Assembly: GCF_000166135.1 (NCBI RefSeq)
Contig: NC_014666.1
Span: 6,138,001 to 6,202,000 of the forward strand
From: Pseudofrankia inefficax
GTDB taxonomy: Bacteria > Actinomycetota > Actinomycetes > Frankiales > Frankiaceae
Direction: 5' to 3'
Length of the DNA stretch: 64,000 bases
The position numbers and the translations under genes are program-made. Of this stretch, positions 1 through 64,000 are shown in pieces. The notes under the pieces were generated by a model. That model saw only the letters and a list, made by a program, of their open reading frames with translations. It did not search any database and had not been told where the DNA came from. The number at the start of each line of letters is the position of its first letter. The first letter of the stretch is position 1.

Positions 1-829
1 AGCGCGTCGCCGCCCGGTCCGCGTCGAGGACGATCGAGCCCTCCGCCAGCCTCGGACGCGACTCGACGGAACCGTCCGAGCCGGCGGCCCGCAGCGGTTC
101 GGGCGTCGGGGCCAGCCGCGCGGACGGCGCGGTCGACACGGCGGTCGACGCGCGCGGGTCGGTCATCGCGGGCGACGCGGGCGAGCCGGTCACGGCGGGC
201 AGCCGACGGTCGGAGGCGGCCCGCTGCCAGGCGGCGGCCGCGCACATTCCGGCCAGGCACACCACGATCCCCGCGACGGCGGCCAGCAGCGCGACCTCGC
301 CGTAGCTGAGCCGATGCGCACGGGCCCGTGGGGGCTCGGCGTGCCGCCCTGGCCGCGTGCGGGACGGCCACCCGGCCTGCTGGCCCGGCGGCGGAGGCTT
401 ACCCCGGGAGGGGGCCGGGCCGGGGCGTCGGCCGGTCTCGGCCGGGTCGGGCCGAGGCGGCACCGGGCCCGAACGAGCCGGCCCCGCGCTCGAGTGAGCC
501 GGCACCGGGCCCGGACGGGTCTGCACCGGGCCCGAGACAGCCGGCACGGGACCCGGGCGGGCCGGGGCCGGGCGGGCCGGGTTCGCGACCGGGCCCTGTC
601 GCGCCGGGGTCGCGCCGGGGGCCGCGTCCGCCGTGGGTTCGAGCCAGGGCTGCCGGCCCCGGTCGAGCACGAACGACGTCAGTGTCTCGGCGTCCGCGAT
701 GTCCACGTCCTCGGCCGACCGGACGGCGGCGCCGTCCGCGTCCTGCGCGGCCGAACGCTGACCTGTCTCGCCCGACGCCAGCCACGGGCGCGCGGCGCCC
801 GCGGCCAGCCGCGGGCCCGGCCGGGTCAT
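1..829 (-). CDS. Proline-rich single-pass membrane protein, 3' end missing
   Basis: An open frame on the minus strand starts at the ATG at 829 and runs off the left edge without a stop (at least 276 residues). The first ~155 residues are rich in Pro, Gly, Ala and Arg with imperfect repeats around SGPV/PGPVP. Then comes a basic stretch and one clear membrane helix (core LLAAVAGIVVCLAGMCAAAA), followed by a Thr/Ser/Pro-rich segment that should lie outside the cell. This suggests an N-in membrane-anchored protein with a long disordered cytoplasmic tail. No catalytic domain is visible in the part present; a sortase or cell-wall protein is possible but unsupported. The frame is supported by strong GC3 bias and by the helix. 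Confidence 0.6.
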   Translation of the reverse strand, partial: MTRPGPRLAAGAARPWLASGETGQRSAAQDADGAAVRSAEDVDIADAETLTSFVLDRGRQPWLEPTADAAPGATPARQGPVANPARPAPARPGPVPAVSGPVQTRPGPVPAHSSAGPARSGPVPPRPDPAETGRRPGPAPSRGKPPPPGQQAGWPSRTRPGRHAEPPRARAHRLSYGEVALLAAVAGIVVCLAGMCAAAAWQRAASDRRLPAVTGSPASPAMTDPRASTAVSTAPSARLAPTPEPLRAAGSDGSVESRPRLAEGSIVLDADRAATR

Positions 830-953
830 GCGGGCCTCATCCGGTCCCCATGGGGATCAGCGTGGCTGGATTCACCCAAAGGCGATTACCTAACGCGCCC
901 GGACAAGTCGTTTGGGTAGTCAACCCTCCCGAAATGCGCACCGGCGACCTTTG

Positions 954-2015
954 TCAGCCCGACGGCACGCGCTCGGGCCGCGCCGGAACCTGGCGCGGAC
1001 CCGCCGGGGCAGCCGGGGCGGGTGGCTGCCGGGTCGCGCGCCGCAGGCTGACGGAGAACAGCGCGAGCTGGTGGACCCGGTACCACAGCAGCCGCGCGGC
1101 CGGCGGGAGGGCGGCCGGCGTCGCGGCCTGGACCTCCGGCCGGGCGCTCCAGCCAGCCAGCTCGGCCCGGGTCGGGACCAGCCAGCGGCGCAGGATGGTG
1201 CGCCGACGCTGCGGCGACGCGGTCCGCAGGATCAGCTGGGCGTTCAGCAGCAGGCTCTGGTCGGCGAGCCAGAGCCTGCTGGTGAAGGGCACCCGCACCG
1301 GCAGCCCGAGCGCGTCCGCGAGCCGCCAGCAGGCCGGCGAGCCGGTCCGCAGCGCCGCGATGACGACCGCCCGGGAATCCAGCTCGTCGGCCACCTCCAG
1401 GGCGGCCCGCCAGGTCGCGAGGTCGAAGGCCGACACGGCGCGGTCGAGGTCCCGGCGGGCGCCCGACGTACGGGCCGGCGCCGCCACGGTGTGCAGGAGC
1501 AGGTGGAAGGCGTGCGCGGGCAGGTCCAGCGCGTCGACGACGGTCCCACCGAGCGCGAACGGCACCCGGTGGCGGGACAGCGTGGCCCACACCCGATCGG
1601 CCGGCGGCGACACGACCGGCAACGTCCAGTGCAGGTCGAGTACCTGGCCGTTCGGATGGCAGTAGGCCTGGGCGTGCGGGCTCGGTTCGCGCGGGCTGTG
1701 GCCGGCGGCCACGGCGACCGCCCGGGCCGCGGCCAGCCGACCGGAGGCGACGAGCAGGTCGCAGTCGGCCCGTGGCCGGTGCTCGCCGGGGTAGAGCCGC
1801 TGCGCCGTGACCGGTCCCTTGAGCAGGATCGGCCGGATTCCGGCCTGGTGCAGACGTTCGATCAGCACGGCGTCGGCGGCGTCGTGCACCAGCTCCGCCG
1901 CCGCGCGGGCGACCCGGCGCGCCAGGTCCCCGGCCCGGGGACCGCCCGGCTCCGGGCTGGGGTGGCCCCCGGCGGCCGTCTCGCCGGCGGCGGACGGCGC
2001 TGTTGGCACGGACAT
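954..2015 (-). CDS. Nucleotidyltransferase family protein (NTP_transf_5-like) of the lasso cluster
   Basis: A 353-residue protein. The segment IRPILLKGPVTAQRLYPGEH followed by PRADCDLLV matches the minimal nucleotidyltransferase fold of the NTP_transf_5 type (LKG, then R-x-x-x-D-x-D-L-like metal site). Such proteins often sit in lasso-peptide and other RiPP clusters, where a tailoring role is assumed. It is divergent from the PqqD/protease/cyclase genes with 346 bp between, so it probably belongs to the same cluster. The ATG at 2015 is preceded by GGGGAG at good spacing. The C-terminal ~25 residues are Pro/Ala-rich. The substrate is unknown. Confidence 0.8.
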   Translation of the reverse strand: MSVPTAPSAAGETAAGGHPSPEPGGPRAGDLARRVARAAAELVHDAADAVLIERLHQAGIRPILLKGPVTAQRLYPGEHRPRADCDLLVASGRLAAARAVAVAAGHSPREPSPHAQAYCHPNGQVLDLHWTLPVVSPPADRVWATLSRHRVPFALGGTVVDALDLPAHAFHLLLHTVAAPARTSGARRDLDRAVSAFDLATWRAALEVADELDSRAVVIAALRTGSPACWRLADALGLPVRVPFTSRLWLADQSLLLNAQLILRTASPQRRRTILRRWLVPTRAELAGWSARPEVQAATPAALPPAARLLWYRVHQLALFSVSLRRATRQPPAPAAPAGPRQVPARPERVPSG

Positions 2016-2361
2016 CGTCGCTCCCCTGGTCGCCAGCCCCGGCCGGATGTGCCCGCATCGTCACGGCGACCCGAGCGCACCGCCCCTGCCCACCGGCCGC
2101 GGCGGGCCGGCCCGAGATCCCCGATCTCGGGCACCGGCCGCCGCCCGCCGGATGTCACCCTACGACATCATCGATTACTGAACGTATCAGATCAACGATG
2201 CAGCGAAACGACCCGCGCCGTTGGGACACGCACGCGCGCCGATGTGTCGATGGCGAGTGTCGACACCTCACTCTCTGCATCCAGGATGCTTTCATTCTCG
2301 CTGCCAGGAGAACCGTGGCGGCCGTGCGTGCGCCGCCCCCGCGACCGTGACGGAGGTCTGG
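2016..2361. other. Divergent intergenic region of the lasso cluster
   Basis: This 346-bp gap separates the divergent nucleotidyltransferase and PqqD-like genes. The lasso precursor would be expected here. Reading all six frames I found no peptide with a Y-x-x-P leader motif, Thr at -2 and an acidic residue at core position 7-9. The longest small frame, 2198-2350 (+), would encode a 50-residue peptide without a ribosome-binding site and without acidic residues in its tail. The region must hold both promoters. A perfect 9-bp hairpin at 2111-2131 is the one clear structure. Confidence 0.5.
2111..2131. promoter_or_regulatory. Perfect inverted repeat between divergent lasso genes
   Basis: The arms CCCGAGATC and GATCTCGGG are separated by CCC. 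It lies about 95 bp upstream of the nucleotidyltransferase start and 230 bp upstream of the PqqD-like start, with no T-run. An operator is more likely than a terminator. No regulator gene is encoded nearby. Confidence 0.35.
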
Positions 2362-2787
2362 ATGCCGGACGGCAGCCAGCAGGCACCAGCAGGCCCGCGC
2401 CCGGCGATCGGCGACGCCGGCCCGCGCCAGGCCACGGGCCACGCGGACCAGCGCCAGCCGGGTGGCGGGCCGGGCACCGACCGGGCCGACGACCACGACG
2501 AGGTCCGGATCGGGCCCGGCGTGCAGGCCGCCGACATCGGTGGCGAGATCGTCCTGCTGCATCCGGACGACGGCGCGTACTTCGCGCTGAACGAGACCGG
2601 AGCCCAGCTCTGGCGTCAGCTCAGCCCGACGGGGGTGCCTCGGGGCGCGGCCGTCCGCCGGGCCGCGGCGACGGTCAGCGACGGCTGGCTCATCGACCAG
2701 CCGCACGCCGAGCGCGACCTGCGCGAGCTCCTGGACGAGCTGGCCCGCCGCCGTCTCGTCACGGTCACTCCCCGACCGGCGACATGA
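2362..2787 (+). CDS. PqqD-like RiPP recognition element (lasso B1)
   Basis: A 141-residue protein. The C-terminal ~95 residues are a PqqD domain: a strand pair around GGEIVLLHPDDGAYFALN, then helices with ETGAQLW and a C-terminal LLDELARRRLV. In lasso biosynthesis this protein binds the leader peptide and presents it to the protease. The first ~50 residues are a disordered Gln/Pro/Gly-rich extension not usual for stand-alone B1 proteins (about 85-90 residues); no later ATG or GTG precedes the domain, and ATG 2362 has GGAGG six bases upstream, so the extension seems real. Its stop overlaps the start of the next gene (ATGA), a translationally coupled operon. Confidence 0.85.
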   Translation: MPDGSQQAPAGPRPAIGDAGPRQATGHADQRQPGGGPGTDRADDHDEVRIGPGVQAADIGGEIVLLHPDDGAYFALNETGAQLWRQLSPTGVPRGAAVRRAAATVSDGWLIDQPHAERDLRELLDELARRRLVTVTPRPAT

Positions 2788-3266
2788 CCTCGGCCGGCGC
2801 CGCGGTGGCGCCGGGCCGGGCGCCCGAGGCGTGGGACCGGGTGGTGCGGGCGCAGCTGTGGCTCGCCGCCGGGCTGGTGGAGATCGCGCTGCGCCACCGC
2901 CGGGTGCCGGACCTGGTCGCCGCCGCCGGCCGCGCCGCCGCATCACCCGCCGCGCGCTGGTACCCGGCGGGGCGCCGGGCGCTCACCGGCACCCGGCTGG
3001 ACGAGCTCGCCGCCGACTCCGGCGCGTTCTGGCGAGGCGACTCCGCGTGCCTGTCCAGGTCTCTCCTGCGCGGCTGGCTCGCCGCGACCGCCGGTCGCCG
3101 CGTGGCCCTCGTCGTCGGCGTCCGCCGCCAGCCGGGCACCCCGTTCGCGGCGCACGCCTGGCTGGAGGTGGACGGGGCGGTGCACGCCGAGGAGCAGGAC
3201 CCCACCCTCACCTACCACCCGATCGCGACCTATCCGCTCGCCGAGCAGCGGAGGGCATCGACATGA
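2784..3266 (+). CDS. Lasso peptide leader protease (B2, transglutaminase-like fold)
   Basis: A 160-residue protein of the lasso B2 family, a cysteine protease that removes the leader before macrolactam formation. The catalytic Cys is residue 89 in ACLSRSLL and the His is residue 124 in AHAWLEV, both in the family's expected context (CLxRSL, AHAWxE). The start ATG overlaps the upstream stop and the stop overlaps the downstream start (ATGA both times), so the three maturation genes form one tight operon. Length is typical for an actinobacterial split B2. Confidence 0.9.
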   Translation: MTSAGAAVAPGRAPEAWDRVVRAQLWLAAGLVEIALRHRRVPDLVAAAGRAAASPAARWYPAGRRALTGTRLDELAADSGAFWRGDSACLSRSLLRGWLAATAGRRVALVVGVRRQPGTPFAAHAWLEVDGAVHAEEQDPTLTYHPIATYPLAEQRRAST

Positions 3267-5239
3267 CGTTCTGCGCCGAGTTCCGCCTCGACGGCCAGCC
3301 GCCGACGACCGCGCTCGTCGAACGGATGCTCGCCGCCTCCAGCACTCCCATCGGCGGCGGCGTGCGCGCCTTCGTCGTCGGGCCGCTGGCCGTCGCGGCC
3401 GCGGCGGGCCCGGCGCTCGGGCCCGGCGCGGACGTCACCCGGACCGCCGGCGGCCTGCTCGCCGTCGTCGACGGCTGGTCACCGCCCGTGGCCGGACTCG
3501 CGGCGGACCCCGACGGCGCTGCTCTGGACCCACGTCGTGCCTCTGGCCAGCTCGCCGCCGCCTGGACCCGGTTCGGAGCCTTCGGCCTCGACCGGCTGCT
3601 CGGGGACTGGGCCGCGCTCGTGTTCGAGCAGCGGACCGGGCGGCTGGTGCTGGCCCGGTCCCCGCGCAGCATGCGCACGCTCGTGCTGCGCCCCGGAGCC
3701 GACCGGGTGCTGGTCGCCACGGGCCTCGCCCAGCTGCGGGCGGCTGGGCCGGCGTTCGAGGTGAACCAGACCGTGCTCGCGGAGACGCTCCTGCACAGCC
3801 CGACCACGGAGCACGAGACGCTCGTGCGCGGCGTCGAGCGGGTACCGGCCGGCCACCTCGTCAGGATCGAGGCGCGGGCCGGCGAGCGGCCCAGCCGCCG
3901 TGCCTACAGCTCGCTGTACGCCCTCGTTCCACCGCTGGCGGCCGAGCCCGTCGAAACGGCGGCCGCCCGGGTCAGGCCGGCGCTCTGGGCGGCCGTCGCG
4001 GACGCCGCCCGGTGCGGCTCGGCGAACCCCGGCCCGGACCTGGCCTCGACCCAACCCGGCCCGGAGCTGGCGGCGTCGAGCACCGGTCCGGGCCGCGCCG
4101 GGGCGGGCACCGGGCTGGTCGCCGTCGGGCTGTCCGGCGGGGTCGATTCGAGCGCCGTGACCGGGATCGCCGCCCGGCTCGCCGCCGCGGGCGGCCTCGG
4201 CCCCGATGGCTCCGCGCGGCTGCTGCCGATCAGCATGGTCTTCCCGGGGGAGCCGCACGACGAGTCGCGGTGGATCGACGCGGTCGAGGAGCACACCGGG
4301 GTCCCGGTGCTCCGGGTGAAGCCCGACGCCTACGACTGGGACCGCTGGCGCGCCTGGACCGCCACGACGGGTGAGCTGCCGCCCTGGGCCAACCTCGCCC
4401 TGGCCGACGCCGTCCGCGCGGCCGCGCGCCGCGAGGGCGTCACGGTGCTGCTGTCCGGCGAGGGCGGCGACGACTGGTTCAGGGGCGGGCGCGGCCACTG
4501 GCCGGACCTGCTGCGGGCCGGCCGGCTGGCCACGCTGCGCCGGCAGATCGGCCCGGTCGGCGGCCCGCGCGGGCTGCTGGCCAAGGCGCGCACGGCCCGC
4601 GCGCTGGCCGCCGCCGCGGCGAGCGCCCACACGGCGGGGCCGCCGTCCGTGGTGCCGCCGTGGATCCGGCCGCAGTGGCTGCGCCCGCTGTACCTGACCG
4701 ACCGGCTCGCGGTGGCGACTGCGGCCGACACGGCGGCGTTCGCCTCGGCCGACCATCGGAGGCGCTGGGTCCCCGCGGCATACCGGGACGCGACGCCGCT
4801 GGTCGACACGGCGCGGACGTTCTACGCGAGCGCCGGCATCGACTGGCGCCATCCGCTGCACGACCGGCGGGTGATCGAGGCCGCGCTGTCGACCCCGGGC
4901 GCGACGATGTACCGGCGCGACCTGACCAAGCCCGTGCTGCGGGCCGCGGCGGGCGACGTGCTGGCGCCGGTGGTCCGCGACCGCGCGGGCCGTGCGCACT
5001 TCCTGCACGCGCTGGCCGACGCGGTCGACGGGGCGGGCGGCCTGCGGGCGCTGCTGGCCGGCGGGCCGCTCGCGGGCGCCGGCTGGGTCGACGTCGACGC
5101 CGCGACCAGCTGCTGGGACGCCGCCGTGGCCGCGCTGCGCCGCGGCCAGCGGCCGCCGGTGCCCGAGCACGGACTGGTGGCCCTCTGGCCCGTCGTCGCG
5201 GCCGACACCTGGCTCGCGCACAGCGGGGTGCGCCTGTGA
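3263..5239 (+). CDS. Lasso peptide macrolactam synthetase (asparagine-synthetase-like, lasso C)
   Basis: A 658-residue homologue of asparagine synthase B. The N-terminal ~190 residues resemble the class II glutaminase fold, but the nucleophile Cys at position 2 is absent, as in lasso cyclases. The C-terminal synthetase domain has the PPi-binding loop SGGVDSSAV at residues ~291-299 and a second conserved stretch LLSGEGGDDWF. The family adenylates an Asp or Glu side chain in the core and joins it to the N-terminal amine. It contains a long Ala/Pro/Gly-rich insert between the domains (about residues 245-285). It is last in the operon and converges on hisH, with 25 bp between them. Confidence 0.9.
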   Translation: MTFCAEFRLDGQPPTTALVERMLAASSTPIGGGVRAFVVGPLAVAAAAGPALGPGADVTRTAGGLLAVVDGWSPPVAGLAADPDGAALDPRRASGQLAAAWTRFGAFGLDRLLGDWAALVFEQRTGRLVLARSPRSMRTLVLRPGADRVLVATGLAQLRAAGPAFEVNQTVLAETLLHSPTTEHETLVRGVERVPAGHLVRIEARAGERPSRRAYSSLYALVPPLAAEPVETAAARVRPALWAAVADAARCGSANPGPDLASTQPGPELAASSTGPGRAGAGTGLVAVGLSGGVDSSAVTGIAARLAAAGGLGPDGSARLLPISMVFPGEPHDESRWIDAVEEHTGVPVLRVKPDAYDWDRWRAWTATTGELPPWANLALADAVRAAARREGVTVLLSGEGGDDWFRGGRGHWPDLLRAGRLATLRRQIGPVGGPRGLLAKARTARALAAAAASAHTAGPPSVVPPWIRPQWLRPLYLTDRLAVATAADTAAFASADHRRRWVPAAYRDATPLVDTARTFYASAGIDWRHPLHDRRVIEAALSTPGATMYRRDLTKPVLRAAAGDVLAPVVRDRAGRAHFLHALADAVDGAGGLRALLAGGPLAGAGWVDVDAATSCWDAAVAALRRGQRPPVPEHGLVALWPVVAADTWLAHSGVRL

Positions 5240-5264
5240 CGGCCGGTCGGGCCCGGTCCGGCGG

Positions 5265-5879
5265 TCAGCCCAGCGTGCGCAGCCAGTTCGCGAGGACGTG
5301 CGCGCCCGCGTCGCCGGACTTCTCCGGGTGGAACTGGGTGGCGCACAACGCGCCCCGCTCGACCGCGGCGGCGAACGGCTCGCCGTGCTCGGCGGTCGTG
5401 TCCCCGGCCGAGAGATCGGGTTTGGCCGCGTAGGAATGCACGAAGTAGAACCGGGTCTCGGCCGGCAGCCCGGCGAACAGCGTCGAGCCGGCCGGCGCCG
5501 TCACGGTGTTCCAGCCCATGTGCGGCAGGATCGGGGCGGCCAGCCGGCGGACCTCGCCGGCCAGCAGCCCGAGGCCCTCGGTCCGCACGCCGTGCTCGTC
5601 GCCCAGGTCGTAGAGGATCTGCATGCCCACGCAGATCCCGAGCACCGGCCGGCCGGCCGCCACCCGGGCCCGGACCGCCGGACCGGCGCCGATCCGGTCC
5701 ACGCCCGCCATGCAGGCCGCGTACGCGCCCACCCCTGGCACGACGAGACCGTCCGCCTCGGCCGCCGCGGCGAGGTCGGCGGTGACGGTGACGGTGGCGC
5801 CGACCCGCTCGACGGCCCGCTGGGCCGAGCGCAGGTTGCCCGAACCGTAGTCGAGCACGACGACGTTCGGCTGGCTCAT
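5265..5879 (-). CDS. hisH: Imidazole glycerol phosphate synthase, glutaminase subunit
   Basis: A 204-residue class I glutamine amidotransferase that supplies ammonia to HisF in histidine biosynthesis. The nucleophile is Cys83 in GICVGMQ; the His-Glu pair is in HPEKSG. The N-terminus VVVLDYGSGNLRS is typical of HisH, so the ATG at 5879 was chosen; longer in-frame starts run back through the tandem repeat at 5908-5979 and are rejected. It follows hisB by 85 bp. The usual downstream partners (priA/hisA, hisF) are absent: the lasso operon converges here. Confidence 0.95.
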   Translation of the reverse strand: MSQPNVVVLDYGSGNLRSAQRAVERVGATVTVTADLAAAAEADGLVVPGVGAYAACMAGVDRIGAGPAVRARVAAGRPVLGICVGMQILYDLGDEHGVRTEGLGLLAGEVRRLAAPILPHMGWNTVTAPAGSTLFAGLPAETRFYFVHSYAAKPDLSAGDTTAEHGEPFAAAVERGALCATQFHPEKSGDAGAHVLANWLRTLG

Positions 5880-5907
5880 CGCGCCGTCCCGGCAGGCCGA
5901 CGGCTCG

Positions 5908-5979
5908 GCCGGAGGGTCACAGGCCGCCCTTGCCGGAGGGTCACAGGCCGCTCTTGCCGGAGGGTCACAGGACGCCCTT
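5908..5979. repeat. 24-bp tandem repeat x3 containing the hisB stop codon
   Basis: Three units (5908-5931, 5932-5955, 5956-5979) differ at only two or three bases; the unit contains GGAGGGTCACAGG. The unit nearest hisB contains the hisB stop (TCA at 5965-5967), so the array looks like a tandem duplication of the last bases of hisB plus the following sequence. It fills most of the hisB-hisH gap. Confidence 0.85.
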
Positions 5980-6558
5980 GGTCGAGGGCACCCCGGTGAC
6001 CCGGGCGTCGTAGGCCACCGCGTCACGCATCGCGCGGGCGACCGCCTTGAACTGCGCCTCGACGACGTGATGGGCGTTGCGCCCGGACAGCACCCGCACG
6101 TGCAGAGCGATCCGCGCCGCCGCGGTCATCGACTCGAAGATGTGCCGGGTCAGCGTCGTGTCGTAGCTGCCGATCATCGGTGCGAGGTCCGGCTCGACGT
6201 GCACGCAGTACGGCCGCCCGGACAGGTCGACGGCCACCTGCACCAGCGCCTCGTCCAGCGGCACCATCGCGTCACCGAACCGGCGGATGCCGACCTTGTC
6301 CCCGAGGGCGGCCCGCAGCGCCTCGCCGAACGCGATCGAGGTGTCCTCGACGGTGTGGTGGGCGTCGATGTGCAGGTCGCCCCTGGTCCGCACGGTCAGG
6401 TCGAAGCCGCCGTGCTTGCCGAGCTGGGCGAGCATGTGGTCGTAGAAGCCCACGCCGGTCTCGACGGAGCAGACGCCCGCCCCGTCGAGGTCCAGCTCGA
6501 CCAGAACGTCCGACTCCAGCGTCTTGCGCTCGATCCGGGCGGTCCGCGTTCCTGCCAT
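5965..6558 (-). CDS. hisB: Imidazoleglycerol-phosphate dehydratase
   Basis: A 197-residue monofunctional IGPD (no phosphatase domain), catalysing the sixth step of histidine synthesis. The manganese-binding motifs are intact: [31 protein letters not shown], and the C-terminal repeats RHIFESM and [12 protein letters not shown]. The ATG at 6558 lies 5 bp after the hisC stop with AGGGG just upstream. Its stop lies in the tandem repeat at 5908-5979. Confidence 0.95.
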
Positions 6559-6563
6559 GTCCC

Positions 6564-7802
6564 CTACTCCCCCGCCAGCAGCGACGGGCTGGCGGCCAGC
6601 ACGGCGCGCAGCGCGTTGACGAACGCGTCCATCTCGCCGGGCAGGCCGGCGGTGACCCGCAGCCAGCCGGGCAGGCCGAGGTCCCGGACCAGCACACCGG
6701 CGTCCAGCAGCCCCTGCCAGACCGCGCGCTGGTCGCTGAACAGCCCGAACAGCACGAAGTTCGCGTCCGACGGGACGACCCGCACGCCGAGCGTCGGCAG
6801 CTCGTCCACGATCCGGTCGCGCTGGGCCTTGACCGCCTCGACGGTGCCGAGCAGCTCGTCGGCGTGCGCGAGCGCGGTCCGCGCCACCGCCTGGGTGAAC
6901 GACGACAGGTGGTACGGCAGCCGGACGAGCTGCAGCGCGTCGACGACGGCCGGGTGCGCGGCCAGGTAGCCGACCCGGGCGCCGGCCAGCGCGAACGCCT
7001 TGCTCATCGTCCGGGTGACGACCAGCTTCGGCTGCTCGGGCAGCAGCGTCAGCGCGCTGGGCACCCCCGACCGGCGGAACTCGCCGTAGGCCTCGTCGAC
7101 GACGACCATGCAGCCGCCGATCTCCTCGGCCGCGACGCAGACCGCCTTGACGACGTCCAGCGGCAGCGCGGTGGCCGTCGGGTTGTTCGGCGAGCACAGG
7201 AACACCACGGACGGCTGGTGGCGGCGGACCGCGTCGGCCGCGGCGACCGGGTCGATCGTGTAGTCGTCGGACCGGTCCTCGGCGATCCACTGGGTCGCCG
7301 TGGCCAGCGAGATCAGCCGGTGCATCGAGTACGACGGCTCGAAGCCGAGCGCGCGCCGGCCCGGGCCACCGAACGCCTGCAGCAGCTGCTGGAGGACCTC
7401 GTTGGAGCCGTTGGCCGCCCAGAGCTGGCTGGTGTGCAGCCCGAAGCCGGCGTCCGGGGTCAGGTAGTAGGCCAGGTCGGCGCGCAGCGCCTCGGCCTCC
7501 CGCTCCGGGTAGCGGTTGGCCTCCGTGGCCGCGAGCGTCGAGGCCTTGCCCAGCGCGTCCACCAGCTCGGCCGACGGGGCGTACGGGTTCTCGTTGGTGT
7601 TCAGCCGCACGGCGACGTCCAGCTGGGGCGCGCCGTACGGCGACCGGCCGCGCAGGTCGTCGCGCAGCGGCAGGCTGTCGAGGGTCACCGGCCGCCAGGG
7701 CCGGTCCGTCGACGTCGTCTCGTCCGGGCGCCGGGCGCTGACCCGCACGACCGGGCGGCCCGACCCGAACACGTCCACGTTGTCGCGGCTCAGGGGGCTC
7801 AC
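6564..7802 (-). CDS. hisC: Histidinol-phosphate aminotransferase
   Basis: A class I/II PLP aminotransferase of histidine synthesis. The PLP lysine is in [16 protein letters not shown]; other family marks are NTNENPYAP near the N-terminus and SPNNPTA. The domain proper begins at [20 protein letters not shown]. The frame is open upstream to a GTG at 7802 that overlaps the stop of a 30-codon frame (GTGA); that gives 412 residues with an extra ~38-residue N-terminus. A GTG at 7688 (VTLDSLPL, 374 residues) gives the normal family length and may be the true start; neither has a strong ribosome-binding site. It lies between hisD and hisB in one operon. Confidence 0.85.
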
Positions 7803-7887
7803 CGGGACACCGCCTGCGTCTGCTGGGGTCCGAACGCCGGGGCGGCGTGGCCGGTGGCCTGGACTCGGGAACTGGTCGTGGGCCTCG

Positions 7888-9228
7888 TCATTGAGAGCGC
7901 ACCTCCACCGCGTCGACGTGGGCAAGCAGGTCCTCGGCCGCGCCGAGCGCGGCGATGCGCGGCGCGACGGCCGCGAGTGCTTCCTTCGTGCACTCGACGA
8001 CGTGCACCTGGCGCTGGAAGGCGCCGACGGCCAGCCCGCTGGAGTGGCGGGCGGTCGCGCCGGTGGGCAGCACATGGTTGGAGCCGGCGAGGTAGTCGCC
8101 GAGCGGGACGGGCGCGTACGGGCCGACGAACACCGCGCCGGCGTGCCTGACCCGGGCGGCGACCGCCGCCGCGTTCTCGGTCTGGATCTCCAGGTGCTCG
8201 GCGGCCCAGGCGTCGACGACCCGCAGACCGGCGTCGACGTCGTCGACGAGCACGATGGCGCCCTGGCCGTTCAGCGCCTCCTCGACCCGCTCGCGGTGGC
8301 GGGTCGCCGGCACCTGCTTGCCCAGCTCGACCTCGACGGCGTCGGCGAGGTCGGCCGAGGAGCTGACCAGCAGGCAGGCCGCCAGCGGGTCGTGCTCGGC
8401 CTGGGCGATCAGGTCGGCGGCCACGTAGGCCGGGTCGGCGGTGTGGTCGGCGAGGATCGCGACCTCGGTCGGCCCGGCCTCGGCGTCGATGCCCACGATC
8501 CCCCGCAGCAGCCGCTTGGCCGCGGCGACGTACACGTTGCCCGGCCCGGTGACCAGGTCGACCGGCGGGCAGCTCTCGGTGCCGTAGGCGAACATCGCGA
8601 CCGCCTGGGCGCCGCCGACGGAGTAGACCTCGTCGACCTCCAGCAGCTGGCAGGCGGCGAGGACGACCGGGTGCGGCAGGCCGTCCCTGGGGCCGGGGGT
8701 TCCGCCCGGGCCGGACAGGTCGCGCTGGGGCGGGGAGGCGACGGCGAGCGAGCCGACCCCGGCCTCCTGCGCCGGCACCACGTTCATCACCACGCTGCTC
8801 GGGTACGCGACCCGCCCGCCCGGCACGTACAGCCCGACCCGGTCGACCGGCACCCACTTCTCGGTGACGGTCGTACCCGGCGCGACCTCGACCGTCACCG
8901 CCTCGCGCAGCTGGGCTCGGTGGACCACGCGGGTCCGCCGGATCGCCTCGACCAGCGCGTCCCGGACCGCCGGGTCGAGCTCGTCGAGCGCGCGGCGCAG
9001 CGCCTCGGCCGGCACGCGCAGGCCGGCGGGGCGAACCTGGTCGAACCGCTCGGTGTACTCCAGGACGGCGGCGTCGCCCCGGTCCCGGATGTCGTCACAG
9101 ATCGGCTGCACCGTCTCGACCGCCACGTCGACGTCGAGCGCGGCGCGCGGCAGCCGCCGCCGGATCTCGACGGGTGACAGCTTGGTCACGGTGGCGGCGT
9201 CGCCGCGCAGGTCCAGCCTTCTCCACAC
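7888..9228 (-). CDS. hisD: Histidinol dehydrogenase
   Basis: A 446-residue zinc enzyme that oxidises L-histidinol to histidine in two NAD-dependent steps. Typical stretches are visible: [64 protein letters not shown] and [18 protein letters not shown]. It is the first gene of the his operon. The GTG at 9228 (WRRLDLRG) matches the family N-terminus; there is no clear Shine-Dalgarno, and GATACC lies about 12 bp upstream, so a leaderless or very short-leader transcript is possible. An 11-bp palindrome CTCACAGTGAG lies at 9296-9306 upstream. Confidence 0.95.
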
Positions 9229-9437
9229 GCACACGAGGGTATCGGCCGGCGTGCGTGAAACGCGGATCTCCCGTCCACCGATATCACACAGTGGTCTCAC
9301 AGTGAGCAGCGGTCGGCCGGCGATCAGCCGTCCGCGGCGGGCCCCGGCGGCCCGCGCGGCCGGGAAAGTCGGGTATCCGACGCTCGGTGCGGGCACGCGG
9401 CGCCGGTCCGCGCGGCGAGGGGTGGCACGCTGGACGG

Positions 9438-11384
9438 GTGACCTCCGGCGATCGACCCGCCACCGACGCGCCGCCGGCGGACGGCCCGGCCCGGTTGGCC
9501 GAGCTGCTCGGCGCCTACGGCCCCTACGGCCGGCCGCTGCGGTCCCTGCTCGTCCGGCTGGTCACCGCGACCCCGCTGGACGGCGAGGCGGGCTCGGCCG
9601 GCGTGGGCCGGCTGGTGCGGGCCGTCGGGCTGCCCCGGCGGACTGTCGAGGAGGTGCTCGCGGCCCTGGGTGACGACGTGGTCGAGGACCCGCGGAGCGG
9701 GCCGCGGCTACGCCCCGACCGGGTGGACGCCTACCGCCCGTTCCTCACCCCGGGCCGGCCCGGCTCGCTGGGGCCGGCCGACGAGGGGCCGGAGCCCGAC
9801 CGGCGCGCCGCCCACGACGACCTGAGCGCGCTGATCGCCGCGGCGCCACGGCCACGGGCCGATCTCGACCACGTGGCGGCGACCGCGACGACCGCGCTGG
9901 CCAGGGCGGTCTGGCTGCGCGACACCTACGACCTCGCCGGGGCGCGGCTGCTCTGCGCCGGCGACCACGACCTGACCTCACTCGCCGCCGCCAGCCTCAT
10001 CCCGGGCCTGCGGGTCACCGTCGTCGACGTCGACGAAGAACTGCTCGACTTCGTCGGCGAGCAGGCGGCGCGCCGCCGGCTGCCCGTCCAGACGCTGTTC
10101 GCCGACCTGCGGTTCGGCCTGCCGCCGTCGGTCGCCGGCGACGCGGACCTCGTGTTCACCGACCCGCCGTACACCCCGGACGGGGTCGCGCTGTTCTGCG
10201 CGCGCGGTGCCGAGGCGCTGCGCGACCGCGAGCGCGGCCGGGTGCTGCTGGCCTACGGGTTCTCCGACCGGACGCCCACGCTCGGCTGGAAGGTCCAGCG
10301 GGCCCTGTCCGACGCCGGGTTCGTGATCGAGGCCATGCTGCCCGGGTTCCACGCCTACGACGGCGCCGAGGCGATCGGCGCCCGCGCGGACCACTACGTC
10401 TGCCGCCCGACGCCGCACACCTGGCGCCAACTGGACCGTTCCACCGGCCCCTGGGCCGGCCAGACCGCGATCTACACGCGGGGCCGGGCCGCTCTGGAGT
10501 CCGCCGCGGCGCCGGTCGCCCTGGCCGGCCCGCCCGTCGCCATCCTGCGGGACGCCGCGGCCGAAGCAGCCGGTGGCCCGGACGGCGCGGAGCTTCGGCT
10601 GGTGGTCGTGGCGGACGCCCTGCCGGCCGAACTGGCGGGCGCCGGCCACACCCGGCTGGCGACGCTGCTCGCGAAGGGCCTGCCGGCGGCGAAGGGGCCG
10701 CGCCGGGTCGCCGTCGCGGCCGACCTGACCGACGACCCAGGCGGCTGGCTGCCCAGGCTGCTGCTGGCGGCCAACGCCGACGGCGTGGCCGCGCTCGTCC
10801 GGGCCGACCATCCGGTGCTGGCCCCGGGGCAGCCGGCGCCGGCCGCCGGGCAGCCGCTGCTCGCGGCGAAGTGGTGCCCGCGGCCGCCGCGCCCGGCCGG
10901 CTCCAGCCAGGACCGGGCCGAGCCGCTGTGGGTGGTCTCCTACACCGCCGTCGACGCCGATCAGAGCCGGCGGGTTCCCGGCTCTGATGCGGGCCGGCTG
11001 TCGCGGTACCTGCTGGACCGCGCGCACGGCCGGGTCGGCAACGTCTGGCGCGAGGGCCTCGTGCGGCTCGCCCGCGAGGCGACGGGCGCCGAACTGTCCC
11101 GTCGCGAGGCCGGCGAGCGGGTCACGGCCGCGCTGGCCGGCGGGCCCGCCGTGGCCGACGTGCTGGCCGCCCGGCTGGTCGACCTGCCGGGCCGGACGCT
11201 GGCCGCCGTCCTGACCGCCGCGGCCGCGACCGCCGACGCCGTCATCGCCGACACTGGAACAGCCGGTGCCGACGCCTACGCGGTGGGCGCCGGCGCCGCG
11301 GCGACCGGGCCCGAAACCCACCTGGCGGCGACCACGGCCACCCCGCGCGGCCGCGCGCGGGCGAGCGAGGAGGACCGACCGTGA
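9438..11384 (+). CDS. Branched-polyamine synthase (BpsA)-like protein with C-terminal extension
   Basis: A 648-residue protein. The N-terminal ~70 residues look like a winged helix ([20 protein letters not shown]). The middle is the aminopropyltransferase/Rossmann fold of N4-bis(aminopropyl)spermidine synthase: [23 protein letters not shown] and the signature [10 protein letters not shown]. In archaea and thermophiles this family transfers aminopropyl groups to make branched polyamines; the substrate here is not known. Known members are about 350 residues; from about residue 345 to the end this one adds ~300 residues I do not recognise, Ala-rich, with a helical segment [19 protein letters not shown]. 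The stop overlaps the GTG start of the response regulator (GTGA). Confidence 0.7.
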
Positions 11385-12235
11385 CGATGACGGCTCGGGT
11401 GCTGGATCTGGCGCCACCGGAGACCGCCGCGGACCACGCGGTGGTGCTGGTGGTCGAGGACGACGACGCGGTCGGCGTCCAGCTGGTGCGCGGGCTGGTC
11501 CGCGCCGGCTACACGGCGACACGGGTCGCCACCGGGACCGCGGCGCTGGCCGCGGTCGAGGGGCCCACCCCGCCGGACCTCGTCCTGCTCGACCTGGGCC
11601 TGCCGGACCTGGACGGCACCGAGGTCTGCCGGCGGATCCGCGCCCACGGCGACACCCCGGTGATCGTGGTGACGGCCCGGGGCGACGAGCCCGACCGGGT
11701 CGAGGTGCTCGACTTGGGCGGCGACGACTACCTCGTCAAGCCGTTCGGGTTCGCCGAGTTGCTGGCCAGGATCCGCGCGGTCCGCCGCCGGTTCGCCCGC
11801 GCGGAGGCCCTCGTCGACGCGGCCCGCGCGGCGACCTCCGGCGCCACCCCCGTGCTGGCCGACGACGAGGCGCCGGCACCCCGCGACATCGAGCCGGACG
11901 TCGCGGGCGCGGCCGGGGGCGGCCTGGACCCGGATGTCATCCGGCACGGCACCCTGGTCGTGGACCGGCGGACCCGGCGGATCACGCTGGCCGGCCGGCC
12001 GGTGGCCGCCACCGCCCGCGAGTTCGACCTGCTGGCGTACCTGGCCGCCGACCCGGGTCGGGTCCGCACCCGCCGGGAGATCTTCCAGGAGATCTGGGGC
12101 CCGTGGTTCGGCTCGACGAAGGTGCTCGACGTCCACATCGGGTCGCTGCGGCGCAAGCTCGGCCGGCCCGAGCTGATCGAGACCGTCTACGGCGTCGGCT
12201 TCCGGCTGGCCGACCCGGCCGAGCCGGCCGGCTGA
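11381..12235 (+). CDS. OmpR/PhoB-family response regulator
   Basis: A 284-residue two-component regulator. The receiver domain has the acidic pair in LVVEDDDAVG, the phospho-acceptor Asp71 in LVLLDLGLPDLDG, the switch Thr in VVTAR and the Lys in YLVKPFGF. A long Ala/Asp-rich linker (about residues 135-185) leads to a winged-helix DNA-binding domain with LDVHIGSLRRKL and the closing VYGVGFRL. The GTG at 11381 has GAGGAGGA eight bases upstream and overlaps the preceding stop, so it is co-translated with the BpsA-like gene. Its cognate kinase follows after 18 bp. Confidence 0.92.
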   Translation: MTMTARVLDLAPPETAADHAVVLVVEDDDAVGVQLVRGLVRAGYTATRVATGTAALAAVEGPTPPDLVLLDLGLPDLDGTEVCRRIRAHGDTPVIVVTARGDEPDRVEVLDLGGDDYLVKPFGFAELLARIRAVRRRFARAEALVDAARAATSGATPVLADDEAPAPRDIEPDVAGAAGGGLDPDVIRHGTLVVDRRTRRITLAGRPVAATAREFDLLAYLAADPGRVRTRREIFQEIWGPWFGSTKVLDVHIGSLRRKLGRPELIETVYGVGFRLADPAEPAG

Positions 12236-12253
12236 CCCGGGAACGAGGCGGCC

Positions 12254-13705
12254 GTGAGCAAGCGGGTCATCGCCATCCAGCTCCTGCTGATCGCGTTGCT
12301 GCTGGTCGGGGTGTGCATCCCGTTGGGCATGGACGCGGCCGAGCACGACCGCGACCTGCTGACGGCGCGCGCCGCGGCCGCCGCTGACGCCTACGCCTCC
12401 GAGGTGAAGTGGCGCCGGCTGTCGACCGGACGGGTGAAGCTGCCCAGTGAGGAGGACGACGACATGGCGCTCTACAGCCCGGACGGCGTGCTGACCTCCT
12501 CGTCCGGCCGGCCCATCCCACTGACGGCCGCGCAGCTGCACTCCGCCTGCACCGCCCGGGTGGTGCTGTCGCCGTCGGCCACGGACGGCGGGCGCGTCGT
12601 CGTCCTGACCCCGGTCACCAGCGACAAGGGCCTGTTGGCGGTCCTGGTGCTGGCCCGGTCCGACCACGCGACCCAGGTGGCGATCCGCAACAGGTGGATC
12701 CGGCTGTTCGGCGGCGCGGGGCTCGCGAGTCTGGTGGCGCTGGCGCTGTCGGTGCTGCTCGCCCAGTGGGTCAGCCGCCCGCTGCGGCGGCTGGAGCGGG
12801 CCGCGGCGACTCTGGGCGACGGCGAGCTGTCGGCCCGCGCGCGGGCGGTCGGCGGGCCGGGCGAGGTGCGCCAGCTCGCGGCGAGCTTCGACGCGATGGC
12901 CGACCGGATCGAGGAGCTGGTCGGCGGCGAGCGGGCCTTCCTCGCCGACGTCTCCCACCAGATCCGCACCCCGCTGACCGCCATGCGGCTGCGCCTGGAG
13001 CTGCTCACCGAGGACCTGCTGGACAACCCGGTGGCCGCCATGGAGGTCGGCGGCACGCTGACAGAGGTGCACCGGCTGTCCAGGATGGTCGACGGCCTGC
13101 TCGCGATGGCCCGGGCGCACGCCCGGGACACCGCCAGGCTGCCGGTGGCCGTCGACGAGGTGGTGGCCCAGCGGGCGGTGACCTGGTGGCCGGTCGCCCA
13201 GGCCGCCGGCGTCGAGCTGTGGACCGACGTCCGCGACACGACCGGCGCGCTGCTCACCCCCGGCCATCTGGAGCAGGTGCTGGACAACCTGCTCGCCAAC
13301 GCGCTGGAGGCGAGCCCGCCGGGCGGCCGGGTGGTCGTGGCGACCGCCCCGGCCCCGGCCCTGGCGGGCGACGTCCCGATGCTGCGGCTGACGGTGACCG
13401 ACGACGGGCCGGGAATGCCCGCGGCCGCCCGGGCCAGGGCCTTCGAGCGGTTCCGGTCGGAGACGGCGAAGTCCCGCCCGGTCCGGGCGGACCGGCGCGG
13501 GAACGGCCTCGGCCTGGCCGTCGTGCACGCGCTGGTCACGGCCGACGGGGGCCAGGTCAGGCTGGCGGAGGCGGCGTCGGGCGGTCTGCTGGTGGTGCTC
13601 GACCTGCCGGCCGCGCACACCGTGGCCGCCGTGGCCGCCGAGGCCGCCCCCGCCCCCGGCGCCGACCGCGGCGAGCGGCACGCGCGCGCGTCCGCTACCG
13701 GCTGA
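12254..13705 (+). CDS. Sensor histidine kinase (HAMP-HisKA-HATPase)
   Basis: A 483-residue membrane kinase. Membrane helix 1 is residues ~6-26 and helix 2 ~153-175; between them is an extracytoplasmic sensor of ~125 residues. A HAMP segment follows (WVSRPLRRLERAAATLGDGE), then the phospho-accepting His235 in VSHQIRTPLTAMR, the N box DNLLANALEASPPG, and the G boxes DDGPGMP and GNGLGLAVVHAL. All catalytic motifs are intact. The substitution of Gln for Glu after His (HQ rather than HE) occurs in other actinobacterial kinases. It pairs with the regulator just upstream. The signal is unknown. Confidence 0.92.
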   Translation: MSKRVIAIQLLLIALLLVGVCIPLGMDAAEHDRDLLTARAAAAADAYASEVKWRRLSTGRVKLPSEEDDDMALYSPDGVLTSSSGRPIPLTAAQLHSACTARVVLSPSATDGGRVVVLTPVTSDKGLLAVLVLARSDHATQVAIRNRWIRLFGGAGLASLVALALSVLLAQWVSRPLRRLERAAATLGDGELSARARAVGGPGEVRQLAASFDAMADRIEELVGGERAFLADVSHQIRTPLTAMRLRLELLTEDLLDNPVAAMEVGGTLTEVHRLSRMVDGLLAMARAHARDTARLPVAVDEVVAQRAVTWWPVAQAAGVELWTDVRDTTGALLTPGHLEQVLDNLLANALEASPPGGRVVVATAPAPALAGDVPMLRLTVTDDGPGMPAAARARAFERFRSETAKSRPVRADRRGNGLGLAVVHALVTADGGQVRLAEAASGGLLVVLDLPAAHTVAAVAAEAAPAPGADRGERHARASATG

Positions 13706-13781
13706 GGGCGGCCGCCGGCCCGCTCGGGTACGCCCGAGAGGGCCGGCGGCCGCGCGAACCGGTCAGGCCCGCCGCCTCAGG

Positions 13782-14738
13782 TCACCGGTCCCAGTGCTGG
13801 TCACGGCCTGGGTCACGCCCGCCGGCGCCTGGATCCGTGGTCGGGCCGGTTCCGTAGCCGCCCCGGCTCTCCTGTCCGTAGCCGCCGCGGCCCTCCTCCT
13901 GGCCGTAGGCGCCGCCATTGTCCGGGCCGCGGTAGGCGCCACGGCTCTCGGAGCCCTGGCCGCCACGGCCCTCGGTCTCGTAGCCGCCACGGCCCTCGGA
14001 GCCGTAGCCACCGCGACTGTCGGGACGGGACCGCTCGGCGGTCGTGCCGCCGGGGTGGCCGACCTCCTGGGGCTGGTCGTCGCGGCCGGCGTACTGCCGG
14101 TCGCGGTCGATGACCCGAGCACGCTCGGCGCCGCGGCCGGAGTAGCCCGACATCGACGCGTCACGCTCGACGTGGCCCTGGCCGTGGGTACGCTCACCGC
14201 TCGCCTTGAGCCGTCGAAGGGCGAGCAGCGTCATCACCAGCGAGGTGATGAGGCCCAGGATCAGGCCGTAGCGCGCCCCGGACGCCACCGCGGCGTAGCC
14301 GTAGTTCGCGTGCACGTGCGGAAGGGAGATCCAGCGGATCACGATCAGCAGCGCGGCCACCGCGCAGAGCGCGGCGATCGCGGTGGAATGGCTGGCGCCG
14401 CTTCCGGGCACCTTGCCCCGGCCCAGCAGGTGCGCCGCGGCGAGCCCGGCCGCGACCAGCATCAGCACGATCGGGATCCACGCCAGCGCGCCGGAATGCC
14501 ACGCGTTGAGGCTTCCGGTCCAGGTGTGCAGCGTGCCATAGCCGTAGTTGTCGTAGGTGTAACCCCGGTATCTGGTGCCGAACCAGGGCAGGAAGCTGAA
14601 GATCAGGCCGAGAATCCCGAGGCCGATAATCGGGACGTCATGGGACGCGAAGCTCTGTCCCTTACCGCGGCCGGCCTTGGTCGCGGTGGTTCCGGGGCCA
14701 TCTTGGGTCGCAGGACCGCGACCGGCCATATTCGCCAT
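13782..14738 (-). CDS. Four-helix membrane protein with GGYG-rich C-terminal tail
   Basis: About 318 residues from the ATG at 14738 (a TTG at 14747 is an alternative; GAGACGAGG lies upstream). Four hydrophobic helices lie in the first ~185 residues, the first containing LGLIFSFLPWFGTRYRGY. The rest is a polar, disordered tail with repeats of RGGYGxE/RGGYE (at least six). A paralogue with the same SFLPWFG/Y, W-H-S-G and LLIVIRW signatures is encoded at 22135-22887. Function unknown; the tail is a likely low-complexity interaction region facing the cytoplasm. Confidence 0.8.
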   Translation of the reverse strand: MANMAGRGPATQDGPGTTATKAGRGKGQSFASHDVPIIGLGILGLIFSFLPWFGTRYRGYTYDNYGYGTLHTWTGSLNAWHSGALAWIPIVLMLVAAGLAAAHLLGRGKVPGSGASHSTAIAALCAVAALLIVIRWISLPHVHANYGYAAVASGARYGLILGLITSLVMTLLALRRLKASGERTHGQGHVERDASMSGYSGRGAERARVIDRDRQYAGRDDQPQEVGHPGGTTAERSRPDSRGGYGSEGRGGYETEGRGGQGSESRGAYRGPDNGGAYGQEEGRGGYGQESRGGYGTGPTTDPGAGGRDPGRDQHWDR

Positions 14739-14960
14739 TGGCGACAACCTCGTCTCTCCCGAGCAACTTCTGGCGGCGGCTCTCGCCGTACCCGGAAGCT
14801 CGTGGTCGGAGGGTGTGATCGATCGAGCCTTTTCACCATCGTTTCGGGTCAGGCTGAAACCGGTGCGGTGGCGTAGGGGAACTCCCCGAATTCCGGCGCG
14901 CAGAAACTACGCCGGCCACTCGGCCGTGGCATTTCCGACCGGACCGTCCCGTTTTCCGCC

Positions 14961-15020
14961 GGGCTGGCCGTCAGGCACCCGGGCTGGCCGTCAGGCGTCC
15001 AGGACCGGCCGTCAGCCGCC
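14961..15020. repeat. 20-bp tandem repeat x3 containing the GNAT toxin stop codon
   Basis: Units 14961-14980, 14981-15000 and 15001-15020 share the core GGCCGTCAG. The unit nearest the gene contains its stop (TCA at 15012-15014). Same architecture as the arrays at hisB and at the ABC permease. Confidence 0.8.
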
Positions 15021-15551
15021 CAGGTCTGGCCCGGACCCCGTGGACGCGTGCCGCACCGCCAGCGCGAGCACGTACGGGTCGAGGCGGGTCGCGGCGAACC
15101 CGAAGTGCCGGTAGAAGCTCCTGGCCTGGTCGGAGACGGCATGCGCCAGCAACAGCGGCAGACCGGCGGTCCGGTAGACGGTCGCCGCCCGCATCACCGC
15201 GTCCCGCAGCAGCCGGGCGCCGACGCCCTGGCCCTGGGCTGTCTCGTCGACCGCCAGCCGGCCGATCACCAGGGCCGGCAGCGGGCCGAGCACGGCGGCG
15301 GGCGCCCGGCGCGACCGCCAGCGCGACACGACCGGCGCCCGGGTGGCCTCGACGGCGCCGCGTGTGAGGCAGTAGTAGCCGACGACCCGGCCCGCGCCGG
15401 CCGTCACGACGAACGTCGTCACGCCCTCTTCCTGCTGTTCCAGGGCGTGATGGCGCAGCCAGCTGTCGAGGACCTCGTCACCGCCGCGGAAGCCGCGTGT
15501 GTCGTGCTGGTCGGTGAGCCGCGTCGGCGGCCCCGACGCGCGCGGGCTCAC
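15012..15551 (-). CDS. GNAT acetyltransferase toxin (TacT-like)
   Basis: A 179-residue GNAT protein whose order of elements matches TacT-type toxins, which acetylate the amino group of aminoacyl-tRNA and stop translation: SWLRHHALEQQEEGVTTFVV, VVGYYCLTRGAV, ALVIGRLAVDETAQGQGVGARLL (acetyl-CoA loop QGQGVG) and SFYRHFGFAATRLDP. Its GTG start overlaps the stop of the DUF1778-like gene upstream (GTGA), the usual antitoxin-first order. The target tRNA cannot be read from sequence. Its 3' end lies in a 20-bp tandem repeat. Confidence 0.85.
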   Translation of the reverse strand: MSPRASGPPTRLTDQHDTRGFRGGDEVLDSWLRHHALEQQEEGVTTFVVTAGAGRVVGYYCLTRGAVEATRAPVVSRWRSRRAPAAVLGPLPALVIGRLAVDETAQGQGVGARLLRDAVMRAATVYRTAGLPLLLAHAVSDQARSFYRHFGFAATRLDPYVLALAVRHASTGSGPDLGG

Positions 15552-15829
15552 CGGGCTTCCTCGTCCGGCCCGTCCTCCAGCAGCTCGCGCAGCCGCGCCG
15601 CCTCGTCCGGCGCCGGACCGCCGAGCAGCTCGGCGAGCTCCTTCCAGGCGACGTCCGTCGCCCCGAACAGCCGCCGGTCCGCCAGCGTGTCAGCGGCATG
15701 GCGCCGCATCGCTTCCGCGGCGAAGTCCTCCAGCGTCACACCCAGGCTGTCGGAGGCCGAGCGCACCAGCTCAGCCGCCTCCCCCGTCAGCCGCACCGTG
15801 ACCTGCTCGCCCTCGTCGGTTGCACCCAC
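15548..15829 (-). CDS. DUF1778/RHH-type antitoxin (TacA-like)
   Basis: A 93-residue protein from the GTG at 15829. The N-terminal strand QVTVRLTGEAAELVRSASD followed by LTLEDF-type helix (VTLEDFAAEAMRRHAAD) is a ribbon-helix-helix DNA-binding unit. The C-terminal half (WKELAELLGGPAP, then acidic helix) would wrap the GNAT toxin. Such proteins neutralise the toxin and repress the operon. A longer frame exists upstream but lacks family similarity. Overlaps the toxin gene by four bases. Confidence 0.85.
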   Translation of the reverse strand: MGATDEGEQVTVRLTGEAAELVRSASDSLGVTLEDFAAEAMRRHAADTLADRRLFGATDVAWKELAELLGGPAPDEAARLRELLEDGPDEEAR

Positions 15830-16123
15830 GCCCGCCAGTCTGCCCCTGTCCCACTCCCAGACCGGCACCGACCCGAGTGAACCGACGCACCGGCGCGGCC
15901 CGCGGGAGATCAGGAATCGGCCAAGAACGCAGCACACGTTAATTACGCGGTGCTAACCTGCGCGACGCGATGCCGCCATGTCCGGAACATCCACACAGTC
16001 CCGACCTGCCCGGGACCGGAGCCGGCGGATACGCGACAGTTCAGGGCCGCGCGCCGGCCGCGAGCGGGCCGAGGCGCGCGACGCGGCTGGTCGCGCGCCA
16101 CGGAGGCACAGAGGAGAACGTGC

Positions 16124-16990
16124 ATGGGGGACGCCGAGGGGCGGGTGGCCTTGGTCACGGGCGCGAGCCGCGGTATCGGCGCGGCCATCGCGATCCGGCT
16201 GGCCGCCGAGGGCGCGGCGGTCGCGCTGACGGCTCAGGCCGTGCACGAGGGCGACCCCCGGGATCCCGGCTCGCTGGCCGGGGTGCTCGCCCGGATCGCG
16301 GACGCCGGCGGCACGGCCATCGCGCTGGCCGCCGACCTGTCCCGGCCGGATGGCGGCCGCGAGGGGCTGGTCGCCGCCGTCGAGCGTCGCCTCGGGCCGC
16401 TGGACATCCTGGTCAACAACGCCGGCATGGGCGGCTACATGCCGTTCCTGGACATCGCCGACCAGCGGATCGACACGGTCTTCGAGGTGAACCTGCGCAC
16501 GCCCTGGGAGCTGTGCCGCCAGGCGCTGCCCGGCATGCGCGCCCGCCGCCGCGGCTGGATCATCAACATCGGCAGCGCGGCGGCGGAGGCTCCGGCCGGC
16601 CCGCCGTACCGGAGCACCCTGCCGGACCTGCAGGGCTCGCTCTACGGCAGCTCGAAGGCGGCGCTGCACCGGCTGACCATGTCGCTGGCCGCCGAGGCGT
16701 ACGCCGACGGCATCGCCGTCAACGTGCTCGCGCCGGACCCGGCCGTGCGGAACCGGGACGACTGGCCCTCCCCCGACACGAGCCCCGAGCCGGTGGAGAC
16801 CATGGCCGAGGCCGCGCTGGCACTGGCGACCTGCTCCCCCGACGAGCTGACCGGCCGGGTGGCCTACAGCCTGTCGCTGCTCGTCGAGCTGGACCGCCCG
16901 GTGCATGGCCTCGACGGCGTGACCGAGTTCGCCGGCTGGCAGCCGCACGAGATCCCGCGCTCCCGCCTGCGCCAGCCCCCGGCGGGCTGA
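16124..16990 (+). CDS. Short-chain dehydrogenase/reductase
   Basis: A 288-residue classical SDR. The cofactor-binding TGASRGIG lies near residue 12, NNAGMG near residue 97, and the active-site Tyr-Lys in LYGSSKAAL; the Ser is in IGSAAAEA. A ~20-residue insert separates the Ser and Tyr elements. The ATG at 16124 has GAGGAG seven bases upstream. The gene stands alone, divergent from the TacA/TacT-like pair and convergent with a Nudix-like gene. Substrate unknown. Confidence 0.88.
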   Translation: MGDAEGRVALVTGASRGIGAAIAIRLAAEGAAVALTAQAVHEGDPRDPGSLAGVLARIADAGGTAIALAADLSRPDGGREGLVAAVERRLGPLDILVNNAGMGGYMPFLDIADQRIDTVFEVNLRTPWELCRQALPGMRARRRGWIINIGSAAAEAPAGPPYRSTLPDLQGSLYGSSKAALHRLTMSLAAEAYADGIAVNVLAPDPAVRNRDDWPSPDTSPEPVETMAEAALALATCSPDELTGRVAYSLSLLVELDRPVHGLDGVTEFAGWQPHEIPRSRLRQPPAG

Positions 16991-17012
16991 AGGCGGGTCC
17001 TGGCGGGGGCCG

Positions 17013-17984
17013 TCAGGCGCTGTGGGCGCTGTCCAGGCCGAGGACGGCGGCCGCCTCGCCGAGGACCTCCTGCTCGACGGGCGGGAAGGCGCCGTCGATG
17101 CGGCCCATCACCTCGCCGAGCCGCAGGACGGCGGTCGCCTCCGCCGGCCGGCCGCGCACCTTCGCGATCTCACCGAGCGCGTCGTGCTTGCCCGCCTCGA
17201 AGTCCGCGGCCAGCGCGGCCAGGCGCTGCTCGAACACCCGCTCCAGCTCGTCGGTCGGGAAGTACGCCATCACCGGGTCGGTCGCCAGGAACGCCCGCAG
17301 GCCCTCGCGCTCGGCCGGGTCGATCCGGCCGTCGGCGGCGGCCACCAACGCGCACATCGCCACAGCGGCATCCCGGAACCGCCGGCCGCGTAGCTGGTCG
17401 CGCCGGGCGGCCAGCTGGGCCCGGACCGCCGCGACCGGCGGGCGGCCGCCGTGCCAGGCCGCCTCGGCCGCCGCGGGCGCCAGCCGGCGCCAGCCCGGCC
17501 GGGCGTTGGCGAGCCAGTGCCGCGTGGCCCAGGCCACGGGCAGCGGCGCGAGCCTGGTCACCACCAGGTCGTCGACGCCGACAAGGCTGACCTGCTGGCC
17601 CCGCCAGGCCCGCGGGGCCTCGTCGCCGGCCGGCCACTCGGCCGCGAACAGCAGGGTCAGGACGTGCTCCGAACCCGGAGTTCCGTGAGCCCACGAGGGC
17701 TCGGCCCCGTCCGCCCCTGGCGAGTCCGGCGCGGAGGGGCCGGCGGCGGCCTCGCCCGCGTCGCCGGTGTGCTCGACGGCACCCGCGAACGCGAGCGCCC
17801 CGGCCGCCGGGACCAGCAGCCCGTCGAGGTGGCGGGCCAGCGCGCGTTCGGCGCCCTCCCCCGCCCCGACCGGGCCGCCGGGCAGCGCGTGCCAGAGCTC
17901 GGCCGCCGGACGGGTCAGCAGCACCTTGTCGTCGACGAGCGCGACGAGCCTCACGTCGAGCCGGATGGCGGGCGGCACGGCCAT
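17013..17984 (-). CDS. Nudix-like domain fused to TerB-like domain
   Basis: A 323-residue two-domain protein. Residues ~8-165 follow the Nudix fold (RLDVRLVALVDDKVLLTRP, LPGGPVGAGE), but the Nudix box is degenerate: where R-E-U-x-E-E is expected the protein has RHLDGL, so all metal-binding Glu residues are missing and hydrolase activity is unlikely. Residues ~195-320 are a TerB-like acidic helical domain (AMCALVAAADGRIDPAERE, VMGRIDGAFPPVEQEVL). TerB domains are linked to tellurite/stress systems, but no ter genes lie nearby. Good ribosome-binding site (GGAGAGGGG) before the ATG at 17984. Confidence 0.78.
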   Translation of the reverse strand: MAVPPAIRLDVRLVALVDDKVLLTRPAAELWHALPGGPVGAGEGAERALARHLDGLLVPAAGALAFAGAVEHTGDAGEAAAGPSAPDSPGADGAEPSWAHGTPGSEHVLTLLFAAEWPAGDEAPRAWRGQQVSLVGVDDLVVTRLAPLPVAWATRHWLANARPGWRRLAPAAAEAAWHGGRPPVAAVRAQLAARRDQLRGRRFRDAAVAMCALVAAADGRIDPAEREGLRAFLATDPVMAYFPTDELERVFEQRLAALAADFEAGKHDALGEIAKVRGRPAEATAVLRLGEVMGRIDGAFPPVEQEVLGEAAAVLGLDSAHSA

Positions 17985-18093
17985 GTCCCCTCTCCTGGTG
18001 CGCGTCTTCCTGGTTGCCTGCGTCGTCCTCTGGTCGCCGGTGGCCGTCTCGACCGCGCGGCCTCGATCGCGCGGCCGCCGGCCAGCCGGGGCG

Positions 18094-18540
18094 TCAGCCG
18101 GCGGGCAGGCTGGTCCGCCAGGCCGGCCGGGCGTCCCGAACCCAGTCGAAGATCATATTCTTCAGGGCGGCCGGGCGCAGGTCGCGTCGAGCGAGGTCGT
18201 CGAGGTCGACCGAGAACAGATGCAGCTCCGGATCATGACTGATGATCTGCGCGGCCCACGGCAACGGCGCGGCGAACACCGTCATCAGCTCATGGACCTT
18301 GTCGGTGCCGACGGAGTAGTCATGCTCGACGCAGCCGACGAAGTCCAGCGCGCGGATGTCGAAGCCGGTCTCCTGACCGGTCCCTCGGCGCAGCGCGTGT
18401 TCGATGGTCTCGCCCGGTGAGAGCCGGCCGCCTGGCAGGAAATACCAGGTCCGCCCACGGTGGCCGGCCAGCAGCACCCGATCCTCGGTGAGGATCAGGA
18501 GCCGTGCGCTGATCTCGGTCCGATCGGCAGAGGGGGCCAT
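18094..18540 (-). CDS. Nudix-family protein with altered Nudix box
   Basis: A 148-residue protein with the full Nudix fold: ISARLLILTEDRVLLAG, then WYFLPGGRLSPGETIEHAL and RRGTGQETGF. The consensus R-E-U-x-E-E-x-G-U becomes R-G-T-G-Q-E-T-G-F: the first Glu is Gly and the second is Gln, one Glu remains. Catalysis may be lost or changed; a ligand sensor is an alternative. The ATG at 18540 has GGAG five bases upstream. It lies beside another Nudix-like gene with an even more degraded box. Confidence 0.8.
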   Translation of the reverse strand: MAPSADRTEISARLLILTEDRVLLAGHRGRTWYFLPGGRLSPGETIEHALRRGTGQETGFDIRALDFVGCVEHDYSVGTDKVHELMTVFAAPLPWAAQIISHDPELHLFSVDLDDLARRDLRPAALKNMIFDWVRDARPAWRTSLPAG

Positions 18541-18655
18541 GAACTCTCCGCTGTGAGGCGCCGCGCACCGCCTGGCCGTGACCGTCCGGGTGAAGCCGTG
18601 CGGCCGCGGGCGGCGTCGCGGTCAGCGTCCCACACGGTGGGCCCGTCCGTACATC

Positions 18656-19663
18656 TCATTGTTTGCGTGCGTTCGAAAGTCCGGCCGCGGGGTCGCACTG
18701 GCGTTCCCATTGGCGCTGAGCCCCGATTGCTCCGTTTACGTTTCTCCGGGCGTCCCCGCTCCTGGCGTCGCCGGACCGCGTGTATTGGGTCAGGGCGACG
18801 CAGGCGAGCACGAGCGCGGACACGGCGAGCGCGGCCGGGCTGACGTGCTCCCGCAGGAGCAGCGCCGACCAGGCCAGCGTGAGGACCGGCTGGGCGAGCT
18901 GCAGCTGGCCGGTCCTGGCGACACCGCCGCGGGCAAGGCCGGCGTACCAGGCGAAGAAGCCCAGGAACATCGACACGACGGTCACGTAGGCGAACCCCAG
19001 CCAGCTGACCGGCGCGGCGCCCGGCGGGTCGAGGATCGTCACCACGACGGTCGCGGGCACGGTCAGCGGCAGCGAACCGACCAGCGCCCAGCAGATGGTG
19101 CGAGCGCCGCCCAGCTCACGGGCCAGCCGGCCGCCTTCGGCGTAGCCGAGCCCGCACAGGCCGACGGCGCCGAGCAGAGCCAGGTCCGCCGGTCCGACGC
19201 CACCGGACACGGCACCCGAGGCCACCAGAAACGCGAGCACCGCGACGAGCCCGGCCAGCGCCGCGGCCCAGAACAGCGGCGGCGGACGCTCGCGCCCGCG
19301 CAGGACCGCGAACACGGCCGTGCACGCCGGCAGCACCGCGATGACGACGGCCGCGTGCGCCGCCGTCTGGGACGTCAGCGCGAGCGACGTCAGCAGCGGG
19401 AACCCGAACACGACACCCAGCGCCACCGCCGCCAGCCGCCGCCACTGGTCGCGGGTCGGCCGGGGTGACCCGGTCAGCCTCAGGTAGCCGGACGCGAGGA
19501 GGCCAGCGCCCACCGCCCGCGCGAAGGCCACGAACCAGGGGTTCAGGTCCTCGACGGCGACCCGGGTCGCCGGCAGCGACATGCTGAACGCCAGCACCCC
19601 CGCGCCGCCGAGAACCCGGCCCGATACCCACCAGCGAGTAGTAGCGCTACTCAGGCTCCTCAT
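18656..19663 (-). CDS. EamA/DMT-family transporter
   Basis: A 335-residue protein with about ten hydrophobic helices arranged as two EamA repeats (LNPWFVAFARAVGAGLLASGYL in the first, PVLTLAWSALLLREHVSPAAL in the second). Members export metabolites or amino acids. The ATG at 19663 starts MRSLSSATTRW; no Shine-Dalgarno is visible and TATCGT lies 9 bp upstream, so it may be leaderless. The first codons contain a 12-bp palindrome AGTAGCGCTACT. The C-terminus has a direct SGDAR repeat. Cargo unknown. Confidence 0.82.
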   Translation of the reverse strand: MRSLSSATTRWWVSGRVLGGAGVLAFSMSLPATRVAVEDLNPWFVAFARAVGAGLLASGYLRLTGSPRPTRDQWRRLAAVALGVVFGFPLLTSLALTSQTAAHAAVVIAVLPACTAVFAVLRGRERPPPLFWAAALAGLVAVLAFLVASGAVSGGVGPADLALLGAVGLCGLGYAEGGRLARELGGARTICWALVGSLPLTVPATVVVTILDPPGAAPVSWLGFAYVTVVSMFLGFFAWYAGLARGGVARTGQLQLAQPVLTLAWSALLLREHVSPAALAVSALVLACVALTQYTRSGDARSGDARRNVNGAIGAQRQWERQCDPAAGLSNARKQ

Positions 19664-20071
19664 GGTCAACGATAGCGGAGCCGACCCGCCCCGCGCCTCG
19701 CCGCCGCCGTGTCGCGGCGCCGGACAGGGCGACGCCGGACACAGCGGCGCCGGACGCCTCCCGACCGCCATCCCACGGGCCGGCGGCGATCGCGGCGCGC
19801 GGGCGCGGCGCCTGTTGGCACCAAAGTGCTAGTCGATCAAGGGCATCGACGGCACAAATCGGCGGTCAGCGGCCGGCACACCGGACCACGGCTCGCCAGA
19901 TCTTCCTGGTCAGCCTCCAGCGTCCGAGAACAACGCCGACCGCGAGCCGTGACGGGGCCGCAAGATTTCCTAGACATTTCCTACCTACCAGTAGGTAACT
20001 ATCTCCACCCACCAGATCCGCTCCGGTCCGGCGCCCGGCCGGCCCGGGCGGCAGCACCCCGGAGGTCGCTC
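19664..20071. other. Intergenic region before the lipase gene
   Basis: A 408-bp gap between the divergent EamA and lipase genes. No convincing gene is seen. It is less GC-rich near 19960-20010. It holds the palindrome at 19982-19997 and a weaker inverted repeat around 19815-19832 (TTGGCAC and GTGCTAG arms). Confidence 0.5.
19982..19997. promoter_or_regulatory. Palindromic operator candidate upstream of lipase
   Basis: TACCTACCAGTAGGTA: 7-bp arms around a CA centre, 74 bp before the lipase start. The form resembles TetR-family operators. The cognate regulator is not evident in the window. Confidence 0.5.
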
Positions 20072-21028
20072 ATGCTGGTCCACCGCCCGCGCCGCCGATT
20101 ACCCCGACGCGCCGCACTGATCGCGCTGCCGGCGGCGCTGGTCACGGCCCTGTTCGCCGGCGGAGCCGCGACGGCCGCCGCCGCGTCGGCGGCGGCACCG
20201 CTGCCCGTCATCTACAACTTCCCGGCGGCGGTCGCGATCTCGCTGGCGCACCCGAACGCCGACCCGCCCGGCTCCAACGACTTCTCCTGCCGGCCGAGCG
20301 CGGCCCATCCGAGGCCGGTGGTCCTGGTCCACGGCACGCTCGCGGACAAGACGAACGAATGGCAGGCCCTCGCGCCGCTGCTGAAGAACGACGGCTACTG
20401 CGTCTTCGCGCCCAACATCGGTGGCGCCTCGCCGGACGCCTACATCCAGGCGACCGCCCCGATCGAGCAGAGCTCGGCCCAGCTCGCTACCTTCGTCGAC
20501 CAGGTGCTCGCCGCCACCGGCGCGTCCAAGGTCGACCTCGTCGGCCACTCCCAGGGCGGCATGCTGCCGCGTTACTACATCAACAACCTCGGCGGCGACG
20601 CGAAGGTCAACTCGCTGATCGGCCTCGCGCCGTCCAACCACGGCACGACCCTCGACGGACTGGCTCAGATCGCCCAGGCCCTCGGCCTGTCCAGCACCGT
20701 CGCCTCGGCCTGCGCCTCGTGTGCCGAGCAGATCATCGGATCACCGTTCCTCACGGCGCTCAACGCCGGCGGTGGCACCCGGCCCAGCGTCCACTACACC
20801 GTCATCGAGACCAGGTACGACGAGATCGTCACGCCCTACACCTCGGCGTTCCTGTCCGGATCCAACGTCAAGAACATCACCCTGCAGGACAGCTGCATCC
20901 TCGACGGCTCCGACCACATCTCGATCGCCTATGACCGCGTGGCCCTGCGCTTCGTCGAGAACGCGCTCGATCCCCAACACCCCAAGCCGCCGATCTGCGT
21001 CCCGGTCCTGCCGGTCGTCGGCGGCTGA
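20072..21028 (+). CDS. Secreted triacylglycerol lipase / esterase
   Basis: A 318-residue alpha/beta hydrolase. A Sec signal peptide covers residues ~1-40 (RPRRRLPRRAAL, hydrophobic core, ATAAAASAAA). The oxyanion-loop HGT is in VVLVHGTLADKT, the nucleophile Ser in VGHSQGGM, the acid in TRYDEIVTPY and the His in GSDHISIAYD: a complete triad in the order of actinobacterial lipases. Four Cys in pairs suggest disulphides. The ATG at 20072 has GGAGG six bases upstream. The gene ends at a strong bidirectional terminator. Confidence 0.9.
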   Translation: MLVHRPRRRLPRRAALIALPAALVTALFAGGAATAAAASAAAPLPVIYNFPAAVAISLAHPNADPPGSNDFSCRPSAAHPRPVVLVHGTLADKTNEWQALAPLLKNDGYCVFAPNIGGASPDAYIQATAPIEQSSAQLATFVDQVLAATGASKVDLVGHSQGGMLPRYYINNLGGDAKVNSLIGLAPSNHGTTLDGLAQIAQALGLSSTVASACASCAEQIIGSPFLTALNAGGGTRPSVHYTVIETRYDEIVTPYTSAFLSGSNVKNITLQDSCILDGSDHISIAYDRVALRFVENALDPQHPKPPICVPVLPVVGG

Positions 21029-21100
21029 GTAAGCCCGTCCGGAAGGGCAGGCCGGCGCACCCATGCCGGGCCGCCCGGCACGGCAGCTCGCCCGGCACGG

Positions 21101-21136
21101 CACGAAGCCCCGCGTCGCGAGACGCGGGGCTTCGTG
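21101..21136. terminator. Bidirectional hairpin terminator
   Basis: A perfect 16-bp stem (left arm CACGAAGCCCCGCGTC) with loop GCGA, between the convergent lipase and transglycosylase genes. There is no long T-run, as is common in high-GC actinobacteria. Confidence 0.85.
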
Positions 21137-21169
21137 AATGTTCGGTCGACGCCACGTGAGGCGTGAGGC

Positions 21170-21532
21170 TCAGATCTTGTGGCCCCAGCAGCCCTTCGAG
21201 GCGTACCACGGGCTGGTGCCCTGCTGGGCGTAGAGCTTGTAGGCCTTGGCCCACTGCTCGGAGACCGAGGCGTTCTGCGGCAGACCCCTTCCGCCCAGTC
21301 CATGCCAGGTGGACGGCAGGAACTGGAAAAGTCCGCCGGCACCGATAGAGTTCACCGCGCGGGGGTTGCCGCCCGACTCACACGGCACCACGGCCGAGAG
21401 GAAATGCGCCGCCGACGGCCGGGCCGCAGCGGAAGCAGGCTGGGTGGCGACCAGACCGGTCCCGACGACCGCCGCGGCCAACGCCGGGGTAGCGATCATC
21501 GCACGGGCACGGGTGGAGAGGCCACGAAGCAA
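21170..21532 (-). CDS. Small secreted transglycosylase (resuscitation-promoting-factor-like domain)
   Basis: A 120-residue protein. The TTG at 21532 is preceded by GGAAAGGA at 8 bp and gives a basic signal peptide (LLRGLSTRARAM, hydrophobic core, QPASAAA). The mature part is a single lysozyme-like domain: the catalytic Glu is in VPCESGGNPRAVN, followed by GAGGLFQFLPSTWHGLGG and a closing Cys in GCWGHKI, the form seen in Rpf-type muralytic enzymes. It acts on peptidoglycan outside the cell. A later ATG at 21499 would remove the charged start of the signal peptide. Confidence 0.88.
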   Translation of the reverse strand: MLRGLSTRARAMIATPALAAAVVGTGLVATQPASAAARPSAAHFLSAVVPCESGGNPRAVNSIGAGGLFQFLPSTWHGLGGRGLPQNASVSEQWAKAYKLYAQQGTSPWYASKGCWGHKI

Positions 21533-22134
21533 GATTGAAGTCCTTTCCCACGCCTCCGAAGACAGGCAGAAATCCGAGCGCACTCCAGCCCGGCGAAAAT
21601 CGGCCTGGAATCCGTATCCCGGAAAGGGCATCGACACTACGATGCCAGGCGCCACCTCGGTGACGCGCCCACCCTCGGTCCCTGCCGAACAGGTCCGAAG
21701 AAAACGCCGTGACGCGGGGGCAAAGAAAAGGCGTCCCGCCCGGCGTGTGCCCCACCGTCCAGCGCGGCACGAGAACCACCATGACAGCCAGAACCCGGCC
21801 CTGGCAAACCCCGAAATCCCCGGTAACCCGACTCACACGCCAACGTGGAAGAACACTCGGCCCGACAAATCCCGACACGTTCCCGCGCCCTCGCCACCCA
21901 CTGCCACCGGCCCCCCACCGCGGCCGACAAGCGCGCCGGGCGGTGACCGGGCCGCCCGCACCGGCCACGCCCCGCCCGCGAGGCGCTCACCCAACGTCGG
22001 CCACTGTGAGGACGGACACGGCGCCGCCGGCACCGACGCCGCGTGCCGGGGCCGACCGGAGCTGCACCGCCGGCCGGCGGTGCATACCGGCCGCTGCCGC
22101 GGTCCCGCCCGCGCGGGACCGCGGCCAGCGGGCC
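21533..22134. other. Long 5' region of the transglycosylase gene
   Basis: A 602-bp stretch without a convincing gene, between two minus-strand genes. Part must be the promoter and leader of the transglycosylase. Composition is lower in GC than the flanks (runs such as AAGAAAAC, CAAAGAAAAG). A regulatory RNA is plausible because Rpf genes of actinobacteria often have one, but I could not match the c-di-AMP riboswitch core. Confidence 0.4.
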
Positions 22135-22887
22135 TCAGCCCTGCGGGTTCTGCGGCCAGCCGCCCTGCTGCTGACCCTGCTGCGGCGGGTACTGCTGCCA
22201 GCCGCCCTGCTGCTGGCCCTGCTGCGGCGGGTACTGCTGCCAGCCGCTCTGCGGGTCGCCGCCCTGCGGCTGCCCCTGCTGCCAGCCACCGGGGACCTGG
22301 CCCGGCTGCTGGCCCTGCTGCCACCCGCCCTGCGGCGGCTGCTGGTAGGCACCCGGCTGCGGGGCTCCCGGCTGCTGGCCCTGCGGCCAGCCCGGCTGCG
22401 GGGGGCCGTACGGGTACCCGGGCGGGCCGGCGGCCGGGGTCTGGCCGGCGCCGGACACGTGCCGCAGGGCGGTGAACGCGGTCAGCGCGAGCACCGCGAA
22501 CAGCCCGAGGAACAGCCCGGCGCGCGCGCCGGACTTGACGTCGGAGTCCAGGTAGGCCGGCACGTCCGGCAGCGTGGCCCAACGGATCACGATGAGCAGC
22601 AGGGCGAACCCGCTGGCGATCGTGAACACCAGCGCCGGCGGGATCGGTCCCACGGCCGGCATCCGGAAGCGCCCGAGGACCTGGGCGGCCACCAGGCCCG
22701 CGATCGCCAGGCACAGCAGGACCGGGAACCACGCCAGGAAGCCGGAGTGCCAGGCGCTCCAGGAGTAGTTGTACCGGTTGAGCTTCACGCCGTACCACGG
22801 CAGGAAGCTCGAGATGAAGACGACGAGGCCAGCTCCTAGCACCCCGATGTCGTAGGTCGCGACATCGCGGCCTCCGATGCGTGCCAT
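22135..22887 (-). CDS. Four-helix membrane protein with Gln/Pro-rich repeat tail
   Basis: A 250-residue protein from the ATG at 22887 (GAGGGG upstream). Four hydrophobic helices in residues ~1-150 share marks with the product at 13782-14738 (FISSFLPWYG, SAWHSGFLAWFP, LLLIVIRWATLP), so the two are paralogues. The C-terminal ~95 residues are low complexity: PPGYPYG, QQGQQP, and two perfect GGWQQYPPQQGQQQ repeats. It probably anchors a disordered cytoplasmic tail. Function unknown. Confidence 0.8.
   Translation of the reverse strand: MARIGGRDVATYDIGVLGAGLVVFISSFLPWYGVKLNRYNYSWSAWHSGFLAWFPVLLCLAIAGLVAAQVLGRFRMPAVGPIPPALVFTIASGFALLLIVIRWATLPDVPAYLDSDVKSGARAGLFLGLFAVLALTAFTALRHVSGAGQTPAAGPPGYPYGPPQPGWPQGQQPGAPQPGAYQQPPQGGWQQGQQPGQVPGGWQQGQPQGGDPQSGWQQYPPQQGQQQGGWQQYPPQQGQQQGGWPQNPQG
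22160..22243. repeat. 42-bp tandem repeat x2 in coding sequence
   Basis: Two 42-bp units (22160-22201, 22202-22243) differing at one base encode the repeated Gln/Pro-rich 14-mer at the C-terminus of the membrane protein. A third, degraded unit follows. Confidence 0.85.
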
Positions 22888-23156
22888 AACGTGAAAACCC
22901 CTCTTCGCTAGCGACGAACGATGTGGGCGTGCTCGCCCGGCCCATGGCCAGCCCGCCAGGAGCGGTCCAGGCCGCGTCCTGCCCCCCAAGCCCGCCCCCA
23001 TGAACGAGAGCGCCACAACGTACCAAACGGGCATTTATCGCCCGGTTGGGGTGAGACTCCCAGAGGGCGAACCCAGGTCACGCCAATGTCCGGAAGCCGA
23101 CAGCGGCTTTCCCGTGGTCCGGAACATCCGTCGCCGAAAGCGTGCGGGCGGCGCCG

Positions 23157-24164
23157 CTAGGCGGCCGGCGGCACGGACACGGACCGCGAGGGAGCGCGGC
23201 CGGCCCGAGAGGGGCCTCTCGCCTCGGCCGGCTCGCCGGGCGGTGCCGCGGGACCGCCCGCGCGCCCGGCGGACCGCCGGGCCGCGCTGGTCGGCACCGC
23301 GCCAGACCTCGAGGTGGCGCCGTAGAGCACACCACCGACGACGAGGACGGCGCCAGCGATCTCGGCGGCCGACAGCCGCTCGCCGACCAGGACCGCCGCG
23401 GCGGACAGCCCGACGACGGGCACGAGCATCGAGAACGGCGCGACCAGGCCGGCGGGGTGGCGGGCCATCAGCCAGCTCCAGATGCCCGAGCCCAGCAACG
23501 TGCCGATCACGACCGTGTAGGCGAGGCCGGCGAGGGCGCTCCAGAGGTGGCCGGTCGTGGTGAACGCCCCGGCGACCCGGTGCGGCCCCTCGACGAGCAG
23601 GGACAGCGCCAGCATCGGCACCGGCGGCACGACCGACATCCACAGGGTGAGGTGGAACGGGTTCGGCGCGTGCGCCCGGGCGTTGCAGACGTTCCCGATC
23701 GCCCAGCCGAAGCCGCCGGCGAGCACCAGCAGGAACGGGCCGAACGCGGCCGCGTCGTGCGCCCGGGTCCAGCCGACGACGCCGAGGCCGAGGACGGCGA
23801 CCAGCAGGCCGGCCAGCCGGCGCGGGGTGACCCGCTCGCGGAACCCGACGGCCCCGAGCAGCACGGTGAACGGCGCCGAGGACTGCAGCACCAGGGACGC
23901 GAGCCCGGGCTGCATGCCGGCGTGCATGCCCCAGTAGAGGAAGAGGAACTGCAGCGTGCCAAAACCGAGCCCGTAACCGAGCAGCAGGCGCGTCGGGACG
24001 GCGGGCCGGGGCACCAGGAACAGCGTCGGAATCGCGATGACGCTGAATCGCACCGCCGCCAACAGGAACGGCGGGAAGTGCCGGAGCGAGGCGTCGATGG
24101 CGAGGAAGTTCAGGCCCCAGGCAATGGCGACGACGACGGCGAGCAGGCGGTGACGCGGCGGCAT
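23157..24164 (-). CDS. EamA/DMT-family transporter (LysR-linked)
   Basis: A 335-residue protein with ten hydrophobic helices in two EamA repeats (AIAWGLNFLAIDASLRHFPP, LLGSGIWSWLMARHPAGLVAP). The segment resembles the YdcZ/YedA-type amino acid or metabolite exporters. The C-terminal ~50 residues are a polar Ala/Pro/Arg tail. The start at 24164 lies 71 bp from the divergent LysR gene, which very likely controls it. Cargo unknown. Confidence 0.85.
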   Translation of the reverse strand: MPPRHRLLAVVVAIAWGLNFLAIDASLRHFPPFLLAAVRFSVIAIPTLFLVPRPAVPTRLLLGYGLGFGTLQFLFLYWGMHAGMQPGLASLVLQSSAPFTVLLGAVGFRERVTPRRLAGLLVAVLGLGVVGWTRAHDAAAFGPFLLVLAGGFGWAIGNVCNARAHAPNPFHLTLWMSVVPPVPMLALSLLVEGPHRVAGAFTTTGHLWSALAGLAYTVVIGTLLGSGIWSWLMARHPAGLVAPFSMLVPVVGLSAAAVLVGERLSAAEIAGAVLVVGGVLYGATSRSGAVPTSAARRSAGRAGGPAAPPGEPAEARGPSRAGRAPSRSVSVPPAA

Positions 24165-24222
24165 ACCTCGACTGTCCCCGAGGCCACATATTAGGACAAG
24201 TGAAAGCTAATTCAATGTCTCT

Positions 24223-24235
24223 GTAGGCTGCCTAC
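24223..24235. promoter_or_regulatory. Palindrome abutting the lysR-family start codon
   Basis: GTAGGCTGCCTAC, 6-bp arms around one base, directly next to the ATG at 24236. It lies in the 71-bp divergent spacer and is a candidate autoregulatory site; a LysR T-N11-A box is its likely context. Confidence 0.45.
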
Positions 24236-25219
24236 ATGGACGTGCGCCACCTGGAGCTTCTGCGCGACCTCGCCGAACGCGGCAGCATCACCGCCGTCGC
24301 CGTCGCGACCCATCGCACGCCGTCGGCGGTCTCCCAGCAGCTGCGCACCGCCCAGCGGGAGTTCGGCGTCGGGCTGGTCGAGCCGCACGGGCGCGGCGTC
24401 CGGCTGACGGACGCCGGCCGGCTGCTCGCCGGCGCCGGCCGGGACGTCGCCCGCGTGCTCGCCGAGGTGCAGGCCCGGTTCGACGAGTTCCGCGGCGAGC
24501 CGGCCGGGCTGGTCCGCGTGGCGGCCCTGCCGAGCGCCGCGACCCTGCTGCTGCCGGGCGTGCTGGCCGAGCTGGAGACGACGGCGATCCGGCTGGAGTG
24601 CGACGACGTCGACCTGCCGGAGCAGGAGTACGGCCGGCTGGCGACGGACTACGACATCGTGATCGGGCACAGCCTGCACGCGGGCCCGCCGCCGGGCGCG
24701 GAGGGCCTGGTCACCGTGGCGCTGGCCAGGGAGCCGCTCGACATCGCCATGCGGGCCGGCCATCCGCTCGCCGACGGGCCGACGGTGACGGCGGCCCAGC
24801 TGATCGAGGTCGAGTGGTACGGCGTGCCGCTCGGCTACCCGTTCGACGTCATCCGCCTCGCGGTCGAGGCGGCCACCGGGCGGCCGGTCATGGTCGTCCA
24901 GCGTCTGCGGGACAACCGGCTGGTCGAGGCGCTGGTGGCTCGCGGCGACCGGGTCGCCGTCCTCCCCCGGTTCACGACCCCGACCGGCCACGGCCTGGAG
25001 CTGCGGGAGCTGGCCGGGCTGGACACCGGCCGGCATCTGCTCGCGCTGCTGCGGCCGGACCGGGCCGAGCGCCTCGCCGTCCGGCACGCCCTCGCCAGCT
25101 TCCGCCGCCACGCCGCGGACATCGCCGCCCGCCATGGCAGGGGTCCGGGGCACCCGTCAGACGCGGGAGGCCCCGGCGGCGCCCCCGGCCAGCCACCGGG
25201 AGCCGAAGGCGCGCGGTGA
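24236..25219 (+). CDS. LysR-family transcriptional regulator
   Basis: A 327-residue regulator. The N-terminal winged helix is clear (HLELLRDLAERGSITAVAVATH, PSAVSQQLRTAQREFG, VRLTDAGRLLAGAG) and is followed by a periplasmic-binding-like effector domain (residues ~90-295). It is divergent from an EamA transporter, a common exporter/regulator pairing. No Shine-Dalgarno is seen between the palindrome and the ATG. The last ~20 codons overlap the 3' end of the convergent MATE gene by 63 bp. Confidence 0.9.
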   Translation: MDVRHLELLRDLAERGSITAVAVATHRTPSAVSQQLRTAQREFGVGLVEPHGRGVRLTDAGRLLAGAGRDVARVLAEVQARFDEFRGEPAGLVRVAALPSAATLLLPGVLAELETTAIRLECDDVDLPEQEYGRLATDYDIVIGHSLHAGPPPGAEGLVTVALAREPLDIAMRAGHPLADGPTVTAAQLIEVEWYGVPLGYPFDVIRLAVEAATGRPVMVVQRLRDNRLVEALVARGDRVAVLPRFTTPTGHGLELRELAGLDTGRHLLALLRPDRAERLAVRHALASFRRHAADIAARHGRGPGHPSDAGGPGGAPGQPPGAEGAR

Positions 25220-26599
25220 GAGCGTGCCGGCGCGGGCCGCGAGGGAGCCGACCGCATAGGCGCCCATCAGGCAGACCAGGCCCCACTCGCCGCGCGGCGC
25301 CCAGCGCAGGACCGCGCCGGCCAGCAGGGCGAACGCGGCCAGGTTGGCCAGGCCGGTCCAGGCGAGGTAACGGTTGTCGCCGGCGCCGATGAGCACGCCG
25401 TCGAGCACGAAGACCAGACCGGCGAGCGGCTGGCCCGCGGCGAGGACCAGCACCGCCGGGACGACGAGCCGGGCGACCGCGGCCGAGCTGGTGAACGCCG
25501 GCCCGAGCACCCAGGCCAGGCTCGCGAGGACGACTCCCACGGCGGCCCCGCTGCCCACACCCCAGGCCACACAGCGGCGCAGCACCGCCCGCACCCCGGC
25601 GAGGTCACCGCCGCCCAGCCGGTCACCGACGAGCACCTGGGCCGCGATCGCCAGCGCGTCGAGCGCGAACGCGGCCGTGGCGAACAGCGTCATCGCGACC
25701 TGGAACGCGGCCAGCTCGTCCGACCCGAGCGCGGTCGCCGTGTAGGTGACCAGCAGCAGCCCGGCCCGCAGGCTCGCCGTCCGCAGCAACAGCCAGAAAC
25801 CGGCCCGCGCGCCCCGCAGCACCCCGACCCCGCGCGGACGGCCGCTCGCGCCGACCCGGCGAGCGTGCCCGGCGACCACCCCGAGGTAGGCCACGACCAT
25901 CCCCCACTGGGCGAGCACCGTCCCGGTGGCCGAGCCGGCGATCCCCCAGCCGGCGCCGTAGATGAACGCCGCGTTCAGGGCGGCGTTCGCGCCGAAGCCG
26001 AGGGCCGCCACGACCAGCGGCGTGCGGGTGTCGTGCAGGCCGCGCAGCAGGCCGGCGGCGGCGAAGACGAGCAGCATCGCCGGCAGGCCCGCCATCGAGA
26101 TCGACAGGTAGCGGGACGCCTGGGCGTCGACGGCCCGGTCCGCGCCGAACGCGCCCACCAGCGACGGGGTGACCCACCAGCCCAGCAGCGCCAGCCCCGC
26201 TCCCAGCCCGGCGGCGAGCCACAGCCCGTCCAGGCCCGCGGCCACCGCCGCCCGCTCGTCCCCGGCGCCGCGCAGCCGGGCGACCGTCGGCGTCGTCGCG
26301 TAGGCCAGGAAGACCATCAGGCCGACGGCGGTCCCGAGCACCGACGACGCGAGACTCAGCCCCGCCAGCGGCGCGGTGCCCAGATGCCCGACCATCGCGG
26401 TGTCGGCCAGCAGAAACAGCGGCTCGGCGACCAGCGCCCCCAACGCGGGCAACGCCAGCCGCATGATCGCCCGGTCCAGCCGGGCGTCCCGGACCGCCTC
26501 AGCTGGCGCGTCCCGCACGATCGCCGGGTCCAGGCGGATCTCCGCCGCCGGCGCGTCGTCTGCCAACCCCACGTCGCGAGCCTGCCTCCAGCTGGCCAC
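25157..26599 (-). CDS. MATE-family efflux transporter (DinF-like)
   Basis: A 480-residue protein with twelve hydrophobic helices. It begins the core with LPALGALVAEPLFLLADTAMVGHLGTAPLAGLSLA, the hallmark of the DinF branch of MATE exporters, here given as a family match over two motifs (EPLFLLADTAMVGHLG, APLAGLSLA). MATE pumps use a cation gradient to expel toxic compounds. The GTG at 26599 lacks a clear ribosome-binding site; internal GTGs are possible. An SOS box lies 115 bp upstream, which fits the DNA-damage-inducible behaviour of E. coli dinF. The 3' end overlaps the LysR gene. Confidence 0.88.
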   Translation of the reverse strand: MASWRQARDVGLADDAPAAEIRLDPAIVRDAPAEAVRDARLDRAIMRLALPALGALVAEPLFLLADTAMVGHLGTAPLAGLSLASSVLGTAVGLMVFLAYATTPTVARLRGAGDERAAVAAGLDGLWLAAGLGAGLALLGWWVTPSLVGAFGADRAVDAQASRYLSISMAGLPAMLLVFAAAGLLRGLHDTRTPLVVAALGFGANAALNAAFIYGAGWGIAGSATGTVLAQWGMVVAYLGVVAGHARRVGASGRPRGVGVLRGARAGFWLLLRTASLRAGLLLVTYTATALGSDELAAFQVAMTLFATAAFALDALAIAAQVLVGDRLGGGDLAGVRAVLRRCVAWGVGSGAAVGVVLASLAWVLGPAFTSSAAVARLVVPAVLVLAAGQPLAGLVFVLDGVLIGAGDNRYLAWTGLANLAAFALLAGAVLRWAPRGEWGLVCLMGAYAVGSLAARAGTLSPRAFGSRWLAGGAAGASRV

Positions 26600-26713
26600 G
26601 ATCGGGACCGTCGATGACCAGTCTCACGTCCTCCTCGTCGCCCGTCACTGGGCGTGTGCTCGGCCCGAGCGCACTCGTCCGCGCCGGCCGCACTCGGGGG
26701 CCGCCTAGCCGAG

Positions 26714-26735
26714 CGAACGGGTGTTCGAGGATAAT
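26714..26735. promoter_or_regulatory. LexA (SOS) box with adjacent -10 element
   Basis: CGAACGGGTGTTCG at 26714-26727 fits the Gram-positive/actinobacterial LexA site CGAAC-N4-GTTCG exactly. On the plus strand a -10-like GATAAT follows at 26730-26735, so LexA bound here would block the promoter of the SNF2 gene. On the minus strand TATCCT precedes the box, facing the MATE gene. Either or both genes may be SOS-controlled. Confidence 0.7.
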
Positions 26736-26870
26736 TCTCGATCGCGACCCGGGTGGCGACCATTTTCGCCGGAAGTGCGGGAAAAAGCGGTCTTCGGTGG
26801 GTATGTCGACGGTGCGTCGCGCTGAGTGCGCGGCGCGGTCGGTCCTGAGCACGTGAGGTGGGTTTTGGGG

Positions 26871-29180
26871 ATGGCGTTTCGACTGCCGGACGAGAAGCAG
26901 GCGCCGGTGGGCAGCGTCGAGGCGCGGCGGCTGCTGGACGACGCCACCGCGCTGCGGGACCTCGCGGACGACGCGCTCGCCCGCGAGGAGGACGCCCGTA
27001 CCGAGGTCGCGCGGCGTTTCCAGGTGGTGCGGGCGACGCTGGCGCGGCGCGACCTGGCGACGATGGATGTCGAGCGGCTGAAGGACACCGCCGACGACCG
27101 GCTGCCGTTCCCGGCGCTGCGCCGGGCCGGCTACCGCACGGTGGCCGACCTCGTCGACGAGCGTCCGGAGGTGCTCGACGCGCACCCCGGCATCGGCGCG
27201 GTGTCCGCCAACCGGGCGATCGCCGCGGCCCGGGCGCTCGACCAGGCCGCGCAGGAGCGGCTCGGCCTGCGGGTCGCGATGGACCCCAGCGACGAGCGGG
27301 CCACCGACCTGCTGCGCTGGCTGCGCCGCGTGGTGCAGCTCGCGGACGCGCTCGACGACGTGCGCGGACCGGCCGGGGTGCTGGCCAACGACCTGCCCGC
27401 GCTGGTCACGGCCGCCGCGCCCACGCGTAGCCGGACCCGGATGCTGTTCGCCGGCGAACGGCGCCGGGTCGCGGCCCGTCAGGTGCTTGACCAGGTAAGG
27501 CGGCTGCTCGACGACGCCGAGACGGCCGGGATCGCCGACCGGCTGACGGCGGCGGGCCGGCTCGCGCGCACGGCGCCGGGCGACACAGGCGTCTGGGGCG
27601 ACTTCGAGCGCGCGGCGGTCCGCTACTACGGGCTGCTGGGCGAGATCGTCGGAATCCGGGACACCACCGACGCGGCGGCCGGTCAGCTGCCCGAGGACAT
27701 CGCGGCCCGGGTCCGCGAGCAGCGGCTGGACGGCGAGTTCCGGACCGTGTCGCTGCGTGGGTACCAGGCGTTCGGCGCGAAGTTCGCGCTCGCCCAGCGC
27801 CGGGTGATCCTCGGCGACGAGATGGGCCTGGGCAAGACGGTCCAGGCGATCGCCGCGCTCGCCCACCTGCGGGCGCTCGACCAGACCCACTTCCTGGTCG
27901 TCTGCCCGACGTCGGTGCTGGTCAACTGGCTGCGCGAGATCGCCCGGCACAGCACGCTGACGGCGCACCGCCTGCACGGCCCGGACCGGGCCGACGCGGC
28001 GCGGCGCTGGTTGGCCGAGGGAGGCGTCGCGGTCACCACGTTCGACACGCTGAGCGCGCTGGAGCTCCCCACGGCGCTGCGGGCCCGGGTCGACGTGCCG
28101 ACCCAGCGGGACCGGGTGCGCCGCAGGCGGACCGTCGCCGCCGGGCCGCCGGGGCCACGCATCGCGATGCTGGTCGCCGACGAGGCCCACTACGTGAAGA
28201 ACCCGGCGACGAAGCGGGCCGAGGCGCTGCGGGCGCTGGTCAACCGAGCCGACCTCGTGGACCGGGTGCTGTTCCTGACCGGCACGCCGATGGAGAACCG
28301 CGTCGACGAGTTCCGCCAGCTGGTCGGGTACCTGCAGCCGAGCCTGCTGCCGGTCAACCCCGCGGCCCGCCGGCCGCGCGACACCCCGGAGCTGTCCCCG
28401 GCCCGGTTCCGGACGCTGGTCGCGCCGGTCTACCTGCGTCGCAACACCCACGAGGTGCTCTCCGAGCTGCCCGACCGGGTCTCGACCGACGAGTGGCTCG
28501 AACGCGGCTCACGCGCCGAGCAGGCGGCCTACCGCAAGGCGGTGCTGGACCGGAAGTTCATGGCGATGCGCCGGGTGGCCTTCACCGGCGACCCGGAGCA
28601 CTCGGCGAAGCTCGACCGGCTGGTCGACATCGCCCGCGAGGCGGGCCAGAACGGCCAGCGGGTGGTCGTCTTCTCGTTCTTCCTCGAGGTGCTGGACATC
28701 GTCGGCCGGCGGCTGCGGGCGGACCCGGAGTGCGGCGCGGTGTTCGGGCCGATCACCGGCGCGGTCGCGGCCGAGGAGCGCCAGCAGCTGGTGGACGACT
28801 TCGGCCGGCGGCCCGCGCCGGCGGTGCTGCTGAGCCAGATCGTCGCCGGCGGCACCGGGCTGAACATGCAGGCGGCGTCGGTCGTCATCCTGTGCGAGCC
28901 GCAGGTCAAGCCGACCCTGGAGGAGCAGGCGATCGCCCGGCTGCACCGGATGGGCCAGATCCGGACCGTGCAGGTGCACCGCCTGCTGACGACCGACAGC
29001 GTCGACCAGCGGCTGGTCGAGATCCTGGCCGCGAAGCGCGTCGAGTTCGACGCCTACGCCCGCCGCAGCGACCTGGCCGACGCCGGCCCCGAGGCGCTGG
29101 ACGTGTCCGACGAGGTGCTCACCAAGCAGGTGCTGGAGGAGGAGTACGCCCGGATCGCGAAGACCGGGGCCCGCGCCTGA
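26871..29180 (+). CDS. SNF2-family DEAD/DEAH-box helicase/ATPase
   Basis: A 769-residue protein. Residues ~1-290 are helical and include a helix-hairpin-helix-like stretch (DAHPGIGAVSANRAIAAA). The SNF2 motor follows: motif I GDEMGLGKTVQAIAALAHL (~313), motif Ia VVCPTSVLVNWLREI, motif II DEAHYVKN (~437), motif III LFLTGTPMENRVDEF, and the C-terminal lobe with SQIVAGGTGLNMQAAS and EQAIARLHRMGQIRTVQVHRL. Such enzymes translocate on DNA in repair or remodelling. It sits downstream of a LexA box, which supports a repair role. The ATG at 26871 has a G-rich leader. Confidence 0.9.
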   Translation: MAFRLPDEKQAPVGSVEARRLLDDATALRDLADDALAREEDARTEVARRFQVVRATLARRDLATMDVERLKDTADDRLPFPALRRAGYRTVADLVDERPEVLDAHPGIGAVSANRAIAAARALDQAAQERLGLRVAMDPSDERATDLLRWLRRVVQLADALDDVRGPAGVLANDLPALVTAAAPTRSRTRMLFAGERRRVAARQVLDQVRRLLDDAETAGIADRLTAAGRLARTAPGDTGVWGDFERAAVRYYGLLGEIVGIRDTTDAAAGQLPEDIAARVREQRLDGEFRTVSLRGYQAFGAKFALAQRRVILGDEMGLGKTVQAIAALAHLRALDQTHFLVVCPTSVLVNWLREIARHSTLTAHRLHGPDRADAARRWLAEGGVAVTTFDTLSALELPTALRARVDVPTQRDRVRRRRTVAAGPPGPRIAMLVADEAHYVKNPATKRAEALRALVNRADLVDRVLFLTGTPMENRVDEFRQLVGYLQPSLLPVNPAARRPRDTPELSPARFRTLVAPVYLRRNTHEVLSELPDRVSTDEWLERGSRAEQAAYRKAVLDRKFMAMRRVAFTGDPEHSAKLDRLVDIAREAGQNGQRVVVFSFFLEVLDIVGRRLRADPECGAVFGPITGAVAAEERQQLVDDFGRRPAPAVLLSQIVAGGTGLNMQAASVVILCEPQVKPTLEEQAIARLHRMGQIRTVQVHRLLTTDSVDQRLVEILAAKRVEFDAYARRSDLADAGPEALDVSDEVLTKQVLEEEYARIAKTGARA

Positions 29181-29249
29181 GGGGGACTCCCGGCGACGAG
29201 CGGGCGTCGTGGGTGGACGGCCGGCCTGGCCCGCCCACCCACGACGCCG

Positions 29250-30380
29250 TCAGTGTCTCGTCGTGGTGCCCGTGTGGTGGTGCCCGCCGTGGCCGGCGAC
29301 CAGGAAGCCGATCACGCCGATGACGATCAGCGCGGCGACCACCGCGAAGAAGATCTTCAGCTTGCTGTACGGCCGCTCACCCTGGATCTCGCCGGTCATG
29401 CCGTTGACGAGGATCTGCCAGCTGCGCCCCGCGTAGAGGAACGTGGCGATCCACAGCGGCAGCAGCATCAGCTTGAACGTGACGTTGTTGTGCTGCGTGT
29501 TCACGTGGTGAATCCGCTGCTCGTCACCGCCGATGTCGCGCCTGACGTCCTCGGCGATGACCGGGGCCATCCGGTTCTTCGCCTCCTCGAAGCCGGACTC
29601 CGGCTCGAGGTCGTAGCGCAGCGCGAAGTGCCCGGCGAGAAACTCCTGCTGGAACGGCTGGGCGGCGTCCAGCGGCCAGGGCGCCAGGTCGTCGACCTTC
29701 TTCGGCGGCAGCACCGAGCTGCCGGGCACCAGCACGTCGTCGAACACCCGGTCGACGTTGCCGCTCGCCCGGTGCCAGCGGGTCTTCTGCACCTGGCGGG
29801 TCTGCTGCTTGCCCTCGCTGTCGGTGTAGGACTCGGTGACCCAGTAGTGGTCGCCACGCTCGCCGTCGTAGCCGGAGAAGGTCCGCGAGTCGAACGTCCA
29901 GTGCGGGACGTACGTGCTCTTCATCGACTCGGTCTCGGTGACCTTCTTCAGCGCCTTCGGCGCGAACCACCGCGACGACGTCCACTTCCGGACGGCGTCA
30001 CGCACGGCGCTCCGGTCGAGGCCGAACGGCAACACGCCCTCGGGCACGATCTGCCCGGTCGCGGCCGGGTCGATCACCAGCGGCGAGCCGCAGAACTGGC
30101 AGAGCGTGGCGGTCTCGTTCGACTCGCTGCGGGCCGCGCAGCGCTGGCAGACGTAGACGTAGGCGCCGATGCTGCCGACCGGCTTGCGGGGCAGCGTCGC
30201 CAGGTTCTCGATCGCGATCTCGTGGATCTCGCGGTCCCCCGCCGCGATCTCCTGGGTGAACCCGCAGTACGGGCACCGCATCGACGTCGAGCCTGGCGCG
30301 AACTCCAGCCGCGCTCCGCACCCACCGCAGGGATAGGTCGCCGACGCGACCGAAGCCTGCTGGAACCCTTGATCGGTCAT
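29250..30380 (-). CDS. Double zinc-ribbon membrane protein (YdjG-like)
   Basis: A 376-residue protein. Two zinc ribbons lie at the N-terminus (CGGC/CPYC near residues 18-39 and CQRC/CQFC near residues 78-97). A middle domain (~130-320) carries conserved aromatic residues, and two membrane helices close the protein (MLLPLWIATFLYAG; FFAVVAALIVIGVIGFLVAG), ending in a His-rich tail. In Bacillus subtilis YdjG, with YdjH/YdjI, recruits PspA to membranes under envelope stress. Here it lies 25 bp after a YdjI-like SPFH gene in one operon, with GAGGAAG before the ATG. Confidence 0.82.
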   Translation of the reverse strand: MTDQGFQQASVASATYPCGGCGARLEFAPGSTSMRCPYCGFTQEIAAGDREIHEIAIENLATLPRKPVGSIGAYVYVCQRCAARSESNETATLCQFCGSPLVIDPAATGQIVPEGVLPFGLDRSAVRDAVRKWTSSRWFAPKALKKVTETESMKSTYVPHWTFDSRTFSGYDGERGDHYWVTESYTDSEGKQQTRQVQKTRWHRASGNVDRVFDDVLVPGSSVLPPKKVDDLAPWPLDAAQPFQQEFLAGHFALRYDLEPESGFEEAKNRMAPVIAEDVRRDIGGDEQRIHHVNTQHNNVTFKLMLLPLWIATFLYAGRSWQILVNGMTGEIQGERPYSKLKIFFAVVAALIVIGVIGFLVAGHGGHHHTGTTTRH

Positions 30381-30405
30381 TGCTTCCTCAGCTGTGGGGA
30401 CGCGC

Positions 30406-31611
30406 TCAGGCCTGCGGCGGGAGCGGCGGGGGGACGCTTCCGAACAGCGGCGCTACCTCGGCGACCTGAGCCGCCGCCGTCCAGGCCGCCATGCCGTTCT
30501 TCCAGACCAGCGTGTCGGGCCGCAGCTGGCCGCCGGAGATCTGCTGGGCGAGCTGGCCGCGGTCGAACGGGCCGAGCTGCTGGCCGTTGACGCCGAGGAA
30601 CCACTGCTCGGGCGTCGGCAGCGGCGGCGGGGCCGACGGCGCCTGCTGCTGACCAGGCTGCTGGTAGCCGGGCTGCTGCTGACCGGGCTGCTGGTAACCG
30701 GGGCCGGGCTGCTGATAGCCAGGCTGCTGGAACCCGGGCTGCTGGTAACCGGGCTGCTGGTAGCCGGGCTGGCCGACGCCGCCCGCGGCGCGCTGGCCCA
30801 GCGCCATCCCGAGCCCGATCCCGAGACCCTCGCCGGCGCCGCCCTGGTTCTGCGCCGCCGCCTCGATCGCGTTCGCGGTCTGGAACTGGGTGTACTGGTC
30901 GAGATTCCCGAGAATGCCCATCTGGCTGCGCTTGTCGATGGCCTCCTCGACCTCGGGCGGCAGCGAGATGTTCTCGATGACGAACTTGGGAATGGCGATG
31001 CCGTACGGAGCGAGCTCCTCCGTCAGCGCCTTGGCGAGCGTCCCGCCGATCTGGTCCTGGCGGGTGGCCAGGTCGAGCATCGGCACGTGGGCGTTCGCGA
31101 GCGCGCCGCCGAGCCGGCCGACAATCAGCTGGCGCAGGAACTCGGACACCTCTTCGGTGCGGAACTGCGGGTCGGTGCCGGCCAGTTCCTTCAGGAGAAG
31201 GCCCGGATCCACCACCCGCATGGAGAAGGCGCCGAACGCCCGCAGCCGGACCATGCCGAACTCCGGGTCCCGGACGATCACCGGGTTCTGGGTGCCCCAC
31301 TTCAGGTCGGTGAACTGCCGAGTCGTGACGAAGTACACCTCGGCCTTGAACGGCGAGTTGAAGCCGTACTTCCAGCCCTTGAGGGTCGACAGAATCGGCA
31401 TGTTCTGCGTCTCGAGGGTGTACATGCCGGGCGGGTACGCGTCGGCTATCTGACCCTCGTTGACGAAGACGGCCGCCTGTGACTCACGCACGGTGAGCTT
31501 GGCGCCCATCTTGATTTCGTTCTCATAGCGCGGGAAACGCCACACAATGGTATCCCGGCTGTCGTCGGTCCATTCAATGATGTCGACGAACTCGCCGCGG
31601 ATCCGGCCCAT
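30406..31611 (-). CDS. SPFH-domain protein with C-terminal GYF_2 domain (YdjI-like)
   Basis: About 401 residues. The N-terminal ~290 residues match the YdjI/virion-core SPFH family (GEFVDIIEWTDDSRDTIVWR, AVFVNEGQIAD, PKFVIENISLPPEVEEAI). A GYQQPG-repeat linker (seven copies, residues ~300-345) follows, then a GYF_2-like domain (WFLGVNGQQLGPFDRGQL, DTLVWKNGMAAW). It should form membrane microdomains or scaffolds with the zinc-ribbon partner downstream. The ATG at 31611 gives the family N-terminus MGRIRGEF; a GTG at 31659 would add 16 residues. Confidence 0.88.
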   Translation of the reverse strand: MGRIRGEFVDIIEWTDDSRDTIVWRFPRYENEIKMGAKLTVRESQAAVFVNEGQIADAYPPGMYTLETQNMPILSTLKGWKYGFNSPFKAEVYFVTTRQFTDLKWGTQNPVIVRDPEFGMVRLRAFGAFSMRVVDPGLLLKELAGTDPQFRTEEVSEFLRQLIVGRLGGALANAHVPMLDLATRQDQIGGTLAKALTEELAPYGIAIPKFVIENISLPPEVEEAIDKRSQMGILGNLDQYTQFQTANAIEAAAQNQGGAGEGLGIGLGMALGQRAAGGVGQPGYQQPGYQQPGFQQPGYQQPGPGYQQPGQQQPGYQQPGQQQAPSAPPPLPTPEQWFLGVNGQQLGPFDRGQLAQQISGGQLRPDTLVWKNGMAAWTAAAQVAEVAPLFGSVPPPLPPQA

Positions 31612-31792
31612 GATATCCACGTTCGCACCACCCCCGGAGCCTTCGGCGCCTGTCGCCACACCACCTGTGGCGCAACTTCGTGGCGAACCATACCGTCCGG
31701 TCGGCTTGGGGGTGGATCGTGTCCGCTAGTTGTCAGACAGCAGGCGGGGATCTCCGGTGGTGGGCGCGACGCGGTCCAGGCGCCCGGCGAAC

Positions 31793-32599
31793 CTAGCGCC
31801 CGGTGAACCGTGGCGGCTGCTTGGTCGGGAAGGCCTCGACGGCGGCCCGGTGGTCATCGATGGCGGCCAGCGCCGCGGGGTCGCGCCCCTCGGCGACCAG
31901 CACCTGCTCCAGCGAGGCGGCCCAGGCCTGTCGCATGGCGCTCTTGGCGATCGCGTAGGCCCGCGGCGGGCCGGCGGCGAGCCGGCGGGCGAGGGCGGCC
32001 GCCGCGGGCAGCAGTTCGTCGGCGGGCAGCACCCGCGCGACGAGTCCCCAGGCGAGCGCGTCGTCGGCGGTGAACGGCTCGGTCAGCAGCACGAGCTCGC
32101 TGGCCCGGGCGCCGCCGACCACCTTGACCAGGCTCGCGGCGAGGGCCGAGTCCGGGGTGAGGCCGCTGCCGGTGAACGCGGCGGTGAACCGCGCGCCGGC
32201 CGCGGCCAGCCGCACGTCGCAGGACAGGGCGAGGCCGAGCCCAGCGCCCGCGCAGGTGCCGTTGACCGCCGCGACCACCGGCTTCGGCATGGTCGCGAGG
32301 GCCGTGACCACCGGGCTGTAGTGGTCGGCGGCGCCGTCGAAGGCGTCGCGGCCCTCGGCGCGCACCGCGGCGGTGTGCTCGCGCAGGTCCCGGCCCGCCG
32401 AGAAGACGCCCCCGGTGCCGGTGAGCAGGACGGCGCGCACCGCGTCGTCCCGGGCGACCCGCTCGACCGCGTCGCGCAGGGCGATCTTCGCGATCTCGGT
32501 GAGCGACGGGGTGGTCATCGTGAGCGTCGCGACCTCGTCGGTGACTGTGCAGGTCACGGCGCCCAGCGTGCCGGGCCCGCTGCAGTGGCGACCGTCCAT
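31793..32599 (-). CDS. Enoyl-CoA hydratase/isomerase family protein
   Basis: A 268-residue crotonase-fold protein. The oxyanion-hole loops are FSAGRDLREH and NGTCAGAGLGLALSCD; LTPDSALAASL is the position of the second acidic residue, typical of PaaG-type isomerases rather than classical hydratases with Glu. The reaction is therefore either hydration or double-bond isomerisation of acyl-CoA. The ATG at 32599 has a TAGTCT -10 element 6 nt upstream, so the message is probably leaderless; a GTG at 32557 is an alternative start. Confidence 0.85.
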   Translation of the reverse strand: MDGRHCSGPGTLGAVTCTVTDEVATLTMTTPSLTEIAKIALRDAVERVARDDAVRAVLLTGTGGVFSAGRDLREHTAAVRAEGRDAFDGAADHYSPVVTALATMPKPVVAAVNGTCAGAGLGLALSCDVRLAAAGARFTAAFTGSGLTPDSALAASLVKVVGGARASELVLLTEPFTADDALAWGLVARVLPADELLPAAAALARRLAAGPPRAYAIAKSAMRQAWAASLEQVLVAEGRDPAALAAIDDHRAAVEAFPTKQPPRFTGR

Positions 32600-32605
32600 G
32601 CCGTC

Positions 32606-32611
32606 AGACTA
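32606..32611 (-). promoter_or_regulatory. -10 element of a leaderless promoter
   Basis: TAGTCT on the minus strand ends 6 nt before the ATG of the enoyl-CoA hydratase gene. This spacing puts the transcription start at or next to the start codon. Confidence 0.4.
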
Positions 32612-32667
32612 CTGTGTGTAATCGAATCGCGGTCATCCGTAGTCCAGGATGGGCCGAAGCGCGACCG

Positions 32668-32673
32668 TAGAAT
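32668..32673 (+). promoter_or_regulatory. -10 element of a leaderless promoter
   Basis: TAGAAT ends 7 nt before the GTG at 32681 of the GNAT gene, with no Shine-Dalgarno in between. It faces away from the enoyl-CoA hydratase promoter; no consensus -35 is visible. Confidence 0.45.
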
Positions 32674-32680
32674 TCGCCCG

Positions 32681-33493
32681 GTGAACGTGGTCTCGCTCGG
32701 ATTTCGGACCGACCTGATGCTGCGGCGGCTGGCCGGTGCCGTCATCACCGAGCGGCCGTCATACCTCGCAGTCCGGACTCCCGGCAATCCCGGGTTCTGG
32801 TGGGGGAACTTCGTGCTGGTCGACCGGCCGTTCGCGGCGGGCGACGCGGGCCGCTGGGCGGACGTCTTCGCCCGCGAGTTCCCGGGCGCCGCCCACCTCG
32901 CGCTGGGCGTGGACGGCATCGACGGCGACGCGGGCGACGCCGTCGAGCTGGCCAGGCTCGGGTTGACGGTCGAGGTGGACACGGTCCTGACCGCGACCCG
33001 GCTGACACCGCCCGCACGCCCGCCGGCCGGGGCCACGATCCGCCCGCTCGCGGGCGACGCCGACTGGGCCGAGGCCTTCGAGCTGCGGCTGGCCGCCCAC
33101 GGAGAGCAGGACGCGTCCGCCGAGTACCGCCAGTACGTCGCCCGCAAGCTCGCCGAGGAACGCGCGCTCTGCGACGCCGGCCACGGCGCCTGGTTCGGGG
33201 TGTTCGTCGACGGCCGGCTCGGCGCCAGCGCCGGCCTGTTCGCCGACGGAGACGGCGACCGCCTGGGCCGCTACCAGAGCGTCGAGACGCATCCGGACCT
33301 GCGTCGCCGCGGGCTCGCGTCGGCCCTGGTCCACCGCCTCGGCGACTGGGGCCGCGGTGAGCTGGGCGTCCGCACGCTGGTCATCGTCGCCGACCCCGAC
33401 TACCACGCGATCCGCCTCTACCGGGCCCTCGGCTTCACCGACACCGAGAAGCAGGTACAGCTCTACCGCGAACCCCCCGCGGCCGAGGCCTGA
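32681..33493 (+). CDS. GNAT-family N-acetyltransferase
   Basis: A 270-residue protein. The C-terminal half (~115-260) is a GNAT domain with GRYQSVETHPDLRRRGLASALV (acetyl-CoA loop RRRGLA) and AIRLYRALGF. The N-terminal ~110 residues form an extra, GNAT-like lobe (WWGNFVLVDRPF, WADVFAREFPGAAHLALGVD), seen in a family of actinobacterial two-lobe acetyltransferases. The start is a probable leaderless GTG. Substrate unknown. Confidence 0.85.
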   Translation: MNVVSLGFRTDLMLRRLAGAVITERPSYLAVRTPGNPGFWWGNFVLVDRPFAAGDAGRWADVFAREFPGAAHLALGVDGIDGDAGDAVELARLGLTVEVDTVLTATRLTPPARPPAGATIRPLAGDADWAEAFELRLAAHGEQDASAEYRQYVARKLAEERALCDAGHGAWFGVFVDGRLGASAGLFADGDGDRLGRYQSVETHPDLRRRGLASALVHRLGDWGRGELGVRTLVIVADPDYHAIRLYRALGFTDTEKQVQLYREPPAAEA

Positions 33494-33594
33494 GCACTCG
33501 CGTTCCGCGGCCGAACGGGACCGACCCGGCCGAACGCGACGCTCAGGACCCGCGGGTCGGTCGGCCGCCGGGCACCGGCGGCGATACTGGACGG

Positions 33595-34011
33595 GTGGTG
33601 GCTCTCGCCCGTCATCTGCTGCGCGCCAAGGATCTCGCTGACGGCCGGTATTTCGAGGCGCTCACGGTCGCGGACCTCGCGCGCGCCGCCGGGCTGTCGC
33701 CGGCGCACTTCAGCCGTGAGTTCCGGGCCGCCTTCGGCCAGCCACCACACCAGTACCTGCTCACCCGCCGGCTCGAACGGGCGGCCGCGCTGCTGCGCAA
33801 CACCGACCGCGACGTGACCGAGATCTGCTTCGCCGTCGGGCTGACCAGCGTCGGGTCGTTCCTCACGAGCTTCCGCCGGATCTACGGCGTCACGCCGTCG
33901 TCCTACCGGGCGAGCTTCCCGCCGGCACAGCGCCACATCCGGGTGCCCGACTGCGTCGCCCGCGTCTACGGCCGGCCGCGAAACCGCACGTTTCGAGAAG
34001 CCGGCGGCTGA
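33595..34011 (+). CDS. AraC-family regulator, DNA-binding domain only
   Basis: A 138-residue protein consisting of the two helix-turn-helix units of AraC (LTVADLARAAGLSPAHFSREFRAAFG; VTEICFAVGLTSVGSFLTSFRRIYGVTPSSYR) without an effector domain. A GATACT -10 element at 33583-33588 ends 6 nt before the GTG at 33595, suggesting a leaderless transcript. The VOC-family gene follows after 42 bp on the same strand and is the likely target or partner. Confidence 0.88.
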   Translation: MVALARHLLRAKDLADGRYFEALTVADLARAAGLSPAHFSREFRAAFGQPPHQYLLTRRLERAAALLRNTDRDVTEICFAVGLTSVGSFLTSFRRIYGVTPSSYRASFPPAQRHIRVPDCVARVYGRPRNRTFREAGG

Positions 34012-34053
34012 CCGGACGCCATAGCGTCGCGCCCAGTCGACCAGGGAGCAGCG

Positions 34054-34485
34054 ATGATCAGGATTGCCAACGCCCAGTTCTGGGTGCATGACCAGGACGA
34101 GGCGCTCGCCTTTTACACCAGGAAGCTCGGCTGGGAGGTCCGCTCGGACGTCACGATGGCCGAATGGTCGTTCCGCTGGCTCGTCGTCGGGCCGGTCGGG
34201 CAGGACGACGTCGGGCTGGTCCTGATGCCCGTGCCGCGGCCGCCGATGTTCGACGCCGGCGTCAGCGCGGCGCTCGCCGACCTGGTCGCCAAGGGCGCGG
34301 GCGGCACGCTGTTCCTGGAGACCGACGACTGCCAGGCCTCCTACGACGACCTGTCCGCCCGCGGCGTCGTCTTCAACGACCCGCCGACGCCCCAGCCATA
34401 CGGCATCGACACCTCTTTCCGCGACCCGTCGGGTAACAACATCCGGCTCACCCAGATCCTCGACTTCTCCCCCGACCGCCGCTAG
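34054..34485 (+). CDS. VOC-family (glyoxalase/bleomycin-resistance fold) protein
   Basis: A 143-residue protein with the two beta-alpha-beta-beta-beta units of the vicinal oxygen chelate fold: ANAQFWVHDQDEALAFYTRKLGWEV and FRDPSGNNIRLTQ at the end. Possible metal ligands are His12 and the acidic residues in FLETDDC and near the C-terminus. AGGGAG precedes the ATG. It is co-directional with the AraC-type gene, a pairing often seen with resistance or isomerase-type VOC proteins. Activity unknown. Confidence 0.87.
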   Translation: MIRIANAQFWVHDQDEALAFYTRKLGWEVRSDVTMAEWSFRWLVVGPVGQDDVGLVLMPVPRPPMFDAGVSAALADLVAKGAGGTLFLETDDCQASYDDLSARGVVFNDPPTPQPYGIDTSFRDPSGNNIRLTQILDFSPDRR

Positions 34486-34549
34486 CGGGCCGGCCCGGTC
34501 CCGGGCGGGCGCGCGTCGCGGCGGAATGGGCTGTGTGAGAGTGACGGAC

Positions 34550-35638
34550 ATGCCCGTCACGCCGACCGTCCCGTCGCCGGCCGCCCTCGCCGCGTACCAC
34601 GGGCCGCCGGCCTTCGGCTGGCCGTCGGCGGCCGGCCGGTGGACGTTCGACCCGGCGCTGGTGGTGTTCGCCGCCCTCGCCGCCGCCGGCTACCTGCTGG
34701 CCCTGGCCCGCGTCCGCAGGGCCGGCGGACGCTGGCCGGTGGCCCGCACGCTCAGCTTCCTGGTGCCGGGGATCGGCCTGGCCGTGCTCGCCGGGCTGTG
34801 GTGGGTCGGCGTCTACGCGCGGGTGCTGTTCTGGGACTTCACGGTGCAGGTGATCCTGCTGCTGCTGGTCGCGCCGATCTTCCTCGCCTTCGGCCGGCCG
34901 CTGACGCTGGTGGCGGCCGGTGGCGGCCGGTCGGGCCGGTTCGTCGACCGGGTGCGCGCGAGCGGACCGTTCCGGATCGCGTCCCATCCCGCGTTCGGGC
35001 CGCTGCTGGTTCCCGTCATCGTCTGCGCCGTCTACTTCACCGGGCTGCTCGCGGCGGCGCAGCGTGACGCGGGCGTCGCGGAGATCATCCAGGTCGCGCT
35101 GCTGCTGACGGGTTTCGTGGTCGCGCTGCCGCTGGCCGGTGAGGACGCGGGAACCTCGACGACCAGCCTGGCGATCGCAGGGGGCATGTTCTTCGGGGTA
35201 CTGGAACTGCTGCTGGACGCGGTCCCGGGCATCTTCGTACGGCTGCGCCACGGCCTGTTGGCGCCCGGGTACTACGCGTCCCTGCACCGGCCGTGGGGGC
35301 CGTCACCGCTGAACGACCAGCATGTCGGCGGGACGATCCTCTGGACGGTCGCCGAGGTCGTCGACCTGCCCTTCCTCGTCCTCCTGGTCCGGCGGTGGAT
35401 CAAGGTGGACGCCCAGGAGGCGGCCCGGGTCGACCGGGAGCTCGACGCCCTCACGCTGGCCCAGCCCGCGTTCGCCGCGTCGTCCTCGGCCGACGGCGGG
35501 ACCCCGGGCGCCGGCGCGGCCGAGGAGGCCGAGCGGACCCGGCCCTGGTGGGAGACCGACGCCGACTACTTCGGCGGCTCCCGCGCCGCCCAGTTCCGCC
35601 GCGCCGGCGCCGAGCGAAACCCGACCGAGCCGTCCTAG
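34550..35638 (+). CDS. CtaG-like cytochrome c oxidase assembly factor
   Basis: A 362-residue membrane protein with about seven helices. The family marks of CtaG_Caa3 are present: FDPALVVFAALAAAGYLLAL, LFWDFTVQVILLLLVAPIFLAFGRPLTL, LNDQHVGGTILWTVAEV. Such proteins help copper insertion into cytochrome oxidase. The C-terminal ~70 residues are polar and end with WWETDADYF. The ATG at 34550 (MPVTPTVP) was chosen; a GTG at 34541 would add three residues. No cytochrome oxidase genes are nearby. Confidence 0.82.
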   Translation: MPVTPTVPSPAALAAYHGPPAFGWPSAAGRWTFDPALVVFAALAAAGYLLALARVRRAGGRWPVARTLSFLVPGIGLAVLAGLWWVGVYARVLFWDFTVQVILLLLVAPIFLAFGRPLTLVAAGGGRSGRFVDRVRASGPFRIASHPAFGPLLVPVIVCAVYFTGLLAAAQRDAGVAEIIQVALLLTGFVVALPLAGEDAGTSTTSLAIAGGMFFGVLELLLDAVPGIFVRLRHGLLAPGYYASLHRPWGPSPLNDQHVGGTILWTVAEVVDLPFLVLLVRRWIKVDAQEAARVDRELDALTLAQPAFAASSSADGGTPGAGAAEEAERTRPWWETDADYFGGSRAAQFRRAGAERNPTEPS

Positions 35639-35665
35639 GCGAGAGCCACCGCCCGGGCGCCGATC

Positions 35666-35740
35666 GTCCGGCCAGCGGTCGTTCGGGCGGCAATCGTCCG
35701 GCGAGCGGCCGTCCGGACGGCAATCGTTCGGGCGGCGATC
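35666..35740. repeat. 30-bp tandem repeat, 2.5 copies
   Basis: Units 35666-35695 and 35696-35725 plus a half unit 35726-35740, sharing GTCCGGC and GGCGGCAATC. It lies in the 229-bp gap between the CtaG-like and MFS genes; no gene is seen in the gap. Confidence 0.7.
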
Positions 35741-35867
35741 CGCGATCGCCCTTGCCGTTTGCGGTCTGGTAAAGGCACGATTCCCACGGTTATGTCGCCG
35801 GCTCAACGCTCCCTGTGGCGCGCCGGGGCCGGACGGCCAGGGCGTGACCGGACTTCGGGGGCAGGCT

Positions 35868-37157
35868 GTGACGCTGCTGCGCGACCGCAGGTTCCGGCTC
35901 CTGTGGTCAGGACAGCTGCTGTCGAACATCGGCGACTGGTTTCTCGTCGTCGCCGTACCGGTGTACGTCTTCCAGCTGACCGGCTCGACGCTGGGCACCG
36001 GGCTGGCCCTCGTCACCCAGATGGTCCCGGCCCTCATCTGGCCGCCGCTCGCGGGCGTCCTGGTGGACCGGATGGACCGGTTGACGGTGATGATCGCCGC
36101 CGACGTGGCCCGGGCCTGGATCATGCTGCTGCTGGTCCTGGCCGAGGCGGACCGGCTGTGGCTGGTCTACGTGGTGCTGCTCGCCCAGGCCTCGCTCGCG
36201 CAGTTCTTCCTGCCGGCCCGGCAGGCCGTCATCCCGGCGGTCGTCGGGCGCGGCAAGGAGCTCGGCCACGCGAACGCCTGGTTCTCCCTGTCCGGTGGGA
36301 TCATGCGGATCGCCGGAGCGCCGCTGGGTGGACTCGTCTACGCCACGGCCGGGTTCCACGCGGCCGTGCTCGCCGACAGCGCGAGCTACGCCATCTCCGC
36401 GTCGACCCTCGTCGGGGTGCGCGCGCTGAGCCGGAGCCCCGGGACCGCCTGTGCCGCGACGCGCCCCGCTCCCCACCCCCAGGCGGCGGTGTACCTGCGG
36501 GAGGCCGTCGCCTTTCTGCGCGGCCACCGCGTCCTGTGGGGGCTGCTCCTGGTCTCGGCGGTCTTCGAAGGGGTGGACGGGGCGCTCAACGTCCTGCTCG
36601 TGCCCTACGCGGTCCACACGCTGAACAGCGGCTCCGGCGGCGTCGGCCTGCTGTTCGCCGCGCTGGGCGGGGGTTTCCTGCTGAGCGCCCCGGTGGGGCG
36701 GTGGGTGGCCGAGGCCCGTCTGCTGCGCGTCGGGGTCGCCGCGTGTCTCGCCGTCATCGACGGCTGCTTCGCCGTGCTGTTCCACACCCACGCGTTCGCC
36801 GTCGCGCTGGTCGCGATCGGGATCGTGGGCGTGCCCGGCGGCGCGTTCGTGCTCGTCGTCCAGGTCGAGCTCCAGCGCGGGACGCCGTCGGCACTGCTCG
36901 GGCGGATCGGTTCCGCGTTCGCGGCCGCGCAGATGACCGCCGCGCTGCTGGGCGCCACGCTGTCCAGCGTCGCCGTCCGGCCGCTGGGCCTGACCGTGGT
37001 CGCCGACGCGGCCGTGGTGGTCCTCCTGCTGGGCGCCGCCGCGGCCGTGGCGCTGCTCCCGGCCGGCCCGGTCCGGGCGAGGGCAGGCCCCACCCGGCGC
37101 CGCGCGGCCCACCCGGTGAGCGCGACGCCGGCCGGCGAGCCCGACGCCCCCGGGTGA
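35868..37157 (+). CDS. MFS transporter (enterobactin-exporter/MefA-like)
   Basis: A 429-residue protein with twelve hydrophobic helices. It starts with LLRDRRFRLLWSGQLLSNIGDWFLVVAVPVYVFQLTGS, typical of the MefA/EntS branch, here supported by RDRRFRLLWSGQLLSNIGDW and LLGRIGSAFAAAQM. GVLVDRMDR is the cytoplasmic 2-3 loop. The GTG at 35868 has GGGGGCAGG upstream; a GTG at 35844 is possible. Substrate unknown, probably drug or siderophore export. Confidence 0.87.
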   Translation: MTLLRDRRFRLLWSGQLLSNIGDWFLVVAVPVYVFQLTGSTLGTGLALVTQMVPALIWPPLAGVLVDRMDRLTVMIAADVARAWIMLLLVLAEADRLWLVYVVLLAQASLAQFFLPARQAVIPAVVGRGKELGHANAWFSLSGGIMRIAGAPLGGLVYATAGFHAAVLADSASYAISASTLVGVRALSRSPGTACAATRPAPHPQAAVYLREAVAFLRGHRVLWGLLLVSAVFEGVDGALNVLLVPYAVHTLNSGSGGVGLLFAALGGGFLLSAPVGRWVAEARLLRVGVAACLAVIDGCFAVLFHTHAFAVALVAIGIVGVPGGAFVLVVQVELQRGTPSALLGRIGSAFAAAQMTAALLGATLSSVAVRPLGLTVVADAAVVVLLLGAAAAVALLPAGPVRARAGPTRRRAAHPVSATPAGEPDAPG

Positions 37158-37182
37158 GACGACCGGCCCCGCCGCGCCGGGC

Positions 37183-38289
37183 TCAGGGCAGCAGCAGGCA
37201 GCTGTCGCCGAACTCGTGCCACAGGTAGCGGGCCCGCACCGCCTCCCGGTAGGCGTCGGCGACCAGCGACGGACCCGCGACGGCCACGAGCAGGTCCAGG
37301 TGCGAGGCGCCGGGCGCGTGCCATCCGGTGACCAGGCCGGTGACGGCGCGGGCCGGCCGGTCTGGCCCGAGGACGAGGTCGGTCCAGCCGGCCGTGGGCC
37401 GGACCGTCCCGTCCGGTGCGGCCGCCGACTCCAGGGCACGGGTGACGGTGGTGCCGACCGCGACGACCCGGCCGCCCCACCGTCGGGTCGCGTTCACCAG
37501 CCGCGCGGTCTGCGGGCCGACCCGGAACCGTTCCGGCTGCGGCGGCTCGCCGGGTTCCTGGGAGGAGACCCCGGTGTGCAGCAGGACCGGCGTCACACCG
37601 ATCCCCCGGCTGACCAGGTCGGTCACCAGCTCGGTGGAGAACGGGCGCCCGGCACTCGGCATCTCGGCGCTGCCCGGGTCGCGGCCGAACACCGTGCGGT
37701 AGGCCTCGATCGGCTGCGGGTCGGGCACGTAGGAGTAGCGAATCGGCCGGCCCACGTGGGCGAGGTAGGCCACGACCCCGCCGTCGACCGGGACGTACGC
37801 CCGCCACAGCCGGCGCTGGCCGGCCGGGTGCGGCCCGCGGACCGTCAGCCGGACGCCGGCCGGCAGGGCGAGCTGCTCCCCCGGGCGCAGGTCGGCGACC
37901 GGGCCGGTGACCGCCTCGCCCGCCGGGCGGACCTCGACGACCCAGTCGCCGTCGTCGAGAGCGGTGGCGAAGTGGACGGCCACCGTCTCGCCGCCCGCGC
38001 GGACGCCGGCCACCGCGGCGGGCAGCGTTCCCGACGTGTTGACGACCACCAGGTCGCCCGGGGCGAGCTGGTCACCGAGGTCGCTGAACCGGGCGTGCCG
38101 AAGGTCGCCCGGCCGGGCGACGAGCAGTCGCACGCCGTCCCGGCTGGGCGGCGGGGCCGCCGCCTCGAGCCCTGCCGGCAGGTCGAACACGACGGTGCCC
38201 GTGACGTCGTGACCGTGCTCCGCCGTTCCCCCGAGGACTCCGGTCGGGGGTGCCGTCCTGGTGGCGCCGGCCGCGCTCGGGCCGGTCAT
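37183..38289 (-). CDS. QueA-like S-adenosylmethionine ribosyltransferase-isomerase
   Basis: A 368-residue member of the QueA family, which in queuosine synthesis transfers and isomerises the ribosyl part of SAM onto a tRNA base. Family marks: LVARPGDLRHARFSDLGDQL, LVVVNTSGTLPAAV (QueA: NDTRV), SAGRPFSTELV, HTGVSSQ, WHAPGASHLDLL and EFGDSCLL. Several QueA core residues differ (NTSGTL for NDTRV; FGDSCLLL for YGDAMLIL), and no tgt, queC-E or queG genes are near. A tRNA role is thus uncertain. Its start overlaps the SDR stop (ATGA), and the operon starts at a SoxR promoter. Confidence 0.8.
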   Translation of the reverse strand: MTGPSAAGATRTAPPTGVLGGTAEHGHDVTGTVVFDLPAGLEAAAPPPSRDGVRLLVARPGDLRHARFSDLGDQLAPGDLVVVNTSGTLPAAVAGVRAGGETVAVHFATALDDGDWVVEVRPAGEAVTGPVADLRPGEQLALPAGVRLTVRGPHPAGQRRLWRAYVPVDGGVVAYLAHVGRPIRYSYVPDPQPIEAYRTVFGRDPGSAEMPSAGRPFSTELVTDLVSRGIGVTPVLLHTGVSSQEPGEPPQPERFRVGPQTARLVNATRRWGGRVVAVGTTVTRALESAAAPDGTVRPTAGWTDLVLGPDRPARAVTGLVTGWHAPGASHLDLLVAVAGPSLVADAYREAVRARYLWHEFGDSCLLLP

Positions 38290-38999
38290 CGGGCCGCCTC
38301 CGCCAGGGCGGCGGCCGACGCCAGGACCGCGGCGCGATAGCGGCCGCTGGGTGGGCGTGTCTCCAGGAGGCGCAGGATGGCCGGCGCGACCAGCTCCGGG
38401 CGGGGCCGGTCGGAGATGTCCTCGCCGGGGAAGGCCCGCTGGTGCATCTCGGTCAGCATGTCGCCGGGGTCGACGGCGTACGCGCGGATCGCCGGCTCCT
38501 CCGCGCCGAGGACGGCGGTGAGGTGGTCGAGTGCCGCCTTCGTCGGCCCGTACACGCCCCAGCCGGGATAGGCCTCGACCGCGGCGTCCGAGCTAACCGC
38601 GAGCCACGTGCCGCCGCTCGCCCGCAGCGCCGGCAGCGTGAGCTGGGCCAGCGCGAGCGGGGCGAGGACGTTCGTCTCGTAGGCGGTCCGGACCGCGTCC
38701 AGCGGGGCGACCGCGAGCGCCGGCAGCGGGCTCGGGCCCAGGTCGCTGGCATTGGCGACGACGAGGTCGAGGCGGCCGAGGCCCGTCGCCGCGTCGACGA
38801 GGGCCCGCCGGTGGGCCGGGTCGGTGACGTCGCCGGCGACCGCGACGAGGGACGGCCGGGCGCGGACGGCCTCGGCGAGCCGCGCGGCGTCCCGGCCGTC
38901 CACGACGACCCGCCAGCCGCCGTCGGCGAGGGCGCCGGCCAGCGCGCGGCCCAGCCCCCGGGATCCTCCGGTGATCAGTGCTACTGGGTTGGTTGGCAT
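38286..38999 (-). CDS. SoxR-controlled short-chain dehydrogenase
   Basis: A 237-residue SDR: GGSRGLG cofactor loop near residue 12, VANASD in place of NNAG, active-site Ser in LAVSSDAA and Tyr-Lys in GVYGPTKAAL. The ATG at 38999 lies seven bases downstream of the -10 of a SoxR-type promoter, so the transcript is probably leaderless. It forms an operon with the QueA-like gene. Actinobacterial SoxR is known to switch on oxidoreductases in response to redox-active metabolites, which fits this protein. Confidence 0.9.
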   Translation of the reverse strand: MPTNPVALITGGSRGLGRALAGALADGGWRVVVDGRDAARLAEAVRARPSLVAVAGDVTDPAHRRALVDAATGLGRLDLVVANASDLGPSPLPALAVAPLDAVRTAYETNVLAPLALAQLTLPALRASGGTWLAVSSDAAVEAYPGWGVYGPTKAALDHLTAVLGAEEPAIRAYAVDPGDMLTEMHQRAFPGEDISDRPRPELVAPAILRLLETRPPSGRYRAAVLASAAALAEAAR

Positions 39000-39005
39000 G
39001 CCGCG

Positions 39006-39036
39006 ATCGTGATTCTTCAAGTTAACTTGAAGTCAA
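39006..39036 (-). promoter_or_regulatory. SoxR-type promoter with perfect SoxR box
   Basis: The palindrome CTTCAAGTTAACTTGAAG at 39015-39032 is nearly identical to the E. coli soxS SoxR box. On the minus strand it sits between -35 TTGACT (39036-39031) and -10 CACGAT (39011-39006), spaced by 19 bp, the overlong spacer that MerR-family activators untwist. It drives the SDR/QueA-like operon and lies 45 bp from soxR, so it may also autoregulate. Confidence 0.9.
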
Positions 39037-39076
39037 GCGGGCGGCATCCGGGCTGTCCCTGGCGAGGAGGTTGGGC

Positions 39077-39547
39077 ATGCAGGCGACGGATCTGCTGACC
39101 GTCGGCGAGGTGTCCGAGCGCAGCGGCGTCGCGGCCTCCGCGCTGCGCTACTACGAGGCCCAGGGGCTGCTGGCCGCGACCAGGACGTCCGGCAACCAGC
39201 GGCGCTACCCGCGCCATGTCCTGCGCCGGCTGTCGTTCATCCGGGCGGCGCAGAACGTCGGGCTCTCGCTGGACGAGATCAGGTCCGCGCTGGCGGCGCT
39301 GCCGGACGGCCGGACCCCGACCCGGGACGACTGGGCCCGGCTCTCCCGTTCCTGGCACGAGCGCCTCGACGACCAGATCGCCGCCCTGCGCAAGCTGCGG
39401 GACGGCCTGGAGTCGTGCATCGGCTGCGGCTGCCTGTCGCTGGACCGCTGCGCGATCTCCAACCCCGGCGACATCGTGGCCGGCAACGGCCCGGGCGCCG
39501 TGTACTTCCCCCGCGCCCTGCGCGGCGCGGCCCCGCACCACGGGTGA
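39077..39547 (+). CDS. soxR: Redox-sensing transcriptional activator SoxR
   Basis: A 156-residue MerR-family regulator. The DNA-binding part reads LTVGEVSERSGVAASALRYYE and RTSGNQRRYPRHVLRR; the dimer helix is ARLSRSWHERLDDQIAAL; the [2Fe-2S] cluster site is CIGCGCLSLDRC with all four Cys. In actinobacteria SoxR responds to redox-cycling metabolites rather than superoxide as such, and soxS is absent. GAGGAGG lies six bases before the ATG at 39077. It is divergent from the SDR/QueA-like operon. Confidence 0.97.
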   Translation: MQATDLLTVGEVSERSGVAASALRYYEAQGLLAATRTSGNQRRYPRHVLRRLSFIRAAQNVGLSLDEIRSALAALPDGRTPTRDDWARLSRSWHERLDDQIAALRKLRDGLESCIGCGCLSLDRCAISNPGDIVAGNGPGAVYFPRALRGAAPHHG

Positions 39548-39695
39548 CCTGCGCCGGAACTAGTTCTTGCCCGCGGGACGGGTCCGGCGATAGATGTCGT
39601 GTGACGTAGGTAACCTCGGTCGAGTCGGGTCGAGGTGGGCAGCGGCCGACCGGGTCACGGTCGGCGGTCCGCCCTCGCGGGACAGGAGCAGGCTG

Positions 39696-40187
39696 ATGAT
39701 CGCGCTTGGGCAGCGGCGAGACGCCACCGCCGGGACCGCGGCCAGGAGGAAGGGCGTGCTGGCCCTCGCCCGGATCACGGAGCTGGCCCAGACCGGCACG
39801 GTCCTCAACGACCAGCCGGAGGTCAGGCTCAGCCTCCAGGTGACCGGGCCGGGCCTCGCCTTCGGCACCGCCGCCCGGGTCGCCGTCGGCGGCGCACGGC
39901 GGGCCAACGTGGACGCCGGCCAGCTCGTCGTGCTGGTCGACCCGGCCAGCCGCGAGTACCAGATCGACTGGGACCGCAGCGCCCTCGTCAACGGGCTGGT
40001 GCCCGCGCGGTTCGCCTTAACCGGCGGCGGTGTCCGCGACCTGACCGGCCAGACCGGCCCGATCATGGAGATCCTCCAGATCCTCTGGGCCCACAACGTG
40101 TCGCTGAGCCGGATGTCGGAGCCCGGCACCGACCCCGCGGTGGGCGAGCAGGTCCAGGCCGTCCTGCGCGCGGCCGCGACGCGATAG
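39696..40187 (+). CDS. Conserved small protein of unknown function
   Basis: A 163-residue soluble protein from the ATG at 39696 (GACAGGAG upstream). The middle part (GVLALARITELAQTGTVLNDQPEVRLSL by position ~17-45; then AARVAVGGARRANVDAGQ and LVVLVDPASREYQIDW) resembles a beta-rich module found in many actinobacterial proteins after a membrane or SHOCT domain, where it reads TG-x-x-(I/V)N(D/G)-x-P-x-V. No catalytic residues are evident. It precedes the PhzF-like gene by 37 bp and may share its transcript. Confidence 0.7.
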   Translation: MIALGQRRDATAGTAARRKGVLALARITELAQTGTVLNDQPEVRLSLQVTGPGLAFGTAARVAVGGARRANVDAGQLVVLVDPASREYQIDWDRSALVNGLVPARFALTGGGVRDLTGQTGPIMEILQILWAHNVSLSRMSEPGTDPAVGEQVQAVLRAAATR

Positions 40188-40224
40188 GCCACCTCGGTCC
40201 GCTTACGGGCCGCACTCTGGATGC

Positions 40225-41112
40225 ATGGCGCAGACCCTTGACGTCCTGACGGTTGCCGCCTGCCTGCGGGACGGCGTCGGCGGCAGTCCCACGGCGGTCA
40301 TCACGGGCAGCCACGAGCTGGGCGACGCGGACCTCGCGCGCCTTCCCGCCCGGCTGGGCGCCTCCCATCTGGCGGTCGTGGAGCCGGGCGACCGCGTCCG
40401 TGCGCTCCGCTTCTTCACCAGCGCCGGCGAGCTGCCCAACTGCGGGCACGGCACGATCGCCGCGATCGCCGTGCTGGCCCTCGCCCGCGGCGGGTTCCAG
40501 GGCCGGCTGCGCGCGGCGGGCCGCGAGTTCGAGGCGGCCGGCATTTTCCGACCGCCGACGAGGCCGGCTGGGCCGGCGCTGTTCGACGCCTGGTTCGACC
40601 AGGGCGTCGTGGACAGCCGGTCCGCGACGGCGCCGGAACGCGAGGCGTTCCTCGCCGCCCTCGGACTTTCCCCGGACGCGCTGCACCCCGACGACGAGGT
40701 GTCGGTCGCTTCCCCGGGCCGCGAGCGCCTGCTGGTCCCGGTCGCGGACCGGTCCGTCCTCGCCGCCCTGCGCCCCGACCAGGACCGGCTCGCCGACGCG
40801 AGCCGCCGCCACGGACAGCTCGGCTGTTTCGTCTACGTCCCGCCGTCCCCCGCGACCTCCGCGGCGGCGCGGATGTTCGCCCCCGCGATCGGGGTGCCCG
40901 AGGACGTCGCGAACGCGAACAGCACCGGCTGCCTGGCGGGCCATCTCCTCGTCACCGGTCGGGATCCGGCCGTCACCGTCGACCAGGGTGACGCGCTCGG
41001 CCACCCGTCGACGGTGCGGGCGACCGCGACGCGGACCGCCCGCGGCATCGCGACCCGCGTCGGCGGGGCCGTGCAGGTGCGGCGCACCAGTCGCATCGCC
41101 GGCTCGCTCTGA
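40225..41112 (+). CDS. PhzF-family protein lacking the catalytic Glu
   Basis: A 295-residue protein with the two-lobe diaminopimelate-epimerase-like fold of PhzF: LDVLTVAACLRDGVGGSPTAV, FFTSAGELPNCGHGTIAA and a second-lobe counterpart NANSTGCLAGHLL. In active PhzF isomerases the Glu in S-E-T-x-F is the acid/base; here the aligned stretch is GASHLAVV, without Glu. Isomerase activity is thus doubtful. A proper PhzF with SETTFLL is encoded at 44650-45555. The start is ATG 40225. Confidence 0.82.
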   Translation: MAQTLDVLTVAACLRDGVGGSPTAVITGSHELGDADLARLPARLGASHLAVVEPGDRVRALRFFTSAGELPNCGHGTIAAIAVLALARGGFQGRLRAAGREFEAAGIFRPPTRPAGPALFDAWFDQGVVDSRSATAPEREAFLAALGLSPDALHPDDEVSVASPGRERLLVPVADRSVLAALRPDQDRLADASRRHGQLGCFVYVPPSPATSAAARMFAPAIGVPEDVANANSTGCLAGHLLVTGRDPAVTVDQGDALGHPSTVRATATRTARGIATRVGGAVQVRRTSRIAGSL

Positions 41113-41246
41113 CCGCCGCACGGCAGCCGGGCGACGATGTGCGGAATACATAGACGCAGGTCGAGCGTTGCACCGGAGTTTGCGCCCCCCGCCGGGCCGA
41201 TCGTCAACGCAGCGCCACCCGAGCCCTCCGATCTGAAGGACCCGAG

Positions 41247-42788
41247 TTGACCGCCTCCCTGGACACCGATGGCCTCGTCGCCGCCGGCGACCTCCCGTCC
41301 GGCGGCCTCGCGCCGGACCCGGCCGCCGCCGGGCTCGACGGCGCCCGCGGCCGCACGCCGCTCGTGATCAAGCTCTTGGTCGGCGCCACGTTCACGGTCA
41401 TCCTCAACGAGACGATCATGACGAACGCCGTGCCGCGCCTGATGGTCGACTTCGACATCAGCCCGCGGGCCGCGCAGTGGCTCTCGACGGTGTTCATGCT
41501 GACGCTGGCCGCGCTCATCCCGGTGACCGGCTGGTTCCTGCAGCGGGTGACCACCCGGAGGGCGTACGGGGTCGCGATGGCGACCTTCTGCGTCGGGACG
41601 GTGATCGGCGCTGTCGCGCCCGTCTACCCGGTCCTGCTGGTCGGCCGGGTGGTCCAGGCCGCGGGCACCGCGGTGATGATGCCGCTGCTGATGACGACGC
41701 TGATGACCGTCGTGCCCGAGCGCGACCGCGGCCGGGTCATGGGCACCGTGACCATGGCGATGTCCTGCGCCCCGGCGCTCGGCCCGGCCGTGTCCGGCGT
41801 CATCCTGCAGCTCGGCTCGTGGCGGCTGATCTTCGTGTTCATGCTGCCGATCGCGGCCGTCGTGGGCCTCGGCGGGCTGCGCCTGCTGGAGAACATCGGC
41901 GAGACCCAGGCCACCCCGGTCAGCTGGATCAGCGTCGTGCTCGCGGCGGCCGGCTTCGGTGGCTTCCTGTTCGGGCTCAGCGAGGCCGGCGCCCTCAACA
42001 GCGTCTACGTCGGGCTGATCATCGTGGGTGGCCTGGCGCTGGTCGCGGCGTTCGTGGGCAAGCAGCTGCGCCTGCAGCGGGTCGGCAGCCCGCTGCTGGA
42101 CCTGCGGACCCTGAACCACCGCACGTTCAGCGTCTCGCTGCTGCTGCTCGCCGCGGTCGACATGGCGTTCCTCGGCTCGATGTTCCTGCTGCCGCTGTAC
42201 CTGCAGGACACCCGCCACCTCAGCTCGCTGGAGACCGGCCTGCTGGTGATGCCCGGCGGCCTGGCGATGGGCGCGCTCGGCCCGCCGGTCGGGCGCCTCT
42301 ACGACCGGTACGGCGCCCGGCCGCTGGTCATTCCCGGCGCCGCCTGCTCGGTCGTCGCGCTCGGCACGCTCAGCCAGCTCGGCGCCCACACGCCGTACCT
42401 GCTGCTGCTGGCCGCGCACATCGTGCTGATGGCCTCGCTGGCCGCCGTCATGACCCCGGTCTTCTCGGTCGGCCTCGGCGACCTGCCGACCGACCTCTAC
42501 GCCCACGGCAGCTCGCTGTTCGGCACGATCATGCAGGTCTCGGGTGCCATCGGCACCGCCCTGCTGGTCGTCATCTCCCAGTCGCGCGAGAGCCACCTGG
42601 TCCACGCGGGCGTGGCGTCGGCCGAGGCCACGGTCGGCGGCCTGCGCTGGGCCTTCGCCGGCGGCGCCGTCTGCGCGATCGCCACGACCCTGCTCGGCCT
42701 GCTCCTCCCCCGCACCACCGGCCGAACCACCGACCCCGACGCCACCGAGGCCTCGTCCGAGGCCGAGCTGGATCTGGCGCTGGGCTAG
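41247..42788 (+). CDS. DHA2-family MFS drug exporter (14 helices)
   Basis: A 513-residue protein. The motif LNETIMTNAVPRLMVDFDISPRAAQWLSTVFMLTLA is spread over helices 1-2 as in EmrB/QacA-type pumps; GRVVQAAGTAVMMPLLMTTL and the motif C-like MAMSCAPALGPAVSG are present. The TTG at 41247 has GAAGGA six bases upstream. The stop TAG is part of a 47-bp sequence that copies the 3' end of the phzF gene at 44650, marking the left border of an inserted island. Probably exports a drug or metabolite. Confidence 0.88.
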   Translation: MTASLDTDGLVAAGDLPSGGLAPDPAAAGLDGARGRTPLVIKLLVGATFTVILNETIMTNAVPRLMVDFDISPRAAQWLSTVFMLTLAALIPVTGWFLQRVTTRRAYGVAMATFCVGTVIGAVAPVYPVLLVGRVVQAAGTAVMMPLLMTTLMTVVPERDRGRVMGTVTMAMSCAPALGPAVSGVILQLGSWRLIFVFMLPIAAVVGLGGLRLLENIGETQATPVSWISVVLAAAGFGGFLFGLSEAGALNSVYVGLIIVGGLALVAAFVGKQLRLQRVGSPLLDLRTLNHRTFSVSLLLLAAVDMAFLGSMFLLPLYLQDTRHLSSLETGLLVMPGGLAMGALGPPVGRLYDRYGARPLVIPGAACSVVALGTLSQLGAHTPYLLLLAAHIVLMASLAAVMTPVFSVGLGDLPTDLYAHGSSLFGTIMQVSGAIGTALLVVISQSRESHLVHAGVASAEATVGGLRWAFAGGAVCAIATTLLGLLLPRTTGRTTDPDATEASSEAELDLALG

Positions 42789-42831
42789 ATCCTGACGGTG
42801 CCGGCGATCGTGGTGTGGGCGTCGCCGCCGA
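42785..42831. repeat. 47-bp direct repeat, left copy (island border)
   Basis: Starts CTAGATCCTGACGGTGCCGG and is identical to 44650-44696 except for one base (C for T at position 12). It reproduces the last 47 bases of the phzF gene, including its stop, fused to the MFS stop codon through the shared CTAG. Looks like a remnant attachment site. Confidence 0.85.
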
Positions 42832-42873
42832 GGCCAGCCTCGCCTGACCTCGGCCGCTCCGCGCCATGAGCAT

Positions 42874-42946
42874 GATTGCTAGTTGGGCCCTCGAACGGGT
42901 ACGACCCGGCCCGATTCACGACCACCCGAGGGTCAAAACGGCGATC
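42874..42946. repeat. 73-bp inverted-repeat element, copy 1
   Basis: The arms GATTGCTAGTTGGGCCCTCG and CGAGGGTCAAAACGGCGATC pair imperfectly (14 of 20 by strict complement, more with G-U). The same element occurs at 48738-48810 and 54414-54486, also 73 bp. The right half, including ACGACCACCCGAGGG, is the best conserved part. Confidence 0.7.
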
Positions 42947-42979
42947 ACTGTGCCGGGTCGACCTTTCGCGGGCGCAGCA

Positions 42980-43996
42980 CTAGTCCGGGAGTTCGGCGTA
43001 TCTCTCCTGGCAGGGAGAGCAGACGGGGAGCCTTCCGTGGTCCTGGGTGGGAACGAAGAAGGCTCCGCACAGCGCCCGGACGGCACGGCCCTCGATGGTC
43101 TTTCCCGCAAGGTGTTCACGATGGGCGTAGTGGCTGTGACTGCCCGCCTCGGATTCGGCGAGCTCACGGGCAGTGACGATTTTCTCGAGTTCGGCGAGGC
43201 GGGCGCTCCATGCCCCCGGTTCGGCGATGTTCGTGTACGAGTCCTTGTAACGGTCCCATCCCTGTTCGGGCGGACTCAGGCAGATAAGCGCTCGCACCGT
43301 GAGTTGCCACGAAATATTGCTACCTGCGTAGGCTGAGACCGGAGCGACCTCAAGCTCGATTTCATCAGCTCGATAACCGGGCTCGCGCACCAGTGCGACG
43401 GTGAGAGTAAGAAGAGCAAGTCTGCCCTGTTCCGGCCATGGATGATGGATATCAATACGGGCCGAGCCGCCGCCGTGTACCTCGCGGAGCGCGTCGAGCA
43501 CCTGCTGCTGGACGGTCAGTTCCCATTCGGTGACGAGCCGCGCCGCGGTCTCCTGCTTGAGGAGGCGTTGATCCTCAGCTGTAGGCAACCAGCGGCTCGG
43601 ATCGCCTTTGTCGCATTCCCTCTTGACCCGCATGTAAAAGTCGTCATGGTCCTGGTGCTCGCCCTTCGCCAGCCCAGCGACCAGCAACCAGTGAACTCCC
43701 GTCGCGCGGTCCGCCCAGACGCCGCCCCGCCACTGCGCGGTCTTGATCTCCAGGAGCGGCAGCTTTGAGCTGGCCGCGATGGGTCCGACAAAGTGGTCGT
43801 CGGCAGCACGGACACCGAAGGACTCGGCCGCTTTACGAACGATCGGATGTGGCAGCTCGCTGAGCGGGTGCAGCGACTTGAGCATGCCCTCGGCCAGGAG
43901 CCTCCTCGGCCTGGGAGACTCCCAGCCGTCGGCGAGATCCTCCGCGAGGAGGCGGAGGGTGGGCCGGGCACGACGGCTATGCACACAGACAATCAT
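42980..43996 (-). CDS. DUF3039-like zinc-ribbon protein of the island (candidate toxin)
   Basis: About 338 residues from the ATG at 43996 (no ribosome-binding site is visible; the start is uncertain). The middle (LPLLEIKTAQWRGGVWAD, VHWLLVAGLAKGEHQDHDDFY, then a helical segment) is reminiscent of RelE-like toxins by pattern only. The C-terminal ~65 residues end in a zinc ribbon, RALCGAFFVPTQDHGRLPVC and SPC, resembling DUF3039. GC content is clearly lower than that of the neighbours, a sign of transfer. The upstream gene on the same strand encodes an excisionase-type HTH protein. Function unknown; a toxin-antitoxin or defence role is inferred from context only. Confidence 0.6.
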   Translation of the reverse strand: MIVCVHSRRARPTLRLLAEDLADGWESPRPRRLLAEGMLKSLHPLSELPHPIVRKAAESFGVRAADDHFVGPIAASSKLPLLEIKTAQWRGGVWADRATGVHWLLVAGLAKGEHQDHDDFYMRVKRECDKGDPSRWLPTAEDQRLLKQETAARLVTEWELTVQQQVLDALREVHGGGSARIDIHHPWPEQGRLALLTLTVALVREPGYRADEIELEVAPVSAYAGSNISWQLTVRALICLSPPEQGWDRYKDSYTNIAEPGAWSARLAELEKIVTARELAESEAGSHSHYAHREHLAGKTIEGRAVRALCGAFFVPTQDHGRLPVCSPCQERYAELPD

Positions 43997-44045
43997 GCCA
44001 AACGCGATGTGTGAGGTTGCGAGCCCAACCGCCTTCGCCCCGAGG

Positions 44046-44444
44046 TCAGAGCAGGTCGGCGATCTCGTCAATCGCGTCGGCGTGCGTCCTGTCCTGCGTG
44101 GCGAAACGCTCGGCGAGCTCGCGCCGGTCGTGCTGTCGCTGGGCCTCGAAGGCGAGCAGGTCGCGCAGGTGAATGCGGCGGTCCCGGCCGACACGGTGGG
44201 AGGCGATCTCGCCGCGGTCAAGGAGCTTGTAGAGGTGAGTGCGGCTCATGCCGAGCCTTTCGGCGGCCTGGTTCGGCGTCAGAATGACGGAGTCGTCGAC
44301 CACGGTGATCGTGGCGCCGTCGCGGATGCAGCGGCTGACGCTGAGGAGCAGGTCCCGCAGTTCGGGACCTGCGGTGGTCCGCGCATATCGTTCGAGTTCG
44401 TCGAGCTGCTCGGTCGGAATGTTGGCGGTTCCAAGGGCCTGCAT
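44046..44444 (-). CDS. Excisionase-type HTH protein (candidate antitoxin)
   Basis: A 132-residue protein. The helix-turn-helix is LTPNQAAERLGMSRTHLYKLLDRGEIASHRVGRDRRIHLRDLLAF by position ~62-105, the MerR/excisionase form. The N-terminal ~55 residues are helical with TTAGPELRDLLLSVSRCI. Closely similar proteins commonly precede PIN-domain toxins in actinobacteria. Here no PIN gene follows; instead the DUF3039-like gene starts about 50 bp downstream. Two palindromes just upstream suggest autoregulation. The ATG at 44444 was used; GTG 44447 is adjacent. Confidence 0.8.
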   Translation of the reverse strand: MQALGTANIPTEQLDELERYARTTAGPELRDLLLSVSRCIRDGATITVVDDSVILTPNQAAERLGMSRTHLYKLLDRGEIASHRVGRDRRIHLRDLLAFEAQRQHDRRELAERFATQDRTHADAIDEIADLL

Positions 44445-44462
44445 CACGTCGCCGTTCCGCGA

Positions 44463-44504
44463 GCGTCGATGATCGACGCGTGACTTCAGATGTCACAGAT
44501 GACA
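44463..44504. promoter_or_regulatory. Two palindromic operators before the HTH gene
   Basis: GCGTCGATGATCGACGC at 44463-44479 (8-bp arms, one-base centre) and TGTCACAGATGACA at 44491-44504 (5-bp arms around CAGA) lie 18-60 bp upstream of the HTH gene start. Paired palindromes before an antitoxin-like gene are the usual arrangement for autorepression. Confidence 0.6.
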
Positions 44505-44649
44505 CTACCCAGGGTGGCCCTGCTTGGCAACCGACGTCCAGCGCGCGCTGCCATGCACGCGGTTGGCGGCCGTGACCTGGCCCAGAGCGGCGCTCCTCCC
44601 CTGACCACCGGTTCAGCCACCCCCCGCGCGGAAGATCCACGCGTCATGC

Positions 44650-44696
44650 CTAGATCCTGATGGTGCCGGCGATCGTGGTGTGGGCGTCGCCGCCGA
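44650..44696. repeat. 47-bp direct repeat, right copy (inside phzF 3' end)
   Basis: The last 47 bases of the intact phzF gene; 46 of 47 match the copy at 42785-42831. The two copies flank 1.8 kb carrying the HTH and DUF3039-like genes. Confidence 0.85.
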
Positions 44697-45555
44697 CCCA
44701 GACCGTCCCGCCGGTGGTCTTCTCGATGTGGACGCGGCCGCGGCGACCGAGGGCCGTCCCCTGGGAGGCGATGTAGGTCGACGGGAGGACGTCGCCGGCG
44801 AGCCACTGGGCCAGGCTCGCGTTGAGGCTCCCGGTCACGGGATCCTCGGTGATGCCCAGGTGCGGGGCGCAGAACGCCCGCACCTCGACGGCGCACTCGC
44901 CGCCTTCCGGGTAGGGCCCGACCACCCCGGTGTCCTGCTCGATCGCCGCGAAGTCCGGGGCCAGGGCGAGGACCTGCCGGGCGGAGGCCAGCCGCAGCCC
45001 GACCCAGCCGGGGCCGTTGTCGCACCATTTCGCGTCGACGACGTCGGCGGGCTTGATGCCGAGCGGAGCGGTCAGCCGGGCGAGCAGGTCGTCGTCGACC
45101 GGGCCGTCCCGCAGCAGCGGCGGCGCGGCGAACGCGAGCCGGCTGACCCCGCCGGGCACTGGCGTCGTGGCGCCGGGCGCCGGAACGGGTTCTGTGCCGC
45201 CGGGCGCGGCCGCCGGGTCGGACGAAAGCCGGCGCAGCGGCACCAGGCCCGCGGCGCACTCCTGGACGACGTGCTCGCCGCGTGGCACACCGCCGGCCTC
45301 CAGCCAGGCGTGGGCGCTGCCGATCGTCGGGTGGCCGGCGAAGGGCAGCTCGCCGCCCGGGGTGAAGATCCGCAGCCGGTAGTCGGCCGTGGGAACGGTC
45401 GGCGTGAGCAGGAAGGTCGTCTCGCTCAGGTTGGTCCAGCGGGCGAAAGCGGCCAGCTCCTCGTCACTCAGCCCGTCGGCCTCGTGGACGACCGCGACCG
45501 GATTGCCCAGGAGCCGCTCGCGAGAGAACACGTCCACCTGGCGGAAGGGCAGCAT
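44650..45555 (-). CDS. PhzF-family isomerase/epimerase
   Basis: A 301-residue protein with the full PhzF pattern: FRQVDVFSRERLLGNPVAVV, the catalytic Glu in NLSETTFLL, IFTPGGELPFAGHPTIGSAH, and in the second lobe CAPHLGITEDPVTGSLNASLAQWL. The family isomerises or epimerises small acids without cofactor; PhzF itself acts in phenazine synthesis, but no other phenazine genes are here. A Pro/Ala-rich insert lies at ~118-140. The 3' end is the target of an island whose other border carries a copy of it. Confidence 0.9.
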   Translation of the reverse strand: MLPFRQVDVFSRERLLGNPVAVVHEADGLSDEELAAFARWTNLSETTFLLTPTVPTADYRLRIFTPGGELPFAGHPTIGSAHAWLEAGGVPRGEHVVQECAAGLVPLRRLSSDPAAAPGGTEPVPAPGATTPVPGGVSRLAFAAPPLLRDGPVDDDLLARLTAPLGIKPADVVDAKWCDNGPGWVGLRLASARQVLALAPDFAAIEQDTGVVGPYPEGGECAVEVRAFCAPHLGITEDPVTGSLNASLAQWLAGDVLPSTYIASQGTALGRRGRVHIEKTTGGTVWVGGDAHTTIAGTIRI

Positions 45556-45719
45556 TCTCTGACCGTAGCCAGTCGCGGCCCTGGATCATCAAGAATCGCG
45601 GCGAGAACAGAGCGGCCGGTCCCGCGCAGGCCGGCCTCGCCAACGGTACGGGACCGGCCGTTGTCGCCTGACCGGCCGGCCGGTGTCACCCGACCGGCCC
45701 AGCGCGGGACCGGGGTTGC

Positions 45720-46895
45720 TCAGACCCGGTAGAGCTTGGCGGCGTTCTCGCCCATGACCTTGCGCTGCGTCTCCGGACGCAGGGTGGAGATCTTCTCGCT
45801 GACCATCCCGACGGGGTCCGGGTGCAGCGAGGTCGGGTGCGGGAAGTCGGTCTCGAACATGATGTTGTCCTCGCCGACCTGGTCGATGAGGTGCTGCAGG
45901 TCGCCGCGGCCGGTCTCGAACCAGAAGGTCGCGAACCAGTTGTCCGTGAAGTACTCCGACGGCTTCTTCTGGAGCTTCTGGGCCCACTTGGGCGCGTTCT
46001 CGACCAGCTCGTAGTCCATCGCCTCGAGCATGAACGGCACCCAGCCGATGCCGCTCTCGACGGAGACCATCTTCAGCCCGGGGAACCGGTCGAACATCCC
46101 GGAGTACGCGCTGTTCAGCAGCAGGCGGGAGTTGTTCTGGAACAGCGACGCGCCGCCGATCGCGGGCTTCACGTAGTCGTCCTGGCTCGGCCAGTAGCTG
46201 TTGCCGAAGTAGCTCAGCGAGGTCTGGCTGGCGCCGATGTGGAAGTGCACCGGGATGTCGAGGCCGGTGCAGACGTCCCAGAGCCGGTCCCAGGCGGGGT
46301 CACCGAGGTCGGGCGACCCGGAGTCCTGCGGGTCGGCGGTCATGTTGATCCCGCGGGCGCCCTTGGCGGCGCAGCGCTCGGCCTCGCGGGCGCAGGCCTC
46401 GATGTCCCAGGCCGGCATGATCGGCATGGGCAGCAGCCGGTTGCCCGACTCGGCCTGGATCTCCTGCATGGCGTCGTTGTAGAGCTCGATGCAGAGCATG
46501 AGCAGGCCGGTGTCGGCGACCGAGTTGCGCAGGTTCTGCCCGCCGAGGCCGATGGCGTTCGGGTAGAGGACCTGCGTGCTGATGCCGAGCTCGTCCATCA
46601 GGCGCAGGCGTGCCTTCGGGTCCCAGGCCGCGGGGTGGACGTCGTTGATCCCCCACGGCCCGCCCTGCGAGTCACGGTGCGGGTGCTTCTTCCCGTCGTG
46701 GTCGATGGTGCCGCCCGAGCCCGCGCGGCCGAAGGTCTTGCCCTCGATGACCCACATGTCCAGGCCGTTGATGCGCTCGACGTGAGGCATCCGGTCCTCG
46801 TAGCCCTTGGGCGCCCGCTCGGTAAAGAGGTCGTGTCGCTCGGTCATATGAGAGTCGGCGTCGATCACTCGCAGACCGTCAGCCAGCTTGGCCAC
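45720..46895 (-). CDS. Amidohydrolase family protein (Amidohydro_2, ACMSD-like)
   Basis: A 391-residue TIM-barrel hydrolase. The first metal motif is VIDADSHMTE (D-x-H form rather than H-x-H); later elements are the His in PVHFHIGASQT and the Asp in NIMFETDFPHPTSL. It is of the large actinobacterial group related to 2-amino-3-carboxymuconate semialdehyde decarboxylase, often in aromatic or lipid breakdown. The GTG at 46895 has GGAGG five bases upstream. A divergent GntR regulator and a palindrome lie next to it. Substrate unknown. Confidence 0.88.
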   Translation of the reverse strand: MAKLADGLRVIDADSHMTERHDLFTERAPKGYEDRMPHVERINGLDMWVIEGKTFGRAGSGGTIDHDGKKHPHRDSQGGPWGINDVHPAAWDPKARLRLMDELGISTQVLYPNAIGLGGQNLRNSVADTGLLMLCIELYNDAMQEIQAESGNRLLPMPIMPAWDIEACAREAERCAAKGARGINMTADPQDSGSPDLGDPAWDRLWDVCTGLDIPVHFHIGASQTSLSYFGNSYWPSQDDYVKPAIGGASLFQNNSRLLLNSAYSGMFDRFPGLKMVSVESGIGWVPFMLEAMDYELVENAPKWAQKLQKKPSEYFTDNWFATFWFETGRGDLQHLIDQVGEDNIMFETDFPHPTSLHPDPVGMVSEKISTLRPETQRKVMGENAAKLYRV

Positions 46896-46940
46896 CGGAG
46901 CCTCCTTGCGTCCGCTTCACACACCCGTCTGATGCGCTGC

Positions 46941-46954
46941 TGAGCGTACGCTCA
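46941..46954. promoter_or_regulatory. Perfect 14-bp palindrome in the amidohydrolase/GntR spacer
   Basis: TGAGCGTACGCTCA, 46 bp upstream of the amidohydrolase start and 75 bp upstream of the GntR start. It is followed by an AT-rich stretch (46975-46996) that is striking in this genome and probably contains the promoters. Candidate operator for the GntR protein. Confidence 0.55.
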
Positions 46955-47028
46955 CCACACGATGGTGACAATCTCCAATTTTGTATTTTTGATTGACGAA
47001 CAGTGACCACGATCGGGAGGATGGCGGC

Positions 47029-47718
47029 GTGCTGGTCGAACCCGCGTTGCGACGGACGAAGACGAGCGCGGTCGTCGTCGAGTACGTCCACCGCGAGATC
47101 TTCGACGGCCGGCTGCGCTCCGGCGACCGCGTCGACGTCGAACGGATCAGCATCGCCCTTGATGTGAGCCCGACGCCGGTTCGCGAGGCCCTCGTGCTGC
47201 TCGAACGGGACGGCCTGGTCGCGACCCGGGTCCATCGCGCCGCGTTCGTCCAGCACTTCGACGCCCGCACGCTGCGGGCGGACTTCCACGTCCTCGGCCT
47301 GCTCGGCGGCGTCGCGGCCGCCCGGGCCGCGATGGACCGCGACCCGGCCGTGCTCGCCCAGCTCAGGAGCCTCCTGGACGAGCTGGCGGCCAGCGAGGCG
47401 GCGCCCGCCCGGCGTCACGACCTGGCCGCCGAGATCGTCCGGGTCCAGCACCAGGCTGGCGCGACGCCACGTCTGCTCGCCGAACTGCGCGGGCTGGGCG
47501 GCTTCCTGGAGTGGGCCGCCCGCCAGAGCGACCGGCGCGGCCACGGCGACGTCGTCGACGCGCACCGGCGCGTCATCGACGCCATCGCCGCCGGCGAGAC
47601 CCGGCGAGCCTCGTCCGCCCGGCTCACGGACGCCCGAGCCGCCGCGGAAGCGGTGATCGGCGAGCTGACCCGCCGCGGCGTGCTGCGCGCCGACGGCACC
47701 AACGCCGCGACCACCTGA
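47029..47718 (+). CDS. GntR-family (FadR/FCD) regulator
   Basis: A 229-residue regulator. The winged helix reads VEYVHREIFDGRLRSGDRVDVERISIALDVSPTPVREALVLLERDGLV in residues ~17-65; the rest is a helical FCD-type effector domain (Arg/His-rich positions near VHRAAFVQHF and VDAHRRVIDAI). The GTG at 47029 has GGGAGG eight bases upstream; a TTG at 46993 in the AT-rich region is rejected. Likely controls the divergent amidohydrolase gene. Confidence 0.88.
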   Translation: MLVEPALRRTKTSAVVVEYVHREIFDGRLRSGDRVDVERISIALDVSPTPVREALVLLERDGLVATRVHRAAFVQHFDARTLRADFHVLGLLGGVAAARAAMDRDPAVLAQLRSLLDELAASEAAPARRHDLAAEIVRVQHQAGATPRLLAELRGLGGFLEWAARQSDRRGHGDVVDAHRRVIDAIAAGETRRASSARLTDARAAAEAVIGELTRRGVLRADGTNAATT

Positions 47719-47814
47719 GCCGTCGGCACCGAACCCGCCTGCGGGCGAGTCACCAGTGACCGGAGGCCAAGAGGCCAGGGCCGGTGGCGCGAGACCGGCG
47801 GCCGCTAGCGGCGC

Positions 47815-48627
47815 CTAGCGCAGGCGGGTCCCGCTGATGACGACCACGGCGACGTCGACCGCGGCGATCGCCATGGCGACCCGGAACGCCTGCCGGTCAT
47901 CCGGCCACAGGCCGAAGGCCACGGTCAGCGCGGCCACGGCCACCAGCACGACGAGCCGCCAGACGCTGACGCCCGCCGGGCCGAGCAGCGCGACGACCGA
48001 ACCCGCCACCAGCAGCAGCACGGCCGCCCAGCGGGCACCGGTGGCCCCGACCCGCTGCGGCAGCCCGCGAACTCCCGTCCGGGCGTCGGTGGCGAGATCG
48101 GGCAGCGTGTTCGCGAAGTGCGCGCCGCAGCCGAGCAGGGCTCCCGCCAGCGGCAGCCACCAGGGCGGCAACGGGTGGCCGGGCAGCCCGAGCACGACGA
48201 ACGTGGGCAACAGCCCGAACGAGACCGCGTACGGCAGGACCGACAGTGGCGTGGCCTTGAGGCCCAGGTTGTACGCCCAGGCGCTGGCGACCGCCACCAG
48301 ATGGACCGCGCCGGCCGGCCAGCCCGACGCGAAGGACAGCGGCACGCAGGCGAGCAGCGCGCAGCCGGCGCCACGCGCGACCAGTCCCGGCGCGAGGCCG
48401 CCGCCGACGATCGGCTTCTCGGACCGCCCGCCGGTCTCGTCCCGCCTCCGGTCGAGGAAGTCGTTGCTCCAGCCGACCGACAGCTGGCCCGTCAGAACCG
48501 CCGCGGCGACCAGCACGACGCCGCTCGCGGTCCGCCCGACGGAGACCGCCAGCGCCGTGGCGAACAGCGTCACCGCGACGGTCGGCTCCGGATGACAGGC
48601 CCGTACCAGCGCACCGAACCGCCTCAT
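47815..48627 (-). CDS. UbiA-family prenyltransferase-like membrane protein
   Basis: A 270-residue protein with about eight membrane helices. Both Asp-rich motifs of UbiA enzymes are present: NDFLDRRRDE (N-D-x-x-D-x-x-x-D) after helix 2 and DLATDARTG (D-x-x-x-D) after helix 6. These bind the Mg-diphosphate of the prenyl donor. The acceptor cannot be told; the gene stands alone. ATG at 48627. Confidence 0.88.
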   Translation of the reverse strand: MRRFGALVRACHPEPTVAVTLFATALAVSVGRTASGVVLVAAAVLTGQLSVGWSNDFLDRRRDETGGRSEKPIVGGGLAPGLVARGAGCALLACVPLSFASGWPAGAVHLVAVASAWAYNLGLKATPLSVLPYAVSFGLLPTFVVLGLPGHPLPPWWLPLAGALLGCGAHFANTLPDLATDARTGVRGLPQRVGATGARWAAVLLLVAGSVVALLGPAGVSVWRLVVLVAVAALTVAFGLWPDDRQAFRVAMAIAAVDVAVVVISGTRLR

Positions 48628-48737
48628 AGCCGCAAGCGTCGCAGAACCACCCGGGCCCGACCCGGGTACCCCGGTCCCGCCGGACCGACTGTCCCGCGGC
48701 CGGCGCGTCCGGCGCCGGCCGGCTGCGGCCGGCTGTT

Positions 48738-48810
48738 GATCGCCGATTTGGCCCTGGCATGGTCGTGATCAGGGCGTTTCCACAACCACCCGAGGGCCAA
48801 GACGGCGATC
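48738..48810. repeat. 73-bp inverted-repeat element, copy 2
   Basis: The best-paired copy: arms GATCGCCGATTTGGCCCTGG and CGAGGGCCAAGACGGCGATC match at 17 of 20 positions. It lies in the 298-bp gap between the UbiA-like and hydroxyacid dehydrogenase genes; the rest of the gap is extremely GC-rich (GGCCGGC repeats) without a gene. Confidence 0.75.
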
Positions 48811-48925
48811 ATCGGCACGAAGGTGGTGTGCGGCTGGGCCGCCGGAGGAGGGACCGGCGGCCGGGTGGCCGGGCGACCTGCGGCCGGCGGCCGGCGGCCG
48901 GCGGCTGTCTGGCGGGGGGCCGGCT

Positions 48926-50035
48926 TCAGTCGGTCTGGCCGGTCACCGGCCGATTGCGGTAGCGCTCGATCAGCTCTCGGGCGCCGGGCTGCATCCGTAC
49001 CGGCGGGAGCCCGCGCGCGAGCAGCAGGAGGTCGTCCCGGACCATCGCGCCAATCTCTCGGAAGGCTGCCGGGACGCCGCCGGCCCGATGCCCGGACAGC
49101 ACAAGTCCGTCGAGCGCCCGGGCCGGATGGTCCAACGCGAGTGGTTCCTCGGGCCAGACGTCGACCGCCGCCCGGAGGTGACCGCCGGCCACCCGTTCAA
49201 GCAGGGCCTCGTAGTCGACCACCGGAGCTCGGCTGACGAGCACGAGCCGGGCGTCGGGCGGCGCGAGGGCCAGCTCGGCGGCCCCGAGCAGGTGCCGGTT
49301 CTCGGTCGTCGCCGCCGCGAGCACGAACAGGAACTGGCTCCGGCTGACCGTCTCGCCCAGGCTCGCCGGGAGCAGTCCGTGGTCCCGCAGCACCGCGGCC
49401 GGCAGCCACGGGTCGTACACCCGGATCGTCGGCCGGAACGGAGCGAGCAGCGGGTGCAGCGCCCGGCCCAGGTTCCCGAAGCCGATCAGGCCGACATCGG
49501 CCCCGCGCAGCAGCACGCCCCGCGACCTGCCGTAGGGGACACGGGCCTCCTCGCCCGCCCTGAACGCACGGTCCTCCCGGCTGATCCCGCGAGCGAGATC
49601 AAGCGCGAGCCCGAGGGCGTACTCGGCGACCGGCTGCGCGAACGCCGGACCAGCGGACAGGACGTGGACGCCGCGCTCGAAGCAGGCCCTGTAGTCCACG
49701 TTCGGCAGGAAGTTGCCCTCGACGTTGAGCACGGCCCGCAGCCGGGCCGCCCGGGCGATCCGCTCCCGGGGCAGCGACGGCTGCCCGACGATCGCGAACA
49801 CCTCAGGCAGCACGGCGTCGAGCAGCGCCTCGTCCGCGTCGGGATCGATCCCCGGGAGGTCGACGATCTGGAAGACCTGGTCCAGCTCGGCGCGGACAGC
49901 GGCGTCGAACAGCTCGTCGTGGCGACGCGGCGCGGGACGCAGCACGACGATCGGCCGCCCGCCCGAGCCGGCCGGAGCCCCGATCCCGAGACCCAGGCCA
50001 TCGGTCGCAGGCACCTCCACCAGGCGATCTTCCAT
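48926..50035 (-). CDS. D-isomer-specific 2-hydroxyacid dehydrogenase family protein
   Basis: A 369-residue protein. The NAD-binding loop is VGLIGFGNLGRAL (G-x-G-x-x-G) near residue 185. The catalytic set is conserved: Arg in LVLVSRAPVVDYEAL, Glu in DVWPEEPLAL and His in VLSGHRAGG. The N-terminal ~60 residues include a Gly-rich leader. It lies divergent from a glutamate-5-kinase-like gene with 93 bp between, suggesting shared control. Substrate unknown. Confidence 0.88.
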   Translation of the reverse strand: MEDRLVEVPATDGLGLGIGAPAGSGGRPIVVLRPAPRRHDELFDAAVRAELDQVFQIVDLPGIDPDADEALLDAVLPEVFAIVGQPSLPRERIARAARLRAVLNVEGNFLPNVDYRACFERGVHVLSAGPAFAQPVAEYALGLALDLARGISREDRAFRAGEEARVPYGRSRGVLLRGADVGLIGFGNLGRALHPLLAPFRPTIRVYDPWLPAAVLRDHGLLPASLGETVSRSQFLFVLAAATTENRHLLGAAELALAPPDARLVLVSRAPVVDYEALLERVAGGHLRAAVDVWPEEPLALDHPARALDGLVLSGHRAGGVPAAFREIGAMVRDDLLLLARGLPPVRMQPGARELIERYRNRPVTGQTD

Positions 50036-50128
50036 CTCACTCCGTATCTGTCATGACGGGCTGGCCACCAATGGTCGCTCGCACTCCGGGTTTGATGGAG
50101 TCCGTCGGGCCATGAGGAGCAGCCGAGG

Positions 50129-51445
50129 ATGAAGATCCTGGTCGTCAAGCTGGGTTCGAGCTCCGTCACGCGGGCGAGCGGGCCCGACCCCCGGCTGCTC
50201 ACCAACACGCTCGATTCCGCGTTGGAGGCGCACGGCCTCGGCTGGGGCGTCGTGATCGTCTCGTCCGGGGCGGTCTCGTCCGGCACGGCACACCTGGCCA
50301 GGACCGGGGTCCCGGAGTTCAGCGGCCGGCTCGCGGCGGCGGTCGGGCAGCCCTACCTGCTCGCGATCTACCGGTCGGTCGCCGACATGTCCGGGCGCAA
50401 CGTCGCCCAGATCCTGCTGGCCGACCAGGACCTGCGAAATCCGCGGAAGATGGCCGTCATCGCGCAGGTGCTGCGTGAGTCCGTCGAGAACGGCGTCATC
50501 CCGATCGTCAACGGCAACGACGCCACCGACGAGGCCGCGTCGGACAACGACGCGATCGCGGCCGGGGTCGCCGTGATGACGGGCGCGGACAAGCTCCTGC
50601 TGCTCACGGACGTCGACGGGGTCTACGAGCATTCGCCGGCGGTCGACGCGGCGCCGATCCCCGAGATCAACGCCCATGAGATCCATGAGGTCACCACCTA
50701 CCGCGGTGGCACCGGACGGGGCGGCATGCGCTCCAAGGTCCGGGCCGCCGAGCTGGCCGCGCACAACGGGATCGAGACCATGATCGCGAGTGCGCGCCGG
50801 CCGAGCGCGGTCGTCGACTTCATCAAGGACGAACCGCGCGGGACGCGGGTGCGGCCGACCAACAAACGGTTCGACGTCGAGAAGCGGTGGATCGCCGGGG
50901 TGGCCGTCAGTCACGGCGCGCTCGTCGTGAACCTCGCGGCCGAGACCGGCATCGGCTGGGGGTCGAGCCTGTTCGCCTCGGGGATCAAACGGGTCCGCGG
51001 CACCTTCCGGCCCGGTGACGTGGTGGACATCGTCAGCCCGCAGGGACGGCTGCTGGGGCGTGGGGTCTCCCGGACCTCGGCACTGCTCGTGGAGCTGGTC
51101 CGTTCCATGAGCATCGAGGAGATCGCCCTGGTGCTGGTCGGCGTGCTGCGCCGGTTCGCCGACGCCGGAACCCCGCTCGCCGCGACGAGCCCGGCCCGGC
51201 CGGTCGTCCAGAACGCCCTCGCGCGGCTCGACCGCATGAGCCCGGAGAACATCCGGACGCTCGCGATCGAGATCCTCACGCTCTATCCGTCGGCGGCCGT
51301 GGCGGCGGTGCTGCCGAACGGGCAGCGGACCGCCTCGGACCGGCTTCTCGAACGGTTCGTCCACCTCGTCGGCGATCTCAGCTTCATCGACCGCTCCCGC
51401 CTGGTGGTCTACCACCCCTTCGCACCCGGCCCAGCCCCCGGCTGA
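50129..51445 (+). CDS. Glutamate 5-kinase-like protein with C-terminal extension
   Basis: A 438-residue amino acid kinase. The kinase fold is well conserved: ILVVKLGSSSVT, VIVSSGAVSSG, VNGNDATDEAASDNDAIA, LLLTDVDGVYEHSP and GRGGMRSKVRAAELAA. A PUA-like domain follows (~250-330, FRPGDVVDIVSPQGRLLGRGV). The last ~105 residues form a helical domain I do not recognise; ProB proteins normally end after PUA at ~370 residues. The usual neighbours (obg, proA) are absent, so this may act in a special pathway rather than in proline synthesis. GAGGAG and GAGG precede the ATG. Confidence 0.82.
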   Translation: MKILVVKLGSSSVTRASGPDPRLLTNTLDSALEAHGLGWGVVIVSSGAVSSGTAHLARTGVPEFSGRLAAAVGQPYLLAIYRSVADMSGRNVAQILLADQDLRNPRKMAVIAQVLRESVENGVIPIVNGNDATDEAASDNDAIAAGVAVMTGADKLLLLTDVDGVYEHSPAVDAAPIPEINAHEIHEVTTYRGGTGRGGMRSKVRAAELAAHNGIETMIASARRPSAVVDFIKDEPRGTRVRPTNKRFDVEKRWIAGVAVSHGALVVNLAAETGIGWGSSLFASGIKRVRGTFRPGDVVDIVSPQGRLLGRGVSRTSALLVELVRSMSIEEIALVLVGVLRRFADAGTPLAATSPARPVVQNALARLDRMSPENIRTLAIEILTLYPSAAVAAVLPNGQRTASDRLLERFVHLVGDLSFIDRSRLVVYHPFAPGPAPG

Positions 51446-51469
51446 TCCCTCCCGTGGCCGAGCCGGCGG

Positions 51470-52423
51470 TCAGCGGCGGGCGGCGTAGATCCGGCGGACG
51501 ACATCTTCGATGTCGGGTTCCTCGACGGTGAAGTCGAGGACCTCGGCCCGCTCGGCGACAGCCGCGAAGACCCGGGCGGCGGTGGTGGCCTCCGCGTCGA
51601 ACGCGAGCCGCTGGCGCAGGCCGTGCGCCTCGCTCGACAGATGCCGGGTCGCGGATATTCCGACCAGATCCGGCGACGGCTCCGCGAGGTCGAGGACGAG
51701 AACCCGCTCGGCGCCGGTGGTCCGCCCGAGGCCGGGCAGGTCGCCGTCGTACGCCAGCCGGCCGCGGTCGATGACGAGAACCCGGTCGCACAGCCGCTCG
51801 ACGTCGCCCATGTCGTGGGTGGTCAGCAGCAGGGTCGTGCCGTGGGTGCGCCTTTCCGCGATGAGGAACTCCCGCAGCCGCTGCTTGGACAGGACGTCGA
51901 GGCCGATCGTCGGCTCGTCGAGGATGACCAGCCGGGGCGCGTGCAGCAGCGCGGCCGCGACCTCGGCACGCATCCGCTGACCCAGGGAGAGCTGGCGGAC
52001 CGGGGTGGCGAGGAAGTCGGCCAGCTCCAGGCACTCGACCAGCTCGTCGGTCCTGGCCCGCTCCGTGGCGGCGGTCAGCGTGTGGATGGCGGCCAGGATG
52101 CGGAACGACTCGCGCGCCGGAAGGTCCCACCACAGCTGGGACCGCTGCCCGAACACGACCCCGACCTGGCGGGCCAGCCGGCGTCTGTCCTTGACCGGGC
52201 GCAGCCCGCAGGTGGTCACCGTGCCGCGGGTGGGCACGAGGATGCCGGTCAACATCTTGATCGTGGTCGACTTGCCGGCCCCGTTGGCGCCGATGTAGCC
52301 GACCGCCTCACCGGGCTCGATCCGGACGGTCAGGCCGTCGACGGCGGTCACCCGCCGGCGGCGCGGGCCGTCGCGCACCGTGAACTCCCTCGTGAGGTCC
52401 GCGGTCTCGATGATCGCGGTCAT
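51470..52423 (-). CDS. ABC-2 type transporter ATPase subunit
   Basis: A 317-residue ATPase of the DrrA/COG4586 type: Walker A GANGAGKST, Q-loop VVFGQRSQLWWDLP, signature LSLGQRM, Walker B LVILDEPTIGLD and switch His in LTTHDMGD. The C-terminal ~75 residues are the usual extra domain of this group. CAGGAG precedes the ATG at 52423. It is the last gene of a three-gene operon with two permeases; no substrate-binding protein, so export is likely. Confidence 0.92.
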   Translation of the reverse strand: MTAIIETADLTREFTVRDGPRRRRVTAVDGLTVRIEPGEAVGYIGANGAGKSTTIKMLTGILVPTRGTVTTCGLRPVKDRRRLARQVGVVFGQRSQLWWDLPARESFRILAAIHTLTAATERARTDELVECLELADFLATPVRQLSLGQRMRAEVAAALLHAPRLVILDEPTIGLDVLSKQRLREFLIAERRTHGTTLLLTTHDMGDVERLCDRVLVIDRGRLAYDGDLPGLGRTTGAERVLVLDLAEPSPDLVGISATRHLSSEAHGLRQRLAFDAEATTAARVFAAVAERAEVLDFTVEEPDIEDVVRRIYAARR

Positions 52424-52496
52424 CGGCTCCTGCTTCCCTTGGTGATCGTTGGCCTGCGGGGTGATCGTTGGCGTAGGACGGCGGCCCGGAGGTGGC

Positions 52497-53372
52497 TCAT
52501 CCGCCGCCTCCTCGGTAGTGCCGGACTCCCCAGTGCCAGCACAGCAGGGCCATGGCCCACGCCCAGAGCGCGGCAAGCGGCCCGCACCAGCCCAGCCAGG
52601 TCGGCAGCCACGGGGGCGCCGGCAGGTCGAGCAGCCGCAGGGTCGGCAGGAAGCCCGCGAAGGCCATGGGGAAGAAGTAGCCGAACACGACCTTGAGCGG
52701 GCGCGACCAGACCGCCGCCGGCTGGGTGGCGGCATAACGGCCGCCGTAGACGAACGCGTTGGTCAGCTCCGCGCCGTCAACCAGAAAGAACTGCAGCCCG
52801 CCAGCCCAGACGAACATGGCCGCGAACGTCGCGCAGCCGCTCGTGAGGGCCACCGCGAGAAGGGCCACGTCGCCCGCGCTCCAGGCCACGTCATTGACGG
52901 CGAGACCGGCGCCCAGCGCGGCCAGGCCGACCCCGATCCGGCTCAGCCGGCGCAGGCTGATGTCACTGGTCATGAGCTGCGCCAACAGCGGCTGTGGCCG
53001 TAGGTAGAACACGTCCAGGGTGCCCGCGCGCAGGTAGACGGGCAGGGTGTCGCAATGGCCGACAGCCAGGTCGGCGACCGAGAAGGCCAGGTCGGCGAGG
53101 CCGAACACGAGCAGGATCTGGTGGAACTCCAGGCCGCCGAGCCTGGTCACCGCGTGAAAGAGCACCCAGACCTCGGCCAGCTCGACCAGCGTCGCCAGCA
53201 GCGAGCTCACCAGGTCGAGCGCGAAGTTCGACCGGTAGGACGTCTGGGACCGGACCCGGGAGGCGAGCACCATCCGATAGGGCCGCAGCCGAGTCCGCAG
53301 CAGGCCGGCCCTCCGACCCTCAGCCACCCGACCCTCAGCCACTCGCGCCTCAGCCACTCGCGCCTCGGCCAC
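52497..53372 (-). CDS. ABC-2 type permease (COG3694-like) with repeat-encoded N-terminus
   Basis: A 291-residue protein with six membrane helices; LMTSDISLRRLSRIGVGL and AVWSRPLKVVFGYFFPMAFAGFLP are family-typical. The first ~20 residues (VAEARVAEARVAEGRVAEGR) are encoded by the tandem repeat at 53318-53410, and the GTG start at 53372 lies in it; several in-frame GTGs are available, so the exact start is uncertain. Works with the permease upstream and the ATPase downstream. Confidence 0.85.
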   Translation of the reverse strand: MAEARVAEARVAEGRVAEGRRAGLLRTRLRPYRMVLASRVRSQTSYRSNFALDLVSSLLATLVELAEVWVLFHAVTRLGGLEFHQILLVFGLADLAFSVADLAVGHCDTLPVYLRAGTLDVFYLRPQPLLAQLMTSDISLRRLSRIGVGLAALGAGLAVNDVAWSAGDVALLAVALTSGCATFAAMFVWAGGLQFFLVDGAELTNAFVYGGRYAATQPAAVWSRPLKVVFGYFFPMAFAGFLPTLRLLDLPAPPWLPTWLGWCGPLAALWAWAMALLCWHWGVRHYRGGGG

Positions 53373-53410
53373 CCTGCACCTCAGCCACCCTGCACCTCAG
53401 CCACCCTGCA
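53318..53410. repeat. 15/16-bp tandem repeat x6 bridging two permease genes
   Basis: Six units of the form CCTCAGCCAC-N5/6: three of 15 bp (53318-53362) and three of 16 bp (53363-53410). The unit nearest the upstream permease contains its stop (53397-53399); the others provide the start and N-terminal codons of the next permease. Confidence 0.85.
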
Positions 53411-54200
53411 CCTCCAGGCGGCGACGGCCGGCCCGGGTCAGCACCTGGCCGAGTCCCGCGACCGCGACCAGCCAGGCGACCTGTACCGCGAGCAGCCCCA
53501 GGGAGCCGGCGAGGTCGACCCGACCCGCGAGGACGTCGATCGGGTACATCATCATCGACGGGAACGGGGTGGCCTCGGCCAGGACCAACAGCCAGCGCGG
53601 AAACAGCCCGATGGGAACGAACAGCCCGGCCAGGAATCCCGCGATGACCATGTAGAAGACCTGCAGGCCCCGGGTCTCCACCAGCCAGAACCCCGCGACC
53701 CCGACCAGGTAGGCCGCCGCCACGGAGATCACGATCCCGAGCAGCAGGCTGCCCGCGCCAAGCGGATAGGCCGCCAGCGAGCCCGGCGGCGCCATGCCGG
53801 CGAAGACGCCGATCACGAGCATCGGAATCCCACGCGGAATCAGCGCGAACAGGGAACGCCCCACCTCGGTCGTGATCTCGGCGGCCTGCACGTCGAGCGG
53901 CCGCAGGAAGTCGACCGCGACCCGCCCATCCTTGATCCGTTCGGCGATGTCCGTGCGGCCGTTGAGGTTGAGCGAGCCGAGCATCGCCTGGGAGAGCCAG
54001 ATGTAGGTGCTCATCCGCCCGACGTCGTACCCGGCCAGCTCGCCGCCCGCCGCGTGCACCGTCGCGACGAGCACCGCCACCTTGAGCAGGCCGAACGTCG
54101 CGTTGGCTACCACCCCGCCGACAGCCGCGAGCCGGTAGGTGGACTGGCGCCGGAACCCGGCCCCCAGCAATCGCCAGTAGACCCGGGCAATCCCACGCAT
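53397..54200 (-). CDS. ABC-2 type permease (COG4587-like)
   Basis: A 267-residue protein with six membrane helices. Characteristic stretches are SLNLNGRTDIAERIKDGRVAVDFLRP and TPFPSMMMYPIDVLAG. It is the first gene of the exporter operon (permease, permease, ATPase). The ATG at 54200 starts MRGIARVYWRLLGAGFRR, with the basic N-terminus expected inside the cell. Its stop is embedded in a tandem repeat. Confidence 0.9.
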   Translation of the reverse strand: MRGIARVYWRLLGAGFRRQSTYRLAAVGGVVANATFGLLKVAVLVATVHAAGGELAGYDVGRMSTYIWLSQAMLGSLNLNGRTDIAERIKDGRVAVDFLRPLDVQAAEITTEVGRSLFALIPRGIPMLVIGVFAGMAPPGSLAAYPLGAGSLLLGIVISVAAAYLVGVAGFWLVETRGLQVFYMVIAGFLAGLFVPIGLFPRWLLVLAEATPFPSMMMYPIDVLAGRVDLAGSLGLLAVQVAWLVAVAGLGQVLTRAGRRRLEVQGG

Positions 54201-54712
54201 TGGATGTCAAACGCTATGTGCCGCAGCGAGATCCGCGCAACTCCGAACCAGAACTGATTCGCCGGAACGCCGCGACTCAGCCCGCGTGGTGATCCATACC
54301 GGCGGCCGATTCGCATAGATCTTCGTTGCGTCCGGTCTATGCCGGCTTCCATACCCAGACGCGGATCGTCGGCGCCGCGGCGTCCAAGGATCGCCGGCCA
54401 CCGCGCTGGTCATGATCGCCGTTTGAGCCCTGTGACGGTCGCGGAAACGCCTCCCCCACGACCATCCCAGTGCCAAACCCGCGATCAAGGTCACGGTAAG
54501 CACCGACCTATCGGCGAGCACAGACTCTGGGGCAGCCAGGCGCGGCCGAATACGCCAGCAGGACTGATAGAGGGTGACAGCGGTGATTACGCCAAGAAGC
54601 CGAGCTCGGCGGCCGGGCCGCGGCAGGCGAGCTCGGCAGCCGGGCCGAGGCGAGCGAGCCCAACGGCCGGCCTCGGGAAGCGGTCGGCGAACCTGCCTTC
54701 GCCGCCGTGTCC
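54201..54712. other. Intergenic region holding repeat copy 3
   Basis: A 512-bp gap between two minus-strand genes. No convincing gene. It contains the 73-bp element at 54414-54486 and, near 54590-54680, a run of imperfect GAGCTCGGCRGCCGGGCC repeats. It must include the promoter of the ABC exporter operon. Confidence 0.5.
54414..54486. repeat. 73-bp inverted-repeat element, copy 3
   Basis: Arms GATCGCCGTTTGAGCCCTGT and the right arm ending GCGATC match at about 14 of 20 positions. Same length and right-half core (ACGACCATCCC) as the copies at 42874 and 48738. Confidence 0.65.
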
Positions 54713-55555
54713 TCACCGGGCGATGCGCTGATCGCGATCTGGCGGCGGGGACCACGCGCGGGCAAGCTCGGCGAGGACGGCCTGTGCATGCCGGAGCTGG
54801 CCGAGTTCGTAGGCCCGGGCCTCGCCAGGAGTCACGCCACCGCCATGCAGCCCGGTGAGGGGGACGGGCTCAAGCGCGAGCAGCGCGATGATCGCGCGGC
54901 GGTACTCCCCCACCAGCCGGGCCCGCTCGCCGGCCGCGGCATCCGGTCGAACGGCGTCGCCGTCGGCAGGACCCGGCAGGCCGGGCGGCTGGACGTCGAC
55001 GGTTCCGCCACAGCCGTCCGGGGTGGCGAGCCCGGCCGCGCCGCCGGACGCCAGGCACCCATCAACCCGGGACGGATCGGCCAGCGCGGTGGCCGGGCGG
55101 CCGCCGTTCGAGGCCGGCAGGTCGGCCGCGTTCGGTGCTGGCCGGGCCGGGCCTGCGACCGGGCGGAGCCGTCCGGACGGGCCGTGCCCACCTGGCTCGT
55201 GCCCACCCAGACTGTGCTCGACCTGACCGTTCCCGGCCGACGGCCCAATCCCCGCTGGCCCGCGCCCGGCCGACTGACCGCGCTCAGCCGACGGCCCAGG
55301 CCCGGCCGGACCGTGCCCAGCCGGCCCTGACCCGGCAGCCGGCCCGTCACCGGCGAGCGGGCTGGGACTGGCCGGGTCCGCCAGAGGGCCGGTGTCGAAC
55401 ACGAGCGGGCTGATGACATGGCGACCAAGGTCGTGGCGGTCCGCGAAGGCCGCGGCGGCCTGGGCGGACTCGAACGCGACGATCACCCTCGCGGCCTCGG
55501 GATGGTCGTCGTCGGGGAGGGCGACGACGGCGAACAGCTGGTCTGGCGCGGTCAG
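54713..55555 (-). CDS. Pro/Gly-rich protein with possible CTG start
   Basis: A coding frame with three parts: a conserved-looking N-terminus (LFAVVALPDDDHPEAARVIV, FESAQAAAAFADRHDLGRHV), a long Gly/Pro-rich disordered middle with GPAGxGP repeats (~70-160), and a helical C-terminus (RARLVGEYRRAIIALLALE, LGQLRHAQAVLAELARAW). The first standard start is the GTG at 55486 (257 residues), but this cuts into the N-terminal domain. In frame upstream, a CTG at 55555-55553 lies exactly six bases after GGGAGG, directly after an in-frame stop; it would give 280 residues. I do not recognise the family. Confidence 0.6.
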   Translation of the reverse strand: MTAPDQLFAVVALPDDDHPEAARVIVAFESAQAAAAFADRHDLGRHVISPLVFDTGPLADPASPSPLAGDGPAAGSGPAGHGPAGPGPSAERGQSAGRGPAGIGPSAGNGQVEHSLGGHEPGGHGPSGRLRPVAGPARPAPNAADLPASNGGRPATALADPSRVDGCLASGGAAGLATPDGCGGTVDVQPPGLPGPADGDAVRPDAAAGERARLVGEYRRAIIALLALEPVPLTGLHGGGVTPGEARAYELGQLRHAQAVLAELARAWSPPPDRDQRIAR

Positions 55556-56292
55556 CTGGTACCTCCCTCAGGTCATCAGGCGCGGGCGCCCAGGCTGGCC
55601 CGCCGCGGTCGGGACGCGGCTGGCCGGTACGGGTTCGGAGGCGCGGGAAGGCTTCGAGCGCCGGCCGGCGACGACGGGATCCCGCCCCGCGTCGCGTCGG
55701 ACGGCGTCGCCCTGTTCACCGAGCCGGCCGCCGAAAATTCCGGCGGCCGCGCGCGACGACTGCTCGGAAACAAAAGGCGGCGCGGTCTCCGGATATGCAC
55801 CAGCCTCCGGCGATCCCAAACCAGACGCCATGGATGTCGCCTGTTCCCAGGCCGGGCCGAAAATATTCGGCGGCACGGCGGAACAGCGATCCATGATGCG
55901 TGCAGGATGGCCGCGGGCCAGAAAAACACCGCGCGTCCGGTCGGCGCGGTGTTCCTCGGGTGCGACGTGTGTCAGCTGCTCTATGTGTTGGTTGCTACGC
56001 CCTGGGTGCCACAGGCCTCAGATACTCGGCACCTAACATGCTACCCGGCTCAACTACCCGGCGCATTGATTGCTCGGCGAACTAGTTGCCCTGTACGTTG
56101 GTCAATCAGCAAGTCAGTCACTCAGCACACCAGTGGCAGCAGGTCGGCCGTCCAGCGACTATCTCACCCAGCGCGTAAGTCCCGAGCACCTAGTCCAGCG
56201 TGACTGTGCGGCCGCCCAGCGGGGTGCTGGCATATGAATAGCATCGTTGCCGCAACCCGGTCAAGGAGGCTATCGGCCATACCAGGGCCGAC
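55556..56292. other. Low-GC intergenic region
   Basis: A 737-bp stretch without a convincing gene. GC drops markedly between about 55760 and 56240, with short repeated words such as CAGTCACTCAGCAC and GGCTCAACTACCCGG. A minus-strand frame at 55568-55894 (108 codons) has no family resemblance. It may hold a decayed gene, an untranslated RNA or a transferred fragment. Confidence 0.4.
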
Positions 56293-56769
56293 TCACAGGT
56301 CGACGACCGGCGGCTCGGTGCTCCACGGAAAGTTGATCCACCGGTCGGTCCGCCGCCACACGTACTCGCACTTCACCAGGGATCGCGGCTTCTCGTAGAT
56401 GACCGCCGTACGCACCTCGGCCACATGGTCCTGGATGAAGTCCCGGACGAGTTCGATGGTCTTGCCGGTGTCCGCGACGTCGTCGGCGATCAGCACCTTC
56501 TTCGCCGAGAAGTCGACCGTGCTGGGCACCGGCGGCAGCATCACCGGCATGTCCAGGGTGGCATCCACTCCGTTGTAGAACTCGACGTTCATCACGTGCA
56601 GGTTCTTCACGGCCAGCGCGTACCCGAGGGAGCCGGCCACGAACAGGCCGCCGCGCGCGATCGCCAGGATCACGTCGGGCCGGTACCCGTCGGCGGCGAC
56701 CGCCTGGGCCAGCTGCCGCGAGGCGATGCCGTAGGTCCGCCAGTCGAGGATCTCCCGCTCGTCCGCCAT
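56293..56769 (-). CDS. Phosphoribosyltransferase family protein
   Basis: A 158-residue type I PRTase of the COG2236 kind. The PRPP-binding loop is KKVLIADDVADTGKTIELV (DD-x-x-D-T-G-K-T) near residue 93, the hood includes VILAIARGGLFVAG. It should transfer a phosphoribosyl group to a purine base or act in salvage; base specificity is not clear. A -10-like TACTGT ends 8 nt before the ATG at 56769, so it may be leaderless. Confidence 0.88.
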   Translation of the reverse strand: MADEREILDWRTYGIASRQLAQAVAADGYRPDVILAIARGGLFVAGSLGYALAVKNLHVMNVEFYNGVDATLDMPVMLPPVPSTVDFSAKKVLIADDVADTGKTIELVRDFIQDHVAEVRTAVIYEKPRSLVKCEYVWRRTDRWINFPWSTEPPVVDL

Positions 56770-57354
56770 GCGACCGAACAGTACCGGTCCGGCCGGACAG
56801 CCCGGGGCACCGGCCGCCAGACGGGGTGAACTCGACCGGAAGCACCACCGGCACAAATGATCGTATTGGCCGCCAGGCGCCGCCCCGCTCGCGCGGACGC
56901 CGGCAGGCCGCCGCCGGGTCACGGTCGAAGCCGGTGCCCGGTGAGCGCCCGGCGGCGCGGCGGCCCGGGCCGGAGATCCCGGTGGGCCGGCGCCCGGCCT
57001 GGCCCGCCGCGGTACCGGGCCGCGACGGCCGACCGCCCGACGCGCCGCTGACCACACTGGTTCGGCGCCGCCCTACGGGCCGGCGTTCCCGTGGTCAATG
57101 CCCGATGGCATTCACCGTTTCCGGGGGTCACCCGCACCCGAACAGCTGACGGCCTCGGACATCGGCTCTCGGCTGGCGGAATTATCGACGTCGCGGGCGG
57201 GCCAGGCAACACGTTTCGCCGGGACCTGTTTCGGCTGTGTCGTTGCGGCAGTCGATCTACCGACCATGTGAAGCTCGGCGCGAATATCGAACACCGGGTG
57301 TCGCCGTAGCGGACACCATCAATGTTTCTACACAAACCGAAGGGGTGTGGGGAA
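56770..57354. other. Intergenic region before the WPY-repeat gene
   Basis: A 585-bp gap between divergent genes. The first ~290 bp are extremely GC-rich; the last ~150 bp before 57355 are less so and should carry the promoter of the secreted protein. Small frames (for example 57091-57309) show no family features. Confidence 0.45.
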
Positions 57355-58176
57355 ATGCGACCGGCACGATTTGCCGCCGCCATTGGCGGAGCACTTCTGG
57401 CCTGCGGGACCATCATCCCGCTTGCGACGCCCGCTCTTGCCGCCGGATCGCCGGTCGGGCTGGACAACTGGCCCACGACCGTGCCCGGCGCGGGAACCTC
57501 GTCGCTGGGATGGCCCTACGACACGGGCTGGCCGACCGGTCAGTCCGGGCTGGACACCTCGTCCACCTCCTGGCCGTACAGCACGATGTGGCCTGGCTGG
57601 CCGACCGGTCAGTCCCGGCTGGACCCGTCATCCACGCAGTGGCCGTACACCACGGGCTGGCCCGGGTGGCCCTCCGGAATTACCGGAATGGACCCCTCGT
57701 CGACGCAATGGCCATACGGCACCAACTGGCCGACCGGCGAGACCGGCACGGACCCGGGCACGGCACAGTGGCCGTACGGCACAAACTGGCCCACTGACGA
57801 GACCGGCACCGACCCGGCCGCGACGCAATGGCCGTACGGCACGGGCTGGCCGACCGGCGAAACCAGCACCCAGCCGTCAGGCACCGACTCGACCGACCAG
57901 ACCGACACGAGTGTCCCGTCGTCGGATTCGGGCGACCCCGCCACGGACCAGACCAACGCCGACGGGCCCACCACCTCCGACATGGCCGGCGGCCCGACCG
58001 ACCAGACCGGCACCACCGACCAGGCCGGCCCGGCCGACGAGACCGGCCAGACCGATCAGACCGGCCCGAGCCTGCCCTGGTCGGGATTGCCGGGCTGGCT
58101 GTCCGGCCAGGGGAACGGAGCCACCTCGTCCTGGGACCCGACGAGCTGGCTGCGGAACATCCAGCAGTCGTTCTAG
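57355..58176 (+). CDS. Secreted WPY-repeat protein
   Basis: A 273-residue protein. Signal peptide residues 1-30 (MRPARFAAAIGG, core, PALAA). Residues ~50-178 hold six repeats of 20-23 residues built on W-P-Y-x-T-x-W-P-(G-W-P)-T/S-G, starting at Trp53, 73, 96, 119, 139 and 159. A Thr/Asp/Gln-rich acidic linker (TDQTxT/TDQTG repeats, ~180-245) follows, then a Trp/Pro-rich end (LPWSGLPGWLSG, SWDPTSWLRNIQQSF). No anchor or LPXTG is seen. It has GTGGGGAA before the ATG. Not a family I recognise; a surface or matrix protein is inferred. Confidence 0.8.
   Translation: MRPARFAAAIGGALLACGTIIPLATPALAAGSPVGLDNWPTTVPGAGTSSLGWPYDTGWPTGQSGLDTSSTSWPYSTMWPGWPTGQSRLDPSSTQWPYTTGWPGWPSGITGMDPSSTQWPYGTNWPTGETGTDPGTAQWPYGTNWPTDETGTDPAATQWPYGTGWPTGETSTQPSGTDSTDQTDTSVPSSDSGDPATDQTNADGPTTSDMAGGPTDQTGTTDQAGPADETGQTDQTGPSLPWSGLPGWLSGQGNGATSSWDPTSWLRNIQQSF
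57505..57890. repeat. 60-69-bp coding tandem repeats (WPY repeats)
   Basis: Six repeats; the last three are exact 60-bp periods beginning at 57709, 57769 and 57829, the second and third are 69 bp. DNA identity is high between the units, so expansion is recent or maintained by recombination. Confidence 0.8.
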
Positions 58177-58264
58177 CCCTCGGCGGGCCGGCCAGCGCTG
58201 GCCGGCCCGCACCGTGGCCCCCGAGCGCTCACGTGACGGAGGCCGGCTCGGGTGGCCGGGAGCG

Positions 58265-58867
58265 TCAGGACGGCCCGGAACGGCCGGTGGGCTGGCGTCG
58301 GCGGCGGAGCAGCCGGTGCGCGCAGTCGAGGATGTAGCCGCGTAGCTCGGCGTCGGGGATGTCCGCCGCGCCGCCGGCCCCGACGCTCTTGAGGCCGGCG
58401 AGGAAGAGGTTGGCGGCCACGATCTGGCCCGGGTCGGGGTCCGGGCCGACGAGCGCGTCGACGAGCCGCTCGCCCAGGGGCGCGAGTAAGGGATCGGTGG
58501 CGAGGATCTGCGCCACGGCGAGGTCGCCCTCGAGGATCGCGTAGAGCCGCCGGTTGCGGATGAGCAGGTCGACGAGGCCGACGAGCAGCTGCTCGGTCCG
58601 CACCGCCTGCGATCGTTCCCGTTCGGCGTCCTCGACCACGGAACCGAGCTCCGCGAGCGCGGGCCGCACGACGGCGAGGACGATGTCCCGCTTGGCCTTG
58701 AAGTGGTAGTAGACGGCGGCCTTGGTGACGCCCAGGCGATCGGCGATCATCTGCAGCGACGTGGCGCTGACGCCGCGTTCCGCGAACAGGTCGAGGGCGG
58801 CGGCCACCACCTTCTCGCGACCGGCGCCGGCGCGGTGCGTCGCGGCGTCCAGCGTCGTCATCGCCAT
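58265..58867 (-). CDS. TetR-family repressor of the MMPL exporter
   Basis: A 200-residue TetR protein. The DNA-binding part is VVAAALDLFAERGVSATSLQMIADRLGVTKAAVYYHFKAKRDIV in residues ~19-62; the rest is a ligand-binding helical domain. The ATG at 58867 (or 58861) has GAGGAC upstream. It is divergent from an MMPL transporter, and two operator-like palindromes lie in the spacer. Confidence 0.92.
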   Translation of the reverse strand: MAMTTLDAATHRAGAGREKVVAAALDLFAERGVSATSLQMIADRLGVTKAAVYYHFKAKRDIVLAVVRPALAELGSVVEDAERERSQAVRTEQLLVGLVDLLIRNRRLYAILEGDLAVAQILATDPLLAPLGERLVDALVGPDPDPGQIVAANLFLAGLKSVGAGGAADIPDAELRGYILDCAHRLLRRRRQPTGRSGPS

Positions 58868-59044
58868 CCCCAGTCCTCTTCCTCACCACCGTCCCGACCG
58901 GCCGGTGGCGCGCTCCCACGGACGTGTCCACGGCCACGGCAGCCTACGTGACGGGGGCCACCGACCTTGGCCCGCGGGAGGAACGCCGTGGACCGGGCGT
59001 TTGATCCCACCGCGGAGTGTTAGCCGAACGACAAGGCAAATCCT

Positions 59045-59079
59045 AGCCGGTCGGCTGGTCAGTTCCTTGCCGGTCGGCT
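59045..59079. promoter_or_regulatory. Two TetR operator candidates
   Basis: AGCCGGTCGGCT at 59045-59056 is a perfect palindrome around GT; its core GCCGGTCGGC recurs at 59069-59078, about 23 bp further on, i.e. two helical turns apart. They lie 64-98 bp before the MMPL start. Confidence 0.6.
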
Positions 59080-59142
59080 AGCGTCGGGACCGAGGAAATG
59101 GCGCCTGACCGCCGCCGAGCCGTCGATCCGAGGGGACATCCG

Positions 59143-61500
59143 TTGGCCACCTACCTGTACCGACTGGGGCGAGCGGCGTACCGGCGCCGGCGTCTCGTGG
59201 TCGCGCTGTGGGTCCTGCTTCTCGCCCTCGCGGGGGTCGGTGCCGCGACGCTGTCCGGATCGACCTCGGACGCGCTGTCCATCCCGGGAACCGAGTCGCA
59301 GAAGGCGATCGACCTGCTCAATGGGCGGATGCCCGGCGCCGGCGCGGATACCGCCGCGGCCCGGGTGGTCTTCACCCTGCCGGCCGGCTCGACCGGCTCG
59401 CTGGCCGATCCGGCCCGGCAGGGGGCCATCGAGCAGGCGGTCCAGGACCTGTCCCACGCGCCGCTGGTCGGCCGGGTCACCGACCCGTTCACGACCGTCG
59501 GCGGGAAGTGGGCGGCGGTGTCCGAGGACGGCCGGACCGCCTACGCCAGCGTGAACTACACGGTCCAGGAGCGCGACGTCACCGACGCGGCCCGAAACGC
59601 GCTGTTCGCCGCGGCCGGCCCGGCCAGGTCGGCCGGCCTCGGCGTCGAGTTCGGCGGCTCGGCCACGGCGGGCTCGGCCGCCCAGAGCGCGACCGAGGTG
59701 ATCGGCATCGCCGTCGCGGCGGTCGTGCTCCTGATCACCTTCGGGTCGTTCCTCGCCGCCGGGCTGCCGCTGCTGAGCGCGCTGCTCGGCGTGGCGATCG
59801 GCGTGTGCGGCATCTCGGTCGCCACCGGGTTCCTGCACCTGAGCTCCAGCACCTCGACGCTCGCCCTGATGATCGGCCTGGCCGTCGGGATCGACTACGC
59901 CCTGTTCATCACCTCGCGGTTCCGCCACGAGCTCGCGGCCGGCGAGGACGGCGAGCAGGCCGCCGGGCGCGCGGTCGGCACCGCCGGGTCGGCCGTGGTC
60001 TTCGCCGGCCTCACCGTCGTCATCGCGCTGGCCGCGCTCACGGTGGCGGGCATTCCGTTCCTCACTCAGATGGGGCTTGCCGCCGCCGGAACGGTCGCCA
60101 TCGCCGTCGCGATCGCGCTGACCCTCCTGCCGGCCGTCTTCGGGTTCGCGGGCCGGCGGCTCGCGGCCGCCGGGCCGGCGGACGGCGCGGCGTCGCCCGC
60201 TCGGCGCCGTGGGCGCCACCTGTCCCGACGCTTCGCCGGACTGCGGTCGCGGGACCCGGAGGCCGACGGCAACCGGCCGACGATGGGCGAGAGGTGGGCA
60301 AGGCTGGCGGTCCGGCGCCGCGGCTGGGTGGTCGCGGCCGCGGTCCTCGGCCTCGGGCTCGTCGCGGCACCCGTCACCAGCCTGCGCCTCGGCCTGCCCG
60401 ACGACAGCACGGCGGCGCCGTCCAGCACCCAGCGCATCGCCTATGACCAGCTCAGCAATGGTTTCGGTGCCGGATTCAACGGGCCGCTGCTGCTCGTCGT
60501 CGACCTGGCCCACGCCGGCGACCGCACCGCGGCCGTCGCCAAGGTGGCCGCGACGATCCGCGCGCTGCCGGACGTCACCTCGGTCGGTCCCGCCACCTTC
60601 AACAAGGCACGGGACACGGCGACGTTCTCGGTCACTCCTGGCAGCGGCCCGAGCGAGGCCGCGACCGAGCACCTGGTGCACACGATCCGGTCGCAGGCCG
60701 GCGCGCTCACGGCGGCCACCGGCGCGGTCGCCATGGTGACCGGCACGACCGCGGTCAACATCGACATCTCCGAGAAGCTCTCGGCCGCGCTCATCCCCTA
60801 CCTCGCGGTGGTCGTCGGCCTGGCCTTCGTGCTGCTCCTGCTGGTCTTCCGCAGTGTCCTGGTGCCACTCAAGGCGACCCTCGGGTTCCTGCTGAGCGTG
60901 GTCGCGACCTTCGGCGCCGTCGTGGCCGTGTTCCAGTGGGGCTGGCTGAAGGACCTGTTCGGGGTCAGTTCCACCGGGCCGATCGTGAGTATGCTGCCGA
61001 TCTTCCTCGTCGGGGTCCTGTTCGGCCTGGCCATGGACTACGAGGTCTTCCTGGTCACCCGGATGCGGGAGGAGTACGTGCACGGGCGCGGCCCGGACGA
61101 CGCGGTGACCGTCGGGTTCCGGCACGGCGCCCGGGTGGTGACCGCGGCCGCGATCATCATGATCAGCGTGTTCGCCGGCTTCATCCTGTCCAGCGAGCCG
61201 ATCATCCAGTCCGTCGGCTTCGCGCTCGCCTTCGGCGTGCTCGTCGACGCCTTCGTCGTCCGGATGACGCTCGTGCCGGCCGTGATGTCGCTGCTCGGCC
61301 GGCGCGCCTGGTGGCTGCCCAGCTGGCTCGACCGGCGGCTGCCGGACATCGACGTCGAGGGCAAACGCCTCGACGGCCCGGCGGCCCTCGGCCCGGACGC
61401 GGCCGGCCAGCCGGACGCCGTCGCCACGGGAACGGCCCGCGAGACCGACGGGGGCCTGCCCAGCCAGCGGCGGGCCACCAGCGGCATCACGATCCGGTAG
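59143..61500 (+). CDS. MMPL-family (RND-like) exporter
   Basis: A 785-residue protein with twelve membrane helices and two large extracytoplasmic loops. The proton-relay Asp-Tyr pairs are present in both halves (LAVGIDYALFITSRFRHEL; LAMDYEVFLVTRMREEYV). Members export lipids, pigments or drugs in actinobacteria. The TTG at 59143 has GAGGGGA seven bases upstream and gives LATYLYRLGRAAYRRRRL, a typical start; an ATG at 59098 lacks spacing to its GAGGA. Likely repressed by the divergent TetR. Confidence 0.9.
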   Translation: MATYLYRLGRAAYRRRRLVVALWVLLLALAGVGAATLSGSTSDALSIPGTESQKAIDLLNGRMPGAGADTAAARVVFTLPAGSTGSLADPARQGAIEQAVQDLSHAPLVGRVTDPFTTVGGKWAAVSEDGRTAYASVNYTVQERDVTDAARNALFAAAGPARSAGLGVEFGGSATAGSAAQSATEVIGIAVAAVVLLITFGSFLAAGLPLLSALLGVAIGVCGISVATGFLHLSSSTSTLALMIGLAVGIDYALFITSRFRHELAAGEDGEQAAGRAVGTAGSAVVFAGLTVVIALAALTVAGIPFLTQMGLAAAGTVAIAVAIALTLLPAVFGFAGRRLAAAGPADGAASPARRRGRHLSRRFAGLRSRDPEADGNRPTMGERWARLAVRRRGWVVAAAVLGLGLVAAPVTSLRLGLPDDSTAAPSSTQRIAYDQLSNGFGAGFNGPLLLVVDLAHAGDRTAAVAKVAATIRALPDVTSVGPATFNKARDTATFSVTPGSGPSEAATEHLVHTIRSQAGALTAATGAVAMVTGTTAVNIDISEKLSAALIPYLAVVVGLAFVLLLLVFRSVLVPLKATLGFLLSVVATFGAVVAVFQWGWLKDLFGVSSTGPIVSMLPIFLVGVLFGLAMDYEVFLVTRMREEYVHGRGPDDAVTVGFRHGARVVTAAAIIMISVFAGFILSSEPIIQSVGFALAFGVLVDAFVVRMTLVPAVMSLLGRRAWWLPSWLDRRLPDIDVEGKRLDGPAALGPDAAGQPDAVATGTARETDGGLPSQRRATSGITIR

Positions 61501-61577
61501 CCCGCGGCGCTGGGCGCCTGCCGGCGTGTGACCTGCCACGCCGCCGGCAATACTGCCCCGGGGGAGGGGGCCCGCCC

Positions 61578-64000
61578 ATGCGATCCAGCAGCGTCGACGC
61601 CGGGAGCTCGGACCCGCAGGAGGTCCGCCCGGTTCCGGAGGGTGTGTTCCGGATGATGGCCGCCGGCGTCGGGCTGCTGATCGTGCTGGCGTTCGTGCCG
61701 CTGCTGTTCGAGGGGCAGCACCGGCTGAACGTCCAGGCGGTCTCGGTGGCGGCGTCCAACCTCGCCGCGGTGATGATCGCCGGCGTGGGCGTGGTCCGCA
61801 CCCGCGGCGTCGAGCGGCGCTGGCGGCTGCTGACCTGGGTGACGCTGGCCTTCGAGCTCACCGGGGCCGCCGACTGGATCCGTCACTACCCGCTTCACCA
61901 CGTCCAGCGGGTCGCGCTCGGCCCGGTGGACGCTCTCTACCTGGTGCCCTTCCTCATCATGACCGTCGCGCTGCTCCTGATCCCGACGGAGCCGGACCGC
62001 GACGTGCGGGGCCTGCCCCGGGGTCCCGGCAGCCGGCCGCGCTACTCGAACGCCCTCGTCGCGCTGGACGGCCTGGTGATCGTGGTCTCGATGCTGTTCA
62101 TCATCTGGACCACCACCCTCAACGAGATCGTGGCCAGCGGCGTCGGCGGGATGGCGTTCGTCCTCGCCATGGCCCTCCCCCTGTGGGGCGTGCTCACCGT
62201 GGTTCTGGCGATGCTGCTGGCGACCTTCCGCCGGCCGCGCAACGGGCGGTCGGTGGCACTGCTGATCGCGGGGCTCGCCGCGCTGGTCGCCCCCGACACC
62301 GCCGTGGTCAGCCTGACCCTCGACGGCACCGAGAACCTCGCGCACACGGCGCCCTACTGGATCGGCCTGGCCGTCGGTCAGCCCCTGGTGGCCCTCGCGC
62401 TCGTCGTCCCGGAGCGCAGCGGGCAGGCCGGTGCCCAGGAAACCGGTGACCGGGAGTCCGGTGATCAGAAGAACGCGGCGGCGGCGAGGCTGGGGAAAGG
62501 CCTGGTCTGGCCGTGGGCCCACGTCTACGTGCCCTATCTCCCGCTCGGCGCCGCCGCGCTGCTCATCGTCGGGCTGGCGGTCAGCGGCACGACACTGGGC
62601 GGCGCCTCGCTGTACCTGGCCCTGCTGCTGGCCACCCTGGTCACGCTTCGCCAGATCATCACGATGGCGGAGAACGTCCGGCTGCTCGCGACCCTGCAGT
62701 CAACGCACGAACGGCTGCGCTACCAGGCGTTCCATGACGCACTCACCAACCTGCCGAACCGCGCGCTGTTCACCAGCGAGCTGGAACGGGCGATCGAGAA
62801 CCACCGCGCCGAGCGGCAGGCGGTGATCGTGCTGTTCTGCGACCTGGACGACTTCAAGAGCATCAACGACACCCTGGGGCACGCGGCCGGCGACGACCTG
62901 CTGCGCGCCGTCGCCGGCCGGCTGCGCGGCGCGGTGCGGGACGAGGACCTCGCGGCCCGGCTCGGCGGCGACGAGTTCGCCATCCTGCTCACCGACCTGG
63001 CCGGGGCGGGCGAGGCACGGATCACCGGCGAGCACACCGGGCGGCGGATCCTCGCCGTCATGCGCCAGCCGTTCACCGTCCGCGGGAGCCGGCGGTACGT
63101 GCGGGTCAGCATCGGCCTCGCGATCGCCGACGTCCAGGAGCCGGTGGACGACGCCGAGCAGCTGCTGCACCGGGCCGACACCGCGATGTACACCGCCAAA
63201 CACAGCCACAAGGGCGGTCTCGTCCTGTCACACGGCGGCGAGCCCGTGGCCACGAGCGTCGCGGCCACCATCGGCCCGTCGCTCACGCTCAAGCCGACGA
63301 CCGACGGCACCACCGGCGAACTCGCCGTCTGTTACCAGCCGATCCGCCGCCTGGCCGACGGCCAGGCCATCGGGGCCGAGGCGCTGCTCTGCTGGGTGCG
63401 GCCCTCCGGCTACCCGGTGCCGGCCCACGAGCTGCTCCGGGCCGCCGAGCGGGACGGCTCCATCGCCGAGCTGGAGACCCGCCTGCTCACCCGGGCCTGC
63501 CGAGAATTGCCCGCGGTCCGCGACCGGCTGCGTGCCCCGGTCCGGCTGCACGTCAACGTCTCCCCGAGCCGGGTGGGCGGCCGGGAGCTCGCCGACCTGG
63601 TCGAGGGAGCGCTGCGCCGTCACGGGCTGGACGCCGGCGCGCTGGTCCTGGAGGTCGCCGGCACCGCCCACATCCCGGACCTGGCCGCCGCCGAGACGAC
63701 GCTGCGCCGGCTGGTCGGCAGCGGGGTCGACATCGCGCTCGACGACGTCGGCGGCGCCGACACGTCGCTCGCCGCGCTCTACCAGCTGCCGCTGCGCCTC
63801 CTGAAGCTGGACGCCCTCCTCTCCGCCGACCTGGTGACCGCGCGGCCGTCGCCCTGGCCGAGCCTGCCGTCCGCCCGGGCCGCCGTCATCGGCTTCGCCG
63901 CCGCGACCGGACTGGCGGTGGGCGCCGACGGCATCGAGACGCCCACCCAGCTGGAGGACCTGCGCGCGGCCGGCTGCGGGTTCGGGCAGGGCAGCCTGCT
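61578..64000 (+). CDS. Membrane-bound GGDEF-EAL cyclic-di-GMP protein, 3' end missing
   Basis: At least 807 residues; the gene runs off the right edge. About nine membrane helices fill residues ~25-370 (MASE-like sensor). The GGDEF domain (~375-540) has FHDALTNLPNRALF, an intact LGGDEFAILL and an I-site (RDED five residues before GGDEF), so it should make c-di-GMP under feedback. The EAL domain (~585 on) has GAEALLCW, NVSPS, DDVGGADTSL and LKLD; the late motif reads GADGIET, with Asp where the family's AEG(V/I)ET has Glu. The ATG at 61578 follows GGGGGAGGGGG. Confidence 0.9.
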   Translation, partial: MRSSSVDAGSSDPQEVRPVPEGVFRMMAAGVGLLIVLAFVPLLFEGQHRLNVQAVSVAASNLAAVMIAGVGVVRTRGVERRWRLLTWVTLAFELTGAADWIRHYPLHHVQRVALGPVDALYLVPFLIMTVALLLIPTEPDRDVRGLPRGPGSRPRYSNALVALDGLVIVVSMLFIIWTTTLNEIVASGVGGMAFVLAMALPLWGVLTVVLAMLLATFRRPRNGRSVALLIAGLAALVAPDTAVVSLTLDGTENLAHTAPYWIGLAVGQPLVALALVVPERSGQAGAQETGDRESGDQKNAAAARLGKGLVWPWAHVYVPYLPLGAAALLIVGLAVSGTTLGGASLYLALLLATLVTLRQIITMAENVRLLATLQSTHERLRYQAFHDALTNLPNRALFTSELERAIENHRAERQAVIVLFCDLDDFKSINDTLGHAAGDDLLRAVAGRLRGAVRDEDLAARLGGDEFAILLTDLAGAGEARITGEHTGRRILAVMRQPFTVRGSRRYVRVSIGLAIADVQEPVDDAEQLLHRADTAMYTAKHSHKGGLVLSHGGEPVATSVAATIGPSLTLKPTTDGTTGELAVCYQPIRRLADGQAIGAEALLCWVRPSGYPVPAHELLRAAERDGSIAELETRLLTRACRELPAVRDRLRAPVRLHVNVSPSRVGGRELADLVEGALRRHGLDAGALVLEVAGTAHIPDLAAAETTLRRLVGSGVDIALDDVGGADTSLAALYQLPLRLLKLDALLSADLVTARPSPWPSLPSARAAVIGFAAATGLAVGADGIETPTQLEDLRAAGCGFGQGSL

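Follow-up and report, generated by a model that had tools for sequence, protein, structure and literature searches.

The two near-identical 47-bp copies of a phzF 3' end that flank a two-gene island in the window, the 64-kb stretch of DNA analyzed here, appear to be a scar from a single aberrant recombination event involving related strains and not the landing site of an integrase-bearing mobile element. Taken as a whole, the locus is probably best explained by duplication of the phzF 3' end through one illegitimate-plus-homologous recombination between two MFS-phzF alleles, with a cargo of toxin-antitoxin-like or defence type. An earlier note on this DNA had read the same features as site-specific insertion of a foreign element at a gene end; the empty sites and the former MFS-phzF convergence that it proposed are upheld by our data, while the insertion mechanism finds little favour. 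The features of the locus, in window coordinates, are as follows.

41247-42788, plus strand: MFS transporter gene (ORF; PF07690, E 9.9e-49), its 3' end fused to the left 47-bp copy and its stop TAG lying within CTAG
42785-42831, plus strand: left copy of the 47-bp phzF 3' end; it matches the single G031 copy at every position and differs once from that of G033
42828-42848, plus strand: remnant of a native MFS 3' end, 20/21 to the G031 MFS stop, reading EASLA-stop in G031
42849-42983, plus strand: copy of a palindromic dispersed repeat, the CTAG at its right edge containing the stop codon of the DUF3039 gene
42980-43984, minus strand: 334-aa protein with a C-terminal DUF3039 domain (PF11238, E 6.6e-21; family alignment), proposed partner in the toxin slot
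44046-44447, minus strand: 133-aa HTH_17/excisionase-type DNA-binding protein (PF12728, E 2e-13; TIGR01764, E 1.5e-13), proposed antitoxin and autoregulator
44491-44504, minus strand: operator-like motif TGTCATCTGTGACA upstream of the HTH gene (motif scan)
44650-44696, plus strand: right 47-bp copy, which serves as the working phzF 3' end, with a T at position 12 that is absent from G033 and G031
44650-45555, minus strand: phzF-family gene (PF02567, E 1.4e-50)

The duplicated phzF end and its empty sites

Direct comparison of the two copies gives 46 identical positions out of 47, as the earlier note had it, and their ungapped repeat score is 44, against at most 14 when the right flank is reversed. 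The sequence and the ORFs likewise agree with the claim that the MFS stop is fused through CTAG to the phzF end, and the direct convergence of the two genes that had been conjectured from this is seen in G033, the nearer of two relatives, where the stops of MFS and phzF overlap through CTAG with the same fused MFS end as in the window. Both of the same-genus genomes that carry this phzF (G033 and G031) are free of the island and contain the 47 bp once, which is the empty site that had been predicted. The lower GC content was also correctly noted: 42832-44649 is at 65.8%, against 74.8% and 72.0% in the adjoining 10 kb on either side, and none of 622 same-size windows, taken in 100-base steps over the whole 64 kb, is as low. 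An Rfam scan of 42700-44800 gave no match at E <= 0.1.

Near-identical copies at a gene 3' end, a restored phzF end, single-copy empty sites in two relatives, and an island of lower GC are also what would be left by insertion at the phzF 3' end, either catalysed in trans by a tyrosine recombinase or involving a reduced CIME-like island that had lost its integrase, with the 47-bp copies as attL and attR. The island does encode an excisionase-type HTH protein, which also matches PHROGs excisionase profiles weakly (best E 2.4e-6), and 12 matches to the tyrosine-integrase family PF00589 elsewhere in the genome, none within the 64-kb window, could supply the enzyme. We nevertheless regard insertion of this kind as unlikely. 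Profile searches of the two genes and further ORFs found no recombinase gene in the island, as the earlier note had stated for integrases; the two genes pass curated cut-offs for HTH_17/excise and DUF3039 only, and nine other ORFs (73-246 aa) have no Pfam match at E <= 0.01. CIMEs lack an integrase by definition. The 12 integrase ORFs gave no tblastn match (E <= 1e-4) in 27 phzF-bearing loci that would point to a helper. Nor was a second use of the site found, either by the genome-wide check that the earlier note had proposed or in viral contigs: a 95-base query with the left copy has one further match in its own genome (34 bases, 85%, E 7e-4), in an ORF unlike phzF, and two exact 24-base pattern scans, the only form of search applied to the viral contigs, gave 0 matches. 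Other copies of the gene pair also lack comparable direct repeats: a search within 4 kb of ten further loci of the family gave best scores of 10-18 versus 44 in the window, with reversed controls at 9-16 and with <300 bases of right flank searchable at L078 and L079. At three of these loci (L077, L080, and L081), the best score is 2-3 higher than in the single control of that locus; the matches there are GC-rich and lie >2 kb from the pair on each side.

The left junction and a proposed recombination between alleles

Site-specific insertion is further opposed by the left end of the island, where a native MFS 3' end and a repeat of the lineage are found in place of island DNA reaching up to the junction. 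Positions 42828-42848 agree at 20 of 21 bases with the native 3' end, stop codon included, that this MFS gene has in G031. The next best place for this 21-mer, among 1,794,952 positions scanned with the eight loci that repeat the window itself omitted, is 17/21, and its local score of 38 to the G031 MFS end was not reached by any of 300 shuffles (maximum 37). Among other copies of the dispersed repeat, the closest agrees at 15/21, and these bases are therefore MFS sequence and not the repeat's own end. The remnant is just 21 bases long, and its source is visible in one genome, G031. The 135 bases that follow it are a palindromic dispersed repeat common in the window's genome and in G033; a 35-base repeat pattern (<=3 mismatches) has 52 matches in the former, the window's included, 37 in G033, 1 in G030, and none in a further five members of the genus, counts that point to a donor of this sublineage. 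Diverged matches do occur elsewhere in the genus (best E 4.7e-11, in G031), so the repeat is not a strict sublineage marker. Together, the native MFS end and the lineage repeat indicate that the left end of the "island" is chromosomal. The junction itself has little homology: the remnant overlaps the last four bases of the left copy, CCGA, which are common to the phzF end and the G031 MFS end.

These observations suggest a recombination between an island-free allele E, with MFS and phzF overlapping at CTAG as in G033, and an allele I, in which we infer that a natively ending MFS was followed by the dispersed repeat, the DUF3039-HTH pair, and phzF, in that order. DNA of allele I, linear or circularized at its ends, would have joined allele E at the CCGA microhomology, where the 47 bp end in allele E and MFS ends in allele I; homologous recombination in the phzF end would then leave the 47 bp on both sides with no need for an integrase, the transfer and the order of events being our reconstruction. 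Four parts of this model are observed: the single copy in relatives, the 4-base identity at the junction, the MFS remnant, and the repeat copy. The left copy is identical to the G031 site and the right copy has a private T, as expected if the right copy is donor-derived. An island-bearing donor allele with a native MFS end and one 47-bp copy was not found in 35 family genomes, where the locus is present in only two besides the window's. Sliding divergence along phzF showed no donor tract and is uninformative, because the phzF 3' end is the part in which G033 and G031 diverge as well. It also counts against the model that 47 bp is short for homologous recombination and that the HTH protein also matches excisionase profiles. 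The polarity could also be reversed, with G033 having lost the island through recombination between the 47-bp copies.

Such a loss is part of another explanation, in which the island already lay between MFS and phzF in one lineage, local tandem duplication or template switching copied the phzF end into MFS, with a later loss of the island between the copies in G033. The fused MFS end common to G033 and the window would fit this, and the interval may be prone to rearrange, as the spacer of G031 contains 17 bases resembling the phzF end (a fraction of 0.004 of 500 shuffles doing as well) and a piece weakly resembling the MFS end (17/21, a level also reached by chance). However, the left copy is preceded by CTGGCGCTGGG, resembling the island-free phzF end of G031 (CTGGGCGCTGGG), and the right copy is not so preceded, which argues that the template of the left copy was island-free. 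More steps are also required, and we consider local duplication improbable, more so than site-specific insertion.

The dispersed repeat might itself have duplicated CTAG-starting gene ends on insertion, with the two genes arriving later. At both edges of the repeat, CTAG is more frequent than expected (29 and 34 times in 112 oriented matches versus ~3 each), and direct repeats of 17-19 bases starting at (GCG)CTAG flank two of the 90 repeat places, both of them in G033. The remaining places show no flanking repeat above a mismatched-pair control (maximum 13), and in the window, 17 bases of MFS end separate the 47 bp from the repeat; with flanking repeats at so few places, we treat this origin as a minor rival and give it very little credence. 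The window copy has an RNA fold with a z of -2.75, 3 of 200 shuffles being as good.

For the favoured recombination between two alleles, a precedent comes from E. coli, in which, according to PMC3240628, linear DNA is degraded or is circularized and then integrated by a single crossover, and most aberrant integrants had a duplication. Against the model, true homology-facilitated illegitimate recombination was very rare in E. coli, and three of four such clones had no homology at the new junction. If our reading is right, an attL/attR-like pair with clean empty sites can form without an integrase, and island finders relying on direct repeats at gene ends and empty sites may therefore overcall site-specific elements.

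The DUF3039-HTH gene pair

On the minus strand, the HTH and DUF3039 genes follow one another in the same orientation, with 61 bp between them if the second starts at the GTG at 43984 (334 aa), as in homologues. They form a conserved two-gene unit with a DNA-binding partner that is scattered over Actinomycetota and on plasmids (five plasmid records with both genes). Eight of ten other loci have both genes, with the HTH gene upstream in seven and downstream in L078; L064 and L076 are decayed and without the HTH gene. The candidate operator TGTGACA/TGTCACA is found upstream in 8 of 11 loci (absent from L078, L085, and L086), and these upstream regions account for 12 of its 15 occurrences in 204,702 bp, the gene start having been set by hand in L083 and L078. 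The HTH protein may bind these repeats of its own promoter and restrain the DUF3039 protein, and relatives of the HTH protein adjoin PIN genes. Judged from these sequence features, a toxin-antitoxin-like or defence function is the most likely one for the two-gene cargo.

The nature of the partner is less readily placed. At 334 aa, it is large for a type II toxin. A profile search found no PIN match in it, sequence comparison found no relative of solved structure, and no relatives were found in phages and viral contigs. No known toxin fold was recognized, which is a weak test at a model mean pLDDT of 56.7; Foldseek with this low-confidence model gave no match at E <= 0.001. DUF3039 is described in a passage of PMC9425974 as possibly metal-binding, Hx(20)C...CxxC, and the family alignment shows that a motif of this type is retained (H285, C306, C322, and C325). 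The domain also appears in a domain list within PMC13118837, and the literature excerpts returned by our search held no description of the DUF3039-HTH pair or of the dispersed repeat. It is conceivable, at somewhat less than an even chance in our estimation, that the DUF3039 protein belongs with its DUF3039-less relatives to an undescribed family of toxins or defence effectors, one that swaps antitoxin partners (HTH_17 or Rv0623-like) and whose minimal two-gene cassette spreads among Actinomycetota on plasmids and within defence islands. This scattered module, with its conserved upstream motif and an effector fold unrecognized here, is a candidate toxin-antitoxin or defence pair.

Comparison with known systems

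CIME-like remnants and integrase-less genomic islands lack an integrase, are flanked by direct repeats at the 3' end of a gene, and have empty sites in relatives, all of which applies to the window locus too. Unlike them, its left junction holds the neighbouring gene's own 3' end and a lineage repeat, and no second att use was found. End-joining of linear DNA with a single crossover, or homology-facilitated illegitimate recombination, as presented in PMC3240628, similarly combines one homologous with one illegitimate or end-joined junction, duplicates the homologous segment, and requires no recombinase; here, in contrast, the process is reconstructed from actinobacterial sequence, the homology is just 47 bp, and the donor allele was not found. 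For the cargo, HTH_17-type plus PIN-domain modules of proteobacterial plasmids encode an HTH protein 37-38% identical to the window's over ~80% of its length and likewise place the HTH gene upstream of its partner (2-215 bp), whereas the partner in the window is a 334-aa DUF3039 protein without a PIN match. Pairs of a small protein and a DUF3039-less homologue in genomes of the same family (L059-L063) differ in having another antitoxin-like partner (with a weak Rv0623-like match in one) and no DUF3039 domain, but they share the N-terminal and central motifs of the window protein and have the small partner gene just upstream.

The duplicated phzF end and its single-copy counterparts

The earlier note was right in what it observed at this locus. 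The 47 bp after the MFS transporter gene (42785-42831) match the last 47 bp of phzF (44650-44696) at 46 of 47 positions, with a repeat score of 44 versus 14 for the reversed-flank control, and the GC content of the island between them (42832-44649) is 65.8%, below every one of 622 equal windows across the 64 kb. Two minus-strand genes occupy this interval, and no integrase, transposase, or relaxase was found among them or the nine other ORFs scanned, so the description of a low-GC island, flanked by direct repeats and lacking an integrase, holds. The cargo consists of:

42980-43984, minus strand: DUF3039 gene, downstream of the two; 334 aa, C-terminal DUF3039 domain
44046-44447, minus strand: HTH gene, upstream of the two; 133 aa, matches to HTH_17 and excisionase-type HTH models

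A phzF match at E <= 1e-40 was present in 22 of the 35 same-family genomes searched, and a close orthologue occurs among these 35 only in the window's genome and two others of the genus, G033 (96% identity) and G031 (92%), the next reaching at most 60%. Both lack the island and have the 47 bp only once, as the earlier note had predicted for an empty site, and this comparison supports a probable acquisition. The opposite polarity may also apply, G033 having perhaps lost the island by deletion between 47-bp repeats. The stop codons of MFS and phzF in G033 overlap via CTAG, the arrangement also seen at the window's left copy, in keeping with the proposal that the two genes once converged directly, while in G031 the MFS end differs and a 223-bp spacer precedes the phzF stop. 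The left copy is identical to the G031 sequence. Position 12 of the right copy holds a single private T, predicted from the genetic code to replace Val with Ile in PhzF. The G031 spacer (L067, 8433-8676) also contains one piece resembling the phzF end and a second piece that weakly resembles the MFS end, which suggests that the interval may rearrange. Within the window, a second PhzF-family gene (40225-41112) lies immediately upstream of the MFS gene, which is therefore situated between two PhzF-like genes.

The left junction and a dispersed repeat

Under site-specific insertion into the phzF gene end, as the earlier note proposed, the two 47-bp copies would be attL and attR. The window reads CCGAGGCCAGCCTCGCCTGAC at 42828-42848, where the left copy ends, and the native MFS end in G031 reads CCGAGGCCAGCCTGGCCTGAC, with the stop codon within it. 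Across the fetched sequence (1,794,952 positions, both strands, with eight window-repeating loci left out and other loci overlapping one another), more than 17 of 21 positions of this junction were matched only by the window itself and by one G031 site, which appears in three overlapping loci. When the whole island was compared with the MFS end and spacer of G031, the score was 38, above all 300 shuffles (maximum 37). The following stretch, 42849-42983, is a copy of a palindromic dispersed repeat. The junction 21-mer does not belong to the end of this repeat, since the best other repeat copy matches it at only 15 positions. Together, the MFS-end match and the lineage repeat indicate that the "island" starts with chromosomal DNA of the lineage rather than element DNA, making site-specific integration the less likely route.

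The repeat has the consensus stem TGATCGCCGTTTTGGCCCTC/GAGGGCCAAAACGGCGATCA, with CTAG enriched at both edges, and the window copy has no match in Rfam. At least 26 matches at E <= 1 are present in the window's own genome (24 scored of 298 candidates). A 35-base pattern with at most 3 mismatches was found 52 times in this genome, 37 times in G033, once in G030, and in none of the other five same-genus genomes (backwards control, 0), where more diverged matches are present (best E 4.7e-11, in G031). Among the loci fetched there are 90 repeat places (window 42849-42983; L128-L157 and L164-L238), and the repeat is expanded in the window's genome and G033. Two G033 copies (L148 and L150) have flanking direct repeats of 17-19 bases starting at (GCG)CTAG, and the one at L148 resembles a gene 3' end that has been duplicated.

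Proposed recombination between two alleles

The simplest reading is that two alleles were joined here into a chimera. A G033-type allele would supply the left part, up to the CCGA closing the 47 bp, and an island-bearing allele, probably from a strain of this sublineage, would supply the right part, from the CCGA in the MFS end onward. One junction, at the 4-base CCGA, would be illegitimate, and the other would rest on homology in the phzF end. The phzF end would thereby be duplicated precisely from its stop codon to the breakpoint, and the private T would arrive with the donor copy. No such donor allele was found in the 35 same-family genomes, and no donor tract is visible in the divergence along phzF. 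A study in E. coli (PMC3240628) reports that linear DNA entering the cell is either degraded or made circular, the circles then integrating through a single crossover, that a duplication was present in most of the 60 aberrant clones tested, and that true homology-facilitated illegitimate recombination was very rare.

The two-gene cargo and its relatives

The HTH protein has weaker matches to PHROGs excisionase families and the PADLOC mad1 model. The mad1 match, to the MADS defence system (44046-44447; E 1.6e-7), is shared by three relatives and probably reflects only the common HTH_17 fold. PADLOC gave no match for the 334-aa protein, whose length is set at GTG 43984 because homologues start at the equivalent position.

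A match at E <= 1e-12 is present in 6 of 393 genomes drawn class-wide, the window's own included, and a scan of genome contigs returned 7 loci, two of which (L082 and L084) duplicate the G027 and G203 contigs, judging by length. Ten loci besides the window were compared; both genes are present in eight, and the other two, L064 and L076, have no HTH gene and are decayed. In L064 (G027, Frankia sp. CiP1_Cm_nod1), the DUF3039 relative has lost its N-terminus and has one zinc-ribbon Cys changed, and it adjoins NERD-kinase and PIN-domain genes. The order is reversed in L078 (3697-5290, a Bifidobacteriaceae MAG), with the HTH gene downstream of the DUF3039 gene and preceded by repeats that resemble, and do not equal, the upstream motif of other loci. 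That motif, the exact heptamer TGTGACA/TGTCACA, precedes the HTH gene in 8 of 11 loci. In 204,702 bp from these loci it occurs 15 times, and 12 of these occurrences are within the 1,790 bp of upstream sequence. The gene pair is also present in five Rhodococcus and Prescottella plasmid records, and in the two regions inspected the HTH gene stands directly upstream.

Partners also vary. In five same-family genomes (L059-L063; L060 copies truncated, L063 partly masked), DUF3039-less homologues of the 334-aa protein have a different small gene just upstream, one with a weak Rv0623-like match, and HTH relatives on proteobacterial plasmids are followed by a PIN-domain gene in three of four neighborhoods opened, the gene table of the fourth possibly being incomplete. 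Ten neighboring proteins from four loci were scanned, three without a match; those of G242, G188, and Nocardioides include a type III restriction-modification pair, a GmrSD nuclease, an OLD-like ATPase, and a PLD-helicase. The two Promicromonospora neighbors resemble housekeeping genes, so not every locus has a defence setting. Given the partner exchange, operator-like repeats, and partial defence context, our best guess is that the cargo is a candidate toxin-antitoxin or defence module. The interest of the locus lies in this candidate two-gene module and in the warning it provides about att-like repeats.
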